Assembly (NCBI GenBank): GCA_903884425.1
Contig: CAISEP010000016.1
Location: 124,001 to 188,000, forward strand
DNA: 64,000 bases
From: an uncultured Caulobacterales bacterium
Lineage (GTDB): Bacteria > Pseudomonadota > Alphaproteobacteria > Caulobacterales > Caulobacteraceae
Reading direction: 5' to 3'
Shown: piece by piece, positions 1-64,000 of the stretch
Layout: the number at the start of each line of letters is the position of its first letter
Numbering within the stretch: position 1 is the stretch's first letter
Notes under the pieces: generated by a model
What the model saw: the letters and a program-made list of their open reading frames with translations, nothing else
Databases searched by the model: none
What the model was told of the DNA's origin: nothing
Translations under genes and position numbers: made by a program

Positions 1-582
1 TTGTTCGACGGCTGGTGGCGGCCCATGACCCATATCGGCGTGATCCACGGGGACCCGCACCTGGGCAACTATTCCCTCACCCCCGAGGCCGAGCGGCTGA
101 ACCTGCTGGACTATGGCTGCGTGCGCATCTTCCCGCCGGGCTTCGTGGCCGGTGTGGTGCGCCTCTACCGGGGCCTCGCCAACGACGACCGGGACGAACA
201 GGTGGAGGCCTATCGCAGCTGGGGCTTCAAGGGCCTGACGAACGACCTGGTGGACGTGCTGAACGTCTGGGCCCGGTTCATCTACGGCCCCCTGCTGGAC
301 GACCGGGTGCGGACCGTGGCCAACGGGGTCGCGCCGGGCCAGTACGGCCGGGCGGAGGCCTTCAAGGTGCGCCAGGCCCTGAAGGAAAAGGGGCCGGTGA
401 CCATCCCCCGGGAGTTCGTGTTCATGGACCGGGCCGCCATCGGCCTGGGCGCCGCCTTCCTGCACCTGGGGGCGGAGCACAACTGGCGCGCCCTGTTCGA
501 GGCCTCCCTCGAGGGCTTTTCCGAGGACGCCCTGGCCGAACGGCAGGCCGAAGCTCTGGCCGCCGTCGGGCTCTCCGCCTGA
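1..582 (+). CDS. ABC1/AarF-UbiB family atypical kinase, C-terminal part (5' truncated by window)
   Basis: Only the last 193 residues lie in the window and the frame is open to base 1, so the TTG at base 1 is probably not the start. Visible motifs are HGDPHLGNY (the catalytic-loop equivalent of the ABC1 family) and LLDYGCVR (metal-binding DFG equivalent), close together near the beginning of the visible part. They are followed by a helical tail rich in acidic and aromatic residues. Family members are protein-kinase-like proteins; UbiB/COQ8 support ubiquinone biosynthesis. Whether this is ubiB or a paralogue cannot be decided, because no other ubi gene is adjacent. The stop codon context CCTGAGC is repeated 12 bases downstream. 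Confidence 0.85.
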   Translation: MFDGWWRPMTHIGVIHGDPHLGNYSLTPEAERLNLLDYGCVRIFPPGFVAGVVRLYRGLANDDRDEQVEAYRSWGFKGLTNDLVDVLNVWARFIYGPLLDDRVRTVANGVAPGQYGRAEAFKVRQALKEKGPVTIPREFVFMDRAAIGLGAAFLHLGAEHNWRALFEASLEGFSEDALAERQAEALAAVGLSA

Positions 583-677
583 GCCTTCACCTGAGCTTCA
601 CCGGGGCCTTCCGCTGCGTCAGGCTTTGCGCGGCGCGCCGTCGAGGCTAGTCAGAACCGCAGGATCAGGAGCAGACC

Positions 678-1166
678 ATGTCGGATGACGTCAGCGCGCC
701 GGGGGACTGGGAGCCGCCCGAGGGTTACGAGCTTCTGGACTGGCGCCGGGGCTTCGGCCGTCTGGCCGGTCCCCTCTACCGCAAGCGCTGGGCCGACGGC
801 CGCCGGACCATGGGCTTCCTGGTGCAGGAGCACCACGCCAACGGCATGTCCAACGCCCACGGGGGCATGCTGATGACCCTGGCGGACGTGGCCTGGGGCC
901 ACATCATCTCGGTGGAGAAGTCCTCCTACTGGGTCACCGTCCGGCTGACCTGCGACTTCCTGGCCAGCGCCCACATGAACGACTGGGTCGAGGGGGGCAG
1001 CGAGATCCTGTCGGTGGAGGACGACCTCTACACGGTCCGCGGCCGGATCTGGTGCGGCGACCGGACCCTGATGACGGGCCTCGGCCTGTTCAAGGCCATT
1101 GCCCGCCGGGACCCGGCACCGGGGGAGAAGGCCTGGCAGGCCAGGGCCCAGGGGCAGCCCGCATGA
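678..1166 (+). CDS. PaaI-type hotdog-fold thioesterase
   Basis: A 162-residue protein with the single-hotdog core: NAHGGMLMTLADVAWG matches the HGG...aD central-helix signature of PaaI/YbgC-like acyl-CoA thioesterases, followed by beta strands (VTVRLTCDFL) typical of the fold. It probably hydrolyses an acyl- or aryl-CoA ester in the cytoplasm; the substrate cannot be read from sequence. An AGGATCAGGAGCAG stretch just upstream serves as ribosome binding site. The stop overlaps the next start as ATGA, so it is translationally coupled to the alpha/beta hydrolase. Confidence 0.85.
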   Translation: MSDDVSAPGDWEPPEGYELLDWRRGFGRLAGPLYRKRWADGRRTMGFLVQEHHANGMSNAHGGMLMTLADVAWGHIISVEKSSYWVTVRLTCDFLASAHMNDWVEGGSEILSVEDDLYTVRGRIWCGDRTLMTGLGLFKAIARRDPAPGEKAWQARAQGQPA

Positions 1167-2167
1167 CGGCGGACAGCGACACCCCGGTGAGCGCGCGCGC
1201 GTCCAGCGACCCGGCCATCACCTCGCCCCTGCGCCCGTTCAACGGGGCCCGGCCAGACGCCCCCGGCTGGTTCCACGCGGCCCTGGCCGACCTGCCGGAG
1301 CGGGGCTTCGTGGACGTGGAAGGGGCCCGGATCGAGACCCTGACCTGGGGGGAGCGGGGGCAGCCGGGCCTCCTCATGCTCCACGGCAACGGGGCCCATG
1401 CGGACTGGTACAGTTTCATCGCGCCGTTCTTCTCGAAGACCTACCGGGTCACGGCCATGAGCTGGTCCGGCATGGGCGGGTCGGAGTGGCGGGACGTCTA
1501 CAGCATCGACCAGTTCGGCCGGGAAGCGCTCGCCGTGGCCGAGGCGACGGGTCTGTTCGACGCGCCCGTGAAGCCCATCGTCATCGCCCATTCCTTCGGC
1601 GGCGGCGTGGCCATCCGCCTGGCGGCCGTCAGCGGCGACCGGCTGCGGGGCACCGTCGTGCTGGACAATGTCCCCCGCCCGCCGCACCTGCGCTGGAAGG
1701 GACCACCGGACAGGTCCGACCGCCCGCCGCCGGTCTATGACAGCTTCACCGCGGCCCTTGCCCGGTTCCGGCTGATGCCGCCGCAGGGCTGCAGCAACCT
1801 CTATCTGGTGGACCACATCGCCCGCCATTCCCTGAAGCCGGTCCCCGGGCCGGAGGGCGGCGAGGGCTGGAGCTGGCGGTTCGATCCGCGCCTGTGGCAG
1901 AAGCTGGACCGGTCGGTGGCCATGGAGTCCGAGCACGACCTGGCCGCCGCCCGATGCCCCATGGCCTTCATCTGGGGGGAGCATTCCCAACTGGTGCCGG
2001 ACGAGGGGATCGCCTTCACCCGCCGGTTCATCACCCCCGGCACGCCCATGATCGCGGTGCCGGACGCCGACCACCACCTGATGCTGGACCAGCCGCTCGC
2101 CACGGTCGCCGCCCTGCGGTCGGTGCTGTCCGTCTGGCCGCAGGAGAGCCGAACCGGCGAGACGTAA
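1163..2167 (+). CDS. alpha/beta hydrolase
   Basis: The ORF track begins at 1052, but the ATG at 1163 overlaps the thioesterase stop (ATGA) and gives a 334-residue protein without a spurious basic extension. The alpha/beta hydrolase hallmarks are LLMLHGNGAH (oxyanion-hole strand/loop), a lid-side motif SWSGMGGS, the nucleophile elbow HSFGGG, an acid strand near WGEHSQLVPD, and a C-terminal DADHHLMLD containing the catalytic histidine. It is probably an esterase or lactonase. Pairing with a thioesterase suggests a small acyl-ester hydrolysis unit, but the substrate is unknown. Confidence 0.85.
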   Translation: MTADSDTPVSARASSDPAITSPLRPFNGARPDAPGWFHAALADLPERGFVDVEGARIETLTWGERGQPGLLMLHGNGAHADWYSFIAPFFSKTYRVTAMSWSGMGGSEWRDVYSIDQFGREALAVAEATGLFDAPVKPIVIAHSFGGGVAIRLAAVSGDRLRGTVVLDNVPRPPHLRWKGPPDRSDRPPPVYDSFTAALARFRLMPPQGCSNLYLVDHIARHSLKPVPGPEGGEGWSWRFDPRLWQKLDRSVAMESEHDLAAARCPMAFIWGEHSQLVPDEGIAFTRRFITPGTPMIAVPDADHHLMLDQPLATVAALRSVLSVWPQESRTGET

Positions 2168-2242
2168 GACATGCTCACGCGGTCTTAAGCATTTTCGGGC
2201 AGGGTGCAGGCTGAAATCGACGCCGCAGAACGGGCCCGGAAT

Positions 2243-3109
2243 ATGTTTCAGATCATCGGCATTGTGCTTCTGTTCGGACTTGTCTTCGGAAGCTTCCTGA
2301 TGTCCGGCGGAAACATGGGCGTGATCATCGAGGCGGCCCCGCACGAGCTCATGGCCATTCTGGGGGCGGGCGTGGCCAGCTTCCTGATCTCCAACTCCAT
2401 GACCACCATCAAGGCCACGGGCGGCGGCTTCGCCAAGATCTTCTCCGGCCCCAAGTGGAAGGCGTCGGACTATTCGGACGTCCTGTCCCTGCTGTTCGTG
2501 CTGACCAAGATGATGAAGCAGAAGGGCGTGGTGGCCGTCGAAAGCCACATCGAGAACCCGGACTCCAGCACCATCTTCTCCAAGTATCCCCGCCTCCTGA
2601 AGGACCACTTCGCCATGGACTTCATCTGCGACACCCTGCGGATGATGACCATGAACCTGGAAGACCCGCACCAGGTCGAGGATCACATGGAAAAGCAGCT
2701 GGAAAAGCACCACCACGAGGCCCTGATGCCGGGCCACGCCCTGCAGTCCCTGGCCGACGCCCTGCCGGCGCTGGGGATCGTGGCCGCCGTGCTCGGGATC
2801 ATCAAGACCATGGGCGCCATCACCGAACCGCCCGAAGTGCTGGGCGGGATGATCGGCAGCGCCCTGGTCGGAACCTTCCTCGGCGTGTTCATGGCCTATG
2901 GTCTGGTGGGGCCCATGGCCACCCGACTGACCGACGTGGTGAACGAGGAATCGGCCCTCTACAACATCATCCGCTCGGTGCTGGTGGCCCACCTGCACGG
3001 CAATGCGGCGCAGATCTCGGTGGAAATCGGCCGCGGCGCGGTGCCCAGCGCCTCCCAGCCCAGCTTCGCAGAACTGGAAACCCACCTGAACAGCGTCCCG
3101 GCGGAGTAG
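2243..3109 (+). CDS. motA: flagellar motor stator protein MotA
   Basis: A 288-residue inner-membrane proton-channel subunit that, with MotB, converts proton flow into flagellar torque. The ATG at 2243 gives the canonical MotA opening MFQIIG; the upstream in-frame start at 2204 would add 13 charged residues. Visible are the N-terminal membrane segment (IVLLFGLVFGSFLMSGG), a second one (ELMAILGAGVASFLI), a cytoplasmic domain with HHxxAL-type helices, and the paired C-terminal segments (ALPALGIVAAVLGIIKTMG, IGSALVGTFLGVFMAYGLVGP) with the conserved prolines. motB is not adjacent, as is usual when motA and motB are unlinked in Caulobacterales. No clear sigma-54 promoter was seen in the 75-base upstream gap. 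Confidence 0.95.
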   Translation: MFQIIGIVLLFGLVFGSFLMSGGNMGVIIEAAPHELMAILGAGVASFLISNSMTTIKATGGGFAKIFSGPKWKASDYSDVLSLLFVLTKMMKQKGVVAVESHIENPDSSTIFSKYPRLLKDHFAMDFICDTLRMMTMNLEDPHQVEDHMEKQLEKHHHEALMPGHALQSLADALPALGIVAAVLGIIKTMGAITEPPEVLGGMIGSALVGTFLGVFMAYGLVGPMATRLTDVVNEESALYNIIRSVLVAHLHGNAAQISVEIGRGAVPSASQPSFAELETHLNSVPAE

Positions 3110-3134
3110 GCGCCTTCCGAATAGGAGAGCGGAG

Positions 3135-3160
3135 AAAGCCGACGTTGCACGTCAGCCTTT
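3135..3160. terminator. candidate bidirectional terminator between motA and the convergent orphan gene
   Basis: An imperfect hairpin (AAAGCCGACGT, TGC loop, ACGTCAGCCTTT) has one bulged position and A-rich/T-rich flanks on both sides, so it could end transcription in either direction. It lies 25 bases after the motA stop and overlaps the last codons of the minus-strand gene. Confidence 0.45.
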
Positions 3161-4366
3161 TGTCGGAATCCGGCTGCCGTTCTTTTCCGAACTCTCCTCG
3201 CGGCGATGGGAGGTCTCGGAAATTTCAAAGGGCTGCTCGAAGCCGTCGTCAGCGACGATACGCACGAAGGCCGCAAGTTCCTTGCTCCGCTTTACGTCAA
3301 AGAACTCGCCGCTGGCATTGGCCTCCCGTTGAAGTCGGACGGCCCAGCGCCACACGTTTCTATCGACGAGCGAAAACTGATAAAGCTTGTGGAGTCGGGC
3401 AGCGATATTCGCTCGCTCGATCGGCCGAAGTTGCGACGCCTTAGACTTAAGCAGACTTTCGATCTTCGCGCGCAATCCGTCATTTCCGAATTCGACGTTA
3501 TTGATCGCTCGATCCAAGAAATCTTGGAAATCAATCGGCTTGTCGCCGCCACGGCTGGCTGATCTGAACTCCTTGCGGACCAACTGCCGGATTTTCAAGT
3601 TTCCGTTCGTGTTCACCACATCAAGAATGAAACCGAACACTCCCCAGCGCGCTTTCCTTTCCAGGTGCGCAACTTCGGCCAACAACTCTTTCTTGGCCTC
3701 CAACTTGAAGAGCAACGCTTCCAGTACATCCTTTGACGCGGCAACGACGTCATACGGATCGCGCTTGTTTTTCGAGATATAGCCCGGAGCCAGCCGATTC
3801 AGCGCCAGACAAAGAGGGCCAAGCTCCGGATTGCAAATCCACTCCCACTCCTGAGGCTCCGTCGCCTTGGGCAACGTGTCAAGAAGGCGCAATTCCGCCG
3901 TGCGGAGGTCCTCCTCCGATTGGCCCTTCGGGCGACCGAGGCGCTTCCGGATGATCTTCGCAAACTCTTCCTTCGGTCCCGCGACCTTCAGGAACAACGG
4001 CGACTGGCAGGCCGGATTCGGACAGGATGACGCGAAGATGACTTGCGTCGCCTTCGGCAGATCGTCATCGCGCCCATAAGGGTGAAGGGTCTCTATGCGG
4101 ACGAGGTGCTTCGCCGGTTCACTGAAGAAAGACCCGCCCACGCCTCCGTCGGAACACCAGCGGTGCAGCGTCTCGGGTGAAAAAAGGCCCTTCTGCTTGC
4201 ACTGGGGGCAGACCGCATAGAACGGCGTGTTCTTCGGATCGAACGATCGGTCGCCATACGGCGTCAGAGCGGACGGCGCGGACGGGTTCTCGGGCGCCGA
4301 CGAACCCTGGGGGAGGTCCTGGACCGACGATGCACGACTTGGAATGGCGTTGTCGCTCGAGCTCAT
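3152..4366 (-). CDS. orphan hypothetical protein with N-terminal split zinc ribbon, probably horizontally acquired
   Basis: The ORF track runs to 4879, but the antisense part beyond 4366 overlaps prfA; the ATG at 4366 (MSSSDNAIPS) gives 404 residues. After a Ser/Pro-rich leader of about 45 residues there is CPQCKQKG and, about 50 residues later, SCPNPACQ: two cysteine pairs likely to bind one zinc. The rest is helical and charged (KDVLEALLFKLEAKKELLAEVAHLERKARWG; C-terminal RREESSEKNGSRIP) with no enzyme motif I recognise. Base composition differs from its neighbours: bases 3361-3420 are 31/60 G+C, against 41/60 for 2821-2880 in motA, and codon choice is more mixed. I do not recognise the family. 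Isolated cargo of this kind is often defence- or mobile-element related, but that is only inference. Confidence 0.7.
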   Translation of the reverse strand: MSSSDNAIPSRASSVQDLPQGSSAPENPSAPSALTPYGDRSFDPKNTPFYAVCPQCKQKGLFSPETLHRWCSDGGVGGSFFSEPAKHLVRIETLHPYGRDDDLPKATQVIFASSCPNPACQSPLFLKVAGPKEEFAKIIRKRLGRPKGQSEEDLRTAELRLLDTLPKATEPQEWEWICNPELGPLCLALNRLAPGYISKNKRDPYDVVAASKDVLEALLFKLEAKKELLAEVAHLERKARWGVFGFILDVVNTNGNLKIRQLVRKEFRSASRGGDKPIDFQDFLDRAINNVEFGNDGLRAKIESLLKSKASQLRPIERANIAARLHKLYQFSLVDRNVWRWAVRLQREANASGEFFDVKRSKELAAFVRIVADDGFEQPFEISETSHRREESSEKNGSRIPTKG

Positions 4367-4487
4367 GAAATTAACTATCCATAAACTCGCGGGGGAATGC
4401 AAGACAACCGCCCATGTTTGCCCGACCGCTCTTGCGTTCGGACCCGGCTCATGGTGATGAGCCTGACCCAGGAGCAACCTTCCCGAA

Positions 4488-5561
4488 ATGCACATCCCCT
4501 CCGCCAAGCTCGAACAGGTCCTCGACCGCTTCCGTGAGGTGGAGGCGCGGATGTCCGCGGCCTCCGACGGGGCGGAGATCGTGCGACTGTCCCGGGAACA
4601 TGCCGAGCTTCGCCCCGTGGCCGAGGCCGTGGAGGCGCTGGCCCGGGGCCGGGCGGAGCGCGCCGACCTGGACGAGATGATCGCCGCAGGCGGCGAGATG
4701 GCGAGCCTGGCCCGGGAGGAGATCCCGGAACTGGACCAGAGGCTGACGGAGCTGGAGCGGGGCGTCGGCCTCCTGCTCGCCCCCAAGGACAAGGACGAGA
4801 ACGCGTCGGCCATCCTCGAGGTCCGCGCCGGCACCGGCGGGGACGAGGCGGCCCTGTTCGCCGGTGACCTGTTCCGCATGTACCAGCGCTATGCCGCCAT
4901 CCGCGGCTGGAAGCTGGAGGTCGAGGACGCCTCCGAGGGGGACGCGGGCGGCTACAAGGAAATCGTCGCCTCCATCACCGGCGACGGGGTGTTCGGCCGG
5001 CTGAAGTTCGAGAGCGGCGTGCACCGGGTGCAGCGGGTGCCCGCCACCGAGGCCGGCGGGCGCATCCACACCTCCGCGGCCACGGTGGCGGTGCTGCCCC
5101 AGCCCGAGGATGTGGAGATCGAGATCAACGAGGCGGACCTGCGCATCGACACCTACCGCTCCTCCGGCGCGGGGGGGCAGCACGTGAACAAGACCGATTC
5201 CGCCGTGCGCATCACCCACCTGCCCACCGGGGTGGTGGTCACCTCGTCCGAGAAGTCGCAGCACCAGAACCGGGCCAAGGCCATGAAGGTGCTGAAGGCC
5301 CGCCTGTACGACATGCAGCGCTCCCAGCTGGATGCGGAGCGGGCGGAGGCGCGCAAGAGCCAGGTGGGCTCCGGCGACCGGTCGGAACGCATCCGCACCT
5401 ACAACTTCCCGCAGGGGCGGGTCACTGACCACCGCATCAACCTGACCCTCTACGCCCTGCCCAAGGTGCTGGAGGGGGAGGACCTGGACGTGCTGATCGA
5501 GGCCCTGATCGCCGAGGACCAGGCCGAGCGGCTGGCGGCCCTGGAGCAGGAGTTCCAGTAA
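4488..5561 (+). CDS. prfA: peptide chain release factor 1
   Basis: This 357-residue class I release factor terminates translation at UAA/UAG. The PxT codon-recognition motif lies within [11 protein letters not shown], the sequence that discriminates RF1 from RF2 (SPF). The universal GGQ peptidyl-hydrolysis motif is in [17 protein letters not shown]. The N-terminal coiled domain starts [15 protein letters not shown], and the length is normal for RF1. The methyltransferase gene prmC, often directly downstream, is not here; gapR follows after about 85 bases. Confidence 0.97.
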
Positions 5562-5645
5562 CCATTCCGCCATTGCCTCGGCCCCCGAGGCGGACTAGCG
5601 TCTGCGCCCTTTCCCGACCCGACCTTTCCGAGGATTCTCCCGCCC

Positions 5646-5963
5646 ATGGCCGAAGACAGCCCCTTCAGCAGCGCCCATTCCGCCCCGTCCTTCGGTTCTC
5701 AGGCGACGCATACCTCGGACGACGTGCTGACCCAGGCCGCCCAGACCCGGCTGCGGACCATCATCGAGCGGATCGAGCGGCTGGAGCTGGACAAGGCGGC
5801 CGTCGCCAATGACCTGAAGGAGGTCTATGCCGAGGCCAAGGGCGAGGGCTTCGACGTGAAGATCCTTCGCAAGATCGTGCGGATCCGCAAGATGGACGCC
5901 GCCAAGCGCACCGAGGAAGAGGCGCTGATCGACCTCTATCTGTCGGCCATCGGCGGACTCTAG
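5646..5963 (+). CDS. gapR: GapR-like nucleoid-associated protein (DUF2312/UPF0335)
   Basis: A 105-residue protein with the DUF2312 core from about residue 27: AAQTRLRTIIERIERLELDK, KEVYAEAKGEGFDVKILRKI and RKMDAAKRTEEEALIDLYL. In Caulobacter, GapR is an essential DNA-binding protein that prefers AT-rich, overtwisted DNA and supports replication and transcription. The Ser/His-rich leader of about 25 residues is longer than in many homologues, so an internal start is possible, although the ATG at 5646 is well placed after prfA. Coiled-coil character is evident in the first helix. Confidence 0.92.
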   Translation: MAEDSPFSSAHSAPSFGSQATHTSDDVLTQAAQTRLRTIIERIERLELDKAAVANDLKEVYAEAKGEGFDVKILRKIVRIRKMDAAKRTEEEALIDLYLSAIGGL

Positions 5964-6028
5964 GCCTGAAGCGCGGGCCCGCCAGACCCCGCAAACCTCC
6001 CGACCCTCGTGCGGCGGCGGCGCGGGCC

Positions 6029-6328
6029 GTGCTGCGCGCCCTGAAGAAGGCCGAACGCACGGCGGCCCGCGAGGGCGTCGAGCTGTCCTCCTGGGAGGGG
6101 GAGTTCCTGACGGACGTGGCCGACCGGGTGAAGACCTACGGCCGGGCCTTCGCCGATCCCGACAAGGGCGATCCGGGCCAGGCCCTGTCCCAGCGCCAGG
6201 CCCTGAAGCTGCGCCAGATCACCGCCAAGGCCAAGGGCGAGGCCACCCCGCCCAGGCGGACCGGGCGGTTCGGCCGAAAGCCCGCCCCCCGGACCGGACC
6301 GGCCGTCGAGCCACCGGACGAGGACTAG
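6029..6328 (+). CDS. small basic hypothetical protein
   Basis: A 99-residue ORF rich in Lys/Arg with a compact predicted helical segment (EFLTDVADRVKTYGRAFADP) and a disordered basic/proline tail (PPRRTGRFGRKPAPRTGP). The start is uncertain: GTG at 6029 is used here, but the frame is open back to CTG at 5966, just after the gapR stop, with basic residues that could belong to the protein. It sits directly behind gapR on the same strand, so the two are probably cotranscribed. Its stop codon shares a CTAG with the convergent phosphoesterase stop. I do not recognise the family. Confidence 0.6.
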   Translation: MLRALKKAERTAAREGVELSSWEGEFLTDVADRVKTYGRAFADPDKGDPGQALSQRQALKLRQITAKAKGEATPPRRTGRFGRKPAPRTGPAVEPPDED

Positions 6329-7614
6329 CGCCCGGCCTTCAGATCGCTGTCGCAGGACAGGTCCCGCCGGACCAGGGTGCAGTGGGCGACGATCCGGTCG
6401 TCCAGGTCGTGGGCGTCGATGGTCCAGCCCGTCTCCCCGCGGGTCATCAGCACATAGCCGTAGCGGGCGAAGTTCACCTTGGCAGCGGTCAGGCCGTCGA
6501 TGGTCAGCGGCGCGCGGTTGGGGGCCAGGCGCTCCGACTCCACCAGATTGGCGCCCCCCTCCCCCGCCACCAGCTGGGCCGGACGGGTGGGGCCATAGCT
6601 ATAGGCGGCGAAATGGTGGATGTGGCCGGACACCACCAGTGACACCTCAGGGGCGATGCGGCCCCGGGCGACAGCCTGCTCCGTGGCGTTCAGCCCCACG
6701 AACAGCGTGCCGAAGGGGCCCATCTGCCCCACGGGGGCGGCCGCCCAGATCGGCCGGTGGGTGAGGATGAAGCTCTCCCCCGGGCCCAGCTCGGCCTTCA
6801 GCCGGTCGAACTGGGGCACCATCTGCGCCACCGCGGCGGCCGGGGCCTCCCGGTCCTCGGCCAGGCTCGAGTCCAGCACGCCGAGGGACAGGGTCCCCAG
6901 CCGGACGACGAAGGCGGGATCGGTCACCGGACAGGCTTCCTGCCAGGGCGCGGCGTCCAGCATGCGGGACCAGCCATTGCCCCCCCGGCGGCAGTCCTCG
7001 TGATTGCCGCGGACGAACACCACCGGGGCCTGCCGCAGCAGGGGGGCAGCGGGGTCGAACAGGTCCGTCCGCCAGGTGTCGAACCGGTCGCCGTGGGGCG
7101 ACCCGGCGCAACCGGATCGGCCCATGGGACAGGGCCCCTCCCGATAGAAATAGTCCCCCACATGGACGATCAGATCGGGGTGCCGGGCCGCGGCCAGCGC
7201 CGCCACCCGGGCAAAGGGCCAGCCCTGCGGATGGTTGCAGTCCTGGGCGGTGACCCCGTGAATCCGGCAGCCGGTATCGCCGATCACCACGATCCGCTCG
7301 GGAGCACCCTGAAGCAGGGACACCGGATGGTCGGCCGTGCCGATGCTGTGCGCCGTCGACGGGGCCGCCAGGACGCAGATGGCAGGGAAGTCCGCACTGG
7401 CGGCCGCCCGGAGGCTCATGGCCGCCGGAACGCCGTCGATCCGGGCCGCGGGACAGTGACCGTCGAGGGCCGCCGCGCGAAGCTCCGCCCCCTGTCCGGT
7501 CATCTCCACCCAGCTGACGGGTCCATCCGATGCCGCCTCCGGGGTCGCGGCCCGGCTGCAGCCGCCCACGGCCAGGACGGCGGCCAGGGCCAGGGCGACG
7601 ATGGCCCGGTTCAT
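6325..7614 (-). CDS. calcineurin-like metallophosphoesterase lipoprotein
   Basis: A 429-residue protein with a lipoprotein signal ([11 protein letters not shown] lipobox) and a metallophosphoesterase core in the expected order: VVIGDTGCR (motif I, GDxxx), HVGDYFYRE (motif II, GDxxY), RGNHEDC (motif III, GNHE), THRPIW and SGHIHHF (motifs IV/V, GH-x-H). It probably hydrolyses a phosphoester at the envelope; the substrate is not evident. Many cysteines in the exported domain ([28 protein letters not shown]) suggest disulfides. Its start overlaps the ispG stop as ATGA, so it is the last gene of the rodZ-ispG run. Confidence 0.88.
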
Positions 7615-8768
7615 TCGGCGGCGGCGGGCTTCGAGAGGTCGGCCGTGATCTCAGCCGCCCGGATCTGTTCAGCACGGGCTTCGACGAGGCTGACGATGTG
7701 GTCGACCATGCCGGCATTGTCGAGCTTGTGGTCCGGCCGACCGGCCACATAGACCATGCCTGAGCCCTTGCCCCCGCCGGTGAAGCCCAGGTCCGTCATC
7801 AGCGCCTCGCCGGGGCCGTTGACCACGCAGCCGATGATGGAGAGGGAAAGAGGCGTGGAGATGTGCGCCAGCCGCTGCTCCAGCGCCGTCACCGTCTCGA
7901 TGACGTTGAAGCCCTGCCGCGCGCAGGACGGGCAGGCGATGATGTTCACCCCCCGGTGGCGCAGGCCCAGGGACTTGAGGATGTCGAAGCCGACCTTGAT
8001 CTCCTCCACCGGATCGGCGGCCAGGCTGACCCGGATGGTGTCGCCGATCCCGGCCCACAGCAGCGAGCCCATGCCGATGGCGGACTTCACCGTGCCCGTG
8101 CGCTGGGCCCCGGCCTCGGTGATGCCCAGGTGCAGGGGGCAGTCGATGGCCTCGGCCAGCTGCTGATAGGCGGCGACGGTCATGAACACGTCCGACGCCT
8201 TCACGCTGATCTTGAACTCGTGGAAGTCCAGGTCCTGGAGGATGCGTGCGTGGCTCAGCGCGCTCTCCACCATGGCCTCGGGGCAGGGCTCGCCGTAGCG
8301 TTCCAGCAGCTCCCGCTCCAGCGACCCGGCATTGACGCCGATGCGCATGGAGCAGCCGTGGTCCCGGGCCGCCTGCACCACCTCGCGCACCCGGGCGGAG
8401 GAGCCGATATTGCCCGGATTGATGCGCAGGCACGCGGCCCCGGCCTTCGCCGCCTCGATGGCCCGGCGGTAGTGGAAGTGGATGTCGGCCACCAGCGGCA
8501 CCTTCGCCGCCCGCACGATCTCCGGAAACGCCGCCGTGGACTCCTCGTCAGGGCAGGAGACCCGCACGATGTCCGCCCCCGCCGCCTCCAGGGCCTGGAC
8601 CTGGGCGATGGTCGCCTTCGCGTCCGCCGTCAGGGTGTTGGTCATGGACTGGACGGTGATCGGGGCATCGCCCCCCACCTCCACCGATCCGACGCGGATC
8701 TTGCGGCTGGGGCGACGGTCGATCCGACGCCAGGGGCGATGATGGCTGGGGTCCTGGGAGGCGCTCAT
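7611..8768 (-). CDS. ispG: 4-hydroxy-3-methylbut-2-en-1-yl diphosphate synthase (flavodoxin/ferredoxin)
   Basis: This 385-residue iron-sulfur enzyme of the MEP isoprenoid pathway converts MEcPP to HMBPP. The TIM-barrel half carries [24 protein letters not shown] and LRINPGNIG. The C-terminal half holds the [4Fe-4S] ligands, ACPSCARQ and GCVVNGPGE, the latter also with the catalytic glutamate. GFTGGGKG is the expected glycine loop. The gene follows rodZ on the same strand, an order common in bacteria. Confidence 0.97.
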
Positions 8769-8821
8769 GCCCCAAATCTAGGACGTTCCGGGTGAACCCG
8801 CCAGTGGCGGCAGACGGACGC

Positions 8822-9856
8822 CTATTGCGGAGTTGCCGGTGTAGGCGCCTGAATGGCCGCCTGGGCCGCGGCCTTGGCCTGGATCATGGCCTGGGCATCG
8901 GTGCCGAGCTTGTCGATCGCCGTCTGCGGATTGGCCAGGGGGCCGACCAGCCCTCCCGCCCCATAGGCATAGAAGGCGGACGGGTCCGACACGTCCAGCA
9001 CCAGGCCCCGGCCCAGGGGCGCGCGCAGGGCCTCCCCCGTCTTCATCTGGCGGGCGAAGAACACCTGCTTGTCCGGACGGCGCACCACCAGCAGGGCCGA
9101 CTTCCGGGCCTGGACCAGTATGCCCGGCACCCCGGCGGACGCCCCGAAGATCGGGCCGCGGGCCTCGAACGGTGCCCCGGCGGCGGCCTCGTCCAGCCCA
9201 CCTGTCTCGGCCTTGGCCGACGCCGTCATGGGGGCGATCACGTTCTCGAGCCCCGGCGTCACGTAAGGCGCGGGGGTGGTGGATTCCGCGGGCGGTGCCG
9301 TGGGGGCCCCCAGCGCAAAGGCCCCGTTGGTCTTGGGCGGCGGCGGCGGGGCATCGAACATCCGGTCCGCGGCAGCGGTGGAGGTGGGGGTGGGATCGGC
9401 CAGGGAAATGACCCGCTGGACCACGTTCCAGACCACCACGGCCCCGATGAGGCCGGCGACGGCGAGGGTGACCATCGGCCGGCTGGCCTCGCTCTCGTGC
9501 TTGACGCCGACGGGGGCGCGCAGCGGCTCCTGCCGCTCGGGATGTTCCTGCTTGAAGCGGGCCAGCGCCAGTTCGCCGTCGAGCCCGAGCGCCTTGGCAT
9601 AGGCCCTGACATAGCCCAGGGCGAAGGGTCGGGACGGCAGGGCGGACATGTCGCCGTTCTCGATGGCGGCGAGGTAGGACTTGCGGATGCGGGTTGTGGA
9701 GGCCAGCTCCACCAGGCCCCAGCCCCGATGGTCGCGGACGGCGCGGAGATAGAGGCCCAGCTGGTCATAGGCTTCCGGAGTCGGGCCGACACGATCGCCC
9801 AGAGGGTCGACCAAACGCAGTGCCGGACTGACATGACCCGCTTCCGACGGCGCCAT
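8822..9856 (-). CDS. rodZ: RodZ-like helix-turn-helix membrane protein
   Basis: 344 residues in three parts: a cytoplasmic Xre-type HTH (residues about 28-95: LGLYLRAVRDHRGWGLVELA, RKSYLAAIENGDMSALPSR, GYVRAYAKALGLD), one membrane segment (MVTLAVAGLIGAVVVWNVV), and a periplasmic Pro/Ala-rich linker leading to a C-terminal beta domain of DUF4115 type. RodZ links MreB to the cell-wall elongation machinery. Position next to ispG supports the assignment. The 123-base gap to ptsP is unusually AT-rich (AAAATTAACAGATAATAG on the plus strand) and probably holds the promoter. Confidence 0.85.
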   Translation of the reverse strand: MAPSEAGHVSPALRLVDPLGDRVGPTPEAYDQLGLYLRAVRDHRGWGLVELASTTRIRKSYLAAIENGDMSALPSRPFALGYVRAYAKALGLDGELALARFKQEHPERQEPLRAPVGVKHESEASRPMVTLAVAGLIGAVVVWNVVQRVISLADPTPTSTAAADRMFDAPPPPPKTNGAFALGAPTAPPAESTTPAPYVTPGLENVIAPMTASAKAETGGLDEAAAGAPFEARGPIFGASAGVPGILVQARKSALLVVRRPDKQVFFARQMKTGEALRAPLGRGLVLDVSDPSAFYAYGAGGLVGPLANPQTAIDKLGTDAQAMIQAKAAAQAAIQAPTPATPQ

Positions 9857-9966
9857 TGCGAGCTACACCCCTACCAACTCCACAAGGCCGCGCCGCGCGG
9901 GCGGCGGGCCCCAGAAACGATCCATCCTGCAACGGAGACGCCGGAAAAATTAACAGATAATAGCCC

Positions 9967-9989
9967 TAAAAACAACGCGCTATAGAGCG
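9967..9989 (-). terminator. weak candidate terminator after ptsP
   Basis: Read on the minus strand, a short stem CGCT/AGCG around CTAT at the ptsP stop is followed by TTGTTTTTA. The stem is only four base pairs, so this is a weak call; the gap to rodZ may serve mainly as promoter. Confidence 0.25.
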
Positions 9990-12241
9990 ACATTTAGTTT
10001 ACGGGCCAGCGTCTCGATCTCGTTGCGAACCGATCCGGAGCTGCCTTTCAAGAAGCCTGCCATGCTGCGGCGGGCCGCTTCCCGGTCGGCGGACAGGATC
10101 ATCCGCTTCACCGGACCGACCCCGGCGGGCGGCACGGACAGCCGCTCGAACCCAAGCGCGATCAGGGCGAAGGCCTCCAGCGGGCGCCCCGCCAGCTCCC
10201 CGCAGACCGACACCGGCGTGCCCGTCTCCGCGCAGGCGTCGCAGATGGTCTTCAGCACCCGCAGCGCCGGGGGGGACAGGGGATCGTACCGATCCGACAC
10301 GCGGGCGTTGCCCCGGTCCGCGGCGAACAGGTACTGCAGTAGGTCGTTGGTGCCGACGGAGACGAAGTCGGTCATGGGCAGCAGCGCGTCCAGGTGCCAG
10401 ATCAGGGACGGGGCCTCGATCATCGCCCCCACCCGGATGGAGGCGGGGGGCGTGCGGCCCCGGCGCTCCGCCCAGGCCAGCTCATGGTCCACATGGGCCC
10501 GGGCCTGGCGGAACTCGTCCACCGAGGCGATCAGCGGGAACATGATGTAGAGTTCCTGCCCCCGGGCGGCCGAAATCAGCGCGCGGAGCTGCATGCGCAG
10601 CAGGGCCGGACGGTCCAGCCCCATGCGCACGGCCCGCCAGCCCAGCGCCGGATTGTCCTCCCGCTGGGCCTCCATGTAGGGCAGCACCTTGTCGCCGCCG
10701 AGATCGAGGGTGCGGAAGATCACCGGCTTGCCCGCCGCCGCCTCCAGCACCTTTTCGTAGAGGGCCGTCTGGGCGTTCAGGCGGGGCAGCTCCTCGGCCA
10801 CCATGAACTGGAACTCGGTGCGGAACAGGCCGATGCCCTCCGCCCCGGTCTCGGTCATGTTCTCCAGGTCGACGGCCAGACCGGCGTTCATCATCAGGGT
10901 GATCTTGCGACCGTCCCTCGTGATGGCCGGGGTATCCTTCAGCTTGGCGAACTCGGCCTTGCGCTGGGCCCGCAGCGCGGCGCGGGCCTCGAAGGCCTCG
11001 ATGACATCGGCCCGGGGGCGCAGGAAGGCGTCCCCCACCTCCGCATCGACGATCACCGCGTCCCCCTGGGACACCCGGTCGCGCAGTCCCGCCAGGCGAC
11101 CGACGCAGGGGATGCCCAGCGCCTTGGCCACAATCGAGGCATGGCTGGCGGCCGACCCCTCCTCCAGCAACAGGCCCTTCAGCTTGGAGCGGTCATATTC
11201 CAGCAGGTCGGCCGGGCCGAGGTTGCGGGCGATGAGGATGGCGTTGTCCGGCAGGTGGCGCTGGACCTGGGTCTCCCCCGACAGGTGGCGCAGCAGGCGG
11301 TCGGCCAGGTCCTCGAGATCGTGCAGGCGTTCGCGCAGGTAGGGGTCGCGGGCTTCCTTCAGCCGGGCCCGGTGCTCCCACCGCGCCCGCTCCACCGCCG
11401 CCTCGGCGGTCAGGCCGGAGCGCACCGCCTCCTCCAGGCCCCGGTTCCAGCCCCGGTCATGGGCGAACAGGCGGTACGTCTCCAGCACCTCGTAGGGCAC
11501 GCCGACCAGGCCGGACTGGCCCTCCAGCATCTCGTCGATCTGGCGGCGAAGGGCCTCCAGAGCCTGGTGCAGGCGGACCTCCTCCTGGGCGGGGTCATCG
11601 GCCAGCAGCTGCTCCGGTGCCACGGGGGCCTCGTGCAGCACCGCCTCGCCGAAGGCCAGGCCCTCGGCAAAGCGCACGCCCTTCATCCGCTCGGGCTTGT
11701 GCGGCGCCAGCTCGACGTCCTTCAGCTCCTCCTGGTCCACCAGTTCCCCGGCGGCGACCATTTCGGAGAGCACCATGGCGATGGTCTGCAGGTCCTCGAC
11801 CTCGTCCTCGCCATAGACCCTTGCCGTGCGGTTCTGCACCACCAGGGCCCCGACGGTGCGACCGCCGCGGAGCAGCGGCACGCCGAGGAAGGCGTGGAAC
11901 GGATCTTCCCCCGTTTCCGGGCGGTAGGAGAAGGCCGGGTGCAGCGGGGCTTCCGACAGGTTCAGGGGTCGGCCGAGGCGGACGATCTCCCCCACCAGAC
12001 CCTCGCCGGGCTTCATCCGGGTCACGTGCACGGCGCCGGGCGCCAGACCCTCCGTGGCGAACAGCTCCATGTCGCCGGTGGCGCGGCGCAGATAGATGGA
12101 ACACACTTCGGCGACCATGGAGGCGGCGATGATGCGGACCACCATGTCCAGGCGACCCTGGGCGGGTCCGCCCCCGGCCATCACTTCCCGGATCTGGCGC
12201 AGAAGACTGCGTGGACCGCGCGCGGCCAGTACCCGCTCCAT
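9980..12241 (-). CDS. ptsP: phosphoenolpyruvate-protein phosphotransferase, nitrogen PTS enzyme I (EI-Ntr)
   Basis: A 753-residue protein that autophosphorylates with PEP and donates phosphate to NPr. An N-terminal GAF domain (about 20-165; GEGLVGEIVRLGRPLN, FLGVPLLRGGRTVGALVVQ) marks the nitrogen-PTS form. The phosphohistidine domain carries His367 in GSAASHASIVAKALG. The PEP-binding TIM barrel has GLFRTEFQFM, RTLDLGGDK, GAMIEAPS and SVCGELAG. It senses glutamine through the GAF domain in other alphaproteobacteria and feeds (p)ppGpp and nitrogen control. npr and ptsN are not in this window. Confidence 0.96.
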   Translation of the reverse strand: MERVLAARGPRSLLRQIREVMAGGGPAQGRLDMVVRIIAASMVAEVCSIYLRRATGDMELFATEGLAPGAVHVTRMKPGEGLVGEIVRLGRPLNLSEAPLHPAFSYRPETGEDPFHAFLGVPLLRGGRTVGALVVQNRTARVYGEDEVEDLQTIAMVLSEMVAAGELVDQEELKDVELAPHKPERMKGVRFAEGLAFGEAVLHEAPVAPEQLLADDPAQEEVRLHQALEALRRQIDEMLEGQSGLVGVPYEVLETYRLFAHDRGWNRGLEEAVRSGLTAEAAVERARWEHRARLKEARDPYLRERLHDLEDLADRLLRHLSGETQVQRHLPDNAILIARNLGPADLLEYDRSKLKGLLLEEGSAASHASIVAKALGIPCVGRLAGLRDRVSQGDAVIVDAEVGDAFLRPRADVIEAFEARAALRAQRKAEFAKLKDTPAITRDGRKITLMMNAGLAVDLENMTETGAEGIGLFRTEFQFMVAEELPRLNAQTALYEKVLEAAAGKPVIFRTLDLGGDKVLPYMEAQREDNPALGWRAVRMGLDRPALLRMQLRALISAARGQELYIMFPLIASVDEFRQARAHVDHELAWAERRGRTPPASIRVGAMIEAPSLIWHLDALLPMTDFVSVGTNDLLQYLFAADRGNARVSDRYDPLSPPALRVLKTICDACAETGTPVSVCGELAGRPLEAFALIALGFERLSVPPAGVGPVKRMILSADREAARRSMAGFLKGSSGSVRNEIETLARKLNVAL

Positions 12242-12423
12242 CCCTGTCCGCCTCCTGCCCTCGGGCGTCCTCCATCGGACGCGCCTGTTCTTATAGGATG
12301 GTCTGATACGTCGGTTCCAGACGAGACGTAAGGGGGGCGCAGTCGATGATTGCCACGACAGCGCTGCTGGGTCAGGCTGATTGCGGCGCTCATGCGCGCG
12401 AACGAGGCGAATCGGGGACCAGG

Positions 12424-13932
12424 GTGGATCGTAGAAACCTGTTGAAAACGGCCGTTCTGGCCTCGGGCGGGGCCCTGTCCGGCGCCACCGCCTCCGCCGC
12501 GCGACCGGCAGCCTCCCACGGGGCCCCGGTCATCGCGGCCCCCACCTCTCACGGCCCGCACGCCACGGCCCTGGCCGGGGCCCTGTCGCGGATTGCCGCC
12601 TATGCCGACGCCCACCGGCGGGGCTATGGCCTGCCCGCCCTGACCCTGGTCTGCATCGGCCCGGACGGCTACACCGCCCAGGTGCGCTGCGGCCATGCCA
12701 ATCCGGACAGCCACGCGCCCCTGCGGGCCGATCACCTGTTCCAGATCGGCTCCATCTCCAAGTCCTTCGTGGCCATGTGCATCCACCAGCTGGCGGCGGA
12801 GGGGCGACTGGCCCTGACCGACGACATCCGCACGGCCCTGCCCGGCGTCGCCCTGCCGCCGAGCCCGCCCATCAGCCTCGCCCAGCTGCTGGAGCATTCC
12901 GGCGGCCTGCCGGACGACGCGCCCCTGTTCCCCCGTACCCCGGACGGCCTGCTGTGGTCGGCCTTCCCGCCGGGCTCGGCCTGGTCCTATTCCAACACCG
13001 GCTACGACATGCTGGGCAAGGTGGTGGAGCGGCTGGACGGCACCCTGCTGGCGGTCTCGCTGAAGCGGCGGATCTTCGACCGACTGGGCATGGACGGCGC
13101 CCGGGGGGAGATCATCGCCGCGGACCGGACCCGCTATCCCCAGAGCTATTCCCCCAAGGACCCGGCGGTGGATGCCCGCCCCGGCGGGGCGCTGGCCCCC
13201 GCGGCCTGGGTGAACGTCACCTTCGGTTCCGGCTGCGTCGCGGCGACGACGGGGGACATGGCCAAATGGCTGCGCTATCTCGCCGCGGCCGGTCAGGGGC
13301 ACGGCGCGCCCCTGCTGTCGGACGACCAGGCCCGGGCCTTCACCGCGCCGGGCATTGCCGCGCCGGGCTGGGCGACGACGGGCGCGCACTATGGCGCGGG
13401 CCTCGCCCATGTGCCGGTGGAGGGCCGCACCGTGCTGCACCACACGGGGGGCATGGTGTCCTATTCGTCCTCGATGCATGTGGACCCGGTCGCCGGAGTC
13501 GGCTGCTTTGCCAGCACCAGCAGCGGCGGGCAGGACTATCGCCCCCGCGACCTGACGGCCTATGCCTGCGCGGTCCTGCGCAGCGCCGTCGCGCCGGAGG
13601 CCGGACTGGCCCCGAGCCCGGCCAAGGTGGCCCCGGCCCCGCCGCCCCGGCCGCCGAAGCCCGCCGCGGGGACCGGTGCAGTGCCGCCGGAGCTGGCGGC
13701 CCTGGCCGGGCGCTACGAGAACGACGATCCCTGGACCGGGGCCCTCACCATCGAGGCCCGGGCCGACGGCCTGTACATCGACGGCCAGGCCCCCCTCGAA
13801 CAGCGCCCCGAAGGCTACTGGATCGCCAGGGGCGGGCCCAGCACCGAGCGGTTGTGGTTCGAGCACGTGACCGGCGGCAAGGCCCAGCTCCTGAACCTGT
13901 CCGGGCGGGACTTCATCCGCCGGGACATCTGA
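12424..13932 (+). CDS. Tat-exported serine hydrolase (beta-lactamase class C / PBP4* type)
   Basis: The ORF track starts at 12346, but the GTG at 12424 begins directly with a twin-arginine leader, DRRNLLKTAVLASGGAL, giving 502 residues. The SxxK nucleophile motif is SISK at 110-113, the YxN motif is YSN in WSYSNTGYD, and HTGG near LHHTGGMVSYSS is the KTG-box equivalent. A proline-rich linker (about 400-420) leads to a roughly 80-residue beta-rich C-terminal domain found in related beta-lactamase-fold esterases and D-aminopeptidases. It is probably a periplasmic peptidase or esterase; true beta-lactamase activity is unlikely but not excluded. Confidence 0.87.
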   Translation: MDRRNLLKTAVLASGGALSGATASAARPAASHGAPVIAAPTSHGPHATALAGALSRIAAYADAHRRGYGLPALTLVCIGPDGYTAQVRCGHANPDSHAPLRADHLFQIGSISKSFVAMCIHQLAAEGRLALTDDIRTALPGVALPPSPPISLAQLLEHSGGLPDDAPLFPRTPDGLLWSAFPPGSAWSYSNTGYDMLGKVVERLDGTLLAVSLKRRIFDRLGMDGARGEIIAADRTRYPQSYSPKDPAVDARPGGALAPAAWVNVTFGSGCVAATTGDMAKWLRYLAAAGQGHGAPLLSDDQARAFTAPGIAAPGWATTGAHYGAGLAHVPVEGRTVLHHTGGMVSYSSSMHVDPVAGVGCFASTSSGGQDYRPRDLTAYACAVLRSAVAPEAGLAPSPAKVAPAPPPRPPKPAAGTGAVPPELAALAGRYENDDPWTGALTIEARADGLYIDGQAPLEQRPEGYWIARGGPSTERLWFEHVTGGKAQLLNLSGRDFIRRDI

Positions 13933-14046
13933 TCCGCCGCACCGGCGCAGCATTGTCGGGCGCGGTCTGGACAGCGGGGCATTGACAGGCACCGCGATGC
14001 AAGCCGTTCTGCGGCCCGGTTCTGCGATACTGCCTGAGGGGGCCCC

Positions 14047-14682
14047 ATGATCGTCGTCCACCACCTGAACAATTCCAGGTCCCAGCGGATCGTCTGGCTG
14101 CTGGAGGAGCTCGGCCTCGACTACGAAATCGCGCACCATGCCCGGGATGCGGTCACCCGGCTGGCCCCGCCGGAGCTGCTGGAGGTGCATCCCCTGGGCA
14201 AGTCCCCGGTGATCGAGGACGGCAGCGTCGTGGTCGCCGAATCCGGGGCCATCATCGAATATCTGATCGAGCGGCACGGGAACGGTGCCCTGGCCCCGGC
14301 CCGGGCCTCGGCGGACTGGGTCGCCTATGTGCAGTGGCTGCACTATGCGGAGGGCTCGGCCATGCTGCCGCTGATGCTGGCCCTCTATGCGGGACGCCTG
14401 GGCGACGCCGCCGCCCCCCTGTGGCCGCGGATCCAGGGGGAGATCGCCGCCAATCTCGGCTACATGAACACCGCCGTGACCGGGCGCAGCTTCCTCGTCG
14501 GCGACAGCCTGACCGGGGCGGACATCCAGATCGCCTTCGTGCTGGAGGCGGCTGACGCCAACGGCGTGCTGGCCGCCTATCCGGAAGCCGCGCGCTATCT
14601 GGCAGCCCTGCAGGCCCGCCCGGCCTATCGGCGCAGCGTCCAGAAGGGCGGACCCTATGACCTGGGCGGAAACCGCCGCTGA
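14047..14682 (+). CDS. glutathione S-transferase family protein
   Basis: 211 residues with an N-terminal thioredoxin-like GST domain (VVHHLNNSRSQRIVWLLEELGLDYE, then GKSPVIEDG with the cis-proline, and VAESGAIIEYLIERHG with the GSH gamma-glutamyl-binding ES pair) and an all-helical C-terminal domain with the N-capping motif FLVGDSLTGADI. The serine in NNSRSQR is the likely catalytic residue of this beta/theta-like group. The following gene, a MAPEG protein, is also of a glutathione-related superfamily; there is a 67-base gap. Confidence 0.92.
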   Translation: MIVVHHLNNSRSQRIVWLLEELGLDYEIAHHARDAVTRLAPPELLEVHPLGKSPVIEDGSVVVAESGAIIEYLIERHGNGALAPARASADWVAYVQWLHYAEGSAMLPLMLALYAGRLGDAAAPLWPRIQGEIAANLGYMNTAVTGRSFLVGDSLTGADIQIAFVLEAADANGVLAAYPEAARYLAALQARPAYRRSVQKGGPYDLGGNRR

Positions 14683-14749
14683 CCGGGACGCTTGCGCATT
14701 CCGGGAATGAACGCTCTAGTGTTGCCCTGCAGATCAAGGACCTGAACCC

Positions 14750-15184
14750 ATGGCCGGACACGACGTGATTGCCGGATACAGCGTCATCGCCCTGGTGACG
14801 ATTGCGGCGCTGATCCAGTACTTCCTCATGGGACTGAACGTGGGCCGGGCCCGGGGGCGACTGAACGTGCCGGCCCCCGCCACCCAGGGCCACCCGGAGT
14901 TCGAGCGCCTGTACCGGGTGCAGCTGAACACCCTGGAATGGCTGGTGATCTTCCTGCCCTGCCTGTGGCTGTCGGCGGTCCTCACCTCCGACCTCGGGAT
15001 GCGCGCGACCCTCTGGGTGGCGGGTCTCGGCGTCCTTTGGATCATCGGCCGCTACATCTACAGCGAGGCCTATGTGAAGGACCCGTCCACACGCAGCCGG
15101 GGCTTCGGCATCCAGGCCCTGGCCACCCTGCTGCTGCTGCTCACTTCGCTGGTCGCCGCCGTGGTCAACCTCCTCCCCCAGTGA
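14750..15184 (+). CDS. MAPEG family membrane protein
   Basis: A 144-residue integral membrane protein with four hydrophobic segments (IALVTIAALIQYFLMGLNVG, LEWLVIFLPCLWLSAVL, LWVAGLGVLWIIGRYIYSEAYV, ALATLLLLLTSLVAAVVNLL) and the family signature region HPEFERLYRVQLNTLEW followed by GRYIY. MAPEG proteins (microsomal GST/FLAP-like) act on lipophilic electrophiles or peroxides with glutathione; the bacterial substrate is unknown. Adjacent to a soluble GST on the same strand. Confidence 0.92.
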   Translation: MAGHDVIAGYSVIALVTIAALIQYFLMGLNVGRARGRLNVPAPATQGHPEFERLYRVQLNTLEWLVIFLPCLWLSAVLTSDLGMRATLWVAGLGVLWIIGRYIYSEAYVKDPSTRSRGFGIQALATLLLLLTSLVAAVVNLLPQ

Positions 15185-15227
15185 TCGATTGAGGGGGCGC
15201 GGCAGCGCGGCCCCACGGAACGCAAGC

Positions 15228-15857
15228 GTGTCCCAGCTTCCTGTCGAACCCGCGCGGTTCGTCGTGTTCCTGACGGTGATGGCCAGCCTGGCGTCCGCGC
15301 CGGGGCCGGCGAACCTCTATTCCATCGCCAACGGCATGCATCGCGGGCCCCGGGCCGTGCTGCTCGGCGTGGTCGGCATGAATTCGGCGACCCTGGTCTG
15401 GTTCGTGGCCGCGGCCCTGGGGCTGGGGGCCCTGATGGCCGCTGCGCCGCAGGTCTTCCACCTCCTGACCTATGCGGGGGCCCTCTATCTGGTCTGGCTG
15501 GGGGGCAAGGCGATCCTGGCCGCCTTCGGCAAGGGCGGGGCGGGCGGGGCGCTGAGTGCCCGGGAGGGATCGCCGCTGCTCCAGGGTTTTTCCGTGCAGA
15601 TCGCCAATCCCAAGGCCGTCCTGTTCTTTTCCGCCGTCCTGCCGCCGTTCCTCGACCTGCAGCGGCCGATGGCGCCGCAGCTGGTGATGTTCGCCGCCGC
15701 CACCATCGGCCTCGACCTGATCACCATGACCACCTACGGCCTCGGGGGCGTGGCGCTGGCCACCCGGATGAACGCCCCGGGGTTCCGGAGGGGCTTCAAC
15801 CTGTGCGTCGGGGTGATCCTGATGCTGGCGGCCCTGCTCATCGTCACCCGGCACTGA
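15228..15857 (+). CDS. LysE/RhtB family amino-acid exporter
   Basis: 209 residues from the GTG at 15228. The track's TTG at 15189 adds only a GC-rich non-hydrophobic leader, so I prefer GTG, although neither start has a strong ribosome binding site. The LysE family hallmarks are SAPGPANLYSIANGMHRGPRAVLLGVVG (the ASPGP-type motif after the first segment), YLVWLGGKAIL, and FSVQIANPKAVLFFSAVLPPFL (the NPK signature), with five to six membrane segments. It probably exports an amino acid or related small molecule. Confidence 0.9.
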   Translation: MSQLPVEPARFVVFLTVMASLASAPGPANLYSIANGMHRGPRAVLLGVVGMNSATLVWFVAAALGLGALMAAAPQVFHLLTYAGALYLVWLGGKAILAAFGKGGAGGALSAREGSPLLQGFSVQIANPKAVLFFSAVLPPFLDLQRPMAPQLVMFAAATIGLDLITMTTYGLGGVALATRMNAPGFRRGFNLCVGVILMLAALLIVTRH

Positions 15858-15961
15858 TCGGGCGGACAAGGCCCCGGCACCCGTGCTAGGATGCGCCCCG
15901 AGGACATCGGGCTGGGTGGGGCGAACCCCTGGATGACCTGACCAGACGTAGGAGTTCAATC

Positions 15962-16534
15962 TTGGCGAAGACACTCAAGCACACGGTGATCGCGGCTCTG
16001 GCCTGCGGGGCCCTGTTGGGACTGGCCGGATGCGAGACGGCGACCCCCTATCAGCCCCTGAACACCGCCCACCGGGATGCCGGCGGCTACAGCGACCACC
16101 AGATCGAGGCCAACCGGTTCCAGGTCTCGTTCAGCGGCAATTCGGTCACCTCCCGGGAGACGGTGGAGCGCTACCTCCTGTACCGCTCGGCGGAGCTGAC
16201 CCTGGCCCAGGGCTATGACTGGTTCGCGGCCACCGGCCGCAGCACCGACCGCAAGACCGAGACCTTTGCCGAGCCGGGCCTGGGCTGCGGCTACGGCCCG
16301 GGCTGGTGCGGCGGCTTCTGGGGCCCCCGCTGGCGCTATTATCGCCACGGCGTGTGGGGGGCGTGGGACCCGTGGATGGGCCAGCCGCTGGATGTGATGG
16401 AGATCACCCAGTACACGGCGACGGCGGAGATCGTCATGAACAAGGGCCCCAAGCCGGCCGGGGACATGAATGCCTTCGACGCCCGGGAAGTGCTGCAGCA
16501 CCTGAGCCAGGACCTGCACCGCCCGTCCATCTGA
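15962..16534 (+). CDS. CC0125/CC1285-type lipoprotein
   Basis: 190 residues from a TTG start preceded by TAGGAG. The leader ends in a lipobox (LLGLAGCE), so the mature protein is anchored through Cys. The body has a conserved alpha/beta pattern (ANRFQVSFSGNSVTSRETVERYLLYRSAELTLAQGY, DWFAA) and a Gly/Trp/Tyr-rich loop (GWCGGFWGPRWRYYRHG) before TATAEIVMNKG. This matches the uncharacterised lipoprotein family named after Caulobacter genes CC0125/CC1285; the function is unknown. Confidence 0.82.
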   Translation: MAKTLKHTVIAALACGALLGLAGCETATPYQPLNTAHRDAGGYSDHQIEANRFQVSFSGNSVTSRETVERYLLYRSAELTLAQGYDWFAATGRSTDRKTETFAEPGLGCGYGPGWCGGFWGPRWRYYRHGVWGAWDPWMGQPLDVMEITQYTATAEIVMNKGPKPAGDMNAFDAREVLQHLSQDLHRPSI

Positions 16535-16563
16535 CCAAGGCCCGCCGGAGCCGCTGACACCCC

Positions 16564-17370
16564 ATGGACCATTTTCCCGCCTTCCTGCCCCTGGCGGGTC
16601 GCCGTGTGGTGATCGTCGGCTCGGGCGAGGCGGCCGATGCCAAGGCGCGCCTGTTCGACGGGTCTCCGGCGGTGCTGGTCCGGCTGGAGGTGCCGGACCC
16701 GGCGGTGCTGGCGGCGGCGGACCTGGTGTTCATCGCCCTGCCCGACGGACCGGCGCTGGAGGCCGCCCTCGCCCAGGCGCGGGCCGGCCGGGCCCTGGTC
16801 AATGTTGTGGACCGGCCGGAGCTTTCGGCCTTCACCACCCCCTCGATCCTGGACCGGGGCACGGTGGTGGCCGCCATCGGCACCGGCGGGGCAGCGCCGA
16901 TGCTGGCCACCCGCCTGCGCCAGCAGCTGGAGGCCGTCACGCCCCCCCGGCTGGGTGAGCTGGCCGACTTCCTGCGGGCGCGTCAGGGGCGGATCCGGCA
17001 GCAGTTTCCCGATCTGGTGGCCCGGCGGCGGGTGCTGCGGCGCATCCTGGAGGGCCCGACCGCCGCCGCCGTGCTGGCCGGGGACCTGGACGCCGCACAG
17101 ACGGCCTTCGAGGCTGCCCTGACGGACGCGGCCCCGACCGGTGCTGTCTGGGAGCTGGAGGTCGGTGCCGATGCGGAGGACCTGACCCTGCGGGACGTCC
17201 GGCGGCTGGGGGCCGCGGATCGGCTGTGGCTGGAGGGAGACGTGCCGGACACGGTCCTGGCGCTCGCCCGGCGGGACGCCCCGCGGGCGGTCCGGCCGAC
17301 GGATGCAGAGGTCCGGGCCTGGCTGGCGGCGGGGGAAGTCATCTGTCGCCTGAGGCGCGTGGGCGGCTAG
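16564..17370 (+). CDS. CysG-N-type precorrin-2 dehydrogenase/ferrochelatase with a vestigial SUMT-like tail
   Basis: 268 residues. Residues about 10-125 are the NAD-binding Met8/CysG domain: GRRVVIVGSGEAADAKARL, then VNVVDRPELSAFTTPSILDRG (with the conserved VVD aspartate) and AAIGTGGAAPMLATRLR. Residues about 126-190 are the dimerisation helices. These make siroheme from precorrin-2. Residues 194-268 resemble the start of a uroporphyrinogen methyltransferase domain (DLTLRDVRRLGAADRLWL, VLALARRDAPRAV, VICRLRRVGG), but the GAGPGD glycine loop is gone (VGADAED) and the chain stops at the VRLKGGDP position. So the protein looks like CysG that has lost its catalytic SUMT domain. cobA/cysG partners are not adjacent. 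Confidence 0.85.
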   Translation: MDHFPAFLPLAGRRVVIVGSGEAADAKARLFDGSPAVLVRLEVPDPAVLAAADLVFIALPDGPALEAALAQARAGRALVNVVDRPELSAFTTPSILDRGTVVAAIGTGGAAPMLATRLRQQLEAVTPPRLGELADFLRARQGRIRQQFPDLVARRRVLRRILEGPTAAAVLAGDLDAAQTAFEAALTDAAPTGAVWELEVGADAEDLTLRDVRRLGAADRLWLEGDVPDTVLALARRDAPRAVRPTDAEVRAWLAAGEVICRLRRVGG

Positions 17371-17376
17371 GGGCCG

Positions 17377-17850
17377 TCAGCGCCGGGGACGGTCCCCGTC
17401 GTCATCGGACCGACCGGCCGAGGTGCCGGGGGCGAGGATGGACCGGGCGAGCAGGGTCACCAGCTCAGGATTGCGGAAGGCGATCAGGCCGATGGCCACG
17501 GCGGCCCCTGCGGCCACCACCGGACGCTCCTTGATCATCTCGCTGGCCCGCTCCACCAGATTGGTGCCGTTGAGGTCCAGTCCCTCGAGCCCGAAGGCCC
17601 GCAGGTCGAGGCCCTGGGGCGCGTCCCGTTCGTCAGCGCGCTTCGGCGCGGCGCGGCGGGTGGCGATCAGGGCCACCAGTCCGGCCACGGCGGCGAACAG
17701 GGCCGCCACCACGGCCGAGGCCCCGGCCGGGCCGATCAGCGGCGAGACGAGGGCAAAGACGGTGAAGGCCGCCGCCACCACCGAGACGATCACGGCGGCC
17801 GCCACGGCGGCTCCGGCGGTCACGGTCTTGAGGGTCTGCTCGATGATCAT
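17377..17850 (-). CDS. hypothetical membrane protein, holin-superfamily-III-like arrangement
   Basis: 157 residues: two long hydrophobic segments at the N-terminus (AAVAAAVIVSVVAAAFTVFALVSPLIG; SAVVAALFAAVAGLVALIATR), a basic loop, then an amphipathic region (NLVERASEMIKERPVVAAGAAVAIGLIAF) and a charged C-terminus. It overlaps the preceding gene by four bases (ATGA), so the two are a coupled membrane-protein pair. Similar pairs with YqjD/ElaB-type proteins occur in enterobacteria (yqjD-yqjE), which suggests but does not prove a stress or ribosome-hibernation-related role. Confidence 0.75.
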   Translation of the reverse strand: MIIEQTLKTVTAGAAVAAAVIVSVVAAAFTVFALVSPLIGPAGASAVVAALFAAVAGLVALIATRRAAPKRADERDAPQGLDLRAFGLEGLDLNGTNLVERASEMIKERPVVAAGAAVAIGLIAFRNPELVTLLARSILAPGTSAGRSDDDGDRPRR

Positions 17851-18317
17851 CGGCGGTTGCCGCCGATCAGCAGGCCGAGGAACAGACCGGCCCCGACGGC
17901 CGCCAGGGCCGTGGTCAGGGGGCGCGCCCTCACCTGCTCCACGATCAGGTCCCGGGCGAGGTCCAGCTGGTCGACGGCCACGTCCGCCGCCTCGTGACCG
18001 ACCAGCTTCATCCGCTCGAACCGCTCGTCCAGGGCGGCGCGGGCCACATCGGTCACCTCCGGCAGGGCCTGACGGCCATGTTCCACCGCGGCACCGGCAT
18101 GGACCACCGCCTCCCGGGCCGCGTCCACCGACTGCCGGAGCTCCTGCACCACCTGTTCGGAGGGCTTGGGTGCCGGCTTGCGGGCCCGCGGCCTGGCCGG
18201 GGCAGACTTCGGCTCAGCGTTCTTGGGCGCAGAGGACTTGGGCGGGGCAGCCTTGCGCGGGGCGGCCTTGCGGGCCCTGGGCGCGTTCGGCGCGGTGTCG
18301 GGGGTCGGATCAGCCAT
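17847..18317 (-). CDS. YqjD/ElaB (DUF883)-like tail-anchored protein with basic Ala/Lys/Pro leader
   Basis: 156 residues: the first 50 are a low-complexity Lys/Ala/Pro-rich leader, 53-120 a helical coiled segment (SEQVVQELRQSVDAAREAVVHAGAAVE, ERFERMKLVGHEAADVAVDQL), and the C-terminus has the DUF883-like RPLTTALAAVGAGLFLGLLIGGNRR single membrane anchor. E. coli YqjD/ElaB are tail-anchored and bind ribosomes in stationary phase. The histone-like basic leader could contact nucleic acid (inference). First gene of the pair; the 169-base upstream gap is shared with the divergent MFS gene. Confidence 0.75.
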   Translation of the reverse strand: MADPTPDTAPNAPRARKAAPRKAAPPKSSAPKNAEPKSAPARPRARKPAPKPSEQVVQELRQSVDAAREAVVHAGAAVEHGRQALPEVTDVARAALDERFERMKLVGHEAADVAVDQLDLARDLIVEQVRARPLTTALAAVGAGLFLGLLIGGNRR

Positions 18318-18486
18318 GATGAAGTCTCCCTACAGGAGAAAGGTTATGGGCATTCTAAACGGCGCTGCAAGCGGCGCGACCGGGGGAGAGGCCGATCCAT
18401 CGCCTTGCGCGCGGCGCGGACGGTGCTTAAGCCTTGGACGGATGCGTCGGCGGCACCGCGGCATCCGGGGCCATTGGGGGGAGCAA

Positions 18487-20151
18487 ATGTCGGACAATCC
18501 TGCGGGCGAGACCCTGATCGGCGTCAAATCCCCGTCCATGACCCTGGTGGTCGCCGCCTCCGCCGCGGGCACGGCCTTCGAGTGGTATGACTTCTTCGTG
18601 TTCGTGCCCCTGGCCTCGATCCTGGCCAAGGTGTTCGCCGCCGGGCTGAACGAGGCGGCCGGCTACTTCTTCGCCCTGGGGGCCTTTGCCGCGGGCTTCG
18701 CCTTCCGACCCCTGGGGGCCCTGATCTTCGGGCGGATCGGCGACCGGTCGGGCCGCAAGGGGGCCTTCCTGATCACCGTCAGCCTGATGGGGGCCGCGAC
18801 CTTCCTGATCGGCTGCCTGCCCAGCTTCGCCACGGCCGGGCTGATCTCGCCGGTCCTGTTCATCCTGATGCGCATGCTCCAGGGCATCGCGCTGGGCGGC
18901 GAGTACGGCGGCGCGGCCATCTATGTGGCGGAACATGCCAAGCCGCACCATCGCGGCCTGATGACCAGCTTCATCCAGACCTCCGCCGCCATCGGCCTGA
19001 CCGCGGCCCTGCTGGTCACCCTGGTCACCCGGCAGAGCGTGGGGGAGGCCGCCTTCGCCGCATGGGGCTGGCGGGTGCCGTTCTGGGCGTCGGCGGGCCT
19101 GCTGCTGGTGTCCGTCTGGATCCGCCTGCAACTGACCGAGAGCCCCGCCTTCCACGCCCTGCGCGAGACCGGCGGCCGGTCGGAACGGCCCTATGTGGAG
19201 AGCTTCCTGCACTGGAAGAACCTGCGCACAGTGCTGACGGCCCTGTTCTCCATGATGGTCGCCCAGGGGGCCGTCTGGTACTGCGCCTTCTTCTACGCCC
19301 AGTTCTTCATCGAGCGGGTGATCAAGACACCCGGCCCGCTGGTGAACACCATCATGATCGCCGTGGTGATCTCGTCCGCGCCGCTCTATGTCTTCTTCGG
19401 CTGGCTGTCGGACAAGGTGGGACGCAAGATCGTCATGATGCTGGGCACGGCGGCGGCGACGGCGGCCCTGTTCCCCGGCTTCCACATGATCACCGAGGCC
19501 GCCAATCCCGCCCTGGTCGCCGCCCAGGCCCGGGCCCCGATCGTGGTCTATGCCGACCCGGCGGAGTGCTCCCTGCAGTTCGACCTCATCGGCAAGGCCC
19601 AGTTCCGCTCGTCCTGCGACATCGCCAAGAGCGTGCTGAGCGGGGCCGGGGTCTCCTACACCAACCTGGCCGCCCCGGCGGGTACCGTGGCCGAGGTCCG
19701 GGTCGCCGGGCGCACGGTCGGGTCCGCCGACGGCCGCAGCCTGACCGGCGCGCCCCTGAAGGCCCTGCGCGGCGGCGTGGAGACCCGGATCAAGGGGGCG
19801 CTGGCGGCGGCGGGCTATCCCGTCCAGGCCGAGGCCACCCATGTGGACATGCTGCGGATCTACCTGATCCTGATGTTCTTCACCGTGGGGGCCACCGCCC
19901 TCTACGGCCCGCAGGCCGCAGCCCTGGTGGAGCTGTTCCCCACCCGCATCCGCTACACGGCGCTGAGCCTGCCCTATCACATCGGCACCGGCTGGGTGGG
20001 CGGGTTCCTGCCTGCCACCGCCTACGCCATGGTGGTGGCGAAGGGGGACATCTATTTCGGCCTCTGGTACCCGGTGATCGGCGGGGCCCTGTCGCTGCTC
20101 GCCTTCCTCTTCCTGCTGCCGGAGACCCGGGGCCGCGACCTCAGCCTCTAG
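18487..20151 (+). CDS. MFS transporter of the metabolite:H+ symporter type, with large extracytoplasmic loop
   Basis: 554 residues from the ATG at 18487; the track's earlier start lies in the divergent gene. The MHS group opening GTAFEWYDFFVFVPLA and both MFS A-loops (FGRIGDRSGRK at 82-91, GWLSDKVGRK at 305-314) are clear, plus MRMLQGIALGGEYGGA. Between two membrane segments, residues about 335-455 form a soluble insert with two cysteines (361, 377) and beta-rich sequence, then transport segments resume (LRIYLILMFF). It probably imports a carboxylate or osmolyte with protons. The stop shares a CTAG with the convergent gene. Confidence 0.88.
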   Translation: MSDNPAGETLIGVKSPSMTLVVAASAAGTAFEWYDFFVFVPLASILAKVFAAGLNEAAGYFFALGAFAAGFAFRPLGALIFGRIGDRSGRKGAFLITVSLMGAATFLIGCLPSFATAGLISPVLFILMRMLQGIALGGEYGGAAIYVAEHAKPHHRGLMTSFIQTSAAIGLTAALLVTLVTRQSVGEAAFAAWGWRVPFWASAGLLLVSVWIRLQLTESPAFHALRETGGRSERPYVESFLHWKNLRTVLTALFSMMVAQGAVWYCAFFYAQFFIERVIKTPGPLVNTIMIAVVISSAPLYVFFGWLSDKVGRKIVMMLGTAAATAALFPGFHMITEAANPALVAAQARAPIVVYADPAECSLQFDLIGKAQFRSSCDIAKSVLSGAGVSYTNLAAPAGTVAEVRVAGRTVGSADGRSLTGAPLKALRGGVETRIKGALAAAGYPVQAEATHVDMLRIYLILMFFTVGATALYGPQAAALVELFPTRIRYTALSLPYHIGTGWVGGFLPATAYAMVVAKGDIYFGLWYPVIGGALSLLAFLFLLPETRGRDLSL

Positions 20152-20768
20152 CGGCCGGTCAGCGCGATCTGCACGAGGGCGGCGACCAGGGCCAGCACCA
20201 GCCCCACCCACAGGCGCGGCCCGACCAGCAGCATCAGCATCGGCCGGGTCGGGAACGAGAAGGTGGTGGCAGTGGCGGCGATCTTGAACGGATGGATCTC
20301 GCGGAAGGCCGGGTCGCCGGCCAGCCGCATCATGTCCCGGCGGCTGCGGTAGCGCATGTAGCCGACCAGGGTCCAGCCGGGATCGGCCGTCGTGTTCCAG
20401 GCATCCACGTATCCCCCCACCGGCCGCGCGGCCAGGGCCGGGTGCCCGCCCCGCAGGAACAGCCTGCGCATGAACGGCCCCGTATAGCGCGCCAGCATGT
20501 CGCGTCCGCGCACGGGCTGGCCTGTGAAGGGATCGGGCACCTCGCCTGCCTGCACCTTCACCAGGTTCAGCATGAAGAACTCCCGGCCGTCGTCCCGGGC
20601 GAGGAAGTCCTCCACCACGGCCAGGTCGTTGTGCCGGTCCGCCCCCGTCGCCCGGGCCTGTTCGAGGAAGGCGTCGATCTCCGTCCGGCGGAGCGGGCCG
20701 CGCCAGTTGTCATACCAGCCGCGGAACAGGGCATAGAGCCCGGCGGCGACGATCCAGATCCAGAGCAC
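20148..20768 (-). CDS. hypothetical membrane-anchored protein
   Basis: 206 residues: an N-terminal membrane segment (MLWIWIVAAGLYALFRGWY), a soluble domain of about 130 residues (REFFMLNLVKVQAG, GWTLVGYMRYRSRRDMMRLAGDPAF, resembling in pattern a dimeric alpha/beta ferredoxin-like fold such as DUF1330), and a C-terminal membrane segment (LWVGLVLALVAALVQIAL). No catalytic motif is recognised. Convergent with the MFS gene and overlapping it by four bases. Confidence 0.7.
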   Translation of the reverse strand: MLWIWIVAAGLYALFRGWYDNWRGPLRRTEIDAFLEQARATGADRHNDLAVVEDFLARDDGREFFMLNLVKVQAGEVPDPFTGQPVRGRDMLARYTGPFMRRLFLRGGHPALAARPVGGYVDAWNTTADPGWTLVGYMRYRSRRDMMRLAGDPAFREIHPFKIAATATTFSFPTRPMLMLLVGPRLWVGLVLALVAALVQIALTGR

Positions 20769-20836
20769 GGCGATCCCTCCCCAAGTGTCGGGAAGGATTT
20801 GACACGTTACGCGCCACTAATTCAATGGGCCTCTCA

Positions 20837-21733
20837 TCAGGGCCCCTCGACGGCTATGCCCCGGCGGCGGAGCAGGGCGGGCAGGCTGTCGGGTCCCACC
20901 AGATTGGTGATGCCCACCACCACCAGCACCTTGCGGTCCCCGCCGGTCAGGCGGGCGATCTCGTCGGCCCACAGGCGGTGGCGCTCCACCACGAAGGGAC
21001 CGTAGCTCCTCGGGGCCCGGGCGTGGAAGGGTTGCACCACCTCCCGCTCGATCCGGGGAAGGTCGCCGGCCAGCCAGTCGGCAAGCTCCGGCTCCAGGGT
21101 GTCGATGCCCTGCTCCCGGCGGCTCATGGCGAATTCCAGGTCGGCGATCTGCTCGTCTCGCGGGGAGGCGGCCAGGGCCTGCAGGTCATGCACCACCGTG
21201 TCGAAGGCATGGACCCGCACGCCCTTCTGCATGTGCGCCTTCACATAGCGCTCCACCCCATTGCGGTCCTTGTCCTTCGTCTTCTCCCCGAAGGCAAAGG
21301 TCAGGGTCAGGTCCGCCCACCAGGGCTGCATCGGCTCGATCTTCGCCGCCGGGACGCCGAGCCTGACCTCCAGCCGCTTCAGCCGCGCCCGGCCCTCCGG
21401 CGACAGCAGCGGCGACAGGGTCTCCCCCCGGGGCAGGTTGCCCTGCATGCTGATGATGCCGAACAGGCGAAGCGTGGTCAGCGGGCCGGGCTTGTCCGGG
21501 CTCTCGAACCAGATGTCGTCGGCCTGGGCCAGGGCCGCGTCGAAGGCCGGGGTCCGCCAGCCCCCCTCCAGCGGCGCATTGGGGGAGGAGCCGAACAGGG
21601 TGATCTCCGCCCCGTGGGCGCCGCGGATCTTCCACACCGGCGGCGCAGCCGAGGCCGCCCCGGCACCGGACACGGCCAGGCTGAACAGCAGGGCCAGAGG
21701 CCAACGCCAACTCATCGTCATCTTCCCAGACAT
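20837..21733 (-). CDS. TraB/GumN family protein lacking the signature histidines
   Basis: 298 residues with a signal peptide (WPLALLFSLAVSGAGAASA). The family pattern is recognisable: WKIRGAHGAEITLFGS (strand 1), DDIWFE (acidic residue after strand 2), GVERYVKAHMQKGVRVHAFDT, LTGGDRKVLVVVGITNLVGPDSLPALLRRRG at the end. In TraB/GumN/TIKI proteins the first and last of these normally read LFGtxH and VGagHLvGp; here they are FGSSPN (46-52 region) and VGITNLVG (Asn277). The metal-dependent protease activity proposed for the family is therefore probably lost or changed. Periplasmic. Confidence 0.8.
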   Translation of the reverse strand: MSGKMTMSWRWPLALLFSLAVSGAGAASAAPPVWKIRGAHGAEITLFGSSPNAPLEGGWRTPAFDAALAQADDIWFESPDKPGPLTTLRLFGIISMQGNLPRGETLSPLLSPEGRARLKRLEVRLGVPAAKIEPMQPWWADLTLTFAFGEKTKDKDRNGVERYVKAHMQKGVRVHAFDTVVHDLQALAASPRDEQIADLEFAMSRREQGIDTLEPELADWLAGDLPRIEREVVQPFHARAPRSYGPFVVERHRLWADEIARLTGGDRKVLVVVGITNLVGPDSLPALLRRRGIAVEGP

Positions 21734-21788
21734 CCCCGGTGATCGTCGCGCAATGAACTACGGACGCAACCGCGCCCGGGATGCACCC

Positions 21789-22640
21789 TCATCTCTGGCA
21801 GACCCGGCAGAAGAAGGTGGAGCGTCCGCCCTGCACGATCCGCTGCACCGTGCCGCGGCAGCCCGGTGTGGGACAAGGGGCGTCCTCGCGCCCATAGACG
21901 CGGAAGGTGTGCTGGAAATAGCCCAGCGCCCCGTCGGCATCGCGGAAGTCCCGCAGGGTCGAGCCTCCGGCCTCGATGGCCTCGGCCAGCACCTCGCGGA
22001 CGACCTCCACCAGCCGGGCGATGCGCTTCGGGGCCAGTTCCCCGGCAGGCTTTCGCGGATCGATCCCGGCCCGGTGCAGGGCCTCGCACACATAGATGTT
22101 GCCCAGACCCGCCACGGTGCGCTGGTCCAGCAGCAGGGTCTTCACCCCCTGGGACCGGTCGGCGAAGGCGGCCCGCAGGTGGGCGGCGTCGAACAGGGGG
22201 CCCAGCGGCTCCGGCCCCAGGCTGCGGAACCAGGGACTGTCGTCCAGCCGGTCGGTGGGGATCAGGTCCATGTAGCCGAACCGCCGGGCATCGTTGTAGG
22301 AGATCGTCGTCCCCGCATCGGTCACCAGCACCACATGGGTGTGCTTCGGATCCGCACCGGCGGCATGATGGAAGGCCCCCGGCGTCGCCCCCTCGATGGT
22401 GAAGCGCCCGGTCATGCCCAGATGCGCCACCAGGGTCTCGCCCGTGTCCAGGGCCGCCAGCAGGTACTTGGCCCGGCGGTCCAGCCGCTCGATCCGCGCG
22501 CCGGTGAGCCGGGCGACGAAGTCCTCGGGCAGGGGAAAGCGCAGGTCCGGCCGTCGCTGCTCGACCCGGGTCAGCCGGGCCCCGGACAGGTGCGGGGCCA
22601 GACCCCGGCGGACGGTTTCAACCTCGGGAAGCTCAGGCAT
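21789..22640 (-). CDS. mutM: formamidopyrimidine-DNA glycosylase
   Basis: 283 residues that excise 8-oxoguanine and formamidopyrimidines from DNA. Catalytic N-terminal Pro1-Glu2 (after Met removal) in PELPEVETVRRGL; LVAHLGMTGRF contains the conserved histidine region; the helix-two-turn-helix lies around LLLDQRTVAGLGNIYVCEAL; the C-terminal zinc finger uses CPTPGC and FFCRVCQ. Length and order are standard. Confidence 0.97.
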   Translation of the reverse strand: MPELPEVETVRRGLAPHLSGARLTRVEQRRPDLRFPLPEDFVARLTGARIERLDRRAKYLLAALDTGETLVAHLGMTGRFTIEGATPGAFHHAAGADPKHTHVVLVTDAGTTISYNDARRFGYMDLIPTDRLDDSPWFRSLGPEPLGPLFDAAHLRAAFADRSQGVKTLLLDQRTVAGLGNIYVCEALHRAGIDPRKPAGELAPKRIARLVEVVREVLAEAIEAGGSTLRDFRDADGALGYFQHTFRVYGREDAPCPTPGCRGTVQRIVQGGRSTFFCRVCQR

Positions 22641-22752
22641 GGACCGGACTTAGGGCCCCGCGGTGCCCCCGTCCAGCGCGGAGCCGAATGGCCTTCGAAT
22701 TCCCCCGGCATGATCCTGCCGGAGGGAGGGGATAACGGAGATTTTCATTGCT

Positions 22753-22768
22753 GAATCCCGCCGGATTC
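22753..22768. promoter_or_regulatory. perfect inverted repeat 17 bases before the putA start
   Basis: GAATCC-CGCC-GGATTC, a perfect 6+6 palindrome with a 4-base loop, lies just ahead of the putA ATG and overlaps the place where a ribosome binding site would be. A second perfect palindrome (CCGGCA-TGATCC-TGCCGG, 22705-22722) lies further upstream. Either could be an operator or an mRNA hairpin that limits translation. Confidence 0.4.
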
Positions 22769-22784
22769 GCCATTGCTCCGCGGC

Positions 22785-25700
22785 ATGACCCTGCGTGCCA
22801 CAGACAGACTTTCCCTCGAGGCCCTCGGGCGGATCGACGGGGAAAAATACCAGGATGAACGGGAGGCGGTGGCCGGCCTGCTGGCCCGGACGCCCCTGGA
22901 CACCGAGGCCCGCCGCCGGATCGCCGCGGAGGCCGCCGACCTGGTCCGCGGAGCGCGGGCGGCCTCGACCCGCAACGGGGTGGTCGAAAGTTTCCTGCAG
23001 GAATTCTCCCTCGGCACGCGGGAGGGGCTGGCCCTCATGTGCCTGGCCGAGGCCCTGCTGCGCACCCCCGACGACGAGACCCGCGACCGGCTGATCGCCG
23101 AGAAGATCGGCTCGGCGGACTGGGCGTCCCATGCGGGGCAGTCCGACAGCGTGTTCGTCAATGCCTCCACCTGGGGCCTGATGCTCACCGGCAAGCTGGT
23201 GGAGGTGGACGACGATGCCCGCCGGGACCTGCCGGGGTTCCTGAAGCGCCTGGCCGGTCGTCTGGGGGAGCCTGTGATCCGCCGCGCCGTCGCCAGCGCC
23301 GTGCGGATCATGGGGGAGCAGTTCGTGCTGGGCCAGACCATCGACGCGGCGCTCGCCCGGGCGAAGCGGGAGGGGTTCCTGTGCTCCTTCGACATGCTGG
23401 GCGAGGGGGCGCGCACCGCCGCCGACGCCGCCCGCTACGAGCGCATCTATGCCGAGGCCATTGCCCGGGTGGGGGAACGCCGGGGCACGGCGGGGCCCGA
23501 GGACGGTCACGGGGTGTCGGTGAAGCTGTCGGCCCTGTCCCCCCGCTACGAGGCCACCCAGGAGGCCCGGGTGTTCGAGGAGCTCTATCCCCGGGTGCTG
23601 CGCCTGGCCCTGATCGCCCGGCAATACGACATGAACTACGCCATCGATGCGGAGGAGGCGGACCGGCTGGTCCTGTCCCTGAAGCTGATCGAGCGGCTGG
23701 CGGCGGAACCGGCGCTGGGCAACTGGACCGGCCTCGGGGTCGTGGTGCAGGCCTACCAGAAGCGCAGCCCCCGTGTGATCGCCCATGTGGCGGACCTCGC
23801 CCGGCGCACGGGGCGGCGGCTGATGGTGCGGCTGGTGAAGGGGGCCTACTGGGATGCGGAGATCAAGCGCGCCCAGGTGATGGGACGGCCCGACTATCCG
23901 GTCTGGACCACCAAGCCGGCCACGGACCTCGCCTATCTGGTCTGCGCCCGGGCCCTGATCGACGCGGCCCCCCACCTCTATGCCCAGTTCGCCACCCACA
24001 ATGCCCATACCCTGGCCGCGGTGCGGCACATGGCCGACGCGGCCGGCGTGCGGATCGAGCACCAGCGCCTGCACGGCATGGGCGAGACCCTCTATCAGGC
24101 GGCCGCGACCCGCTATGGCCCGATCACCGTGCGGGCCTATGCCCCCGTGGGCGGGCACGAGGACCTGCTGCCCTATCTGGTGCGCCGCCTGCTGGAAAAC
24201 GGGGCCAACACCTCCTTCGTCCACGCCCTGACCGACGAGCGGGTCCCGGCGGAACGGGTCGCCGCCGATCCGATCACGGCGGTGGAGGCCCAGCCCGACC
24301 GCCACCCCCGCCTGCCGATCCCCCGGGACATCTACGGTCCGTCCCGCTTCAATTCCCAGGGAGATGACATGAGCCTCGAGGTCGATCGCGCGCGGCTGGT
24401 CGCCGCGGCCAGCACCCTGTCCGGACAGCCCCTCGAGGCCGGACCGATCCTTGGCGGACGGCCGGTGGAGACGGCGGCGCGAGTGGCCGTGCGCTCCCCC
24501 AATGCCCGCGGCCGGATCATCGGCCATGTGCGCGATGCCTGCGCCGACGACATCGACCAGGCCTTTGCCCGGGCCCGGAAGGCCCAGCCGGGCTGGGACC
24601 GCCTGGGGGGCGCGGGCCGGGCCCCGGTGCTGCGCGCCATGGGCGATGCCCTGGAAGCGGCCCGGGAGCGCCTGTGCGCGCTTGCCGTGCTGGAGGCGGG
24701 CAAGACCTGGCCCGACGCCGTGGCCGAGGTGCGGGAGGCCGTGGACTTCTGCCGCTACTATGCCGCGGAGGCCGAGCGCCTGTTCGCCGGCCCCGCCGAG
24801 CTGCGCGGTCCCGTGGGGGAGGTCAACACCCACCAGCTGCACGGCCGGGGGGTGTTCGTCTGCATCAGCCCCTGGAACTTCCCCCTGGCCATCTTCACCG
24901 GCCAGATCGCGGCGGCCCTGGCGGCGGGCAATGCCGTCCTGGCCAAGCCGGCGGAACAGACGCCCCTGATCGCCGCCGAGGCTGTGCGCCTGTTCCATGG
25001 GGCGGGGCTCGATCCGGACCTGCTGGCCCTGCTGCCCGGACCGGGGGAGACGGTGGGCGCGGCCCTGACCGCCCATGCGGGCCTCGACGGGGTCGCCTTC
25101 ACCGGGGGCACGGAGACCGCCTGGGCCATCAACCGCACCCTGGCGGCGCGGCGGGGGCCGATCGTGCCCTTCATCGCCGAGACCGGCGGGCTGAACGGCA
25201 TGTTCGTGGACACCTCCGCCCTCCGGGAACAGGTGATCGACGACGTGATCGTGTCCGCCTTCGGCTCCGCCGGACAGCGGTGCTCCGCCCTGCGGCTGCT
25301 GTTCCTGCCCCACGACACGGCGGACACGGTGATCGAGGGCCTGCGCGGGGCCATGGATGCCCTGGTGGTGGGCGACCCCGCCGACCCGGCCACGGATGTG
25401 GGCCCGGTGATCGACGAGGACGCCCTGGCCGCGCTGCAGGCCCATGCCACCCGCCTGCAAGGGGAGGCCACCCACCTGCACCGGACGGCCGCCCACGGCC
25501 CGGCGGACGGGCTGTACTTCGCCCCGCTGCTGGCGGAGATCCCGTCCCTGGACCTGATCGAGCGGGAGGTGTTCGGCCCGATCCTGCACGTCCTGCGCTA
25601 TGATCCGGAACACATGGAGGCCACCGCCGCGGCCCTGGCGGACAAGGGCTACGGCCTGACCCTGGGCATCCATTCCCGCCTCGACAGCTTTGCCGAGAAG

Positions 25701-25910
25701 GTCCAGCGGCTGGTGCCGGCGGGCAATGTCTATGTGAACCGCTCCATCATCGGCGCGGTGGTCGGCGTCCAGCCCTTCGGCGGGGAGGGCCTGTCCGGCA
25801 CCGGGCCCAAGGCCGGGGGGCCCTTTGCCCTCATCCGCTATGCCAGCGAGCGGGCGGTGAGCGTCAATATCGCGGCCCAGGGGGGCGATCCCGCACTTTT
25901 GAACCTTTGA
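22785..25910 (+). CDS. putA: bifunctional proline dehydrogenase / L-glutamate gamma-semialdehyde dehydrogenase
   Basis: 1041 residues that oxidise proline to glutamate in two steps. The PRODH (FAD barrel) half has YAIDAEEADRL, VVVQAYQKRSPRV, RLVKGAYWDAEIKRAQ and ATHNAHT. The P5C dehydrogenase half has FVCISPWNFPLAIFTGQ, Glu799 in FIAETGG, and nucleophile Cys833 in FGSAGQRCSALR, then ERE-VFGPILHV and QPFGGEGLSGTGPKAGGP. The N-terminal ribbon-helix-helix DNA-binding domain of E. coli PutA is absent, so this form does not repress its own gene directly. Start ATG 22785 is preferred over the upstream TTG at 22773. Confidence 0.97.
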   Translation: MTLRATDRLSLEALGRIDGEKYQDEREAVAGLLARTPLDTEARRRIAAEAADLVRGARAASTRNGVVESFLQEFSLGTREGLALMCLAEALLRTPDDETRDRLIAEKIGSADWASHAGQSDSVFVNASTWGLMLTGKLVEVDDDARRDLPGFLKRLAGRLGEPVIRRAVASAVRIMGEQFVLGQTIDAALARAKREGFLCSFDMLGEGARTAADAARYERIYAEAIARVGERRGTAGPEDGHGVSVKLSALSPRYEATQEARVFEELYPRVLRLALIARQYDMNYAIDAEEADRLVLSLKLIERLAAEPALGNWTGLGVVVQAYQKRSPRVIAHVADLARRTGRRLMVRLVKGAYWDAEIKRAQVMGRPDYPVWTTKPATDLAYLVCARALIDAAPHLYAQFATHNAHTLAAVRHMADAAGVRIEHQRLHGMGETLYQAAATRYGPITVRAYAPVGGHEDLLPYLVRRLLENGANTSFVHALTDERVPAERVAADPITAVEAQPDRHPRLPIPRDIYGPSRFNSQGDDMSLEVDRARLVAAASTLSGQPLEAGPILGGRPVETAARVAVRSPNARGRIIGHVRDACADDIDQAFARARKAQPGWDRLGGAGRAPVLRAMGDALEAARERLCALAVLEAGKTWPDAVAEVREAVDFCRYYAAEAERLFAGPAELRGPVGEVNTHQLHGRGVFVCISPWNFPLAIFTGQIAAALAAGNAVLAKPAEQTPLIAAEAVRLFHGAGLDPDLLALLPGPGETVGAALTAHAGLDGVAFTGGTETAWAINRTLAARRGPIVPFIAETGGLNGMFVDTSALREQVIDDVIVSAFGSAGQRCSALRLLFLPHDTADTVIEGLRGAMDALVVGDPADPATDVGPVIDEDALAALQAHATRLQGEATHLHRTAAHGPADGLYFAPLLAEIPSLDLIEREVFGPILHVLRYDPEHMEATAAALADKGYGLTLGIHSRLDSFAEKVQRLVPAGNVYVNRSIIGAVVGVQPFGGEGLSGTGPKAGGPFALIRYASERAVSVNIAAQGGDPALLNL

Positions 25911-25981
25911 CGCCACAAAGTGACCGACATTGCACGTTTGACATGAGGTCACGGAAATCTGACGTCGGGGGTCGGCACCAC

Positions 25982-26488
25982 ATGGCCATGGGTCACGTTC
26001 GCACGGAGGGTCTTGGCCTTTGTACCCTGGCGGCATTGATCGGGGCCGGACTGATCCTGGCCGGCTGCGAGACGATCGCGCCGGCCGTGCCGCCCACCAA
26101 GGCCGACTGCGACGAGCTGATCCGGGTCTATGCCAAGACCCGCCGGGATGCGGTCAATCTGAAGGAATGGACGGACCGGGACTGGGACCGGGACCTGAAG
26201 ACCTGGGACACCAAGGGCACCGGCCGCATCGACCGCAGCGCGTGGAACGCCTCGGCCCTGAAGCTGATCGCGGAAAATCCCGGCGATGCCTCCCTGAAGC
26301 GCATCCTGCGGGAGTCGAACAAGCTGTTCGACCGGATCGACCAGGGCCACAAGGGCTATCTGAACCGCCACGATTTCGAGAAGGACTCCGCCGCCACCTT
26401 CAACCGGCAGGACCGGAACCACGATGGCTGGGTGACCCGGGCGGAGTGTATGGCCGAAGGCTCCACCCCGCCGCCGGTGAAGCCGTAG
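25982..26488 (+). CDS. EF-hand lipoprotein
   Basis: 168 residues from ATG 25982 (25988 is an alternative). The leader ends in LILAGCE, a lipobox, so the protein is membrane-anchored and extracytoplasmic. Three calcium-binding-loop-like segments follow: DTKGTGRIDRSAW, DRIDQGHKGYLNRHDF and the most canonical, DRNHDGWVTRAE. The first two are degenerate at some ligand positions. It may sense or buffer calcium at the envelope; no enzyme domain is present. Convergent with rpoN, six bases apart. Confidence 0.8.
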   Translation: MAMGHVRTEGLGLCTLAALIGAGLILAGCETIAPAVPPTKADCDELIRVYAKTRRDAVNLKEWTDRDWDRDLKTWDTKGTGRIDRSAWNASALKLIAENPGDASLKRILRESNKLFDRIDQGHKGYLNRHDFEKDSAATFNRQDRNHDGWVTRAECMAEGSTPPPVKP

Positions 26489-26494
26489 GGGGCC

Positions 26495-28018
26495 TCAGCT
26501 GGCGAGCCGCATCTGCCGCTTGCGTTCCACCGACGAGGGGATGCGCAGGGCCTCGCGGTACTTGGCCACGGTCCGCCGCGCGATCTCGATGCCGGAGGCC
26601 TTGAGGATCTCGACGATCCGGTCGTCGGACAGGACGCCCTCGTCCCCGTAGCGACCGTCGGCCTCCCCGTCGATCAGCTGCTTGATCTTGTGCCGCACGG
26701 ACTCCGCCGAATGGGCCTCGCCCCCGTCGGAGGAGGCGATGGAGGAGGTGAAGAAGAACTTCAGCTCGAACAGGCCCCGGGGCGTGGCGATGTACTTGTT
26801 GGAGGTCACCCGGCTGACGGTGGATTCGTGCATGCCGATGGCGTCGGCCACGGTCTTCAGGTTCAGGGGGCGCAGATGCTCGACCCCGAAGGCCAGGAAG
26901 GCGTCCTGCTGGCGGACGATCTCGCTGGACACCTTCAGGATGGTGCGGGCCCGCTGGTCCAGGCTCTTCACCAGCCAGTTGGCGGAGGCGAGGCAGTCGG
27001 ACACGAAGCTCTTCTCCGCCTCGGTCCGCGACGCCCGGGCCACCTGGGTGTGATAGCGCTGGTCCACCAGCAGCCGGGGCAGGGTGTCGCTGTTCAGGTC
27101 GATCCGCCAGCCGCCATAGCCGTCCTCGCGCACGAACACGTCGGGCACCACGGTCTGCACCGGGGTGGAGCCGAAGGCGGCACCGGGGCGCGGGGTCAGG
27201 CCCCGAAGCTCCGCGGCCATGTCCCGCAGGTCCTCGTCATCCACCCCGCAGATGCGGCGCAGGGCGGCGAAATCCCGCCTGGCCAGCAGGTCCAGGTGGT
27301 CCAGCAGGGCCTGCATGGCCGGGTCCAGCCGGTCGCGGTCGGCCAGTTGCAGCATCAGGCATTCGCGGACATCCCGGGCGAAGACGCCCACGGGATCGAA
27401 GCCCTGCAACTGCTTCAGCACGGCCTCCACCAGGGATTCGCTGCAGCCCAGGCGGGCGGCCACCTCCCCGGCTTCCAGGCGCAGATACCCCCCCTCGTCC
27501 ACCCCGTCGATCAGGATCACGGCAATGGCCCGCTCGGCGGGGGTCAGGCGCAGGACCTGCAGCTGTTCGGTGAGGTGATCGGCGAGGGTGAGCTCCCGGG
27601 TCAGAACCCCTTCGAGGCCGTCGGCCTCCATGTCCCCGCCGCCGCCGTTGCCGGCCCGGGACCAGTCCACCGTCCCGCCCACATCGGCGGCGGGCTGGGC
27701 GGCCCCGGCATCGCCGGTGGCATAGTCGCCGGGCGCGCAGTCGTGCACGTCGTCGGGGCGGGCGTCGAGCTCGGCCTCTGCCCGTCCGGGGGTCTCGGTC
27801 ATGGAATAGGTGTCGTCGCCGGAGACATCGTCCGACGGTTCCGCTGCCTCGCCTTGCGGCTCCTCGCGGGCCAGCAGCGGGTTCTTCTCCAGCTCCTGCT
27901 CGACGAAGACCTCGAGTTCGAGATTGGAGAGCTGCAGCAGCTTGATGGCCTGCTGCAGCTGCGGCGTGATGACCAGACTCTGGCCCTGCCGGAATTCTAG
28001 ACGCGCACCAAGCGCCAT
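26495..28018 (-). CDS. rpoN: RNA polymerase sigma-54 factor
   Basis: 507 residues. Region I is Gln/Leu-rich (QGQSLVITPQLQQAIKLLQLSNLELEVFVEQELEKNPLL), region II is acidic and variable, then come the core-binding domain and the C-terminal HTH plus RpoN box (ARRTVAKYREALRIPS). It directs polymerase to -24/-12 promoters and needs AAA+ activators such as FlbD, also in this window. It lies downstream of lptB on the same strand, the usual order, but hpf and ptsN, which often follow rpoN, are absent. Confidence 0.97.
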   Translation of the reverse strand: MALGARLEFRQGQSLVITPQLQQAIKLLQLSNLELEVFVEQELEKNPLLAREEPQGEAAEPSDDVSGDDTYSMTETPGRAEAELDARPDDVHDCAPGDYATGDAGAAQPAADVGGTVDWSRAGNGGGGDMEADGLEGVLTRELTLADHLTEQLQVLRLTPAERAIAVILIDGVDEGGYLRLEAGEVAARLGCSESLVEAVLKQLQGFDPVGVFARDVRECLMLQLADRDRLDPAMQALLDHLDLLARRDFAALRRICGVDDEDLRDMAAELRGLTPRPGAAFGSTPVQTVVPDVFVREDGYGGWRIDLNSDTLPRLLVDQRYHTQVARASRTEAEKSFVSDCLASANWLVKSLDQRARTILKVSSEIVRQQDAFLAFGVEHLRPLNLKTVADAIGMHESTVSRVTSNKYIATPRGLFELKFFFTSSIASSDGGEAHSAESVRHKIKQLIDGEADGRYGDEGVLSDDRIVEILKASGIEIARRTVAKYREALRIPSSVERKRQMRLAS

Positions 28019-28087
28019 GTCTGACGCGCCTCCCTGCCGGCCGACCGAATCGCTACGATCCCATCATCGGGGGCAAGGCATTAAGGT

Positions 28088-28891
28088 TCAGTTGAACGTG
28101 TCGCCCAGATAGACCCGGCGCACTTCCGGGTCGGCCAGCACGGCCTCCGGCGGCCCTTCGAACAGCACCTCGCCCGCATGGATGATCGAGGCCCGGTCGG
28201 TGATCTGCAGGGTCTCGCGCACATTGTGGTCGGTGATCAGCACGCCGATCCCCTGGGACTTCAGATAGCCGATGACGTCGCGGATATCGCTGATGGCCAG
28301 GGGGTCGATGCCGGCAAAGGGCTCGTCCAGCAGCATGAAGGCCGGTTCGGTGGCCAGCGCCCGGGCGATCTCGCAGCGCCGCCGCTCCCCCCCGGACAGG
28401 GCCGAGGCCGGGGCGTCCCGCAGATGCGAGATGTGCAGCTCCTCCAGCAGCCGCGCCACGGTGTTCCGCGCCGCGACGGGGTCCGGCTCGCGCATCTCCA
28501 CCACGGCCATGACGTTCTCCGCCACGCTCATCCCGCGGAAGATGGAGGCTTCCTGCGGCAGGTAGCCCACCCCCATCCGCGCCCGCTGGAACATGGGCAG
28601 GGGGGTGATGTCCTCCCCGTCCAGATAGATCGAGCCGTAGTCCGCCGGGATCAGGCCGGTGATCATGTAGAAGCAGGTGGTCTTGCCCGCACCATTGGGG
28701 CCGAGAAGGCCCACCACCTCGCCCCGGGACAGTTGCAGCGACACGCTGCGCACCACGGCCCGGGTCCCGAAGGACTTGCCGATCCGGTCCACGTGCAGAC
28801 CCGTGTCCGCGATCGCCACCGGCGCACCGGCCGGGGCCCGGTGATCCGGATCCGGCAGGGTGCTCAGCGAGGGAAGGGAGGTCTCGGCCAT
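28088..28891 (-). CDS. lptB: LPS export ABC transporter ATPase LptB
   Basis: 267 residues from ATG 28891; the track's 28990 start would overlap lptA. Walker A GPNGAGKTT, the LptB-type Q-loop GYLPQEASIFRG, signature LSGGERRRCEIARAL, Walker B FMLLDEPFAGIDP and switch TDHNVRET are all present. LptB powers extraction of LPS from the inner membrane by LptFG. The N-terminal extension (about 35 Pro/Ala-rich residues) is longer than in E. coli. Eight bases separate it from lptA. Confidence 0.96.
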   Translation of the reverse strand: MAETSLPSLSTLPDPDHRAPAGAPVAIADTGLHVDRIGKSFGTRAVVRSVSLQLSRGEVVGLLGPNGAGKTTCFYMITGLIPADYGSIYLDGEDITPLPMFQRARMGVGYLPQEASIFRGMSVAENVMAVVEMREPDPVAARNTVARLLEELHISHLRDAPASALSGGERRRCEIARALATEPAFMLLDEPFAGIDPLAISDIRDVIGYLKSQGIGVLITDHNVRETLQITDRASIIHAGEVLFEGPPEAVLADPEVRRVYLGDTFN

Positions 28892-28898
28892 GGGGCGG

Positions 28899-29528
28899 TC
28901 AGGGCTTGGCAGGGGCGGTGCCAGGCGCCGGGGCGGTGTTGGGGTAGAAGACCCCGCGGACCCGGCCCTTTTCCTGGTTGGTGGTGGCATAGAGGGTGGA
29001 ATGGCCGGTCTTCTGCTCGATCACCAGCTTCTCGCCCTTCACCACGTTCTTGTCCTGCACCATGACGACATTGCCGGTCATGGTGACCGTGTCGGCCACG
29101 GCGTCATAGGTGGCGTGGTTGCCCTGGGCCTTCTGGGTCTCGGTCACGAAATAGACCGGGCCCTCGGCCTCCATCCGCTGGATACGGCCCATTTCCGGCC
29201 CACCCGCCTGCTGCCGGGGCTGGCCGTTGTCGGCGAAGTAGACGGTCAGCCGGGGGGTGAGCAGCTTGTCGCCCCCCTGGATGGCGATGACATTGCCTTC
29301 GAAGACGGTGAGATGCTGCTGCTGGAAGGTCTCGTTGCGGTCAGAGGTGATGTCCACCGGCCCGCCCTCGTTGGAGAAGCCGAAACCACCCCCGCCGGCC
29401 TTGGCCTTCGAGGCCGGTGCCGCGGTTGCGGCGGCCCCGGCGGTCTGGGCCAGCAGCGGGCCCGCCGACAGCAGGAGGCCCCCGGCCGCCAGGGCCGACG
29501 CGATCCGGAGGGGGATACGGTTCATCAT
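28899..29528 (-). CDS. lptA: LPS transport periplasmic protein LptA
   Basis: 209 residues with a signal peptide (IASALAAGGLLLSAGPLLAQ) and the OstA/beta-jellyroll repeats: VDITSDRNETFQQQHLTVFEGNVIAIQGGDKLLTPRLTVYF, then ATYDAVADTVTMTGNVVMVQDKNVVKGEKLVIEQKTG. It bridges LptC and LptD in the periplasm. The C-terminus is Pro/Ala-rich. Its start overlaps the lptC stop by four bases. Confidence 0.93.
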   Translation of the reverse strand: MMNRIPLRIASALAAGGLLLSAGPLLAQTAGAAATAAPASKAKAGGGGFGFSNEGGPVDITSDRNETFQQQHLTVFEGNVIAIQGGDKLLTPRLTVYFADNGQPRQQAGGPEMGRIQRMEAEGPVYFVTETQKAQGNHATYDAVADTVTMTGNVVMVQDKNVVKGEKLVIEQKTGHSTLYATTNQEKGRVRGVFYPNTAPAPGTAPAKP

Positions 29529-30184
29529 CGCTGTTCCTGTTGATTCACCAGATGCGTGTGCACCTGGCCCACAAACACCACATGGTCGCCCTTGGAGTCC
29601 ACTGAATAGGTCTGGGCGTCCACATGCCCCATGGGACCGTCGCCGGTCACGGCCGTGTCGCCCCGGATCGTGTCCTGCTGGATGTTGATCTCCGCATGTT
29701 CGCTGACGAAGCGGTTGCCGGCTCCGTCGTCGAACACCACGTGCCCGCTCATGTACAGCATCTTGGTGTCGTCGAAATAGAGGCCGTTCCGACCGGTGAC
29801 CCGCCGGGGCTGCGGGCCGGTCTCGTTGGCCAGGGTCAGGTCCGGCAGGACCAGGGTCACCTTGTTCGGATCGGTCCCGTCCCGGGTCGCCTCCTTCGCC
29901 ACCAGGACGAAGGACCGGTCGTGTCCGTCCCGCCCGTGGAAGCGGGCATTGGACATGTGCACCGTACCCGCCGCCCCGCTGGCGGCGTTCAGCGCCGTCA
30001 GCACGGCCCGCACCCCGACCCAGCCCAGCAGCATGGCCACCAGCAGTCCCATGGCCGCCGGCAGGGCCCGCCGCAGGACGCGGATACGCTGCGACCGCCG
30101 CCGCCAGTGGGCGAGGGACGCCCGGCGCGCCCCCGGCCGTGCGGCGGGGGCGTCCGTGTCGGGCTCGGCCGCGGCGGCGTTCAT
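29525..30184 (-). CDS. lptC: LPS export system protein LptC
   Basis: 219 residues: a Pro/Arg-rich cytoplasmic leader, one membrane anchor (ALPAAMGLLVAMLLGWVGVRAVLTAL) and an LptC beta domain (MSNARFHGRDGHDRSFVLVAKEA, MLYMSGHVVFDDGAGNRFVSEHAEINI, GDTAVTGDGPMGHVDAQTYSV). It hands LPS from LptBFG to LptA. Position between rnd and lptA supports the call. Confidence 0.9.
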   Translation of the reverse strand: MNAAAAEPDTDAPAARPGARRASLAHWRRRSQRIRVLRRALPAAMGLLVAMLLGWVGVRAVLTALNAASGAAGTVHMSNARFHGRDGHDRSFVLVAKEATRDGTDPNKVTLVLPDLTLANETGPQPRRVTGRNGLYFDDTKMLYMSGHVVFDDGAGNRFVSEHAEINIQQDTIRGDTAVTGDGPMGHVDAQTYSVDSKGDHVVFVGQVHTHLVNQQEQR

Positions 30185-30193
30185 GTCCGGTCC

Positions 30194-30808
30194 TCAGCTA
30201 TGGGCGAAGATGTCGGCGTCTTCCCAGCCCGCCAGGTCCAGCCGGGCACGGGCGGGGAGGAAGTCGAAGCAGGCCTGGGCCAGGGCGTGACGCCCCTCCC
30301 GCAGCAGCATGTCGTCCAGCCGGGCCTTGAGGGCGTGCAGGTTCAGCACGTCGGACGCGGCATAGGCCTGCTGGTCCGCCGACAGGGTCGCCTGGCCCCA
30401 GTCGGAGCTCTGCTGCGCCTTGGAGATGTCGATGCCCAGCAGCTCCTTGGTCACGTCCTTCAGCCCGTGCCGGTCGGTATAGGTCCGCGCCAGCCGCGAG
30501 GCGATCTTGGTGCAATAGACCGGCGTGGTGTCCACCTTCAGGTGCAGGGCGAACATGGCGATGTCGAAGCGGCCGAAATGGAAGATCTTCAGCACCGCCG
30601 GATTGGTCAGCAGGGCCTTCAGGTTGGGGGCGTCATAGGTGGTGCGGTCGAGCTGCACGAGGTGGGCGTGGCCGTCTCCGGCGGAGAGCTGCACCACGCA
30701 CAGGGGGTCGCGGCCCAGGCGCAGGCCCATGGTCTCCGAATCCACGGCCACCGACGGGCCGAAGTCCAGGCCGTCCGGCAGGTCGCCCTTGTGCAGATAG
30801 ATGGTCAT
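30194..30808 (-). CDS. RNase D-type 3'-5' exonuclease
   Basis: 204 residues of the DEDDy nuclease fold: VAVDSETMGL (first Asp/Glu), FHFGRFDIAMF (second Asp) and QQAYAASDVLNLH (Tyr...Asp). It lacks the HRDC domains of full RNase D, so it is the short alphaproteobacterial form seen upstream of lptC. It probably trims structured RNA 3' ends. First gene of the run rnd-lptC-lptA-lptB-rpoN, with nine bases to lptC. Confidence 0.9.
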   Translation of the reverse strand: MTIYLHKGDLPDGLDFGPSVAVDSETMGLRLGRDPLCVVQLSAGDGHAHLVQLDRTTYDAPNLKALLTNPAVLKIFHFGRFDIAMFALHLKVDTTPVYCTKIASRLARTYTDRHGLKDVTKELLGIDISKAQQSSDWGQATLSADQQAYAASDVLNLHALKARLDDMLLREGRHALAQACFDFLPARARLDLAGWEDADIFAHS

Positions 30809-30860
30809 GGAACGCAGGGTCCTCCGGCCGGGGCGGGATCGTCAGGCAGCGCCTGTCGGC

Positions 30861-31791
30861 TTAGTCGCTCTGGCCGGTCAGGGCAACCTCGTCGGTGCCG
30901 AGGGCGGCCAGGCGCTCGAACAGCCAGCGCCCGGCAAGGCCCGCCGCCCGGTCCCGCCGCCGGACCACGCTGACCGGCAGGCGGGGCATGCGGTTGCGCC
31001 CGTCCCACGAGGCCGGATGCAGGCGCACCAGGCGGCCCGTCGCCAGGTCATCCTCGACAATGTGCAGGGGCATGCTGCCCCAGCCGAGCCCGGCCAGCAG
31101 CATGGACCGCTTGGCCCCCCGGGTCGGCCAGCCGCCAGGTCCGCCGGGCCGCCACCCCCCGGTCGGGGGTGCGCTCCCCGTCGGTGCGGGAGCTGACCAC
31201 CAGCTGCAGGTGATCGCGCAGGTCCTCCGGATGCAGCGGCCCGGACAGTGCCGCCAGGGGATGGCCCGGCGCCGCCACCACCACCAGGGCGATCTCCCCC
31301 ACCGGCCGGGCCAAAATCTGATCCGGTTCCACCTCGGGGGAGATGACGAGGCCCATGTCCGCCCGGCCGTCCAGCACGGCCCGCCGGGCGGCGTCCAGGC
31401 TCTCCACCTCGATCCGCGTCTGCACCGACGGATAGCGCCCCTGCAGCTCCGACAGCGCCCCCACCAGGCGGGACATGGGGAACATCGCCTCCACCACCAC
31501 CGTCAGCTCCGCCTCCAGCCCGGCGGACAGGCCGCCGGCGACGGCGTGGAAGCCGTCCACGGCCCCGAGGATCGCCTGGACGCAGGGCAGCAGCGCCCGG
31601 CCAGCCTCGCTGAGCACCGGGCGGTAGGCGCTGCGGTCGAACAGCTGAACGCCCGCCTCCGCCTCCAGCCCCTGGACGGCATAGGTCACCGCCGACTGGG
31701 CCCGGCCGAGGGCGCGGGCCGCCGCGGAGAAGCTGCCGGCCTCGACCACGGCCAGGAAGACCCGCAACTGCTCGACGGAAGGATCGGACAT
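30861..31791 (-). pseudogene. LysR-type transcriptional regulator interrupted by a one-base frameshift
   Basis: Two minus-strand frames together encode a normal LysR protein of about 309 residues. The first (31791 to about 31115) has the winged HTH (VEQLRVFLAVVEAGSFSAAARALGRAQSAVTYAVQGLEAE) and most of the effector domain, ending TWRLADP. The second (ORF 31103-30861) continues with LLAGLGWGSMPLHIVEDDLATGRLV, the standard LysR C-terminal pattern. The switch lies at a run of six C (31115-31120, plus strand); removing one base restores ...ADPGAKRSMLLAG. Unrepaired, translation ends at 31048. Divergent from a LigB-type dioxygenase, its likely target. Sequencing error in the homopolymer is the main alternative. 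Confidence 0.85.
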
Positions 31792-31793
31792 TC

Positions 31794-31810
31794 CATCTGT
31801 AAATCAGATG
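31794..31810. promoter_or_regulatory. LysR-type operator candidate (T-N11-A palindrome) between the LysR gene and the dioxygenase
   Basis: CATCTG-TAAAT-CAGATG is a perfect inverted repeat containing ATC-N9-GAT, the T-N11-A architecture of LysR boxes. It starts three bases from the LysR ATG, in the divergent intergenic region. GTATATAA at 31854-31861 is a plausible -10 region for the dioxygenase gene. Confidence 0.6.
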
Positions 31811-31894
31811 AAGATCATCACGTCTATCCCGGTTTTATGGATCGTGACGTGGCGTATATAAGTCGGTATCCGCGCCGCAGGAAATGATCGTCCC

Positions 31895-32728
31895 ATGGCT
31901 CCGTCCGCCTCGCACCGCCAGCCGACCCTGTTCATCCCCCACGGGGGCGGGCCGTGCTTCTTCATGGACCCGCCGCCCCAGGCCCCTCACCTGTGGGACG
32001 CCATGGCCGCCTATCTGCGCGGCCTGCTGGACGGCCTGCCGGAGCGCCCGAAGGCGATCCTGATGGTCTCCGGACACTGGGAGACCCCCGGTCCGACCCT
32101 GAACATCGCGCCGAACCCCGGCCTGCTGTTCGACTATTACGGCTTTCCGGAGCACACCTACCGCCTGACCTATCCCGCCCCCGGGGCCCCCTGGCTGGCC
32201 GGGCGGGTGACGGACCTGCTGACCGCCGCCGGAGAGACCGTGGCGACCGAGGCCGACCGGGGCTGGGACCACGGGGTGTTCATCCCGATGATGCTGATCC
32301 GGCCGCAGGCGGACATCCCGATCCTGCAGATGTCCCTGACCGCCGACCTGGACCCCGCCCGGCACCTGGCCATTGGCCGGGCGCTGGCCCCCCTGCGGGA
32401 CGAGGGCGTGCTGATCATCGGCAGCGGCATGAGCTATCACAATCTGCGGGAGTTCTTCGCCCCCCGGGCCGCGGAGGCGGCGGAGGCCTTCGACACCTGG
32501 CTGACCCGGGCGGCGCAGTTGCCGGACACGCGCGATACGGCCCTCGCCCACTGGGCGGAGGGACCCTCCGCCCGGGCCTGCCACCCGCGGGAGGAGCACC
32601 TGATCCCGATGATGGTGGCCGCCGGGGCCGCCGAGGGCGAACCCGGGCACCGCACCTTCAACGACCACATCTTCGCCAAGGCCATTTCGGGCTTCCAGTT
32701 CGGGGACCGCGTCCCCACCTCAGCCTGA
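31895..32728 (+). CDS. LigB-type extradiol dioxygenase (DODA / YgiD-like)
   Basis: 277 residues of the class III ring-opening dioxygenase family: TLFIPHGGGPCFFMD and MVSGHWETPG (metal-binding histidines), GWDHGVFIPMMLI (catalytic-site histidine), and HPREEHLIPMMVAAGAAEG. The closest described function is 4,5-DOPA extradiol dioxygenase, which cleaves catechols such as L-DOPA. Divergent from the frameshifted LysR regulator, a common arrangement for this family. An AGGAA precedes an earlier ATG at 31884; the start at 31895 keeps the family register. Confidence 0.9.
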   Translation: MAPSASHRQPTLFIPHGGGPCFFMDPPPQAPHLWDAMAAYLRGLLDGLPERPKAILMVSGHWETPGPTLNIAPNPGLLFDYYGFPEHTYRLTYPAPGAPWLAGRVTDLLTAAGETVATEADRGWDHGVFIPMMLIRPQADIPILQMSLTADLDPARHLAIGRALAPLRDEGVLIIGSGMSYHNLREFFAPRAAEAAEAFDTWLTRAAQLPDTRDTALAHWAEGPSARACHPREEHLIPMMVAAGAAEGEPGHRTFNDHIFAKAISGFQFGDRVPTSA

Positions 32729-32771
32729 CACCGTTTCGAATTCTTCCACCCACCCCACCAGAGGACCTTTC

Positions 32772-33380
32772 ATGAAGACCCTAGCCCTTGCCGCCGGCGC
32801 CGCCGCGCTTCTGCTGTCCACCACCGCCTTCGCCCAGATGGGTCCGAGCACCGACCCCGCCGCGGTGCAGGGCGGCAGCTTCAAGCTCGAGACCAGCCAT
32901 GCGCGGATCGTCTTCTCCCTGTCGCACATGGGCCTCTCCACCTGGTACGGCGACTTCTCCGGCGCCACGGGCACCCTGACCCTCGACCCGAAGGCCCCCG
33001 CCGCGTCGAGCCTGGAGGTGAGCATCCCGACGGCCAGCATCTCCACCACCAATGCGGTCCTGGACGGGGAACTGAAGGCCGCCGACTGGCTGGACGCCAC
33101 CCAGTTCCCGACCATCACCTTCAAGTCCACCAAGGTCACCCCGACGGGCCCGACCACGGCCCAGGTAACCGGCGACCTGACCCTGCACGGGGTCACCCGC
33201 CCGGTGACCCTCGACGCCACCTTCAAGGCGGCCGGCGGCAACATCATGACCAAGGCCTATACGGTGGGCTTCGAGGTGAAGGGCCACCTGAAGCGCAGCG
33301 ACTTCGGCGTGAAGAAGTACGTGCCGCTGATCGGCGACGACGTGGACGTGGTGATCAGCGCCCCCTTCGAGAAGAAGTAG
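32772..33380 (+). CDS. YceI family periplasmic lipid-binding protein
   Basis: 202 residues with a signal peptide (LALAAGAAALLLSTTAFA). The YceI lipocalin-like barrel is clear: FKLETSHARIVFSLSHMGLSTWYGDFSGATGTL, TQFPTITFKSTKVTPTG, QVTGDLTLHGVTRPVTLDATF and VKGHLKRSDFGVKKYVPLIGDDVDVVISAPF. Such proteins bind polyisoprenoids or other amphiphiles in the periplasm. GAGGACC sits ahead of the ATG. Confidence 0.93.
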   Translation: MKTLALAAGAAALLLSTTAFAQMGPSTDPAAVQGGSFKLETSHARIVFSLSHMGLSTWYGDFSGATGTLTLDPKAPAASSLEVSIPTASISTTNAVLDGELKAADWLDATQFPTITFKSTKVTPTGPTTAQVTGDLTLHGVTRPVTLDATFKAAGGNIMTKAYTVGFEVKGHLKRSDFGVKKYVPLIGDDVDVVISAPFEKK

Positions 33381-33408
33381 GTTTTTTCCGGTCGGACTCC
33401 CGCGGGGC

Positions 33409-33422
33409 TTGACCCAGGTCAT
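33409..33422. promoter_or_regulatory. FNR/FixK-type box candidate upstream of the CoA-transferase gene
   Basis: TTGACCCAGGTCAT matches the TTGAN-N4-NTCAA consensus of FNR/FixK regulators at all but the last base, with perfect inner symmetry (TGACC-CA-GGTCA). It lies in the loop of a longer 8+8 inverted repeat, CGCGGGGC (33401-33408) / GCCCCGCG (33424-33431), and about 85 bases before the next ATG. Confidence 0.5.
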
Positions 33423-33455
33423 GGCCCCGCGAGACGTTCCGGGGCATCGGGATGA

Positions 33456-35018
<1,563 letters not shown>

Positions 35019-35024
35019 CGCGCC

Positions 35025-36284
35025 TCACTTCGCGGGCGGCTTGGCCCCGTAGGTCTCGATCAGCCGGGCCAGCACATAGAGCCGCTCACTGTAGCTTGCG
35101 AGGTCGAGGGTCTCGTTCGGCGTGTGCGCGCCGCTGCCGGTGGCACCCAGCCCGTCCAGGGTGGGCGTGCCCGCCTCGTCCGCCAGCGCCGATTCCGACG
35201 CCCCGCCATTGCCGTAGAGCCGGTAGGTGCCCCCGTTGAACTCCGCCCGGGCCCTGTTGGCCTCGGCCGCCACCCGCAGCACCCGGTCATTGGCCACCAG
35301 CGGCGGGAAGGTCGGCGCATAGCTGATGCTCACCGTGGTGTCGGGAACCTCGGTCTGGGCGGCATTGGCCCGGGCCCTGGCCCCGACGCTCTCCATCTCC
35401 TCCACGGTGCGGCCGCGGACATTGAGGGTGGCCTCGGCATAGTCCGGAATGATGTTGTCCCGGCTGCCCCCCTTCAGCAGGGTGAGGTTGACGGTGATGT
35501 GCTCGCCGGACCGGGGGAAGGCCGCTTCCATCATCCGGATCTGGTGCATCAGCTCGTCCCCGGCGTTGCGGCCGTTCTGCGGCTCCATCCCCGCATGGGC
35601 GGACCGGCCCCGGACCTGGATCACCAACTTGGCCGAGGACTTGCGCCAGACGGTCAGGGTGTCGGGATATTCCGGCTCGAGGTTGAACTCCACGTCATGT
35701 TCTCGCACCAGCCGCTCGATCAGCTTGCGCGCGCCGGGGGAGCCGCGCTCCTCGCTGGTCTCCACCAGGAAGGTGATCTTCCCATAGTCCGTCCGCTTCA
35801 GGTCATGCAGCAGCTGCAGGGCGGTGAGGCCGGTGACCACGCCGCCCTTCTCGTCCATCACCCCGGGGCCAGAGGCCGTGTCCCCCACCACCTTGAAGGG
35901 CCGCTTCGCCGCCTCCCCGTCCTCCAGCACGGTGTCGATGTGGCCGATCAGCAGGACCCGGCCCTTGCCCTTGCCGGTGAAGCTGGCCACCAGGTTCGAC
36001 GGCAGGCCGGGCACCTCGGCGGGGGCGAGCTCCACCGCCGCGCCCATGGCCTTCAGACGCTCCGCCAGGATCGCCTGGATCTTCTCGCCCCCCGCCACAT
36101 TGCCGGTGCCCGAGTCGATGTCGACGATCTGTTCCAGCAGGGCGAGTTCCGAGGCCCTGGCGGCGGTGGCGGCGGCCTTCAGGCGCGCATCCGGGTGGGC
36201 ACGCTCGGCCCCGCTGACCGGTCCGGCCAGCATCAGGGCGGCCGCGGAGACGGCGAGGGAGATGGAACCGGGCAGACGGATCAT
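35025..36284 (-). CDS. M20 family metallopeptidase, glutamate carboxypeptidase-like, exported
   Basis: 419 residues from ATG 36284; the track's longer start is antisense to the next gene. Signal peptide ISLAVSAAALMLAGPVSGA. The M20 zinc site is present: HIDTV (His, general-base support), MDEKGG (bridging Asp), TSEERGSPG (catalytic Glu and ligand), EPE, and a C-terminal GAHTPNE with the last histidine. Dimerisation domain from about VIQVRGRSAHAGMEPQNG. CPG2-type enzymes remove C-terminal glutamate from folates or peptides in the periplasm. Stop-to-stop gap with the CoA-transferase is six bases. Confidence 0.92.
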   Translation of the reverse strand: MIRLPGSISLAVSAAALMLAGPVSGAERAHPDARLKAAATAARASELALLEQIVDIDSGTGNVAGGEKIQAILAERLKAMGAAVELAPAEVPGLPSNLVASFTGKGKGRVLLIGHIDTVLEDGEAAKRPFKVVGDTASGPGVMDEKGGVVTGLTALQLLHDLKRTDYGKITFLVETSEERGSPGARKLIERLVREHDVEFNLEPEYPDTLTVWRKSSAKLVIQVRGRSAHAGMEPQNGRNAGDELMHQIRMMEAAFPRSGEHITVNLTLLKGGSRDNIIPDYAEATLNVRGRTVEEMESVGARARANAAQTEVPDTTVSISYAPTFPPLVANDRVLRVAAEANRARAEFNGGTYRLYGNGGASESALADEAGTPTLDGLGATGSGAHTPNETLDLASYSERLYVLARLIETYGAKPPAK

Positions 36285-36479
36285 CGAGGGGCACTCCAGC
36301 TTGCGGCGTCCCGCCGTTCTAGCATCTGTCATCCGTCTGTCGCCCGGGAAAGCGGCGGTGGCTTCTGGAAAGCCCGGGAACGGCCCTCCTTCGTTGCGCG
36401 GTTTCGTCCCATCGTCTATCGACGGGCTGTTCCCGCGGCCGATCCCGCGGCGGGACCGGCAACGGCATCGAGGTTGACC

Positions 36480-37439
36480 ATGCAGGAATTGGTGACGGTA
36501 TTCGGCGGCGGCGGGTTTGTGGGTCGCCACACGGTGCGCGCCCTGGCGCGGCAGGGCCATCGGGTCCGGGTCGCCGTGCGTCGCCCCCATCTGGTGCCCG
36601 AGCTCCGGGTCATGGGCGACGTGGGGCAGATCGAGCTGGTCCAGGCCAATATCCGCAACGCCGACTCCGTGACCCGCGCCCTGGACGGCGCCACCGCCGT
36701 CGTCAATCTGGTGGGCGTGCTCTATGCCTCGGGGAAGCAGACCTTCACCGCCGTCCAGGCCGAGGGACCCGCCACCATCGCCGCCCTGGCCGCCCGGGAG
36801 GGAGTGACGAAGTTCGTGCAGATGTCCGCCATCGGCGCGAACCCGAAGTCGAGCGCCGCCTATGCCCGGTCCAAGGCCGCAGGCGAGGCCGCCGTGCGCG
36901 CCGCGATCCCCGGTGCCACCGTGCTGCGCCCGTCCATCGTGTTCGGACCGGAGGACGACTTCTTCAACCGCTTCGCCGCCATGGCCGCGGTGTCCCCCGT
37001 GCTGCCCCTGATCGGCGGCGGCAAGTCGCGGTTCCAGCCGGTCTATGTGACGGACGTGGCCGCCGCCATCACCGCGGTGCTGAGCCAGCCCGCCCTCGCC
37101 GGCGCCACCTACGAGCTGGGCGGGCCGAGCACCTACAGCTTCCGCGAGCTCCTGGAGCTGATCGTCCGCGAGACCGGACGCCACCCCGCCCTGGTCCCCG
37201 TGCCCTGGCCCCTGGCCGGCCTGATCGGCATGGTGGGCGACCTCCAGGCAGCCGTCCTGCCGATCCCGCCGGTGCTGACCTCCGACCAGGTGCGGCTGCT
37301 GCGGTCGGACAATGTGGTCGCGGCGGGTGCGCCGGGCCTGGCGGCGCTGGGCATCACGCCGACCCCGGTGGAGGCCGTGGCGCCGTCCTATCTGTGGCGG
37401 TTCCGGTCCGGTGGCCAGTTCGCCGAGGCCGCGTCCTGA
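36480..37439 (+). CDS. complex I NDUFA9 (39-kDa)-like NAD(P)H-binding protein
   Basis: 319 residues of the atypical short-chain dehydrogenase fold: VTVFGGGGFVGRHTVRALARQGHRVRVAVRR (nucleotide-binding GxxGxxG), VNLVGVLYASGKQTF, VQMSAIGANPKSSAAYARSKAAGE (Y-x3-K), LRPSIVFGPEDDFFNRFA and PVYVTDVAAAI. The NAD(P)H-binding NDUFA9-type protein of alphaproteobacteria accompanies respiratory complex I or acts alone in the cytoplasm. No nuo genes are adjacent. The track's longer ORF start overlaps the antisense peptidase; ATG 36480 is chosen. Confidence 0.88.
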   Translation: MQELVTVFGGGGFVGRHTVRALARQGHRVRVAVRRPHLVPELRVMGDVGQIELVQANIRNADSVTRALDGATAVVNLVGVLYASGKQTFTAVQAEGPATIAALAAREGVTKFVQMSAIGANPKSSAAYARSKAAGEAAVRAAIPGATVLRPSIVFGPEDDFFNRFAAMAAVSPVLPLIGGGKSRFQPVYVTDVAAAITAVLSQPALAGATYELGGPSTYSFRELLELIVRETGRHPALVPVPWPLAGLIGMVGDLQAAVLPIPPVLTSDQVRLLRSDNVVAAGAPGLAALGITPTPVEAVAPSYLWRFRSGGQFAEAAS

Positions 37440-37446
37440 TCCTTCG

Positions 37447-37471
37447 ATATGGTCTACTTGTTGGACCATAT
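37447..37471. promoter_or_regulatory. inverted repeat upstream of gltD
   Basis: ATATGGTC-N9-GACCATAT is a perfect 8+8 palindrome in an AT-richer 175-base gap ahead of gltDB. A second, shorter one with the same 9-base spacer (GGAC-N9-GTCC, 37512-37528) and another GGACCATA half-site (37536-37543) follow. It probably holds the gltDB operator(s); the regulator is not identified. Confidence 0.5.
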
Positions 37472-37614
37472 GTCGATTGAGATGCGATTTCCGGCGATTC
37501 CGGACGCGCAGGGACCGGATATTAGTCCTCAAACTGGACCATAAGGTTTTCGAGGGTCATCTTTCCCCGTATAGGGCGCGTTGAGCACCCTTCCCGGGCA
37601 CGAGAGACCCCGTC

Positions 37615-39063
37615 ATGGCCGAACGCCTGCTGAAATTTGTCGCCACGCCCCGGGCGACCCCGCCCAAGCGCAAGGCCGCGGAGCGGACCCACGACTTCGG
37701 CGAGATCTATGCGGACTACGACCTCGCCCGGGGGGAGGAGCAGGCGTCCCGCTGCTCCCAGTGCGGCGTGCCGTTCTGCCAGAACGCCTGTCCGCTGCAC
37801 AACAACATCCCCGACTGGCTGAAGATGACCGCCGAGGGCCGGCTGGAGGACGCCTATGCCCTGTCCGCCGCCACCTCCACCATGCCGGAGATCTGCGGCC
37901 GCATCTGCCCGCAGGACCGCCTGTGCGAAGGCTCCTGCGTCATCGAGCAGGCGGGGTGGGAGACCGTCTCCATCGGCGCGGTGGAGAAGTTCATCACCGA
38001 CACGGCCTGGGAACAGGGCTGGGTCAAGCCGCTGAAGCCCCTGCGCGAGCGGGCGCAGTCCGTGGGGATCATCGGCGCGGGCCCGGCGGGCCTGACGGCG
38101 GCGGAGCGGCTGCGGGAGCGGGGCTATCTGGTCACCGTCTATGACCGGCACGACCGGCCCGGGGGCTTGCTGATCTATGGCATTCCCGGCTTCAAGCTGG
38201 AAAAGGACGTGGTGGTCCGGCGCACGGCCCGGCTGGCGGAGGGCGGGGTGATCTTCCGCATGAACTTCGAGGTGGGCCGCGATGCCACCCTCGCCGACCT
38301 GCGGGCCCGGCACGACGCCCTGCTGGTCGCAACGGGTGTCTACAAGGCCCGCGACATCGCCGTCCCCGGCGCTGGCTCCGCCGGGGTCGCCGCGGCCCTG
38401 GACTATCTGATCGCCTCCAACCGGTCGGGCCTCGGGGATGGTCCGCCGCCTGCGGAACTGGACGCAAAGGGCAAGCGGGTGGTGGTGATCGGCGGCGGCG
38501 ACACGGCCATGGACTGCGTCCGCACCGCCGTCCGCCAGGGGGCCGTCAGCGTCACCTGCCTCTATCGCCGGGACCGGGCCAACATGCCGGGTTCCGACCG
38601 GGAAGTGACCCATGCCGAGGAGGAGGGCGTGGTGTTCGAATGGCTGGCCCTGCCCAAGGCGCTGCACGGGGACGCCAGCGGCGTTCAGGGGGTGAAGGCG
38701 GTGCGCATGCGGCTGGGTCCGCCGGACGCGTCCGGCCGCCAGACGCCGGAGGAGGTGCCCGGCAGCGAGTTCGACCTGCCCGCCGATCTGGTGATCAAGG
38801 CGCTCGGCTTCGATCCGGAGGACGTGGTCCACGCCTATGGCGCGCCGGGCCTCGCGGTGAACCGCTGGGGCGCGATCAAGGTCGACAACAAGACCCTGGA
38901 GACCAGCCTCGACGGCGTGTTCGCCGCCGGAGACATCGCCCGCGGCGCCTCGCTGGTGGTCTGGGCCGTCCGCGACGGTCTGGACGCCGCCGAGGGCGTG
39001 CACCGCTATCTGGAAAAGTCGGCCGCGGCGAAAGCCGGTCTGGCCCTTGCCGAACAGGCCTGA
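37615..39063 (+). CDS. gltD: glutamate synthase small (beta) subunit
   Basis: 482 residues. The N-terminal domain has the cysteines for two [4Fe-4S] clusters (CSQCGVPFCQNACPLHNNIPDW and ICGRICPQDRLCEGSCV). Two nucleotide-binding folds follow: GIIGAGPAGLTAAERLRERGY (FAD) and VVVIGGGDTAMDCVRTA (NADPH). The subunit passes electrons from NADPH to GltB. It is upstream of gltB, four bases apart, the reverse of the E. coli order. Ends with ...GVFAAGDIARGASLVVWAV. Confidence 0.97.
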   Translation: MAERLLKFVATPRATPPKRKAAERTHDFGEIYADYDLARGEEQASRCSQCGVPFCQNACPLHNNIPDWLKMTAEGRLEDAYALSAATSTMPEICGRICPQDRLCEGSCVIEQAGWETVSIGAVEKFITDTAWEQGWVKPLKPLRERAQSVGIIGAGPAGLTAAERLRERGYLVTVYDRHDRPGGLLIYGIPGFKLEKDVVVRRTARLAEGGVIFRMNFEVGRDATLADLRARHDALLVATGVYKARDIAVPGAGSAGVAAALDYLIASNRSGLGDGPPPAELDAKGKRVVVIGGGDTAMDCVRTAVRQGAVSVTCLYRRDRANMPGSDREVTHAEEEGVVFEWLALPKALHGDASGVQGVKAVRMRLGPPDASGRQTPEEVPGSEFDLPADLVIKALGFDPEDVVHAYGAPGLAVNRWGAIKVDNKTLETSLDGVFAAGDIARGASLVVWAVRDGLDAAEGVHRYLEKSAAAKAGLALAEQA

Positions 39064-39067
39064 GCCC

Positions 39068-42000
39068 ATGTCAGACACCATCGACCGCTACCTCGCCAAC
39101 CGCCGTCTGCTGACCGAGACCGGCGCCTATGACCCTGCCAGTGAGCGGGACAATTGCGGCGTGGGCCTCGTCTGCGCCGTGGACGGCAAGCCCCGCCGGG
39201 AAGTGGTGGAACTGGCCATCCGCGCCCTGAAGGCCGTCTGGCACCGGGGGGCCGTGGACGCCGACGGCAAGACCGGGGACGGGGCGGGCATCCTGCTCAA
39301 CGTGCCGCAGGACTTCTTTGCCGACCAGGTCCGCCGGATCGGCCACCGGGTGCAGCCCGGCGCCATCGCGGTCGGCCAGATCTTCCTGCCCCGCACCGAC
39401 CTGGGCGCGCAGGAGGCCTGCCGCACCATCGTCGAGAGCGAGGTGCTCCGCGCGGGCTTCTACATCTATGGCTGGCGCCAGGTGCCGGTGAACACCGCCG
39501 TGATCGGGGAGAAGGCCAACGCCACCCGCCCCGAGATCGAGCAGATCATGCTGGCCGCCCCCGCCGCCCTGATCGCCGATGACACGGACGGATCGAAGCT
39601 CGAGCGCGCCCTGTTCCTGATCCGCAAGCGGATCGAGAAGCAGGTGTCCGCCGCGGGCGTGGCCCCCTTCTATGTCTGCTCCTTCTCCGCCCGGTCCCTG
39701 GTCTACAAGGGCATGTTCCTGGCGGAGCACATCGACGACTTCTATCCCGACCTGCGGGATGCGCGCTTCGCCAGCGCGGTCGCCATCTTCCACCAGCGCT
39801 ATTCCACCAACACCTTCCCGGAATGGCGCCTGGCCCAACCCTTCCGCATGCTGGCCCACAACGGCGAGATCAACACGCTGAAGGGCAACGTCAACTGGAT
39901 GAAGAGCCACGAGATCCGCATGACCGCGGATGCGTTCGGCGAGGATGACGGGCTGGTCAAGCCGGTGATCCAGCCGGGTGGCTCCGACTCCGCGGCGCTG
40001 GACAATGTGTTCGAGGTGCTGGTCCGCGCCGGTCGCCCGGCACCCATGGTGAAGGCGCTTTTGATGCCGGAGGCGGCGTCGCCCCGGCTGAAGCCGTCAC
40101 ACGCGGCCCTCTATGCCTATTGCAACGCGGTGATGGAGCCGTGGGACGGCCCCGCGGCGGTGTGCGCCACGGACGGCCGCTGGGTGGTGGCGGGCAAGGA
40201 CCGCAACGGCCTGCGCCCCCTGCGGGTGGCCCGCACCGCCGACGGCCTTTTGATCATGGGCTCCGAAGCCGGCATGTGCGGCGTCGATGAGAGCCGCATC
40301 GTCTCCAAGACCCACATCACCGCCGGCCGGATGCTGGCCGTGGACCTGAAGGAGGGCCGCTTCTACGACGAGGAGGAGCTGGTCGACGCCCTGGCCGATG
40401 ATCATCCGTATACGGAATGGCTGAAGAACATCGTGGCCCTGGAGACCCGGATCGGGCCGGGCCCCGAGCCCCGCCAGCTGGACCGGGAGGCCCTGACCCG
40501 CCGCCAGGTGGCTGCCGGCCTGTCCCTGGAGGACGTGGAACTGATCCTCGCCCCCCTGGCCGAGGAGGGCAAGGAGGCGGTCGGCTCCATGGGCGACGAC
40601 ACGCCGCTGGCGGTGCTGTCGGAGGGCTATCGGCCCTTGAGCCACTTCTTCCGCCAGAACTTCAGCCAGGTGACCAATCCGCCCATCGACCCCCTGCGGG
40701 AGACGGCGGTGATGAGCCTGAAGACCCGCTTCAAGAACCTCGGCAACATCCTGGCCCAGGACGAGACCCAGACCGACGTCTACGTGCTGGAAAGCCCGAT
40801 CCTGACCAACGGCATGTACGAGCGGTTCCGCGGCGTGCTGGGGGAGAAGGCCGCGGCGGTGATCGACTGCACCTTCCCCCTGCCCGCCCCCGGCGCGGCC
40901 GCAGGCGCGACCCTGCGCGCGCATCTGGACCGCATCCGCGCCGAGGCGGAGGAGGCGGCGCTGTCCGGCCGCACCCAGATCGTGCTGACCGACGAGGGCG
41001 TGGGCCCCGACCGCTGCGCCGTGCCCATGGTGCTGGCCACCGGGGGTGTGCACAGCCACCTGGTCGCCCGGGGCCTGCGCTCCTACGTCTCCATCATCGT
41101 CCGCTCGGCGGAATGCGTGGACACCCACGGCTTTGCGGTGCTGATCGGCGTGGGGGCCACGGCGGTGAACGCCTGGCTGGCGCAGGAGACCTTCCAGGAC
41201 CGGCTGGAGCGGGGCCTGATGGGGGACCTGTCCCTGCGCGACGCCTGCCTGAACTTCAAGAAGGGCATCGAGGCGGGTCTTCTGAAGATCATCTCCAAGA
41301 TGGGCATCTCGGTGATCTCGTCCTATCGGGGCGGATCGAACTTCGAGGCCATCGGCCTGTCCCGGGCCCTGGTGGCGGAGTTCTTCCCCAGCATGAACTC
41401 CCGCATCTCCGGGATCGGCGTGGCGGGGCTGGAGCAGAAGGCGCTGGAGGCCCACGACCGGGCCTATGGCGCCAGCGCCATCGCGCTGCCGGTGGGCGGT
41501 TTCTATCGCCATCGGGCGTCGGGGGAGAAGCACGCCTACGAGGCGGCGATGATCCACACCCTGCAGGAGGCCTGCAACACCGGCTCGTTCGAGCTCTACC
41601 GCAAGTTCGCCGACGGCATGCGCAGCGACCGTCCCGTGGCCCTGCGCGACCTCCTGCAATGGCAGAGCGACCGCAAGCCCGTGCCCCTGGACGAGGTGGA
41701 AAGCGTCAACTCCATCCGCAAGCGTTTCGTCACGCCGGGCATGAGCCTGGGGGCCCTGTCGCCGGAAGCCCACGGGGTGCTGAACATCGCCATGAACCGG
41801 ATCGGCGCGCGCTCCGTCTCCGGCGAGGGCGGCGAGGTGCCGGAGCGCTATCGCCCCTTGCCCAACGGGGACAACCCCAATTCGGCGGTGAAGCAGGTGG
41901 CCTCCGGCCGCTTCGGGGTCACGGCGGAATATCTGAACCAGTGCCGGGAGATCGAGATCAAGGTCGCGCAAGGGGCCAAGCCCGGCGAGGGCGGCCAGCT

Positions 42001-43591
42001 GCCCGGCTTCAAGGTGACGGAGCTGATCGCCCGCCTGCGCCATGCGACCCCCGGCGTGACCCTGATCTCCCCGCCGCCGCACCACGACATCTATTCCATC
42101 GAGGACCTGGCCCAGCTCATCTATGACCTGAAGCAGATCAATCCCGACGCCCGGGTCTGCGTGAAGCTGGTCTCCGCCAGCGGCATCGGCGCGATTGCGG
42201 CAGGCGTGGCCAAGGCCAAGGCCGACGTGATCCTGGTGGCCGGCCATGTGGGGGGCACGGGCGCCTCGCCGCAGAGCTCCATCAAGCATGCCGGCGGGCC
42301 CTGGGAGATGGGCCTGTCCGAGGCCAACCAGGTGCTGACCCTGAACAACCTGCGGCACCAGGTGACCCTGCGCGCCGACGGGGGCATGCGGACCGGCCGG
42401 GACATCGTCATCGCCGCCATGCTGGGGGCGGAGGAGTTCGGCATCGGCACCGCCAGCCTGATCGCCATGGGCTGCATCATGGTGCGCCAGTGCCATTCCA
42501 ACACCTGCCCGGTCGGCGTGTGCAGCCAGGACGAGCGCCTGCGGGCCAAGTTCACCGGCACGCCGGAAAAGGTCATCAACCTGTTCAGCTTCATCGCCGA
42601 GGAGGTGCGCGAGATCCTGGCCTCCCTGGGCTTCCGGTCCCTGCGCGACATTGTCGGGCGCACGGACCTCCTGTTCCAGATGAGCCGGGGGGGCGAGCAT
42701 CTGGACGATCTCGACCTCAATCCCCTGCTGGTCCGCGCCGATCCGGGCCAGAACCCGCCCTGGTGCGTGGTGGAGGGCCGGACGGAGGTGCCGGACACCC
42801 TGGACGCCGACATCGAGCGGGACGCCGCACCCCTGCTGGAGCGGGGGGAGAAGATGCAGCTGACCTACACCGTGCGGAACACCCAGCGGGCCATCGGGGC
42901 GCGGATATCCTCCCGGATCGTGCGCAAGTTCGGCATGACCGGCCTCGCCCCCGGCCACCTGACCCTGGAGCTGAAGGGCTCCGCGGGCCAGAGCCTGGGC
43001 GCCTTCGCCGTGCAGGGGGTGCACATCCGCCTGACCGGCGAGGCCAACGACTATGTGGGCAAGGGCCTGTCGGGGGCGACCATCTCCGTCCGGCCGCCGC
43101 CCTCGGCGCGCGGTCCTTCGGACAATGCCCTGCTGGGCAACACCATCCTTTACGGGGCCACTTCCGGCCGACTGTTCGCCGCGGGCCGGGCGGGAGAGCG
43201 CTTCGCCGTGCGCAATTCCGGCGCGGTGGCCGTGGTGGAAGGCTGCGGGGCCAATGGCTGCGAGTACATGACCGGCGGAACCGTCGTGATCCTGGGCGCG
43301 ACGGACGCCAACTTCGCCGCGGGCATGACCGGCGGCATGGCCTTCGTCTATGACGAGGCCGGTGACTTCGATACCAAGGTCAATCCGGAGAGCGTGGTGG
43401 TCACCCCCGTGGCCAACGCCTTCTGGGAGCGGCGGCTCCTGTCCCTCATCGCCGAGCATGACCGGGAGACCCACTCGGCCCTGGCGGCGGACATGCTGCG
43501 GGACTGGGACCGCTACCGGACCCACTTCCGGCAGGTCTGCCCGCGGGAAATGCTGAGCCGGCTCGAGGCCCCGCTGGAGGCGGTGGCCTAG
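39068..43591 (+). CDS. gltB: glutamate synthase large (alpha) subunit
   Basis: 1507 residues from ATG 39068 (track start 39047 lies in the gltD end). A 29-residue propeptide precedes Cys30 (RDNCGVGLV), which becomes the N-terminal nucleophile of the class II glutaminase domain. A central domain, then the FMN barrel synthase domain (SGEGGEVPERY, GHVGGTGASPQSS), [3Fe-4S] cysteines in QCHSNTCPVGVCSQDE, and the C-terminal beta-helix domain (GCGANGCEYMTGGTVVILG). With GltD it converts 2-oxoglutarate and glutamine to two glutamates. The stop shares a CTAG with the convergent permease. Confidence 0.98.
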   Translation: MSDTIDRYLANRRLLTETGAYDPASERDNCGVGLVCAVDGKPRREVVELAIRALKAVWHRGAVDADGKTGDGAGILLNVPQDFFADQVRRIGHRVQPGAIAVGQIFLPRTDLGAQEACRTIVESEVLRAGFYIYGWRQVPVNTAVIGEKANATRPEIEQIMLAAPAALIADDTDGSKLERALFLIRKRIEKQVSAAGVAPFYVCSFSARSLVYKGMFLAEHIDDFYPDLRDARFASAVAIFHQRYSTNTFPEWRLAQPFRMLAHNGEINTLKGNVNWMKSHEIRMTADAFGEDDGLVKPVIQPGGSDSAALDNVFEVLVRAGRPAPMVKALLMPEAASPRLKPSHAALYAYCNAVMEPWDGPAAVCATDGRWVVAGKDRNGLRPLRVARTADGLLIMGSEAGMCGVDESRIVSKTHITAGRMLAVDLKEGRFYDEEELVDALADDHPYTEWLKNIVALETRIGPGPEPRQLDREALTRRQVAAGLSLEDVELILAPLAEEGKEAVGSMGDDTPLAVLSEGYRPLSHFFRQNFSQVTNPPIDPLRETAVMSLKTRFKNLGNILAQDETQTDVYVLESPILTNGMYERFRGVLGEKAAAVIDCTFPLPAPGAAAGATLRAHLDRIRAEAEEAALSGRTQIVLTDEGVGPDRCAVPMVLATGGVHSHLVARGLRSYVSIIVRSAECVDTHGFAVLIGVGATAVNAWLAQETFQDRLERGLMGDLSLRDACLNFKKGIEAGLLKIISKMGISVISSYRGGSNFEAIGLSRALVAEFFPSMNSRISGIGVAGLEQKALEAHDRAYGASAIALPVGGFYRHRASGEKHAYEAAMIHTLQEACNTGSFELYRKFADGMRSDRPVALRDLLQWQSDRKPVPLDEVESVNSIRKRFVTPGMSLGALSPEAHGVLNIAMNRIGARSVSGEGGEVPERYRPLPNGDNPNSAVKQVASGRFGVTAEYLNQCREIEIKVAQGAKPGEGGQLPGFKVTELIARLRHATPGVTLISPPPHHDIYSIEDLAQLIYDLKQINPDARVCVKLVSASGIGAIAAGVAKAKADVILVAGHVGGTGASPQSSIKHAGGPWEMGLSEANQVLTLNNLRHQVTLRADGGMRTGRDIVIAAMLGAEEFGIGTASLIAMGCIMVRQCHSNTCPVGVCSQDERLRAKFTGTPEKVINLFSFIAEEVREILASLGFRSLRDIVGRTDLLFQMSRGGEHLDDLDLNPLLVRADPGQNPPWCVVEGRTEVPDTLDADIERDAAPLLERGEKMQLTYTVRNTQRAIGARISSRIVRKFGMTGLAPGHLTLELKGSAGQSLGAFAVQGVHIRLTGEANDYVGKGLSGATISVRPPPSARGPSDNALLGNTILYGATSGRLFAAGRAGERFAVRNSGAVAVVEGCGANGCEYMTGGTVVILGATDANFAAGMTGGMAFVYDEAGDFDTKVNPESVVVTPVANAFWERRLLSLIAEHDRETHSALAADMLRDWDRYRTHFRQVCPREMLSRLEAPLEAVA

Positions 43592-44991
43592 GCCTGCGCC
43601 TTGCCGCCTCTGCGGTTGGCCCAGATGTAGGCCGGTTGCGACAACAGGAGGAGCCCGGCGGCGATCACGGCCGACCGCGGGTCCTCCCGCGCCGTCAACA
43701 CCAGGAAGATGCCCGAGCCGATCAGCACGATGCCGGTGGACACCGGAAAGCCCCAGGCGCGGAAGGGCCGCTCCGCCTCCGGCTCCCGGAACCGCAGGGT
43801 GAACAGGGCCGTGTAGCTGAAGACGAAGTTCATCACGAAGAACACCGCCGCCACGGACACCAGCTGCTCCAGGCTGCCGCTCAGCACCAGCAGGACGGCG
43901 AGGCCCATGGAGATGGCCGTGGCCACCTGGGGCGTGCCGCCCTTGCCCACCTGGGTCACCTGCCGCGCCCGGGCCGTGTCCCGGGCGAGGGCATAGATCA
44001 CCCGGGGCGCGCACAGGACCATGGCGTTCAGCAGGCCCAGCACCGTCAGCAGGGACACCACCGTGACGAACACCGCGCCCCCGGTGGGGAAGATCCGCGC
44101 GGCGACATCGGCGGCGGGCAGCTTGGAGGTGCTGAGCTGCGCCAGCGGCAGGGCGTGCAGATAGCCCAGATTGATCAGCACATAGAGGGCCATCACCAGG
44201 GCGGCGCAGCCGATCACCGCCCGGGGCAGGCTGCGGCCGGGGTCCACCGTCTCCTCCGACATGTAGATGGCCCCGTACCAGCCGTCATAGGTGACCAGCA
44301 CCGTGCGCAGGGCCACGATCAGCCCGGTGATCACCGCCGCGGTGAAGCGGATCGGCGATCCGGCCGGGCCGGCGTGACCCAGCGCGGCCCCCGCAGGCGC
44401 CGGCAGGAAGAAGCAGGCCACGGCCAGCCCCACCAGCATCAGGCCGACCAGGCCGCTCACCATGTTCTGCACTGCCCCGCCGGAGCGCACGCCCACCCAG
44501 TTGATGGCCGTGAACAGGGCGATCAGGGCAATGGCTGTGGCCTGGGGATGGGCGGCCACCGAGGGGACCAGCGCGCCGAGGAAGTCCACCGCCGTCAGGC
44601 TCACATAGGCGCAGGTGACGCTGGTGGCGAGCCAGTCGTTCCACCCCACGGCAAAGCCGAAGCGCGGCCCGAAGGCCCGGCGGGAAAAGACGTAGAACCC
44701 TCCGGACAGGGGCGTCATGGCCGCCAGCTCCGCCACCGACACGGCACCCAGCAGGGCATAGACCCCGCCGATCACCCAGACCGCGATCACCAGCACCGGA
44801 TCGTGCAGCGCCGCCGCCACCGAGCCGGGCAGGCGGAGAATACCCACGCCGATGGTGTTGCCGAAGGCCAGCGCGATGCTGAAGCCCACCCCCATGACCC
44901 GCATGAGGGAGGTCCGGCTTTCAGCAGACGGGGGCACTGGGTTCACGACGGGCTCCTCCGGACACAGGGAACACCGGTCCATGACGGACAA
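43588..44991 (-). CDS. APC-family amino-acid permease
   Basis: 467 residues, about 12 membrane segments. The first has the APC substrate-binding unwound motif GNTIGVGILRLPG; later VAELAAMTPLSGGFYVFSRRAFG and VTYDGWYGAIYMSEETVDPGRSLPRA fit the APC/AGT type. The N-terminal 30 residues, with two cysteines, are cytoplasmic. It imports or exchanges an amino acid; the location behind gltBD suggests nitrogen supply but no specific substrate. An internal start near MRVMGVGF is possible. Confidence 0.88.
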   Translation of the reverse strand: MSVMDRCSLCPEEPVVNPVPPSAESRTSLMRVMGVGFSIALAFGNTIGVGILRLPGSVAAALHDPVLVIAVWVIGGVYALLGAVSVAELAAMTPLSGGFYVFSRRAFGPRFGFAVGWNDWLATSVTCAYVSLTAVDFLGALVPSVAAHPQATAIALIALFTAINWVGVRSGGAVQNMVSGLVGLMLVGLAVACFFLPAPAGAALGHAGPAGSPIRFTAAVITGLIVALRTVLVTYDGWYGAIYMSEETVDPGRSLPRAVIGCAALVMALYVLINLGYLHALPLAQLSTSKLPAADVAARIFPTGGAVFVTVVSLLTVLGLLNAMVLCAPRVIYALARDTARARQVTQVGKGGTPQVATAISMGLAVLLVLSGSLEQLVSVAAVFFVMNFVFSYTALFTLRFREPEAERPFRAWGFPVSTGIVLIGSGIFLVLTAREDPRSAVIAAGLLLLSQPAYIWANRRGGKAQA

Positions 44992-45055
44992 AAGCTGATC
45001 ACGATTTCGCGCGGCCGTCCACGGACCGCCTGCGCGGCCCCCTCCGAAGTTGACC

Positions 45056-45071
45056 TTGACGTTCGCGTGAA
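45056..45071. promoter_or_regulatory. TT-n-ACG-n4-CGT-n-AA palindrome upstream of the thiolase
   Basis: TTGACGTTCGCGTGAA is symmetrical at ten of sixteen positions. It lies 76 bases ahead of the thiolase start and just after a second TTGACC. It resembles, from memory, the ACGT-containing operators of MerR-type LiuR regulators that control branched-chain and acyl-CoA catabolism; no merR-type gene is in the window. Confidence 0.4.
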
Positions 45072-45146
45072 CTGGCGGCGGGGCCTGCCCGCGGCTATGG
45101 TCCGGCCTCTCGCTGAAAAGCCCTCTTCAAGGTCAAGGACCCCGCC

Positions 45147-46334
45147 ATGCGCGACGCCGTCATCGTTTCCTATGCCCGCACGGGACTGGCCAAGTCCATC
45201 CGCGGCGGCTTCAACAACACCCATGGCGCGGCCATGGCCGGCCATGCCATCAAGCACGCCATGTCCCGGGGCGGCATCGACCCCGCCGAGGTGGATGACG
45301 TGGTGCTGGGCAGCGGCAATCCCGAAGGCGCCACCGGCCACAATGTGGGGCGCAATGCCGCCCTCTATGCCGGGTGCCCGGTGACCACCTCGGGCATGCA
45401 GGTGGGCCGCTTCTGCTCGTCCGGCCTGAACGCCATCGCGGTGGCCGCCAACTACATCAAGGCCGACGGGGCCACCGTGGCCGTGGGCGCGGGCGTGGAG
45501 TCCATCTCCCTGGTGCAGATGGGCGGGCACATGAACACCTATTTCTACACCCAGGACGACCTGATGAAGTCGCACCCGGCCCTGTGGATGCCGATGATCG
45601 ACACCGCCGACATCGTGGCGGAGCGCTACGGCATCAGCCGGGAGTACCAGGACGAATATGCGCTCCGCTCGCAGCAGCTCTATGCCAAGGCCCAGGCCGA
45701 CGGCCGCATCGCCGAGGAGATCGCCCCCATGGCCACGACCATGAAGAAGGTCGACAAGGCCACGGGCCAGGAATCCATCGTCGACGTGGTCGTGGACCGG
45801 GACGAGTGCAACCGTCCCGAAACCACCCTGGCGGGCCTCGCCGGTCTGCAGCCGGTCAAGGGCCCGGGCAAGTTCGTCACGGCGGGCAATGCCAGCCAGC
45901 TGGCGGACGGCGGCGCGGCCGTGGTGCTGATGGAAGGCAAGGAGGCCCAGCGCCGGGGCCTGAACCCGCTGGGCGCCTTCCGCGGCTGGGCCGTGGCGGG
46001 CTGCGAGCCGGACGAGATGGGCATCGGCCCGGTGTTCGCCGTGCCGAAGCTGCTGGCCCGGCACGGGCTGAAGGTGTCCGACATCGACATCTGGGAACTG
46101 AACGAGGCCTTCGCCTCCCAGTGCCTCTACAGCCGGGACAAGCTGGGCATCGACCCGGACAAGTACAATGTGAACGGCGGCTCCATCTCCATCGGCCACC
46201 CCTATGGCATGACCGGGGCCCGCTGCGCCGGGACCATCCTCATGGAAGGCAAGCGCCGCGGGGCCAAGCTCGGCGTGGTGACCATGTGCATCGGCGGCGG
46301 CATGGGCGCGGCCGGCCTGTTCGAGATCTACTGA
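45147..46334 (+). CDS. thiolase (acetyl-CoA C-acyltransferase)
   Basis: 395 residues of the degradative thiolase family. Nucleophile cysteine in QVGRFCSSGLNAIA, the conserved NEAF in ELNEAFASQ, GHPYGMTGAR with the second catalytic histidine, and CIGGGMGAAG with the C-terminal cysteine. It cleaves 3-ketoacyl-CoA to acyl-CoA plus acetyl-CoA, in beta-oxidation or a related route. No dehydrogenase or hydratase is adjacent, so it stands alone behind its own promoter. Confidence 0.93.
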   Translation: MRDAVIVSYARTGLAKSIRGGFNNTHGAAMAGHAIKHAMSRGGIDPAEVDDVVLGSGNPEGATGHNVGRNAALYAGCPVTTSGMQVGRFCSSGLNAIAVAANYIKADGATVAVGAGVESISLVQMGGHMNTYFYTQDDLMKSHPALWMPMIDTADIVAERYGISREYQDEYALRSQQLYAKAQADGRIAEEIAPMATTMKKVDKATGQESIVDVVVDRDECNRPETTLAGLAGLQPVKGPGKFVTAGNASQLADGGAAVVLMEGKEAQRRGLNPLGAFRGWAVAGCEPDEMGIGPVFAVPKLLARHGLKVSDIDIWELNEAFASQCLYSRDKLGIDPDKYNVNGGSISIGHPYGMTGARCAGTILMEGKRRGAKLGVVTMCIGGGMGAAGLFEIY

Positions 46335-46531
46335 GGAAACAAGGGGCGAAAGGCGCGGCGGCGTAGGGAGTTTTCTAACGCTTCCGTGTTCTGGTGCGGG
46401 GAGCTGGCACGATGTCGTGTCTCTCCGCCACCCCCGCCTCCGGTTGTCCCGGTCAAGGGGCGTCGGCGTGACGGGACGGGCTTCGGGTCGGTGATCGAAC
46501 CCACGAAACCCCTCCAGTCCAGAGGCCCCCG

Positions 46532-46894
46532 ATGACCCCTGACGAACACCTGAAATATCACCAGGACCTGGCCCGCGAACTGGCCGATGCGGCGAAGTCC
46601 GGCGACCGCGTGGATGCCTTTTCCATCGCCCGGCCCCTGCGCTGCGACATGGGCCACTGGCTGCACCACGAGGGCATGGACGAGCTGGGGGACGGCCCCC
46701 TCTATCGCGAGGCCGTGGAACGGCACAACGACTTCCACAAGGCCGCCGAGCTGGTGGCCAAGGCGATCAATGTCCGGTCGGCGGATTCCCAGCGGATGAT
46801 GGCCCCGGGCTCCACCTTCGCCATTGCCCTGAACGGGCTCGAGATGCTGACGATCAAGCTGAACCGTGCCCTGAAGGGCCAGCGGGTCGCCTGA
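46532..46894 (+). CDS. stand-alone CZB (chemoreceptor zinc-binding) domain protein
   Basis: 120 residues, all one CZB four-helix domain. The signature C-x2-G-x-W-L is RCDMGHWLHHEG (Cys38), and the histidine pair is ERHNDFHKAA (His65, His69); His10 in HLKYHQDL is the likely fourth zinc ligand, with spacing close to the diguanylate cyclase DgcZ site. Such domains sense zinc or hypochlorite when fused to receptors or cyclases. Here no partner domain is fused or adjacent. Preceded by a 197-base gap with no convincing promoter motif. Confidence 0.85.
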   Translation: MTPDEHLKYHQDLARELADAAKSGDRVDAFSIARPLRCDMGHWLHHEGMDELGDGPLYREAVERHNDFHKAAELVAKAINVRSADSQRMMAPGSTFAIALNGLEMLTIKLNRALKGQRVA

Positions 46895-46912
46895 TCGCCC
46901 CATCCTCGGCCG

Positions 46913-46951
46913 CGGGATCAGGCCCCGGGATCAGGCCCCGGGATCAGGCCA
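46913..46951. repeat. three tandem copies of a 13-base unit over the quinone oxidoreductase stop
   Basis: CGGGATCAGGCCC is repeated exactly at 46913 and 46926 and again, with a last-base change, at 46939. The third copy contains the stop codon of the minus-strand gene, so the GCCTGATCCCG context has been duplicated twice downstream. Confidence 0.85.
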
Positions 46952-47942
46952 GGGTGACCACCACCTTGCCCTGGGCCTTGCGGCTGGACAGCTGGCGGAT
47001 GGCCTCCCCCGCCTGCTCCATCGGGAAGACCGCCGACACGTGCGGCTTGATCTTGCCCGCGGCATAGAGACCCATCAGTTCCTTCACGTTCTCCGCATTC
47101 TCCGCCGGGTTGCGGGCGGTGAAGGCCCCCCAGAACACGCCGACGATCTGGCAGGACTTGAGCAGGGTGAGGTTCAGCGGGATCTTCGGGATGCCCGCCG
47201 GGAAGCCGATCACCAGGAGGCGCCCCTCCCAGCCGATGGCCCGGAGCGAGGCCTCGGCATAGTCGCCACCCACGGCGTCATAGATCACGTCCGCGCCATT
47301 GGGCCCGCAGGCAGACTTGAACAGGTCCGCCAGCGCCTTCTGCCCGTCCTTGTCGAAGGGGCCGGAGGGATAGACCACCCCGCTGTCGGCCCCGTGGGCG
47401 ATGGCGAGGTCGACCTTTTCCTGGCTGGAGCAGGCGGCCACGACCTTGGCCCCCGCGGCCTTGGCCAGTTCCACCGCCGCCAGGCCCACGCCGCCAGCCG
47501 CGCCCAGCACCAGCACCGTCTCCCCCGCCTTCAGGTGCGCCCGCTGCTTCAGGGCGTAGTGGCTGGTGCCGTAGGTCAGGATGAAGGCCGAGGCCTCGGT
47601 GAAGGGCATGGAATCGGGGATCGGGATGCAGCGCCCGGCGGCCAGCGCGATCTTCTCCGCCATGCCGCCCCAGCCGGTGGAGCCGATGACCCGGTCGCCC
47701 ACCTTCAGGGTGGTGACGCCGGGGCCGACGCTCTCGATCACGCCTGCCACCTCGCCGCCGGGGGCGAAGGGACGGGCGGGCTTGAACTGGTACTTGTCCT
47801 CGATGATCAGCACGTCGGGATAGTTCACGCCGCAGGCATGGACGCGGATGACGACCTCGCCGTCCTTGGCGACGGGGTCGGGAAGGTCCTCGACGACAAG
47901 GGTGTCCGGTCCGCCGACGATCTTGCTCAACACGGCCTTCAT
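46944..47942 (-). CDS. NADPH:quinone oxidoreductase family protein (zinc-independent MDR)
   Basis: 332 residues from ATG 47942 (MKAVLSKIVGG), not the track's 48641 start, which is antisense. MDR fold: HACGVNYPDVLIIEDKYQ, APGGEVAGVIESVGPGVTTLKVGDRV, nucleotide-binding VLVLGAAGGVGLAAVELAKAAGAKVVAA, and VVYPSG/DVIYDAVGGD. It lacks the zinc-ligand set, as in zeta-crystallin/QOR-type enzymes. It reduces quinones or enoyl substrates with NADPH. Its stop lies in a tandem repeat. Confidence 0.9.
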   Translation of the reverse strand: MKAVLSKIVGGPDTLVVEDLPDPVAKDGEVVIRVHACGVNYPDVLIIEDKYQFKPARPFAPGGEVAGVIESVGPGVTTLKVGDRVIGSTGWGGMAEKIALAAGRCIPIPDSMPFTEASAFILTYGTSHYALKQRAHLKAGETVLVLGAAGGVGLAAVELAKAAGAKVVAACSSQEKVDLAIAHGADSGVVYPSGPFDKDGQKALADLFKSACGPNGADVIYDAVGGDYAEASLRAIGWEGRLLVIGFPAGIPKIPLNLTLLKSCQIVGVFWGAFTARNPAENAENVKELMGLYAAGKIKPHVSAVFPMEQAGEAIRQLSSRKAQGKVVVTLA

Positions 47943-48023
47943 TGAGGCGTCTCCCTGGTTTATGGCTTTGCGCCAGACGCTATCGGCTTGATGGCGAGTT
48001 GCAAGCTCCAATAGGGTTTTCCC

Positions 48024-48902
48024 ATGCCGAAGTCGCCCATCGCCCTGGCCCTGCACGGGGGGGCCGGTGCCCGCCGGTCCCGGGACTACACGAACGAGAT
48101 CCGGCACATGGCCGGGCTGGTCGAGGCGGCGCGGGACCGGCTGGCGCGGGGGGATACCGCCCTCGATGTGTGCATCGCCACCGTGGTGGAGCTGGAGGTG
48201 TCCGGCCTCTATGTCGCCGGTCGCGGGGCCTCCCCCAATGCCGCGGGGGTCTATGAGCTGGATGCCAGCCTGATGGACGGTGCCAGCGGCCGGGCCGGGG
48301 GCGTGGCGGCGCTGGAGGGGTTCGAGAGCCCGATCCTGGCGGCCCGGGCGGTGATGACCGAGACGCCCCACGTGCTGCTGGCGGGCGCGGGCGCCGCGCG
48401 CTTTGCCCGGTCCCAGGGGCTGGCGGAGATCGCCGATCCCGCCGCCTGGTTCACCCGGGCGGGCAAGGGCGAGGCCAACCATCCCCCCGGCACCCTCGCC
48501 CACGGCACGGTGGGCTGCGTGGTGCGGGACGCCGACGGCCGTCTGGCGGCGGCCACCTCCACCGGCGGGGTGTTCAACAAGCTGCCCGGACGGGTGGGGG
48601 ACACGCCGATCATCGGCGCGGGCACCTTTGCCGATGCCCATGCGGCGATCAGCTGCACCGGCCAGGGGGAGTATTTCATGCGCAACCTCGCCGCCGCCCA
48701 GGTGGCGATGCGCATGCGCCTGGCGGGCGAGACGCTGGATCAGGCCACCGCAGCCGTGCTGGCGGAGATCGCAGGCCTCGGCGGCGACGGGGGCCTGATC
48801 GCCCTGGACGCCGACGGCAACGTCGCCACCCCCTTCGTCAGCGAGGGCATGAAGCGCGCCGTGCTGGACCGGGATGGCCAGATCACCTCGGCGGCGTTCT
48901 GA
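48024..48902 (+). CDS. isoaspartyl peptidase / type 2 L-asparaginase
   Basis: 292 residues of the Ntn-hydrolase family. ALALHGGAGA at the start; autoprocessing at Thr162 in AHGTVGCVVRDADGRLAAATSTGG, which becomes the N-terminal nucleophile of the beta chain; GDTPIIGAGTFAD binds substrate. It cleaves beta-aspartyl dipeptides and asparagine in the cytoplasm. Length is slightly short for the family. Divergent from the quinone oxidoreductase, sharing an 81-base gap. Confidence 0.93.
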   Translation: MPKSPIALALHGGAGARRSRDYTNEIRHMAGLVEAARDRLARGDTALDVCIATVVELEVSGLYVAGRGASPNAAGVYELDASLMDGASGRAGGVAALEGFESPILAARAVMTETPHVLLAGAGAARFARSQGLAEIADPAAWFTRAGKGEANHPPGTLAHGTVGCVVRDADGRLAAATSTGGVFNKLPGRVGDTPIIGAGTFADAHAAISCTGQGEYFMRNLAAAQVAMRMRLAGETLDQATAAVLAEIAGLGGDGGLIALDADGNVATPFVSEGMKRAVLDRDGQITSAAF

Positions 48903-48961
48903 GGCGTTTGAAGGTTCTTAGACGCATTCACTTCCTTATGGTCGTGAATGGAATTGTTTGA

Positions 48962-48967
48962 TACAAT
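48962..48967 (+). promoter_or_regulatory. candidate -10 (TACAAT) of a leaderless small membrane gene
   Basis: TACAAT ends six bases before the ATG at 48974, which would put the transcription start at or next to the start codon. No ribosome binding site exists between them. The hexamer is also in a palindrome, ATTGT-TTGAT-ACAAT (48953-48967). Confidence 0.4.
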
Positions 48968-48973
48968 CCCTCA

Positions 48974-49192
48974 ATGTATATCTTGTCCTTTCTGACCGCC
49001 CTAGTGCTGCTCCTCTTGTTGGCACCGTTCGTAGCGATCGGGGCGCGCGGGGTCGCGCGGCGCGCAAAGGGGGCGATGGCCCTCGGCTCGGTCATGCTAG
49101 GTCTTGGGGCGATTCTTGAGCCCCCTGTGAAACACGTGGCGGAGGCGGCGTCGGTGGTTCCTGAACCTGAGGGAACCGGTGAACCGGAGTAG
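48974..49192 (+). CDS. small membrane protein
   Basis: 72 residues: one strong N-terminal membrane segment ([22 protein letters not shown]), a basic patch ([10 protein letters not shown]), a second weaker hydrophobic stretch ([15 protein letters not shown]) and an acidic, Pro/Glu-rich tail. No family recognised. The upstream region is AT-rich with a -10-like element but no ribosome binding site, suggesting a leaderless mRNA. Confidence 0.6.
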
Positions 49193-49296
49193 CTGGCGGA
49201 CCTGCTTTGCGCGCGGGAGCGGAGTCTGCTAATTCAGCGGGCTTGTCGATACTGGTCACGCGGCTGCCGCGACCCCAACCCGAAAGCCCCCCGCCC

Positions 49297-50451
49297 ATGG
49301 CGAGCGTGACGCTCGATCTGTCCACTGCCGCCCCTGCCCCGCGCGCGCCCGTGAACCTGTCCGGCCTGACCCGGGTGGAGCTGCAGGCGGCCCTGGTGGA
49401 GTCGGGGCTCACCCCCCCGGAAAAGGCGCGGATGCGGGCGACCCAGCTGTGGCGCTGGATTCATCATTTCGGCGTCACCGACTTCGCCGCCATGACCGAC
49501 GTGGCCAAGGAACTGCGCGCCGGTCTGGCGGAGCACTTCACCCTGGCCCGGCCGGAGGTGGTGGAGCGGCAGATCAGCAAGGACGGCTCCCGCAAGTGGC
49601 TGATCCGCACCGCGCCGGGGATCGAGATCGAGACCGTCTACATCCCCGATGTGGGCCGGGCCGGGGCACTCTGCGTGTCCAGCCAGGTGGGCTGCACCCT
49701 CAACTGCACCTTCTGCCACACGGGCACCCAGCCCCTGGTCCGCAACCTGACGGCAGCGGAGATCATCGCCCAGGTGCAGGTGGCGCGGGACGACCTGGGG
49801 GAATGGCCGTCGCCCAAGGAAGACCGCCGCCTGTCCAACGTGGTGTTCATGGGCATGGGGGAGCCCCTCTACAATCTCGAGAACGTGGCCGCCGCCATCG
49901 ACATCATCGCCGACGGGGAAGGCATCGCCATCTCCCGCCGGCGGATCACCGTGTCCACCTCCGGCGTGGTGCCGGACATTCCCCGGGCCGGGGAACTGAC
50001 CCAGGCCATGCTGGCCATCTCCCTGCACGCGACGAACGACGAGCTGCGCAACACCCTGGTGCCGCTGAACAAGCGCTATCCGATTGCCGAGCTGCTGGAC
50101 GCCATCCGCGCCTATCCGGGCCTGTCCAATGCCCGGCGGGTGACCTTCGAATACGTGATGCTGAAGGGGGTCAATGACAGCCCGGAGGAGGCCCGCAAGC
50201 TCGTGCAGCTGATGAAGGGCATCCCCGCCAAGATCAATCTGATCCCGTTCAATCCGTGGCCGGGATCGCCCTACGAATGCTCCGACTGGGCGACCATCGA
50301 GCGGTTCGCCTCGATCCTGAACCGGGGGGGCTATGCCTCGCCGATCCGCACGCCCAGAGGCCGGGACATCCTCGCCGCCTGCGGCCAGCTGAAGTCGGAG
50401 AGCGAGAAGATCCGCGCCAGCGCCCGCCGCGCCCAGGCCCCCGCCGCCTGA
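49297..50451 (+). CDS. rlmN: 23S rRNA/tRNA adenine-C2 methyltransferase
   Basis: 384 residues from ATG 49297 (track start 49207 is too far upstream). Radical SAM motif C133-x3-C137-x2-C140 in [12 protein letters not shown], the conserved [53 protein letters not shown] and the C-terminal catalytic cysteine in DILAACGQL. It methylates A2503 of 23S rRNA and A37 of some tRNAs. The first 20 residues are Ala/Pro-rich. Confidence 0.97.
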
Positions 50452-50585
50452 CGGGAGTGCCACACACCGGCCATTTCGTGGTGATTTGATCTCACCCTGT
50501 TTTCACCCCCCGGGAATGCCACTAAGGTGGTGGCGATGCCCCGGTCGCCCGCCCAAGGCGGCCCACAGACCTGTAAGGACGCTCC

Positions 50586-50837
50586 ATGGCGATCACCGCC
50601 GACCAGATACTCGACATCATTGCCGAAGAAGTTCCGATCGACCGCGCCGAGCTGAAGCCGGAAGCCACGCTCGAGGCCCTGAACATCGCCTCCCTCGACA
50701 TGATCAGCGTGATGTTCGCCCTGGAGGACAAGTTCGGCGTGATCATCGAGCAGAACGATGTGGCCGAGACCAAGACCCTGGCCGATTTCATCGCCGTGGT
50801 TCAGGCCAAGGCCGATCCCCAGGCCGCCGCCGGCTGA
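50586..50837 (+). CDS. specialised acyl carrier protein
   Basis: 83 residues with the four-helix ACP pattern; the phosphopantetheine attachment serine is Ser36 in NIASLDMISV, where the usual DSL reads ASL. The rest, VMFALEDKFGVIIEQNDVAETKTLADFIAVV, is typical. It is a second ACP, not the housekeeping acpP, as judged by its partner ketosynthase 42 bases downstream and absence of fab genes. Probably supplies a dedicated fatty-acyl or polyketide-like product. Confidence 0.9.
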   Translation: MAITADQILDIIAEEVPIDRAELKPEATLEALNIASLDMISVMFALEDKFGVIIEQNDVAETKTLADFIAVVQAKADPQAAAG

Positions 50838-50879
50838 TCCGGCCGCGACCCTGATCTCTTCCCAGTCGAGGACCTGCAA

Positions 50880-52109
50880 GTGACCCACCGTCGCGTCGTC
50901 ATCACCGGCATGGGCGCCGTCTCGGCGCTGGGTCAGGGGCTGGACGCCACCTGGTCTGCCCTTGACCAGGGCCGCGGCGGCATCACCCGGATCGAGCGCC
51001 GGGTGGGGGACAGCGAGATCCACACCTATTCCGGCCCCGCCGCTGTCTGCGTTCCCCTGGACACCAAGGCGCTGGAGACCCGCACGGGGCCCCGGCCCCT
51101 CGCGCATCTCGACCCCTTCGCCGCCTTTGCCGTGATCGCCGGGCACGAGGCCATGGAGACGGCGGGCCTGATCGGCCATCCGGTGCTGGAGCATCGGACG
51201 GCCATGATCTGGGGCTGCGGCTCCGGCGGCAACCAGACCATCGAGGACAGCTATGCCCGCAGCTTCCTGAAGGGCGCCACCAACGTCCATCCCCTGTCCA
51301 TTCCCAAGCAGATGATCTCGGCGCCGGTGAGCCACCTGTCCATGATCTACGGGGTGCAGGGCCCGGCCTTCACCATCGCCTCGGCCTGCGCCTCGTCCGG
51401 CCATGCCATCGGCGAGGGCATGTGGATGATCCGCTCCGGCCGGAGCCAGGTGGCCGTGGTGGGCGGCTCGGAAGCCGCCCTCACCTATGGCTCGTGGAAG
51501 GGCTGGATCGCCCTGCAGGCCATGTCCGACGACACCTGCCGGCCGTTCTCGATCCAGCGCCGGGGCATGGTGCTGGGGGAAGGGGCCGCGGCCCTGGTGC
51601 TGGAGGACTACGAGCACGCCAGGGCCCGGGGCGCGCACATCTTTGCCGAACTGGCGGGCTATGGGGCCACCTCCGACGCCCACCACATCACCGCGCCCCA
51701 TGGCCGCGGGGCCGAAGCGGCGATCAAGGCCGCCCATGCCGATGCCGGGCTGCCCCTGGACGCGCCCATCCTCATCTCCAGCCACGGGACCGGCACGCCC
51801 CTGAACGACAAGATCGAGTCCGCGGCCCTGCGCAACGTCTATGGCGACCACCTGGCGCAGAACCGGGTCATGGCCACCAAGTCCTCCCACGGCCACCTGA
51901 TCGGCGGCGGCGGGGCCCTGGAACTGGTGACCGCCATCCAGGCCATGAATGCCGGGATCGTGCCCGCCATCCTTAACAGCCTGGGCCCGGACCCGGAGGC
52001 GGAGGCCCCCCTGGCCTGGGAGCGGGAAGAGCGCCGGTTCGACGCCGTGATCTCGAATTCCTTTGCATTTGGCGGACTTAACTCGGCCCTGATCGCCCGC
52101 CGGGTCTGA
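50880..52109 (+). CDS. beta-ketoacyl-ACP synthase (FabF/NodE-like)
   Basis: 409 residues from GTG 50880. KAS II fold with Cys170 in TIASACASSGHAIG, the first catalytic histidine in SSHGTGTPLND and the second in KSSHGHLIGGGGALE, and the C-terminal NSFAFGGLNSAL. It elongates an acyl chain on an ACP by decarboxylative condensation. It is paired with a dedicated ACP rather than a fab cluster. No ketoreductase or dehydratase is adjacent, so it must rely on FabG/FabZ from elsewhere or perform a single step. Confidence 0.93.
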   Translation: MTHRRVVITGMGAVSALGQGLDATWSALDQGRGGITRIERRVGDSEIHTYSGPAAVCVPLDTKALETRTGPRPLAHLDPFAAFAVIAGHEAMETAGLIGHPVLEHRTAMIWGCGSGGNQTIEDSYARSFLKGATNVHPLSIPKQMISAPVSHLSMIYGVQGPAFTIASACASSGHAIGEGMWMIRSGRSQVAVVGGSEAALTYGSWKGWIALQAMSDDTCRPFSIQRRGMVLGEGAAALVLEDYEHARARGAHIFAELAGYGATSDAHHITAPHGRGAEAAIKAAHADAGLPLDAPILISSHGTGTPLNDKIESAALRNVYGDHLAQNRVMATKSSHGHLIGGGGALELVTAIQAMNAGIVPAILNSLGPDPEAEAPLAWEREERRFDAVISNSFAFGGLNSALIARRV

Positions 52110-52136
52110 CGGTCCGGATCGTCGGCGTCCGATCCG

Positions 52137-52177
52137 GCCACATTTCAGGCCATTTTCGCCACATTTCGGCCACACAG
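52137..52177. repeat. helically phased GCCAcattttc direct repeats
   Basis: GCCACATTTC (52137), GCCATTTTC (52149), GCCACATTTC (52158) and GCCACACAG (52169) form four direct repeats spaced 9-12 bases, a layout like OmpR/PhoB-type response-regulator sites. They lie in the 163-base gap upstream of the MtnX-like gene and behind the ketosynthase stop. Confidence 0.5.
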
Positions 52178-52272
52178 TTTGCGCGGAAGACAAGTCCACG
52201 CAAGGCTGCCCCGCGGGCACATGGTTTATACAGCGCAGTCCCTGTTCCCGGTTTCCGCGTGTGCGCCCATTC

Positions 52273-52932
52273 ATGACCCTTTCGATCTCCTGCGATTTTG
52301 ACGGAACCATCACCCGCTCCGACACGGTGGATGCGATCCTCGAGCAGTTTGCCCTGCCCCAGTGGACGGACGTCGAGGCCGAATGGGCGGCGGGCAAGAT
52401 CGGCTCGCGGGAATGCCTGGCCCAGCAGGCCCAGTTCCTGCGCGTGACGCCGGTGGAGCTCGACGCCTTCATCGACGAGATTGCCGTGGACGAGGACGTG
52501 GCCCCGTTCTTTGCCGACTGCCTGAAGCTGGGTGCGCCCGTCAGCGTGGTGTCCGACGGATTCGACTGGGTGGTCCGCCGGGTGCTGGCCCGGATGGGCC
52601 TGCGGGGCGTGCCCATCGTCGCCAACCGGCTGATCCATGTGGGTGACGACCGCTGGTCCGTGCGCTTCCCGCATTCGGCCCCCAATTGCGGCTCAGGCGT
52701 GTGCAAGTGCTCCGTCGTGGCCGGGCAGACCCGCCGGGTGCACATCGGCGACGGCCGGTCCGACGCCTGCGTCTCCGATGTCTGCGACGTGGTGTTCGCC
52801 AAGGGCTGGCTGCTGGACAGCCGCAACCGCCGCGGCCTGCCCTCGATCCCGTTCGAGACCTTCGCCACGGTCCGCGCCCTGTTGCCGGAGCTGGAAGTGA
52901 TGGCCCCGGCGGCGAACCAGCGGATCGCCTGA
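52273..52932 (+). CDS. MtnX-like HAD-IB phosphatase
   Basis: 219 residues from ATG 52273 (GTG 52261 is an alternative). HAD motif I CDFDGTITRSD at the start, motif II SVVSDGFDWVVRRV, motif III/IV HIGDGRSDACVSDVCDVVFAKG. Extra cysteines (NCGSGVCKCSVV) lie in the cap region, a feature of this family. It resembles MtnX (2-hydroxy-3-keto-5-methylthiopentenyl-1-phosphate phosphatase) and phosphoserine phosphatases; no other methionine-salvage gene is near, so the substrate is uncertain. Confidence 0.88.
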   Translation: MTLSISCDFDGTITRSDTVDAILEQFALPQWTDVEAEWAAGKIGSRECLAQQAQFLRVTPVELDAFIDEIAVDEDVAPFFADCLKLGAPVSVVSDGFDWVVRRVLARMGLRGVPIVANRLIHVGDDRWSVRFPHSAPNCGSGVCKCSVVAGQTRRVHIGDGRSDACVSDVCDVVFAKGWLLDSRNRRGLPSIPFETFATVRALLPELEVMAPAANQRIA

Positions 52933-52975
52933 GTCCCTGCCGCCTGCCTGAGCCCCCGCTTGCCTGAGCCCCCGC
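52928..52975. repeat. imperfect tandem repeats copying the MtnX-like gene's stop context
   Basis: TGCCTGAGCCCCCGC occurs at 52945-52959 and 52961-52975, one base apart, after the related GCCTGAGTCCCTGC that holds the real stop codon. Confidence 0.8.
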
Positions 52976-53030
52976 CCCCGTCCGGTTACCGGATGTGCGG
53001 CGGACGGGCCCTGTTCCGGAACGCCCCCCG

Positions 53031-53831
53031 ATGACCACCCGACACCCTGTGCTGCTGATCCACGGCCTGACCGGCGTCCCCGCCGAGATGCAGTCGATCG
53101 CCCGCACCCTGCGCCGCTCCGGCTTCACCGTGGAGACGCCGCTCCTGCCCGGTCACGGGGTGGACGAGGAAACCCTGATCAAGACCGGCTGGCGCGACTG
53201 GCTGGGCGGGGCGGAGGAGGAACTCCTGCGCCTGACCGCCAACGGGGAGAAGGCCATTGTCGGCGGCCTGTCCGTGGGCGCGGTCATCGCGCTGGGGCTG
53301 GCGGCGAAGCATCCGGACCGGGTGGCCGGGGTGATCTGCCTGGCGGCCACCATCAAGTATGACGGCTGGTCGGTGAACCCGGCCATCATGCTGCTGCCCT
53401 ATGGCCGACACATCCCGTTCCTGAACCGGATCCGCTTCAAGGAGCACCCACCCTACGGCATCAAGGACGAGCGCCTGCGGGCCCGGGTGGCGGAGATGCT
53501 GTTCTCCGACAATGTGAAGGATGTGGGCCTGCCCACCACCCCCGGCATCAGCCTGTTCGAGAACCTGGAACTGGTGAAGCGCGTCGTCCGCGACCTGCCG
53601 AAGGTCAAGGCCCCGGTGCTGATCGTGCATGCCACCGAGGACGACATCACCCACATCCGCAACGCCGAGAAGATCGCGCGCATGGTGTCGGGGCCGGTGC
53701 GCAAGCTGTACCTCGAGGACAGCTATCATCTGGTCACCGTGGACCGGGAGCGGGTGAAGGTGGCCCTGGCCACCGTCAAGTTCTGCGAAGACCTGAGCAA
53801 CGGCGTCGAGATCGTCGACGAATCCGTCTGA
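53031..53831 (+). CDS. carboxylesterase-type alpha/beta hydrolase (Est30-like)
   Basis: 266 residues from ATG 53031. LLIHGLTGVPAEM (oxyanion loop), nucleophile elbow GGLSVGAVIAL, acid in VHATEDDITHIRN and histidine in EDSYHLVTVD, in the arrangement of Est30/monoacylglycerol-lipase-like enzymes. It hydrolyses short- to medium-chain esters or lysolipids in the cytoplasm. It follows the MtnX-like gene after about 100 bases; a functional link with the ACP/KAS pair is possible but unproven. Confidence 0.9.
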   Translation: MTTRHPVLLIHGLTGVPAEMQSIARTLRRSGFTVETPLLPGHGVDEETLIKTGWRDWLGGAEEELLRLTANGEKAIVGGLSVGAVIALGLAAKHPDRVAGVICLAATIKYDGWSVNPAIMLLPYGRHIPFLNRIRFKEHPPYGIKDERLRARVAEMLFSDNVKDVGLPTTPGISLFENLELVKRVVRDLPKVKAPVLIVHATEDDITHIRNAEKIARMVSGPVRKLYLEDSYHLVTVDRERVKVALATVKFCEDLSNGVEIVDESV

Positions 53832-53937
53832 CACCGGTGGAAACGGGCGACGGAGCGGGCCTTGGCCGTCGTTCATCTTGTCCGCGATCCGTCAGACCCT
53901 ATAGTTCCCGCTGCGCTCCCCCGCCGAAGGACATGCC

Positions 53938-55608
53938 ATGACCCTTGCTGCCGCTGACCCTGTCACGTCCGCTGACGCCGATCTCGGAAGCCTGATCCAG
54001 AGGACCACAAGCTGGGCGGAGGACTATCTCCGCGCCGCGACGGCGCAGGCCCGGGCGCTGACCTCCGTCAACGGCCGCCTGGACCGCCTGGCCCTGGACC
54101 GGGAACAGCACGTGGTCCATGGCCTGGCCTGGGTCGCCACCTATACGGAGCTGTTCCGGCAGGTGGGGGCCTGGCGGGAGCGGCTGCTGGCGGCGGGCCT
54201 GTTCGGTGCGACGGAAGACCTGCTGACCCGCGTCCTGTTCGCCGAATATGCGGCCCAGCTGGCCGGTGGCATTCCGATGAACCAGGGGGAGGTGGTCCGG
54301 CCGGACGATTTCGGCCTGTCCCTCGCCTTCGACCTGGCCCGGGCCTGGCGCGCCCTCGCCACCCAGGCGGACAAGACGGCGCTGGCCGACCACGTGGCAG
54401 CCGCCCAGGGCAAGCCCTCGGTGGAAGAGGCGGGTCTGGACGAGACCCTGACAATGATCCGCGACCAGTTCCACGCCTTTGCCGAGGAAAAGGTCGTCCC
54501 CTTCGCCCATGAGTGGCACCTGAAGGACCAGCTGATCCCCCTGGAACTGGTGAAGGAGCTGGGCCAGCTGGGCGTGTTCGGCCTGACCATCCCCGAGGAA
54601 TACGGCGGCTCGGGCCTCGGCAAGACGGCCATGTGCGTGGTGTCCGAGGTGCTGAGCCGCGGCTATATCGGCGTCGGCTCGCTCGGCACCCGCTCGGAGA
54701 TCGCCGCGGAGCTGATCATGCTGGGCGGGACCGACGACCAGAAGGCCCACTGGCTGCCGCGGATCGCCTCGGCCGAGACCCTACCCACCGCGGTGTTCAC
54801 CGAGCCCAACACCGGCTCGGACCTCGGCTCCCTGCGCACCCGGGCGACGCTCTCGGGGGACAGCTACATCGTCCAGGGCGGCAAGACCTGGATCACCCAC
54901 GGGGCCCGGGCGGACGTGATGACCCTGCTGGCCCGGACCGACCCGGCGACCACCGACTATCGCGGCCTGTCCATGTTCCTGGCGGAAAAGCCGAGGGGCG
55001 ATGACGCGACCCCCTTCCCGGCCAAGGGCATGAGCGGGGGCGAGATCGAGGTGCTGGGCTATCGCGGCATGAAGGAATACGAGATCGGCTTCGACGCCTT
55101 CTCCGTGCCCAAGGCCAACCTGCTGGGCGGGGTGGAGGGCCAGGGCTTCAAGCAGCTGATGGCCACCTTCGAGAGCGCGCGGATCCAGACCGCCGCCCGC
55201 GCCGTGGGCGTGGCCCAGGCGGCGATGGAGGCGGGGCTGTCCTATGCCCTCACCCGCCACCAGTTCGGCGGGCCGATCTTCGCCTTCCCCCGGGTGCACA
55301 ACAAGATCGCCATGATGGCGGCGGAGCTGATGGGCGTGCGGCAGCTGACCTATTTCGCCGCCGGGGAAAAGGACCAGGGCCGCCGCTGCGACCTGGAGGC
55401 CGGCATGGCCAAGCTGCTGGCCGCCCGGGTGGCCTGGGCGGCAGCGGACAATGCCGTGCAGATCCACGGGGGCAACGGCTTTGCCCTGGAATATCCCATC
55501 AGCCGCATCCTGTGCGACGCCCGCATCCTCAACATCTTCGAGGGGGCCGGCGAGATCCAGGCCCAGGTGATCGCCAGGCGCCTGCTGGAAGACGGCCGCA
55601 ACGCCTGA
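53938..55608 (+). CDS. mcd: acyl-CoA dehydrogenase, probable (2S)-methylsuccinyl-CoA dehydrogenase of the ethylmalonyl-CoA pathway
   Basis: 556 residues, longer than ordinary acyl-CoA dehydrogenases (about 380) because of a helical N-terminal extension of about 160 residues containing HGLAWVATYTELFRQ and LAGGIPMNQGEVVRP, features I associate with Mcd. The FAD enzyme core follows: TIPEEYGGSGLG, TEPNTGSDLGSLRTRA, GGKTWITHGA, RHQFGGPIFAFPRV, NAVQIHGGNGFALEYPISRI, and the C-terminal EGAGEIQ. Mcd oxidises methylsuccinyl-CoA to mesaconyl-CoA during acetyl-CoA assimilation. A cobalamin adenosyltransferase nearby supports this, as the pathway uses B12 mutases. Ecm, Ccr and Mch are not in the window. 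Confidence 0.82.
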   Translation: MTLAAADPVTSADADLGSLIQRTTSWAEDYLRAATAQARALTSVNGRLDRLALDREQHVVHGLAWVATYTELFRQVGAWRERLLAAGLFGATEDLLTRVLFAEYAAQLAGGIPMNQGEVVRPDDFGLSLAFDLARAWRALATQADKTALADHVAAAQGKPSVEEAGLDETLTMIRDQFHAFAEEKVVPFAHEWHLKDQLIPLELVKELGQLGVFGLTIPEEYGGSGLGKTAMCVVSEVLSRGYIGVGSLGTRSEIAAELIMLGGTDDQKAHWLPRIASAETLPTAVFTEPNTGSDLGSLRTRATLSGDSYIVQGGKTWITHGARADVMTLLARTDPATTDYRGLSMFLAEKPRGDDATPFPAKGMSGGEIEVLGYRGMKEYEIGFDAFSVPKANLLGGVEGQGFKQLMATFESARIQTAARAVGVAQAAMEAGLSYALTRHQFGGPIFAFPRVHNKIAMMAAELMGVRQLTYFAAGEKDQGRRCDLEAGMAKLLAARVAWAAADNAVQIHGGNGFALEYPISRILCDARILNIFEGAGEIQAQVIARRLLEDGRNA

Positions 55609-55688
55609 CCTGCCGCCACTGGCGGGAGGGGACCATCCGCCCTAGGTAAGGGGCTCAACGCACAAGGCGCCGGACGAACGGGACCGAC

Positions 55689-55892
55689 ATGGGCATCTTC
55701 ATCGACATTCTGATCGCGCTGGCCATGCTGGCCGTGCTGGGGTCCCTGTTCATGGGCCTGGTGGCCATGGCCCGGGGCGGGGAATATGCCCAGGCCAACT
55801 CCAACCGCTTCATGCAGTGGCGGGTGAAGACCCAGGCCGTGGCCATCGTCCTGCTGATCATCGGCTTCTGGTACAAGGCCACGCACGGCTGA
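55689..55892 (+). CDS. HIG1-domain twin-transmembrane protein
   Basis: 67 residues: two membrane segments (FIDILIALAMLAVLGSLFMGLVAMARGG and VKTQAVAIVLLIIGFWY) joined by QANSNRFMQWRVKTQ, the HIG1/twin-TM signature (N-R-x-M-x-W/R-V). HIG1 proteins associate with respiratory oxidases. The stop overlaps the next start by one base (TGATG), so it is coupled to the adenosyltransferase gene. Confidence 0.88.
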   Translation: MGIFIDILIALAMLAVLGSLFMGLVAMARGGEYAQANSNRFMQWRVKTQAVAIVLLIIGFWYKATHG

Positions 55893-56470
55893 TGGTCACC
55901 CTCAATCGCATCTACACCCGCACCGGCGACGGGGGGGAGACGCGGCTGGCCACGGGGGAGACCACGCCCAAGGACGACCCCCGGGTGGAAGCCTACGGGG
56001 ACGTGGACGAGACCAATGCCTGCCTCGGCCTCGTGCGCCTGCACACGGCGGACGACCCGGCGCTGGACGCCATCCTCGCCCGCATCCAGAACGAGCTGTT
56101 CGACCTCGGCGCGGACCTGGCCACGCCGGAGCGGGCGGGGCGGCCCCTGGAATGGCAGGCGCTGCGCATCGTGGCGTCACAGGTGGCGCGGCTGGAGGCG
56201 GACATCGACGCGCTGAACGAGCCGTTGTCGGAGCTGACCTCGTTTGTCCTGCCGGCGGGGACGGCGACGGCCACGCACCTGCACCTCGCCCGCACCGTCT
56301 GCCGCCGGGCGGAGCGCAAGCTCGTCGCCCTGTCCCGGGTGGAGGGGGAGATCGTGTCCGCCGACGCTCTCCGCTACCTGAACCGCCTGTCGGACTTCCT
56401 GTTCGTGGCGTCGCGCCACGCCAATCGCGCGGCAGGGGATGTGTTGTGGGTGCCGGGGGGGAGTCGGTAG
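55892..56470 (+). CDS. PduO-type ATP:cob(I)alamin adenosyltransferase
   Basis: 192 residues from ATG 55892. YTRTGDGGETRLATG is the ATP-binding N-terminal loop; GDVDETNACLGL, FDLGADLATP, RTVCRRAERKLVAL and NRLSDFLFVASRHAN are family signatures. It makes adenosylcobalamin for B12-dependent mutases such as ethylmalonyl- and methylmalonyl-CoA mutase, in line with the upstream Mcd candidate. The track's longer start is in the HIG1 gene. Confidence 0.95.
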   Translation: MVTLNRIYTRTGDGGETRLATGETTPKDDPRVEAYGDVDETNACLGLVRLHTADDPALDAILARIQNELFDLGADLATPERAGRPLEWQALRIVASQVARLEADIDALNEPLSELTSFVLPAGTATATHLHLARTVCRRAERKLVALSRVEGEIVSADALRYLNRLSDFLFVASRHANRAAGDVLWVPGGSR

Positions 56471-56477
56471 GGTGGTC

Positions 56478-56519
56478 TGCGTGGTTCGAGACGCGCGTTC
56501 CGCGCTCCTCACCATGACG
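56478..56519 (+). repeat. REP-like palindromic element, first arm of an inverted pair
   Basis: A 42-base unit beginning TGCGTGGTTCGAGACG and ending CTCCTCACCATGACG, with a perfect inner hairpin GCGCG-TTC-CGCGC. It resembles the REP family common in alphaproteobacterial intergenic regions (TTCGAGACG...CTCCTCA..ATGACG). Confidence 0.8.
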
Positions 56520-56570
56520 ACGGTTTGTTGATCGAGCCCACCACCGCTCGACGGTGGTTTCACCAACGCG

Positions 56571-56612
56571 CGTCATCCTGAGGAGGGCCGAAGGCCCGTC
56601 TCGAAGGACGCA
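56571..56612 (-). repeat. REP-like palindromic element, second arm of the inverted pair
   Basis: Same 42-base unit on the minus strand (TGCGTCCTTCGAGACG...CTCCTCAGGATGACG) with hairpin GGGCC-TTC-GGCCC. The 51 bases between the arms hold another stem, CCACCG-CTCGA-CGGTGG (56541-56557). Together they form a BIME-like structure between the adenosyltransferase and DUF2794 genes. Confidence 0.8.
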
Positions 56613-56620
56613 CACCCCCC

Positions 56621-56965
56621 CTAATCGACCACCCGGAACTTCCGGCTGTCGAACACCTTCAGCACCTGGGCCAACTCATGCCCCCGGCGCATCACCACGT
56701 CCCCCTGGCCGATGACGGCGAAGGCCCCCTGTTTGCGGGCCAGCTCCGGGCGTTTCTCGATGCGATAGGCGGGGGCCTCGGACGTCCGGCGGAAGATGGC
56801 GAACACCGCCGCCTCCCGGCCGCCGCCGATGGCATAGTCCCGCCACTCCCCCGCCGCCACCATCCGCCCGTAGACCCGCAGGATGGCGTCCAGCTCCCGC
56901 CGGTCGAAGAACACCTGGGCCCCGCGGGGGGCACTGTCGGGGACGGCGGCGATGTCTGAAGCCAT
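56621..56965 (-). CDS. DUF2794 family protein
   Basis: 114 residues matching the alphaproteobacterial DUF2794 pattern: VFFDRRELDAILRVYGRMVAAGEWRDYAIGGGREAAVFAIFRR, YRIEKRPELARKQGAFAVIGQGDVVMRRGHEL. The function is unknown; the family is confined to Alphaproteobacteria. It lies 96 bases downstream of flhA on the same strand but is not a known flagellar gene. Confidence 0.85.
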   Translation of the reverse strand: MASDIAAVPDSAPRGAQVFFDRRELDAILRVYGRMVAAGEWRDYAIGGGREAAVFAIFRRTSEAPAYRIEKRPELARKQGAFAVIGQGDVVMRRGHELAQVLKVFDSRKFRVVD

Positions 56966-57061
56966 GGGCGCTCGGACAGGCTGGAGGGAACAATCGTCCG
57001 AGGTTAGCGCAACATGGCGCGCCGCAAAGCCCGAAAATCCGTATGCGGCGCGATCTGCGCC

Positions 57062-59143
57062 CTAGATCTGGCCCAGGGTCTTCAGCCGGGCCCGGGGATG
57101 GATCTCGTTCTGGCTGAGGACGGTCGTGTGGTTGCGCACCCGCTCGATGATGGAGCGGACATAGGGCCGGATGCCGGCGCTGGTCAGCAGGACCGGCGTC
57201 TCGCCTTGCTGCGCGGCGGCGTCGAAGGCCTCCCGCACGGCCTGGATGAAGCCCTGCAGCCGGGAGGGGGCGAGCGCCAGCTGGCGGTCATCCCCCTGGC
57301 CGACAATGGCCTCGGCGAAGGTCTGCTCCCAGTCCGGGGTCAGGGTGATGATCGGCACGGCCCCGTCGTCGGTGCGGTGCTGCCAGCACAGCTGCTTGGC
57401 CAGCCGGGCGCGGACATGCTCGACAATGGAGGTCAGGCCGGAATTCGACCCGGCCGCCTCGCCGATCCCCTCGAGGATGGTGGGCAGGTCGCGGATGGAG
57501 ACCCGCTCCTTCAGAAGCGCCTGCAGCACCCGCTGCACCGTGGAGATGGAGACCTGGGACGGCACCAGGTCGTCGGCCAGCTTCTTCTGCTCCGCCGGCA
57601 GGTCGCGGAGCAGCTTGGACACCTCGGCATAGGAGAGAAGCTCGGGCATGGAGTCCTTCAGGATCTCCGTCAGGTGGGTGGTCAGCACCGTGGCCGGGTC
57701 GACGATGGTATAGCCGCGGAAGGTCGCCTCCTCCCGCAGGCTGTCGTCGATCCAGGTGGCGGGGAGGCCGAAGGCTGGTTCACGGACGTGCTGGCCGGGC
57801 AGGTCCACCTGCTGGCCCCGGGGGTCCATGGCCATGATCGAGCCGATCTTCACCTCGCCGAACCCGGCCTCCATCTCGCGGATGCGGATGGAATAGCCCT
57901 CCGTCGGCAGGCGCATGTTGTCGAGGATGCGCACGCTGGGCATGACGAAGCCGTATTCGGAGGCCAGCGTCCGGCGAAGCGCCCGGATCTGGTCCGTCAG
58001 CTTGCGCCCGTCCACGTCGTTGATCAGGCCCAGCAGGCCGTAGCCCAGCTCGATCTTCACATCGTCCATGGCCAGCGCCGTGGCGATCGGCTCCTCCGTG
58101 TCCTCGGCGGGCCTGGCCTCCACCGGCTCGGGCGGCGGCTTCACCGTGGCGGCGCGCCAGGCGATCACGCCCGCGCCGATGGCGATCACGGCAAAGGGCA
58201 GGATCGGCATGCCCGGAATCAGGCCCAGCACGCCGGCCGAGCCGGAGACGATGCCCATGCTCACCGGGTTGCGGGCCAGCTGCAGGGTGAGCGCCTTTTC
58301 GGCGGAGCCCTCCACCCCGGACTTGGAGACCAGCAGGCCCGCGGCGATGGAGATGACCAGGGCCGGCACCTGGCTGACCAGGCCCTCGCCGATGGACAGG
58401 ACCGTGTAGCTCGATGCCGCGGTCTGGAAGCTCACATGGTGCTGCACCACCCCGATGAGCATTCCGCCGATGACGTTGATGGCTGTGATGATGATCCCGG
58501 CCATGGCGTCGCCGCGCACGAACTTGGAGGCACCGTCCATGGCCCCGAAGAACTGGGACTCCTGCTCCAGCTCCTTGCGGCGGCGCTTGGCCTCCTTGTC
58601 GTCGATCAGGCCGGACGACAGGTCGGCATCGATGGCCATCTGCTTGCCGGGCATGGAATCGAGGGTGAAGCGCGCCGCTACTTCGGCGATGCGGGTGGAG
58701 CCCTTGGTGATCACCACGAAGTTGACGATCACCAGGATGATGAACACCACCACCCCGATCACGTAGTTGCCGCCCATCATCAGGGTGCCGAAGCCCTGGA
58801 TGATCATGCCCGCCGGGTCGCCGCCCTCGTGCCCGTGGGTCAGGATCAGGCGGGTGGAGGCGATGTTCAGGCCCAGCCGGTAGAGGGTCGCCACCAGCAG
58901 CACGGTGGGAAAGGCCGTGAACTCCAGCGGCTTCTTGATCAGCAGCGCCGTCATCAGGATGAGCACGGCGCTCATCAGGGACAGGGACAACAGCACGTCG
59001 ATGATCGGTGCCGCGATGGGCAGCACCAGCAAGAGCACGATGCCCATGACGCCCAGTGCCATGGCCACGTCGCCGCGCGCCAGCCAGCTGAGCATCAGCT
59101 GGGGCGTGAGACGCAGGGGTGACGGGGCGACGGCGCCGGCCAA
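57062..59143 (-). CDS. flhA: flagellar type III export apparatus protein FlhA
   Basis: 693 residues. The N-terminal half has eight membrane segments and the FHIPEP-type region (MALGVMGIVLLLVLPIAAPIIDVLLSLSLM, KPLEFTAFPTVLLVATLYRLGLNIASTRLIL, ARFTLDSMPGKQMAIDADL). The C-terminal cytoplasmic domain (from about 340) docks export substrates and chaperones (PSVRILDNMRLPTEGYSIRI, PATWIDDSLREEA, VPSQVSISTVQRVLQALLKERVSIRDL). It is the last gene of the flagellar run, 23 bases after flbD. Confidence 0.97.
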   Translation of the reverse strand: MAGAVAPSPLRLTPQLMLSWLARGDVAMALGVMGIVLLLVLPIAAPIIDVLLSLSLMSAVLILMTALLIKKPLEFTAFPTVLLVATLYRLGLNIASTRLILTHGHEGGDPAGMIIQGFGTLMMGGNYVIGVVVFIILVIVNFVVITKGSTRIAEVAARFTLDSMPGKQMAIDADLSSGLIDDKEAKRRRKELEQESQFFGAMDGASKFVRGDAMAGIIITAINVIGGMLIGVVQHHVSFQTAASSYTVLSIGEGLVSQVPALVISIAAGLLVSKSGVEGSAEKALTLQLARNPVSMGIVSGSAGVLGLIPGMPILPFAVIAIGAGVIAWRAATVKPPPEPVEARPAEDTEEPIATALAMDDVKIELGYGLLGLINDVDGRKLTDQIRALRRTLASEYGFVMPSVRILDNMRLPTEGYSIRIREMEAGFGEVKIGSIMAMDPRGQQVDLPGQHVREPAFGLPATWIDDSLREEATFRGYTIVDPATVLTTHLTEILKDSMPELLSYAEVSKLLRDLPAEQKKLADDLVPSQVSISTVQRVLQALLKERVSIRDLPTILEGIGEAAGSNSGLTSIVEHVRARLAKQLCWQHRTDDGAVPIITLTPDWEQTFAEAIVGQGDDRQLALAPSRLQGFIQAVREAFDAAAQQGETPVLLTSAGIRPYVRSIIERVRNHTTVLSQNEIHPRARLKTLGQI

Positions 59144-59166
59144 GGGGATCTACTCCGGAGACAGCA

Positions 59167-60555
59167 TCAGGCGGCGTAGACGCCCGAGCCCTGGGGCGCG
59201 GGCACGTTCACGCCGGCCTCGGCATATTCCTTCAGCTTGTTGCGCAGGGTCCGGATGGAGATGCCGAGGATGTTGGCGGCATGGGTCCGGTTGCCGAAGC
59301 AGTGCTCAAGCGTGTCGATGATCAGCTGCTGCTCCACCTGGGCCACGGTCTGGCCGACCAGGCCGCGGGTGCTGAGGTCCCCCACCTGTCCCGACGCCAG
59401 GGCCGCGCGCTGGGCTGCCTCCGCCGCCGGGTCGTGGGCGACGGCGGACAGGGGCTGGCCGTCCGGCAGGCGGATGGCGGCCTCGTCGATCTCCGGGCCG
59501 ATGGCCAGCAGCACCGCGCGGTGCATGGCGTTCTCCAGCTCCCGCACGTTCCCCGGCCAGGTGTGCTGGCGCAGGCGCTCTCTTGTGGTGGGGGCCAGGG
59601 GACGTTCCGCCACCCCGTTGGCGGCGGCGTACTTCTTGGCGAAGTGCTCGGCGAGCGCCAGGATGTCCGCCGGGCGTTCCCGCAGGGCGGGCAGGCGCAG
59701 GTTCACGACGTTCAGGCGATAGAGCAGGTCCTCGCGGAACGTACCCTCCTTCACCGCCTGGGCCAGGTCGCGGTTGGAGGTGGCGAGGATGCGGATGTTC
59801 ACCTTCACCGGCTTCTGGCCGCCGACCCGGTCGATCTCCCGCTCCTGGATGGCGCGGAGCAGCTTGGCCTGAAGCCGGGCATCCATCTCCGAGATCTCGT
59901 CCAGCAGAAGGGTGCCGCCGTCGGCCTCCTCGAACTTGCCGATGCGCCGGGCCACGGCACCGGTGAAGGCCCCCTTCTCGTGGCCGAACAGCTCGGATTC
60001 CAGCAGGTTGTCCGGAATGGCCGCGCAGTTGACGGAGATGAACGGCTTGTCGGCGCGGCGGGACTTCTGGTGGATGTAGCGGGCCATCACCTCCTTGCCG
60101 ACCCCGCTCTCGCCGGTGATCAGGATGGAGGCCTCGGAGGGCGCCACCTGGTCCGCCAGCTTGATCACCTGCTCCATGGACGGGTCGCGGGTGACCAGGG
60201 GTCGCTGGTCGTTGGAGACCGCCGCCAGCACCGCGGCAATCAGCTCCGGATCCGGCGGCAGGGGGATGAATTCCTTGGCCCCGGCCCGGATGGCATCCGC
60301 CGCCCGCTGGGGATCGGCGGCGACGCCGCAGGCCACCACCGGGCAGAAGATCCGCTCCGCATCGTTGGCCAGGATCAGGCCCGCAATGTCGAGGTCATAG
60401 TCGACCATCATCAGGTCCGCCCCCTGGCCTGCGCGCAGGGCGTGGGTCGCCTGGACGATGGTCTCGACGTGGGCGACCTTGGCCCCCGTGGACATGGCCA
60501 TCTTCACCGCCGCTGCCAGCTGTCCGTTCAGCCGGCCGACTACCAGAAGCCGCAT
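59167..60555 (-). CDS. flbD: sigma-54-dependent flagellar regulator FlbD
   Basis: 462 residues: a receiver-like N-terminal domain (1-115), an AAA+ domain with Walker A GESGVGKE, the sigma-54 contact loop GAFTGA, Walker B GGTLLLDEISEMD, and arginine-finger segments, then a Fis-type HTH at the C-terminus (GNRTHAANILGISIRTLRNKLKEY). In Caulobacter FlbD activates class III/IV flagellar genes with RpoN and represses the fliF promoter, controlled by FliX rather than phosphorylation. The conserved acidic pair of receivers is missing here (VVGRLNG). Confidence 0.95.
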   Translation of the reverse strand: MRLLVVGRLNGQLAAAVKMAMSTGAKVAHVETIVQATHALRAGQGADLMMVDYDLDIAGLILANDAERIFCPVVACGVAADPQRAADAIRAGAKEFIPLPPDPELIAAVLAAVSNDQRPLVTRDPSMEQVIKLADQVAPSEASILITGESGVGKEVMARYIHQKSRRADKPFISVNCAAIPDNLLESELFGHEKGAFTGAVARRIGKFEEADGGTLLLDEISEMDARLQAKLLRAIQEREIDRVGGQKPVKVNIRILATSNRDLAQAVKEGTFREDLLYRLNVVNLRLPALRERPADILALAEHFAKKYAAANGVAERPLAPTTRERLRQHTWPGNVRELENAMHRAVLLAIGPEIDEAAIRLPDGQPLSAVAHDPAAEAAQRAALASGQVGDLSTRGLVGQTVAQVEQQLIIDTLEHCFGNRTHAANILGISIRTLRNKLKEYAEAGVNVPAPQGSGVYAA

Positions 60556-60595
60556 GATCCGTTCTCCTTGCCTCTCTCAGACCGCCGACGCCCGA

Positions 60596-60928
60596 TCAGG
60601 CGTTGGTGTCGCCGTCCTTGATGATTTCCGTCATGGTCACGCCCAGGCGCTCGTCGACGACGACGACCTCGCCCCGGGCCACCAGGCGGTTGTTCACATA
60701 GATGTCGATGGCCTCGCCGACCTTGCGGTCCAGCTCCAGCACGCTGCCCTGGTTGAGCTTGAGGAGCTCGGCCACGGACATGGTGGTCTTGCCGATCACC
60801 GCGGAGATCTGCACCGGCACGTCGAACACCGGGGCCAGGTCGTGGGCGGTCTTTTCCTCGAAGTCCTCCGACGGCGGCTGCACCGCCGGGGCGTTGAACT
60901 GTTCCAGATTGAGGGTCTCGTCGCTCAT
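60596..60928 (-). CDS. fliN: flagellar switch protein FliN
   Basis: 110 residues; the SpoA (C-ring) domain covers residues about 30-105: FDVPVQISAVIGKTTMSVAELLKLNQGSVLELDRKVGEAIDIYVNNRLVARGEVVVVDERLGVTMTEI. It forms the lower C-ring with FliM and binds FliH. The acidic N-terminus (NLEQFNAPAVQPP) is variable. It lies two bases from fliH and 40 from flbD. Confidence 0.96.
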   Translation of the reverse strand: MSDETLNLEQFNAPAVQPPSEDFEEKTAHDLAPVFDVPVQISAVIGKTTMSVAELLKLNQGSVLELDRKVGEAIDIYVNNRLVARGEVVVVDERLGVTMTEIIKDGDTNA

Positions 60929-60930
60929 GG

Positions 60931-61590
60931 TCAGGACACCTGTTCCAGGACAATCGGTTCACCGTGCAGACCCTCGGCCGCAAGCGCGGTGGCGAGGGCT
61001 TCGGCCACGGCCGCCTCGGCCGCGACCGGATCGAACTGGGCCTTGCCGTCACCCCAGTCGAAGCCGAAGGCGGCCCGGGGCAGGGTCGGGTCGGTCCGCA
61101 CCACGATCTGGCAGGTGAGGCCGATCCGCTCCGCCGTGGCGGTCAGCAGCTCGGCCAGGCGCTCCGCCTCCGCCGCCGGGGCGCGGACCAGAAGGCGGGG
61201 CTCCGCCGCCAGCTCCTGCGACAGGGCGGCCAGCGCCGCCTCCACCGGGGCCTGGGGGAAGTGATCCAGCGCCGCGTCGGCGATCCTGCGGGCACAGGCC
61301 AGGGACAGGTCCGCACTGGCCCGGCGATGCTCGTGCGCCAGGGCGGCCAGGGCGCCGATGGCCTGGCGCAGGGTCGCGGAGATGTCGTCGAGGGTGGCGG
61401 CCATGTCGGCCTCTGCCAGGGCGACGGCGGACCGTTCCCCCTCGGCCCGGCCCTCGGCGCGGGCCTGTTCCACGTCCTCGGCGGTGAAGTGGCGCTTGGC
61501 GCGGGTCGACGGCACGACGGCGCCGTTGTCGAACACCGTGTCGAACAGGAACTTGGTGGGCGGGGGCTGGGTGGGGGTGTCCTGGGTCAT
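60931..61590 (-). CDS. fliH: flagellar export ATPase regulator FliH (FlbE)
   Basis: 219 residues. Low overall conservation, but the pattern fits FliH/FlbE: an N-terminal segment (FDTVFDNGAVV), a helical charged region (EDVEQARAEGRAEGERSAVALAEADMAATLDDISATLRQAI) with AxxxG-like spacing, and a C-terminal alpha/beta half (EPRLLVRAPAAEAERLAELLTATAERIGL, ...DWGDGKAQFDP). In Caulobacter this position in the fliF operon is flbE. FliH tethers the FliI ATPase to the C-ring. Confidence 0.85.
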   Translation of the reverse strand: MTQDTPTQPPPTKFLFDTVFDNGAVVPSTRAKRHFTAEDVEQARAEGRAEGERSAVALAEADMAATLDDISATLRQAIGALAALAHEHRRASADLSLACARRIADAALDHFPQAPVEAALAALSQELAAEPRLLVRAPAAEAERLAELLTATAERIGLTCQIVVRTDPTLPRAAFGFDWGDGKAQFDPVAAEAAVAEALATALAAEGLHGEPIVLEQVS

Positions 61591-61591
61591 G

Positions 61592-62623
61592 TCAGTAGAT
61601 CAGCTCGTCGTCGCCGCCGGAGCCGGCCAGCATGATCTCGCCCTTGGCGGCCAGGTCCTTGGCCACCTGCACCATGGCCATCTGCGCCTGGTCCACGTCC
61701 TTCAGGCGGACAGGCCCCATGCTCTCCATGTCCTCCCGCATGATCTTGGCCGCGCGTTCGCTCATGTTGGAGAAGAACATCTCCCGCAGGGTGTCGGAGG
61801 CCCCCTTCAGGGCCAGGCCCAGCTGGTCCTTCTCCACCGCCCGCAGCAGGGTCTGGACCCCGCCGGGATCGAGCTTGGACAGGTCCTCGAACACGAACAT
61901 CAGGGCCCGGATGCGCTCGGCGGATTCGCGGTTGCGCTCCTCCAGGGCGGCGATGAAGCGGCTCTCGGTCTGGCGGTCGAAATTGTTGAAGATGTCCGCC
62001 ATCATCTCGTGGCTGTCGCGCTTGGAGGTGCGGGCCAGGTTGGACATGAACTCCGTGCGCAGGGTCTGCTCGATCTTGTCGAGGATGTCCCGCTGCACCG
62101 GCTCCATCCGCAGCATCCGGGTCACGCATTCCAGGGCGAAGTCCTCGGGCAGGGCGGACAGGACCCGGCTGGCATGCTCGGCCTTGATCTTGGACAGCAC
62201 CACGGCGACGGTCTGCGGGTATTCGTTCTTCAGATAGTTGGCGAGCACGGCCTCGTTCACATTGCCGAGCTTGTCCCACATGGTGCGACCCGCCGGACCG
62301 CGGATCTCCTCCATCAGGTGCTCGACCTTCTCCGGCGGGAGGAAGGCGGTCAGCAGGCGCTGGGTCTGCTCGAAGGAGCCCATGATCGCGCCGGTGGACG
62401 ACATGCCGGAGACGAACTCCACCAGCAGGGACTCCACCACAGACGAGGATACGGTGCCGAGGCTCGACATCGCCTGGGAGATCTCCTTGATCTCCTCGTC
62501 GTCCAGGGCCTCCCACAGGCCGGCATGATCCTCCCCCAGCGCCAGCAGCACCACGGCGGCCTTTTCCACCCCGGACAGCTTGCTGGCGTCGTCAATCGCC
62601 GCCTTTTTACGAACCGCTGCCAT
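61592..62623 (-). CDS. fliG: flagellar motor switch protein FliG
   Basis: 343 residues with N, middle and C domains: [35 protein letters not shown], the middle EHHxxTxAx-type hinge region ([30 protein letters not shown]), and the torque helix region ([74 protein letters not shown]). It binds FliF and is pulled by MotA. Start overlaps the fliF stop by one base. Confidence 0.97.
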
Positions 62624-64000
62624 CAGCCCTCATGCAGCCAGCTGCGGAGGATCGAGATGGATTCCTCCGGGTGGTTTTCGATGAACTCCGAGACCTTCTT
62701 GACCGATGAAACCTTAACCTGGCCTTCGATCTTGGCGATATCGATGCGCTGGTCGAACTGATTGTCGGCCATGGCGATCCGCTGGCCACCGGCGTCGACG
62801 GCCGTGGCCGGGGTGATGCCGTCGGCCCCGGCGGACCCGGACAGCTGCATCGGGCGTCCGTTCAGGGTCGCCGTCCCGCCCGGGCCCACGACGATGCCGG
62901 GGCGCAGCATCGGCCGCACCACGAAGAACATCAGCAGTCCGGTGACCACCACCATGACGGCCAACTCGGCAATGCGCATCATGTCGCCCTTGTCGAGGCT
63001 GAAGCCCGCGGCGGTGCCCTGGGCATCCGCCGGCCGTTCGAAGCGGACATTGACCACCTGCAGCTGGTCGCCGCGCTTCTCGTCGAAGCCGACGGCGGCG
63101 CGGACCAGGGCCTCGATGCGCTGCATCTCCTCGGCGGAGCGGGCCTGGTACTGGCCCGGCTTGCCCCCGGTGCCCGGCGGGGTGATCCCGTCGACGGCCA
63201 CCGACACGGACAGCTTCTTCAGCTGGCCCGGCTCGACCACCGTGGTCTTCACCGACTTGGAGATCTCGTAGTTGGTGGTTTCCTCGGACTTGTTGGAGGC
63301 CGTGGTCTGCTGTGCCGAGCCGTTGGTGTTCTGGGCACCCGGAATGTTCTGCGAGGCCGTCACACCGCCGAGGCCGGAGGGCTTGTCCTCCTTGTTGGTG
63401 TCGGTGCCCGTGGCGGTGGAGCGGACCACCTGGCCATCGGGATCGAACTTCTCCTCCTGGGTGGTGACCCGGCTCTTGTCCAGGTCGGCGGCGACGGTGA
63501 CCCGCACCTTGCCCGGCCCGACGACGCCTTCGACCAGGTCGCGGACCTGGCGCTTGATCCGCTCCTCCACGTCGTTCTGCTCGGCGGAGACGGCGCCGCC
63601 TGCCGCGCCCGGGTCATCCATCCCGGCCAGCATGGCACCGGTCTGGTCGGTGATGGCCACCCGGGTCGGCTTCAGGTTGGGTGTCGCCGCGGCCACCAGG
63701 TTGCGGATCGCCCGCACCTGATCCGAGCTCAGCTTGCGCCCCCCCGTCTCCACCATCACCGAGGCGGAGGGTTCGTCCTGGTCCTGCTCGAACAGGGCGC
63801 GCTTGGGGATGTTCAGCAGCACCTTGGCCTGGGTCACGCCCTGGATCGAGCGGATGGTCCGGGCCAGCTCCCCCTCCGCCGCGCGCTTGGCATTGATGTT
63901 CTGCACGAAGTCGGTCTGGCCAAGCGCCGGCGCGCTGTCGAAGATCTCGTAGCCGACGGAGCCGGAGGTCGGCAGGCCCTTGGCGGACAGCATCACCCGG
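62623..64000 (-). CDS. fliF: flagellar M-ring protein FliF, C-terminal part (5' end beyond window)
   Basis: At least 459 codons lie in the window and the frame is open to base 64000, so the ATG at 63996 in the ORF track is internal. Visible are the ring-building motif regions ([41 protein letters not shown]), periplasmic domain, second membrane segment ([23 protein letters not shown]) and the FliG-binding C-terminus ([24 protein letters not shown]). The N-terminal membrane segment and promoter are outside. Confidence 0.96.

Follow-up and report, generated by a model that had tools for sequence, protein, structure and literature searches.

A half-length siroheme synthase of Caulobacteraceae keeps a methyltransferase stump that probably completes the active site of its partner domain

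The locus raises the question of why a siroheme synthase that has lost most of its methyltransferase (SUMT) module should keep the beginning of it. The gene (16564..17370, + strand, as are all features given for it below) lies in the window, i.e. the whole stretch of 64,000 nucleotides that was analyzed. It starts with ATG and encodes a protein of 268 aa, a half-CysG predicted to combine a precorrin-2 dehydrogenase/sirohydrochlorin chelatase with a SUMT remnant. Residues 1-186 match the CysG-B module (TIGR01470, CysG N-term, NCBIfam) with 124.1 bits for a cut-off of 62.3, and the CysG_dimeriser domain of Pfam is recognized at residues 129-186 (16948..17121, 1.1e-12), as expected from an earlier note on this DNA, made by reading the sequence, which had described an intact CysG-N domain. 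The NAD-binding Rossmann domain (residues 1-100, 16564..16863) retains the GxG motif at G19/G21 and the VNVVDRPE motif. Compared with Salmonella CysG it lacks about 20 residues (between positions 30 and 52), the region of the third strand is apparently absent, and a similar shortening is seen in L044 and other alphaproteobacterial relatives. The CysG-B residues K27, N101, R140, R175 and the loop of D104 and P106 are all present; by alignment, D83 (codon 16810..16812) is the equivalent of D104, which in Salmonella is essential for both CysG-B activities (PMC7018833).

The tail was then identified by profile comparison. On the window protein, PF00590 (TP_methylase) gives only a weak match (residues 203-250, 16.7 bits, cut-off 27.8), and the phmmer alignment of Salmonella CysG (PDB 1pjq) reaches residue 242. 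When profiles of half-CysG tails and of 19 stand-alone SUMTs are compared, the probability is 98.9% (E = 1.1e-17), and the four tails of the window's clade taken alone still give 91% (E = 9.6e-7). In this alignment the RLRR of the last strand falls on the RLKG of VVRLKGGDP. The remnant thus covers residues 193-268 (17140..17367) with the order beta1-alpha1-beta2-alpha2, its last strand being the VVRLKGGDP strand of SUMT. The alignment made by eye in the earlier note, which ended at the VRLKGGDP position, was right, with a start nearer to about G193 (17140), and the absence of any similarity between tail and SUMT, which would have spoken against it, was not what the profile search returned. The SAM loop, GAGPGD in Salmonella, is degenerate (VGADAED by alignment, 17161..17181). 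As had been noted, the SAM site and the rest of SUMT are gone; the loss amounts to about two thirds of the module. In line with this, the model PRK10637, which describes trifunctional CysG with an intact SUMT and GAGPGD, gives 152.8 bits for a cut-off of 400. The ancestor of the window protein is a trifunctional CysG, and the protein itself cannot make precorrin-2; its restriction to dehydrogenase/chelatase activity, proposed earlier, agrees with a SUMT remnant devoid of its SAM site.

Could a sequencing error or a frameshift after 17370 conceal a full CysG? This is so improbable that we rule it out. No further SUMT-like sequence is present in or next to the window: the only two PF00590 hits of the whole-genome search are located elsewhere, one on another contig and one on the same contig as the window, about 248 kb past it. 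A convergent ORF begins 7 bases past the half-CysG stop, and the nearest relatives, L003 (76% identical) and L004 (58%), have an equal length and the same end. The convergent ORF belongs to a pair of overlapping small genes (17377-17850 and 17847-18317, both on the - strand) with sub-threshold matches to Phage_holin_3_6 and to the DUF883 C-terminal glycine zipper. The gene that immediately precedes the half-CysG, in the same orientation (15962-16534, +), encodes a 190-aa putative lipoprotein with a signal and an LAGC motif, for which a Pfam match was not found; it is possibly co-transcribed with the half-CysG.

The remainder of the siroheme pathway was searched for in the genome. One complete SUMT/CobA, the only TIGR01469 hit of the genome (284 bits), is encoded on another contig (contig 7, 138739-139440), so that the separate cobA called for in the earlier note does exist. 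It lies immediately upstream of a DUF2849 protein, followed by a sulfite reductase with two NIR_SIR hits (140225-141508). Precorrin-2 can therefore be made elsewhere, and siroheme is needed. A profile match to a CbiX-type chelatase was not found in this genome, which makes the half-CysG the obvious chelatase candidate; from its residues and from the absence of CbiX we infer a bifunctional dehydrogenase and ferrochelatase. Each of the 20 half-CysG genomes checked has a stand-alone SUMT above the family cut-off; in full-CysG genomes (G001 and G401, for example) SUMT occurs in fused form only. A link between half-CysG and the absence of CbiX was also considered. The result is mixed (CbiX absent from 13 of the 20 half-CysG genomes, present in 7), and the half form is not a clean predictor; most genomes with SirC-like proteins likewise have no CbiX.

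Homologues were recruited by CysG-B similarity, and half proteins were defined solely by a length below 400 aa, which yielded 122 distinct sequences. L268 (G830:C20), whose CysG frame is shifted and contains an in-frame stop and which is possibly a pseudogene or an assembly error, was left out of all counts. Two relatives, L003 and L004, end where the window protein ends, and the half form at large is widespread. Within the Caulobacteraceae it occurs in genera g1, g3, g4 and g5 and is fixed throughout most of the family as sampled; genomes of genus g2 have a full CysG or, for the most part, no CysG match. The other families of the order have a full CysG or short SirC-like proteins. Sphingomonadales and numerous other alphaproteobacterial families have half forms too, as do at least five families of Pseudomonadota outside the Alphaproteobacteria. 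A decay restricted to one genome is thereby ruled out, since the half form is common to the genus, the family and many other lineages. Searches of the open literature on truncated CysG and on Caulobacter and Sphingomonas siroheme synthases brought up no previous account of the half form. In some genera of the window's family, full-length CysGs (L179-L184) do not group with the half forms, which suggests a replacement or an older second copy.

To place the transitions, a tree was built from CysG-B columns only, so that the tail cannot influence its topology. The full/half label needs 17 changes on this tree (15-17 over bootstrap trees). The number is not exact, since the resolution of the deep branches is poor, and some of the changes might in principle be half proteins that regained their full length. 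At least five changes are forced by well-supported branches. The alphaproteobacterial set alone needs 11 changes, at least 6 of them forced in this way. Two neighbour pairs, each with 100% bootstrap, illustrate the pattern: the half protein L066 with the full-length L057, and L064 with L070. That the half form recurs is not in doubt. Short CysG-like proteins lacking the tail were examined as a next step of loss. The 14 sequences fetched proved to be a SirC-like subfamily (L186-L199; 190-230 aa, an NVED/NTED motif, often a WL ending) that occurs in many Alphaproteobacteria, mostly without CbiX, so that they are no example of tail loss.

Selection on the tail was estimated from dN/dS. Values are saturated over all pairs, and 24 independent close half-CysG pairs were therefore used. 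Tail dN/dS is below 1 in 24 of the 24 pairs, with a median of 0.275 compared to 0.175 for the CysG-B part (0.36 and 0.20, respectively, between the window protein and L003). The stump is under purifying selection, slightly less constrained than the rest of the protein.

The structure check suggested in the earlier note was carried out with an AlphaFold2 monomer model (74 homologues; mean pLDDT 94.1, pTM 0.80), in which the tail forms a beta-alpha-beta-alpha unit with further short elements. Foldseek returned CysG chains as the best matches over the whole length, tail included (TMq 0.80-0.83 for the A chains of most entries and 0.60 for chain B, whose linker differs), then SirC, then SUMT, with about 90 columns on SUMT 1s4d. 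The tail is modelled in the CysG arrangement, which is supportive and not an independent proof, AlphaFold2 having been trained with CysG.

What the stump could be doing is indicated by the Salmonella enzyme. Its SUMT module contributes R260, R261 and D262 to the CysG-B pocket, whose back they form (PMC7018833). The ring C acetate of sirohydrochlorin is held by R260, R261 contributes to the charged pocket with no contact to the ligand, and D262 is placed above the macrocycle, across from D104 (PMC7018833). Substitutions leave the fold unchanged and strongly reduce activity: R260A has an unmeasurable dehydrogenase activity and 3.1 units of chelatase compared to 203, R261A retains 1.4 and 13.6, and D262N 2.5 and 3.4, for dehydrogenase and chelatase respectively (PMC7018833). 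By alignment, the window protein contains the three equivalents, R236, R237 and D238 (17269..17277).

Residues were counted in Salmonella CysG numbering in the 122 half proteins, 76 full CysGs and 39 stand-alone SUMTs. R260 (R236 in the window protein) is an arginine in 122 of 122 half proteins, the top conservation among the 55 remnant columns compared, and this count is not built into the selection, which used only CysG-B similarity and length. At position 262 (window D238), 113 proteins have D and 9 have E; at position 261 (window R237), 83 have R and 39 have A; D104 (window D83) is D in all 122 half proteins and all 76 full CysGs. The SAM loop behaves in the opposite way: G222 is kept in 8 of 122 half proteins as against 76 of 76 full CysGs, and P225 in 14 of 122 as against 75 of 76. 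Among stand-alone SUMTs, R is found at 260 in 7 of 39, and together with D or E at 262 in 3 of 39. This rarity indicates that R260 and D262 are needed neither for SUMT folding nor for catalysis. As judged from these alignments, the stump has held on to residues dispensable for SUMT and given up those on which SUMT depends. The point of truncation varies by lineage: the window protein and Sphingomonadales stop just after the second helix and one strand, and the longest stumps run on to VPGI, where the N-terminal lobe ends. None of the truncation points inspected precedes the RRD motif. The window tail is one of the shortest. R137, which in Salmonella also binds the ring C acetate (PMC7018833), is replaced by T in the window protein, and 94 of 122 half proteins have a residue other than R there; R162 is Q in the window protein. 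With these two changes the binding geometry may differ from that of Salmonella, and R260 would be the main ring C acetate ligand in half proteins where R137 is replaced. Half-CysGs of Sphingomonadales (L028, L030, L033 and others) have ARADA for ARRDA, i.e. R261 replaced by A, often together with P133 replaced by A, which we read as a coupled change of the pocket.

We consider it probable that the stump completes the active site of the partner dehydrogenase/chelatase while a separate CobA carries out the methylation. The separate CobA would make precorrin-2, which would have rendered the fused SUMT redundant, and the SAM site and about two thirds of the length would then have been lost. The first 75 residues would have been kept because their second helix bears R236 and D238, which would project into the dehydrogenase/chelatase cavity, R236 holding the ring C acetate and D238 lying over the macrocycle. 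By analogy, the two residues would do the same job as their Salmonella counterparts, hence the persistence of the stump. The pattern inside the motif fits this explanation, since the position without ligand contact, R261, is the one that is A in 39 of the 122 half proteins. Met8p and SirC, which function without any such segment, speak against it, as do the changed pocket residues at R137 and R162.

Three other explanations have to be weighed against a completed active site. The stump might be a structural plug or dimer support, capping the CysG-B helical domain and stabilizing the swapped dimer, with RRD kept for packing. The first-helix residues L231, R237, A242 and D243 are indeed conserved as well as D262 in half proteins, and the AlphaFold2 model is confident and compact through the tail; part of this conservation (R237, A242, D243) may well be structural. 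As the whole explanation it is nevertheless unlikely, since the top-conserved column is a charged, ligand-binding residue and since the Salmonella substitutions R260A, R261A and D262A/N hardly alter the structure yet cost much of the activity (PMC7018833). An adaptor function, in which this pseudo-SUMT docks the stand-alone CobA for direct handover of precorrin-2, would suit the lability of precorrin-2 (PMC7018833) and the presence of a stand-alone SUMT in the 20 half-CysG genomes. We regard it as very improbable: the need for SUMT activity alone accounts for CobA, the extent of the stump and its sequence outside the core vary greatly between lineages, and the most conserved residues face the CysG-B pocket in the solved enzyme.

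Passive decay, with the tail a functionless relic on its way to full loss, can draw on the missing SAM loop and C-terminal lobe, the shortness of the window tail and a tail dN/dS somewhat above that of the CysG-B part. It is hardly credible in view of purifying selection in every one of the 24 pairs and of an R260 that is invariant over 122 divergent proteins, and no CysG-type protein was seen with the segment wholly lost. The description of the protein in the earlier note as a decayed trifunctional CysG therefore holds for the SUMT remnant and the lost SAM site and fails as simple decay, given selection, recurrence and the retention of R260 and D262. Its alternative, a new structural role for the tail, came close to the explanation favoured here, except that the role is probably an old one retained, R260 and D262 being already known from the CysG-B pocket (PMC7018833).

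More generally, we lean towards the view that in many independent lineages of Pseudomonadota the fused SUMT was trimmed to a remnant without catalysis that now serves only to supply R260 and D262 to the active site of its neighbour. The Salmonella structures did not explain the presence of SUMT residues in the dehydrogenase/chelatase pocket, in which their authors saw, as a speculation, an advantage of the fused enzyme (PMC7018833). Half-CysGs are a natural experiment on this point: where SUMT activity is not needed, the SAM site and the C-terminal lobe are removed and R260 and D262 are kept. If this is true, many genes annotated as siroheme synthase have a defined division of labour between two enzymes, with CobA as the second, and half-CysGs offer a small enzyme for studies of class III chelatases. 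It would also be a clean example of a gene fusion turning irreversible, convergently and at the level of residues, one domain having become part of the active site of the other.

Compared with known systems, the window protein is closest to trifunctional CysG (Salmonella enterica; 1pjq, 6p5x). Rossmann, dimerisation and helical domains and the start of SUMT follow in the same order, D104 and R260-R261-D262 are conserved, and the whole-chain fold match is the best; it differs by its destroyed SAM loop, the missing two thirds or so of SUMT and a Rossmann domain shorter by about 20 residues. Stand-alone SUMTs (CobA/SirA/NirE; 1s4d, 2ybo) have an N-terminal lobe homologous to the tail and match PF00590/TIGR01469 in full, which the window protein does not; they keep the SAM loop and mostly lack R260/D262, the reverse of the window tail. 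SirC, a monofunctional precorrin-2 dehydrogenase (3dfz), shares the Rossmann and dimerisation core (TMq 0.53), but it has no SUMT remnant and a Ser at the D104 position and leaves the chelatase step to SirB/CbiX, whereas the window protein has D83 in a genome with no CbiX match. The alphaproteobacterial SirC-like proteins of 190-230 aa likewise differ, nearly all having NVED/NTED in place of NVVDRPE. Met8p of yeast (1kyq) combines dehydrogenase and chelatase with SUMT on a separate protein, as predicted here, and its sequence similarity to the window protein is marginal (phmmer, E = 0.22). Proteins of the Met8p type end after the helical domain; Met8p never had a SUMT segment and lacks equivalents of R260/D262 (PMC7018833), in contrast to the 75-residue SUMT-homologous tail found here. 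By this comparison the window protein would work like Met8p, yet by type it is a reduced CysG.
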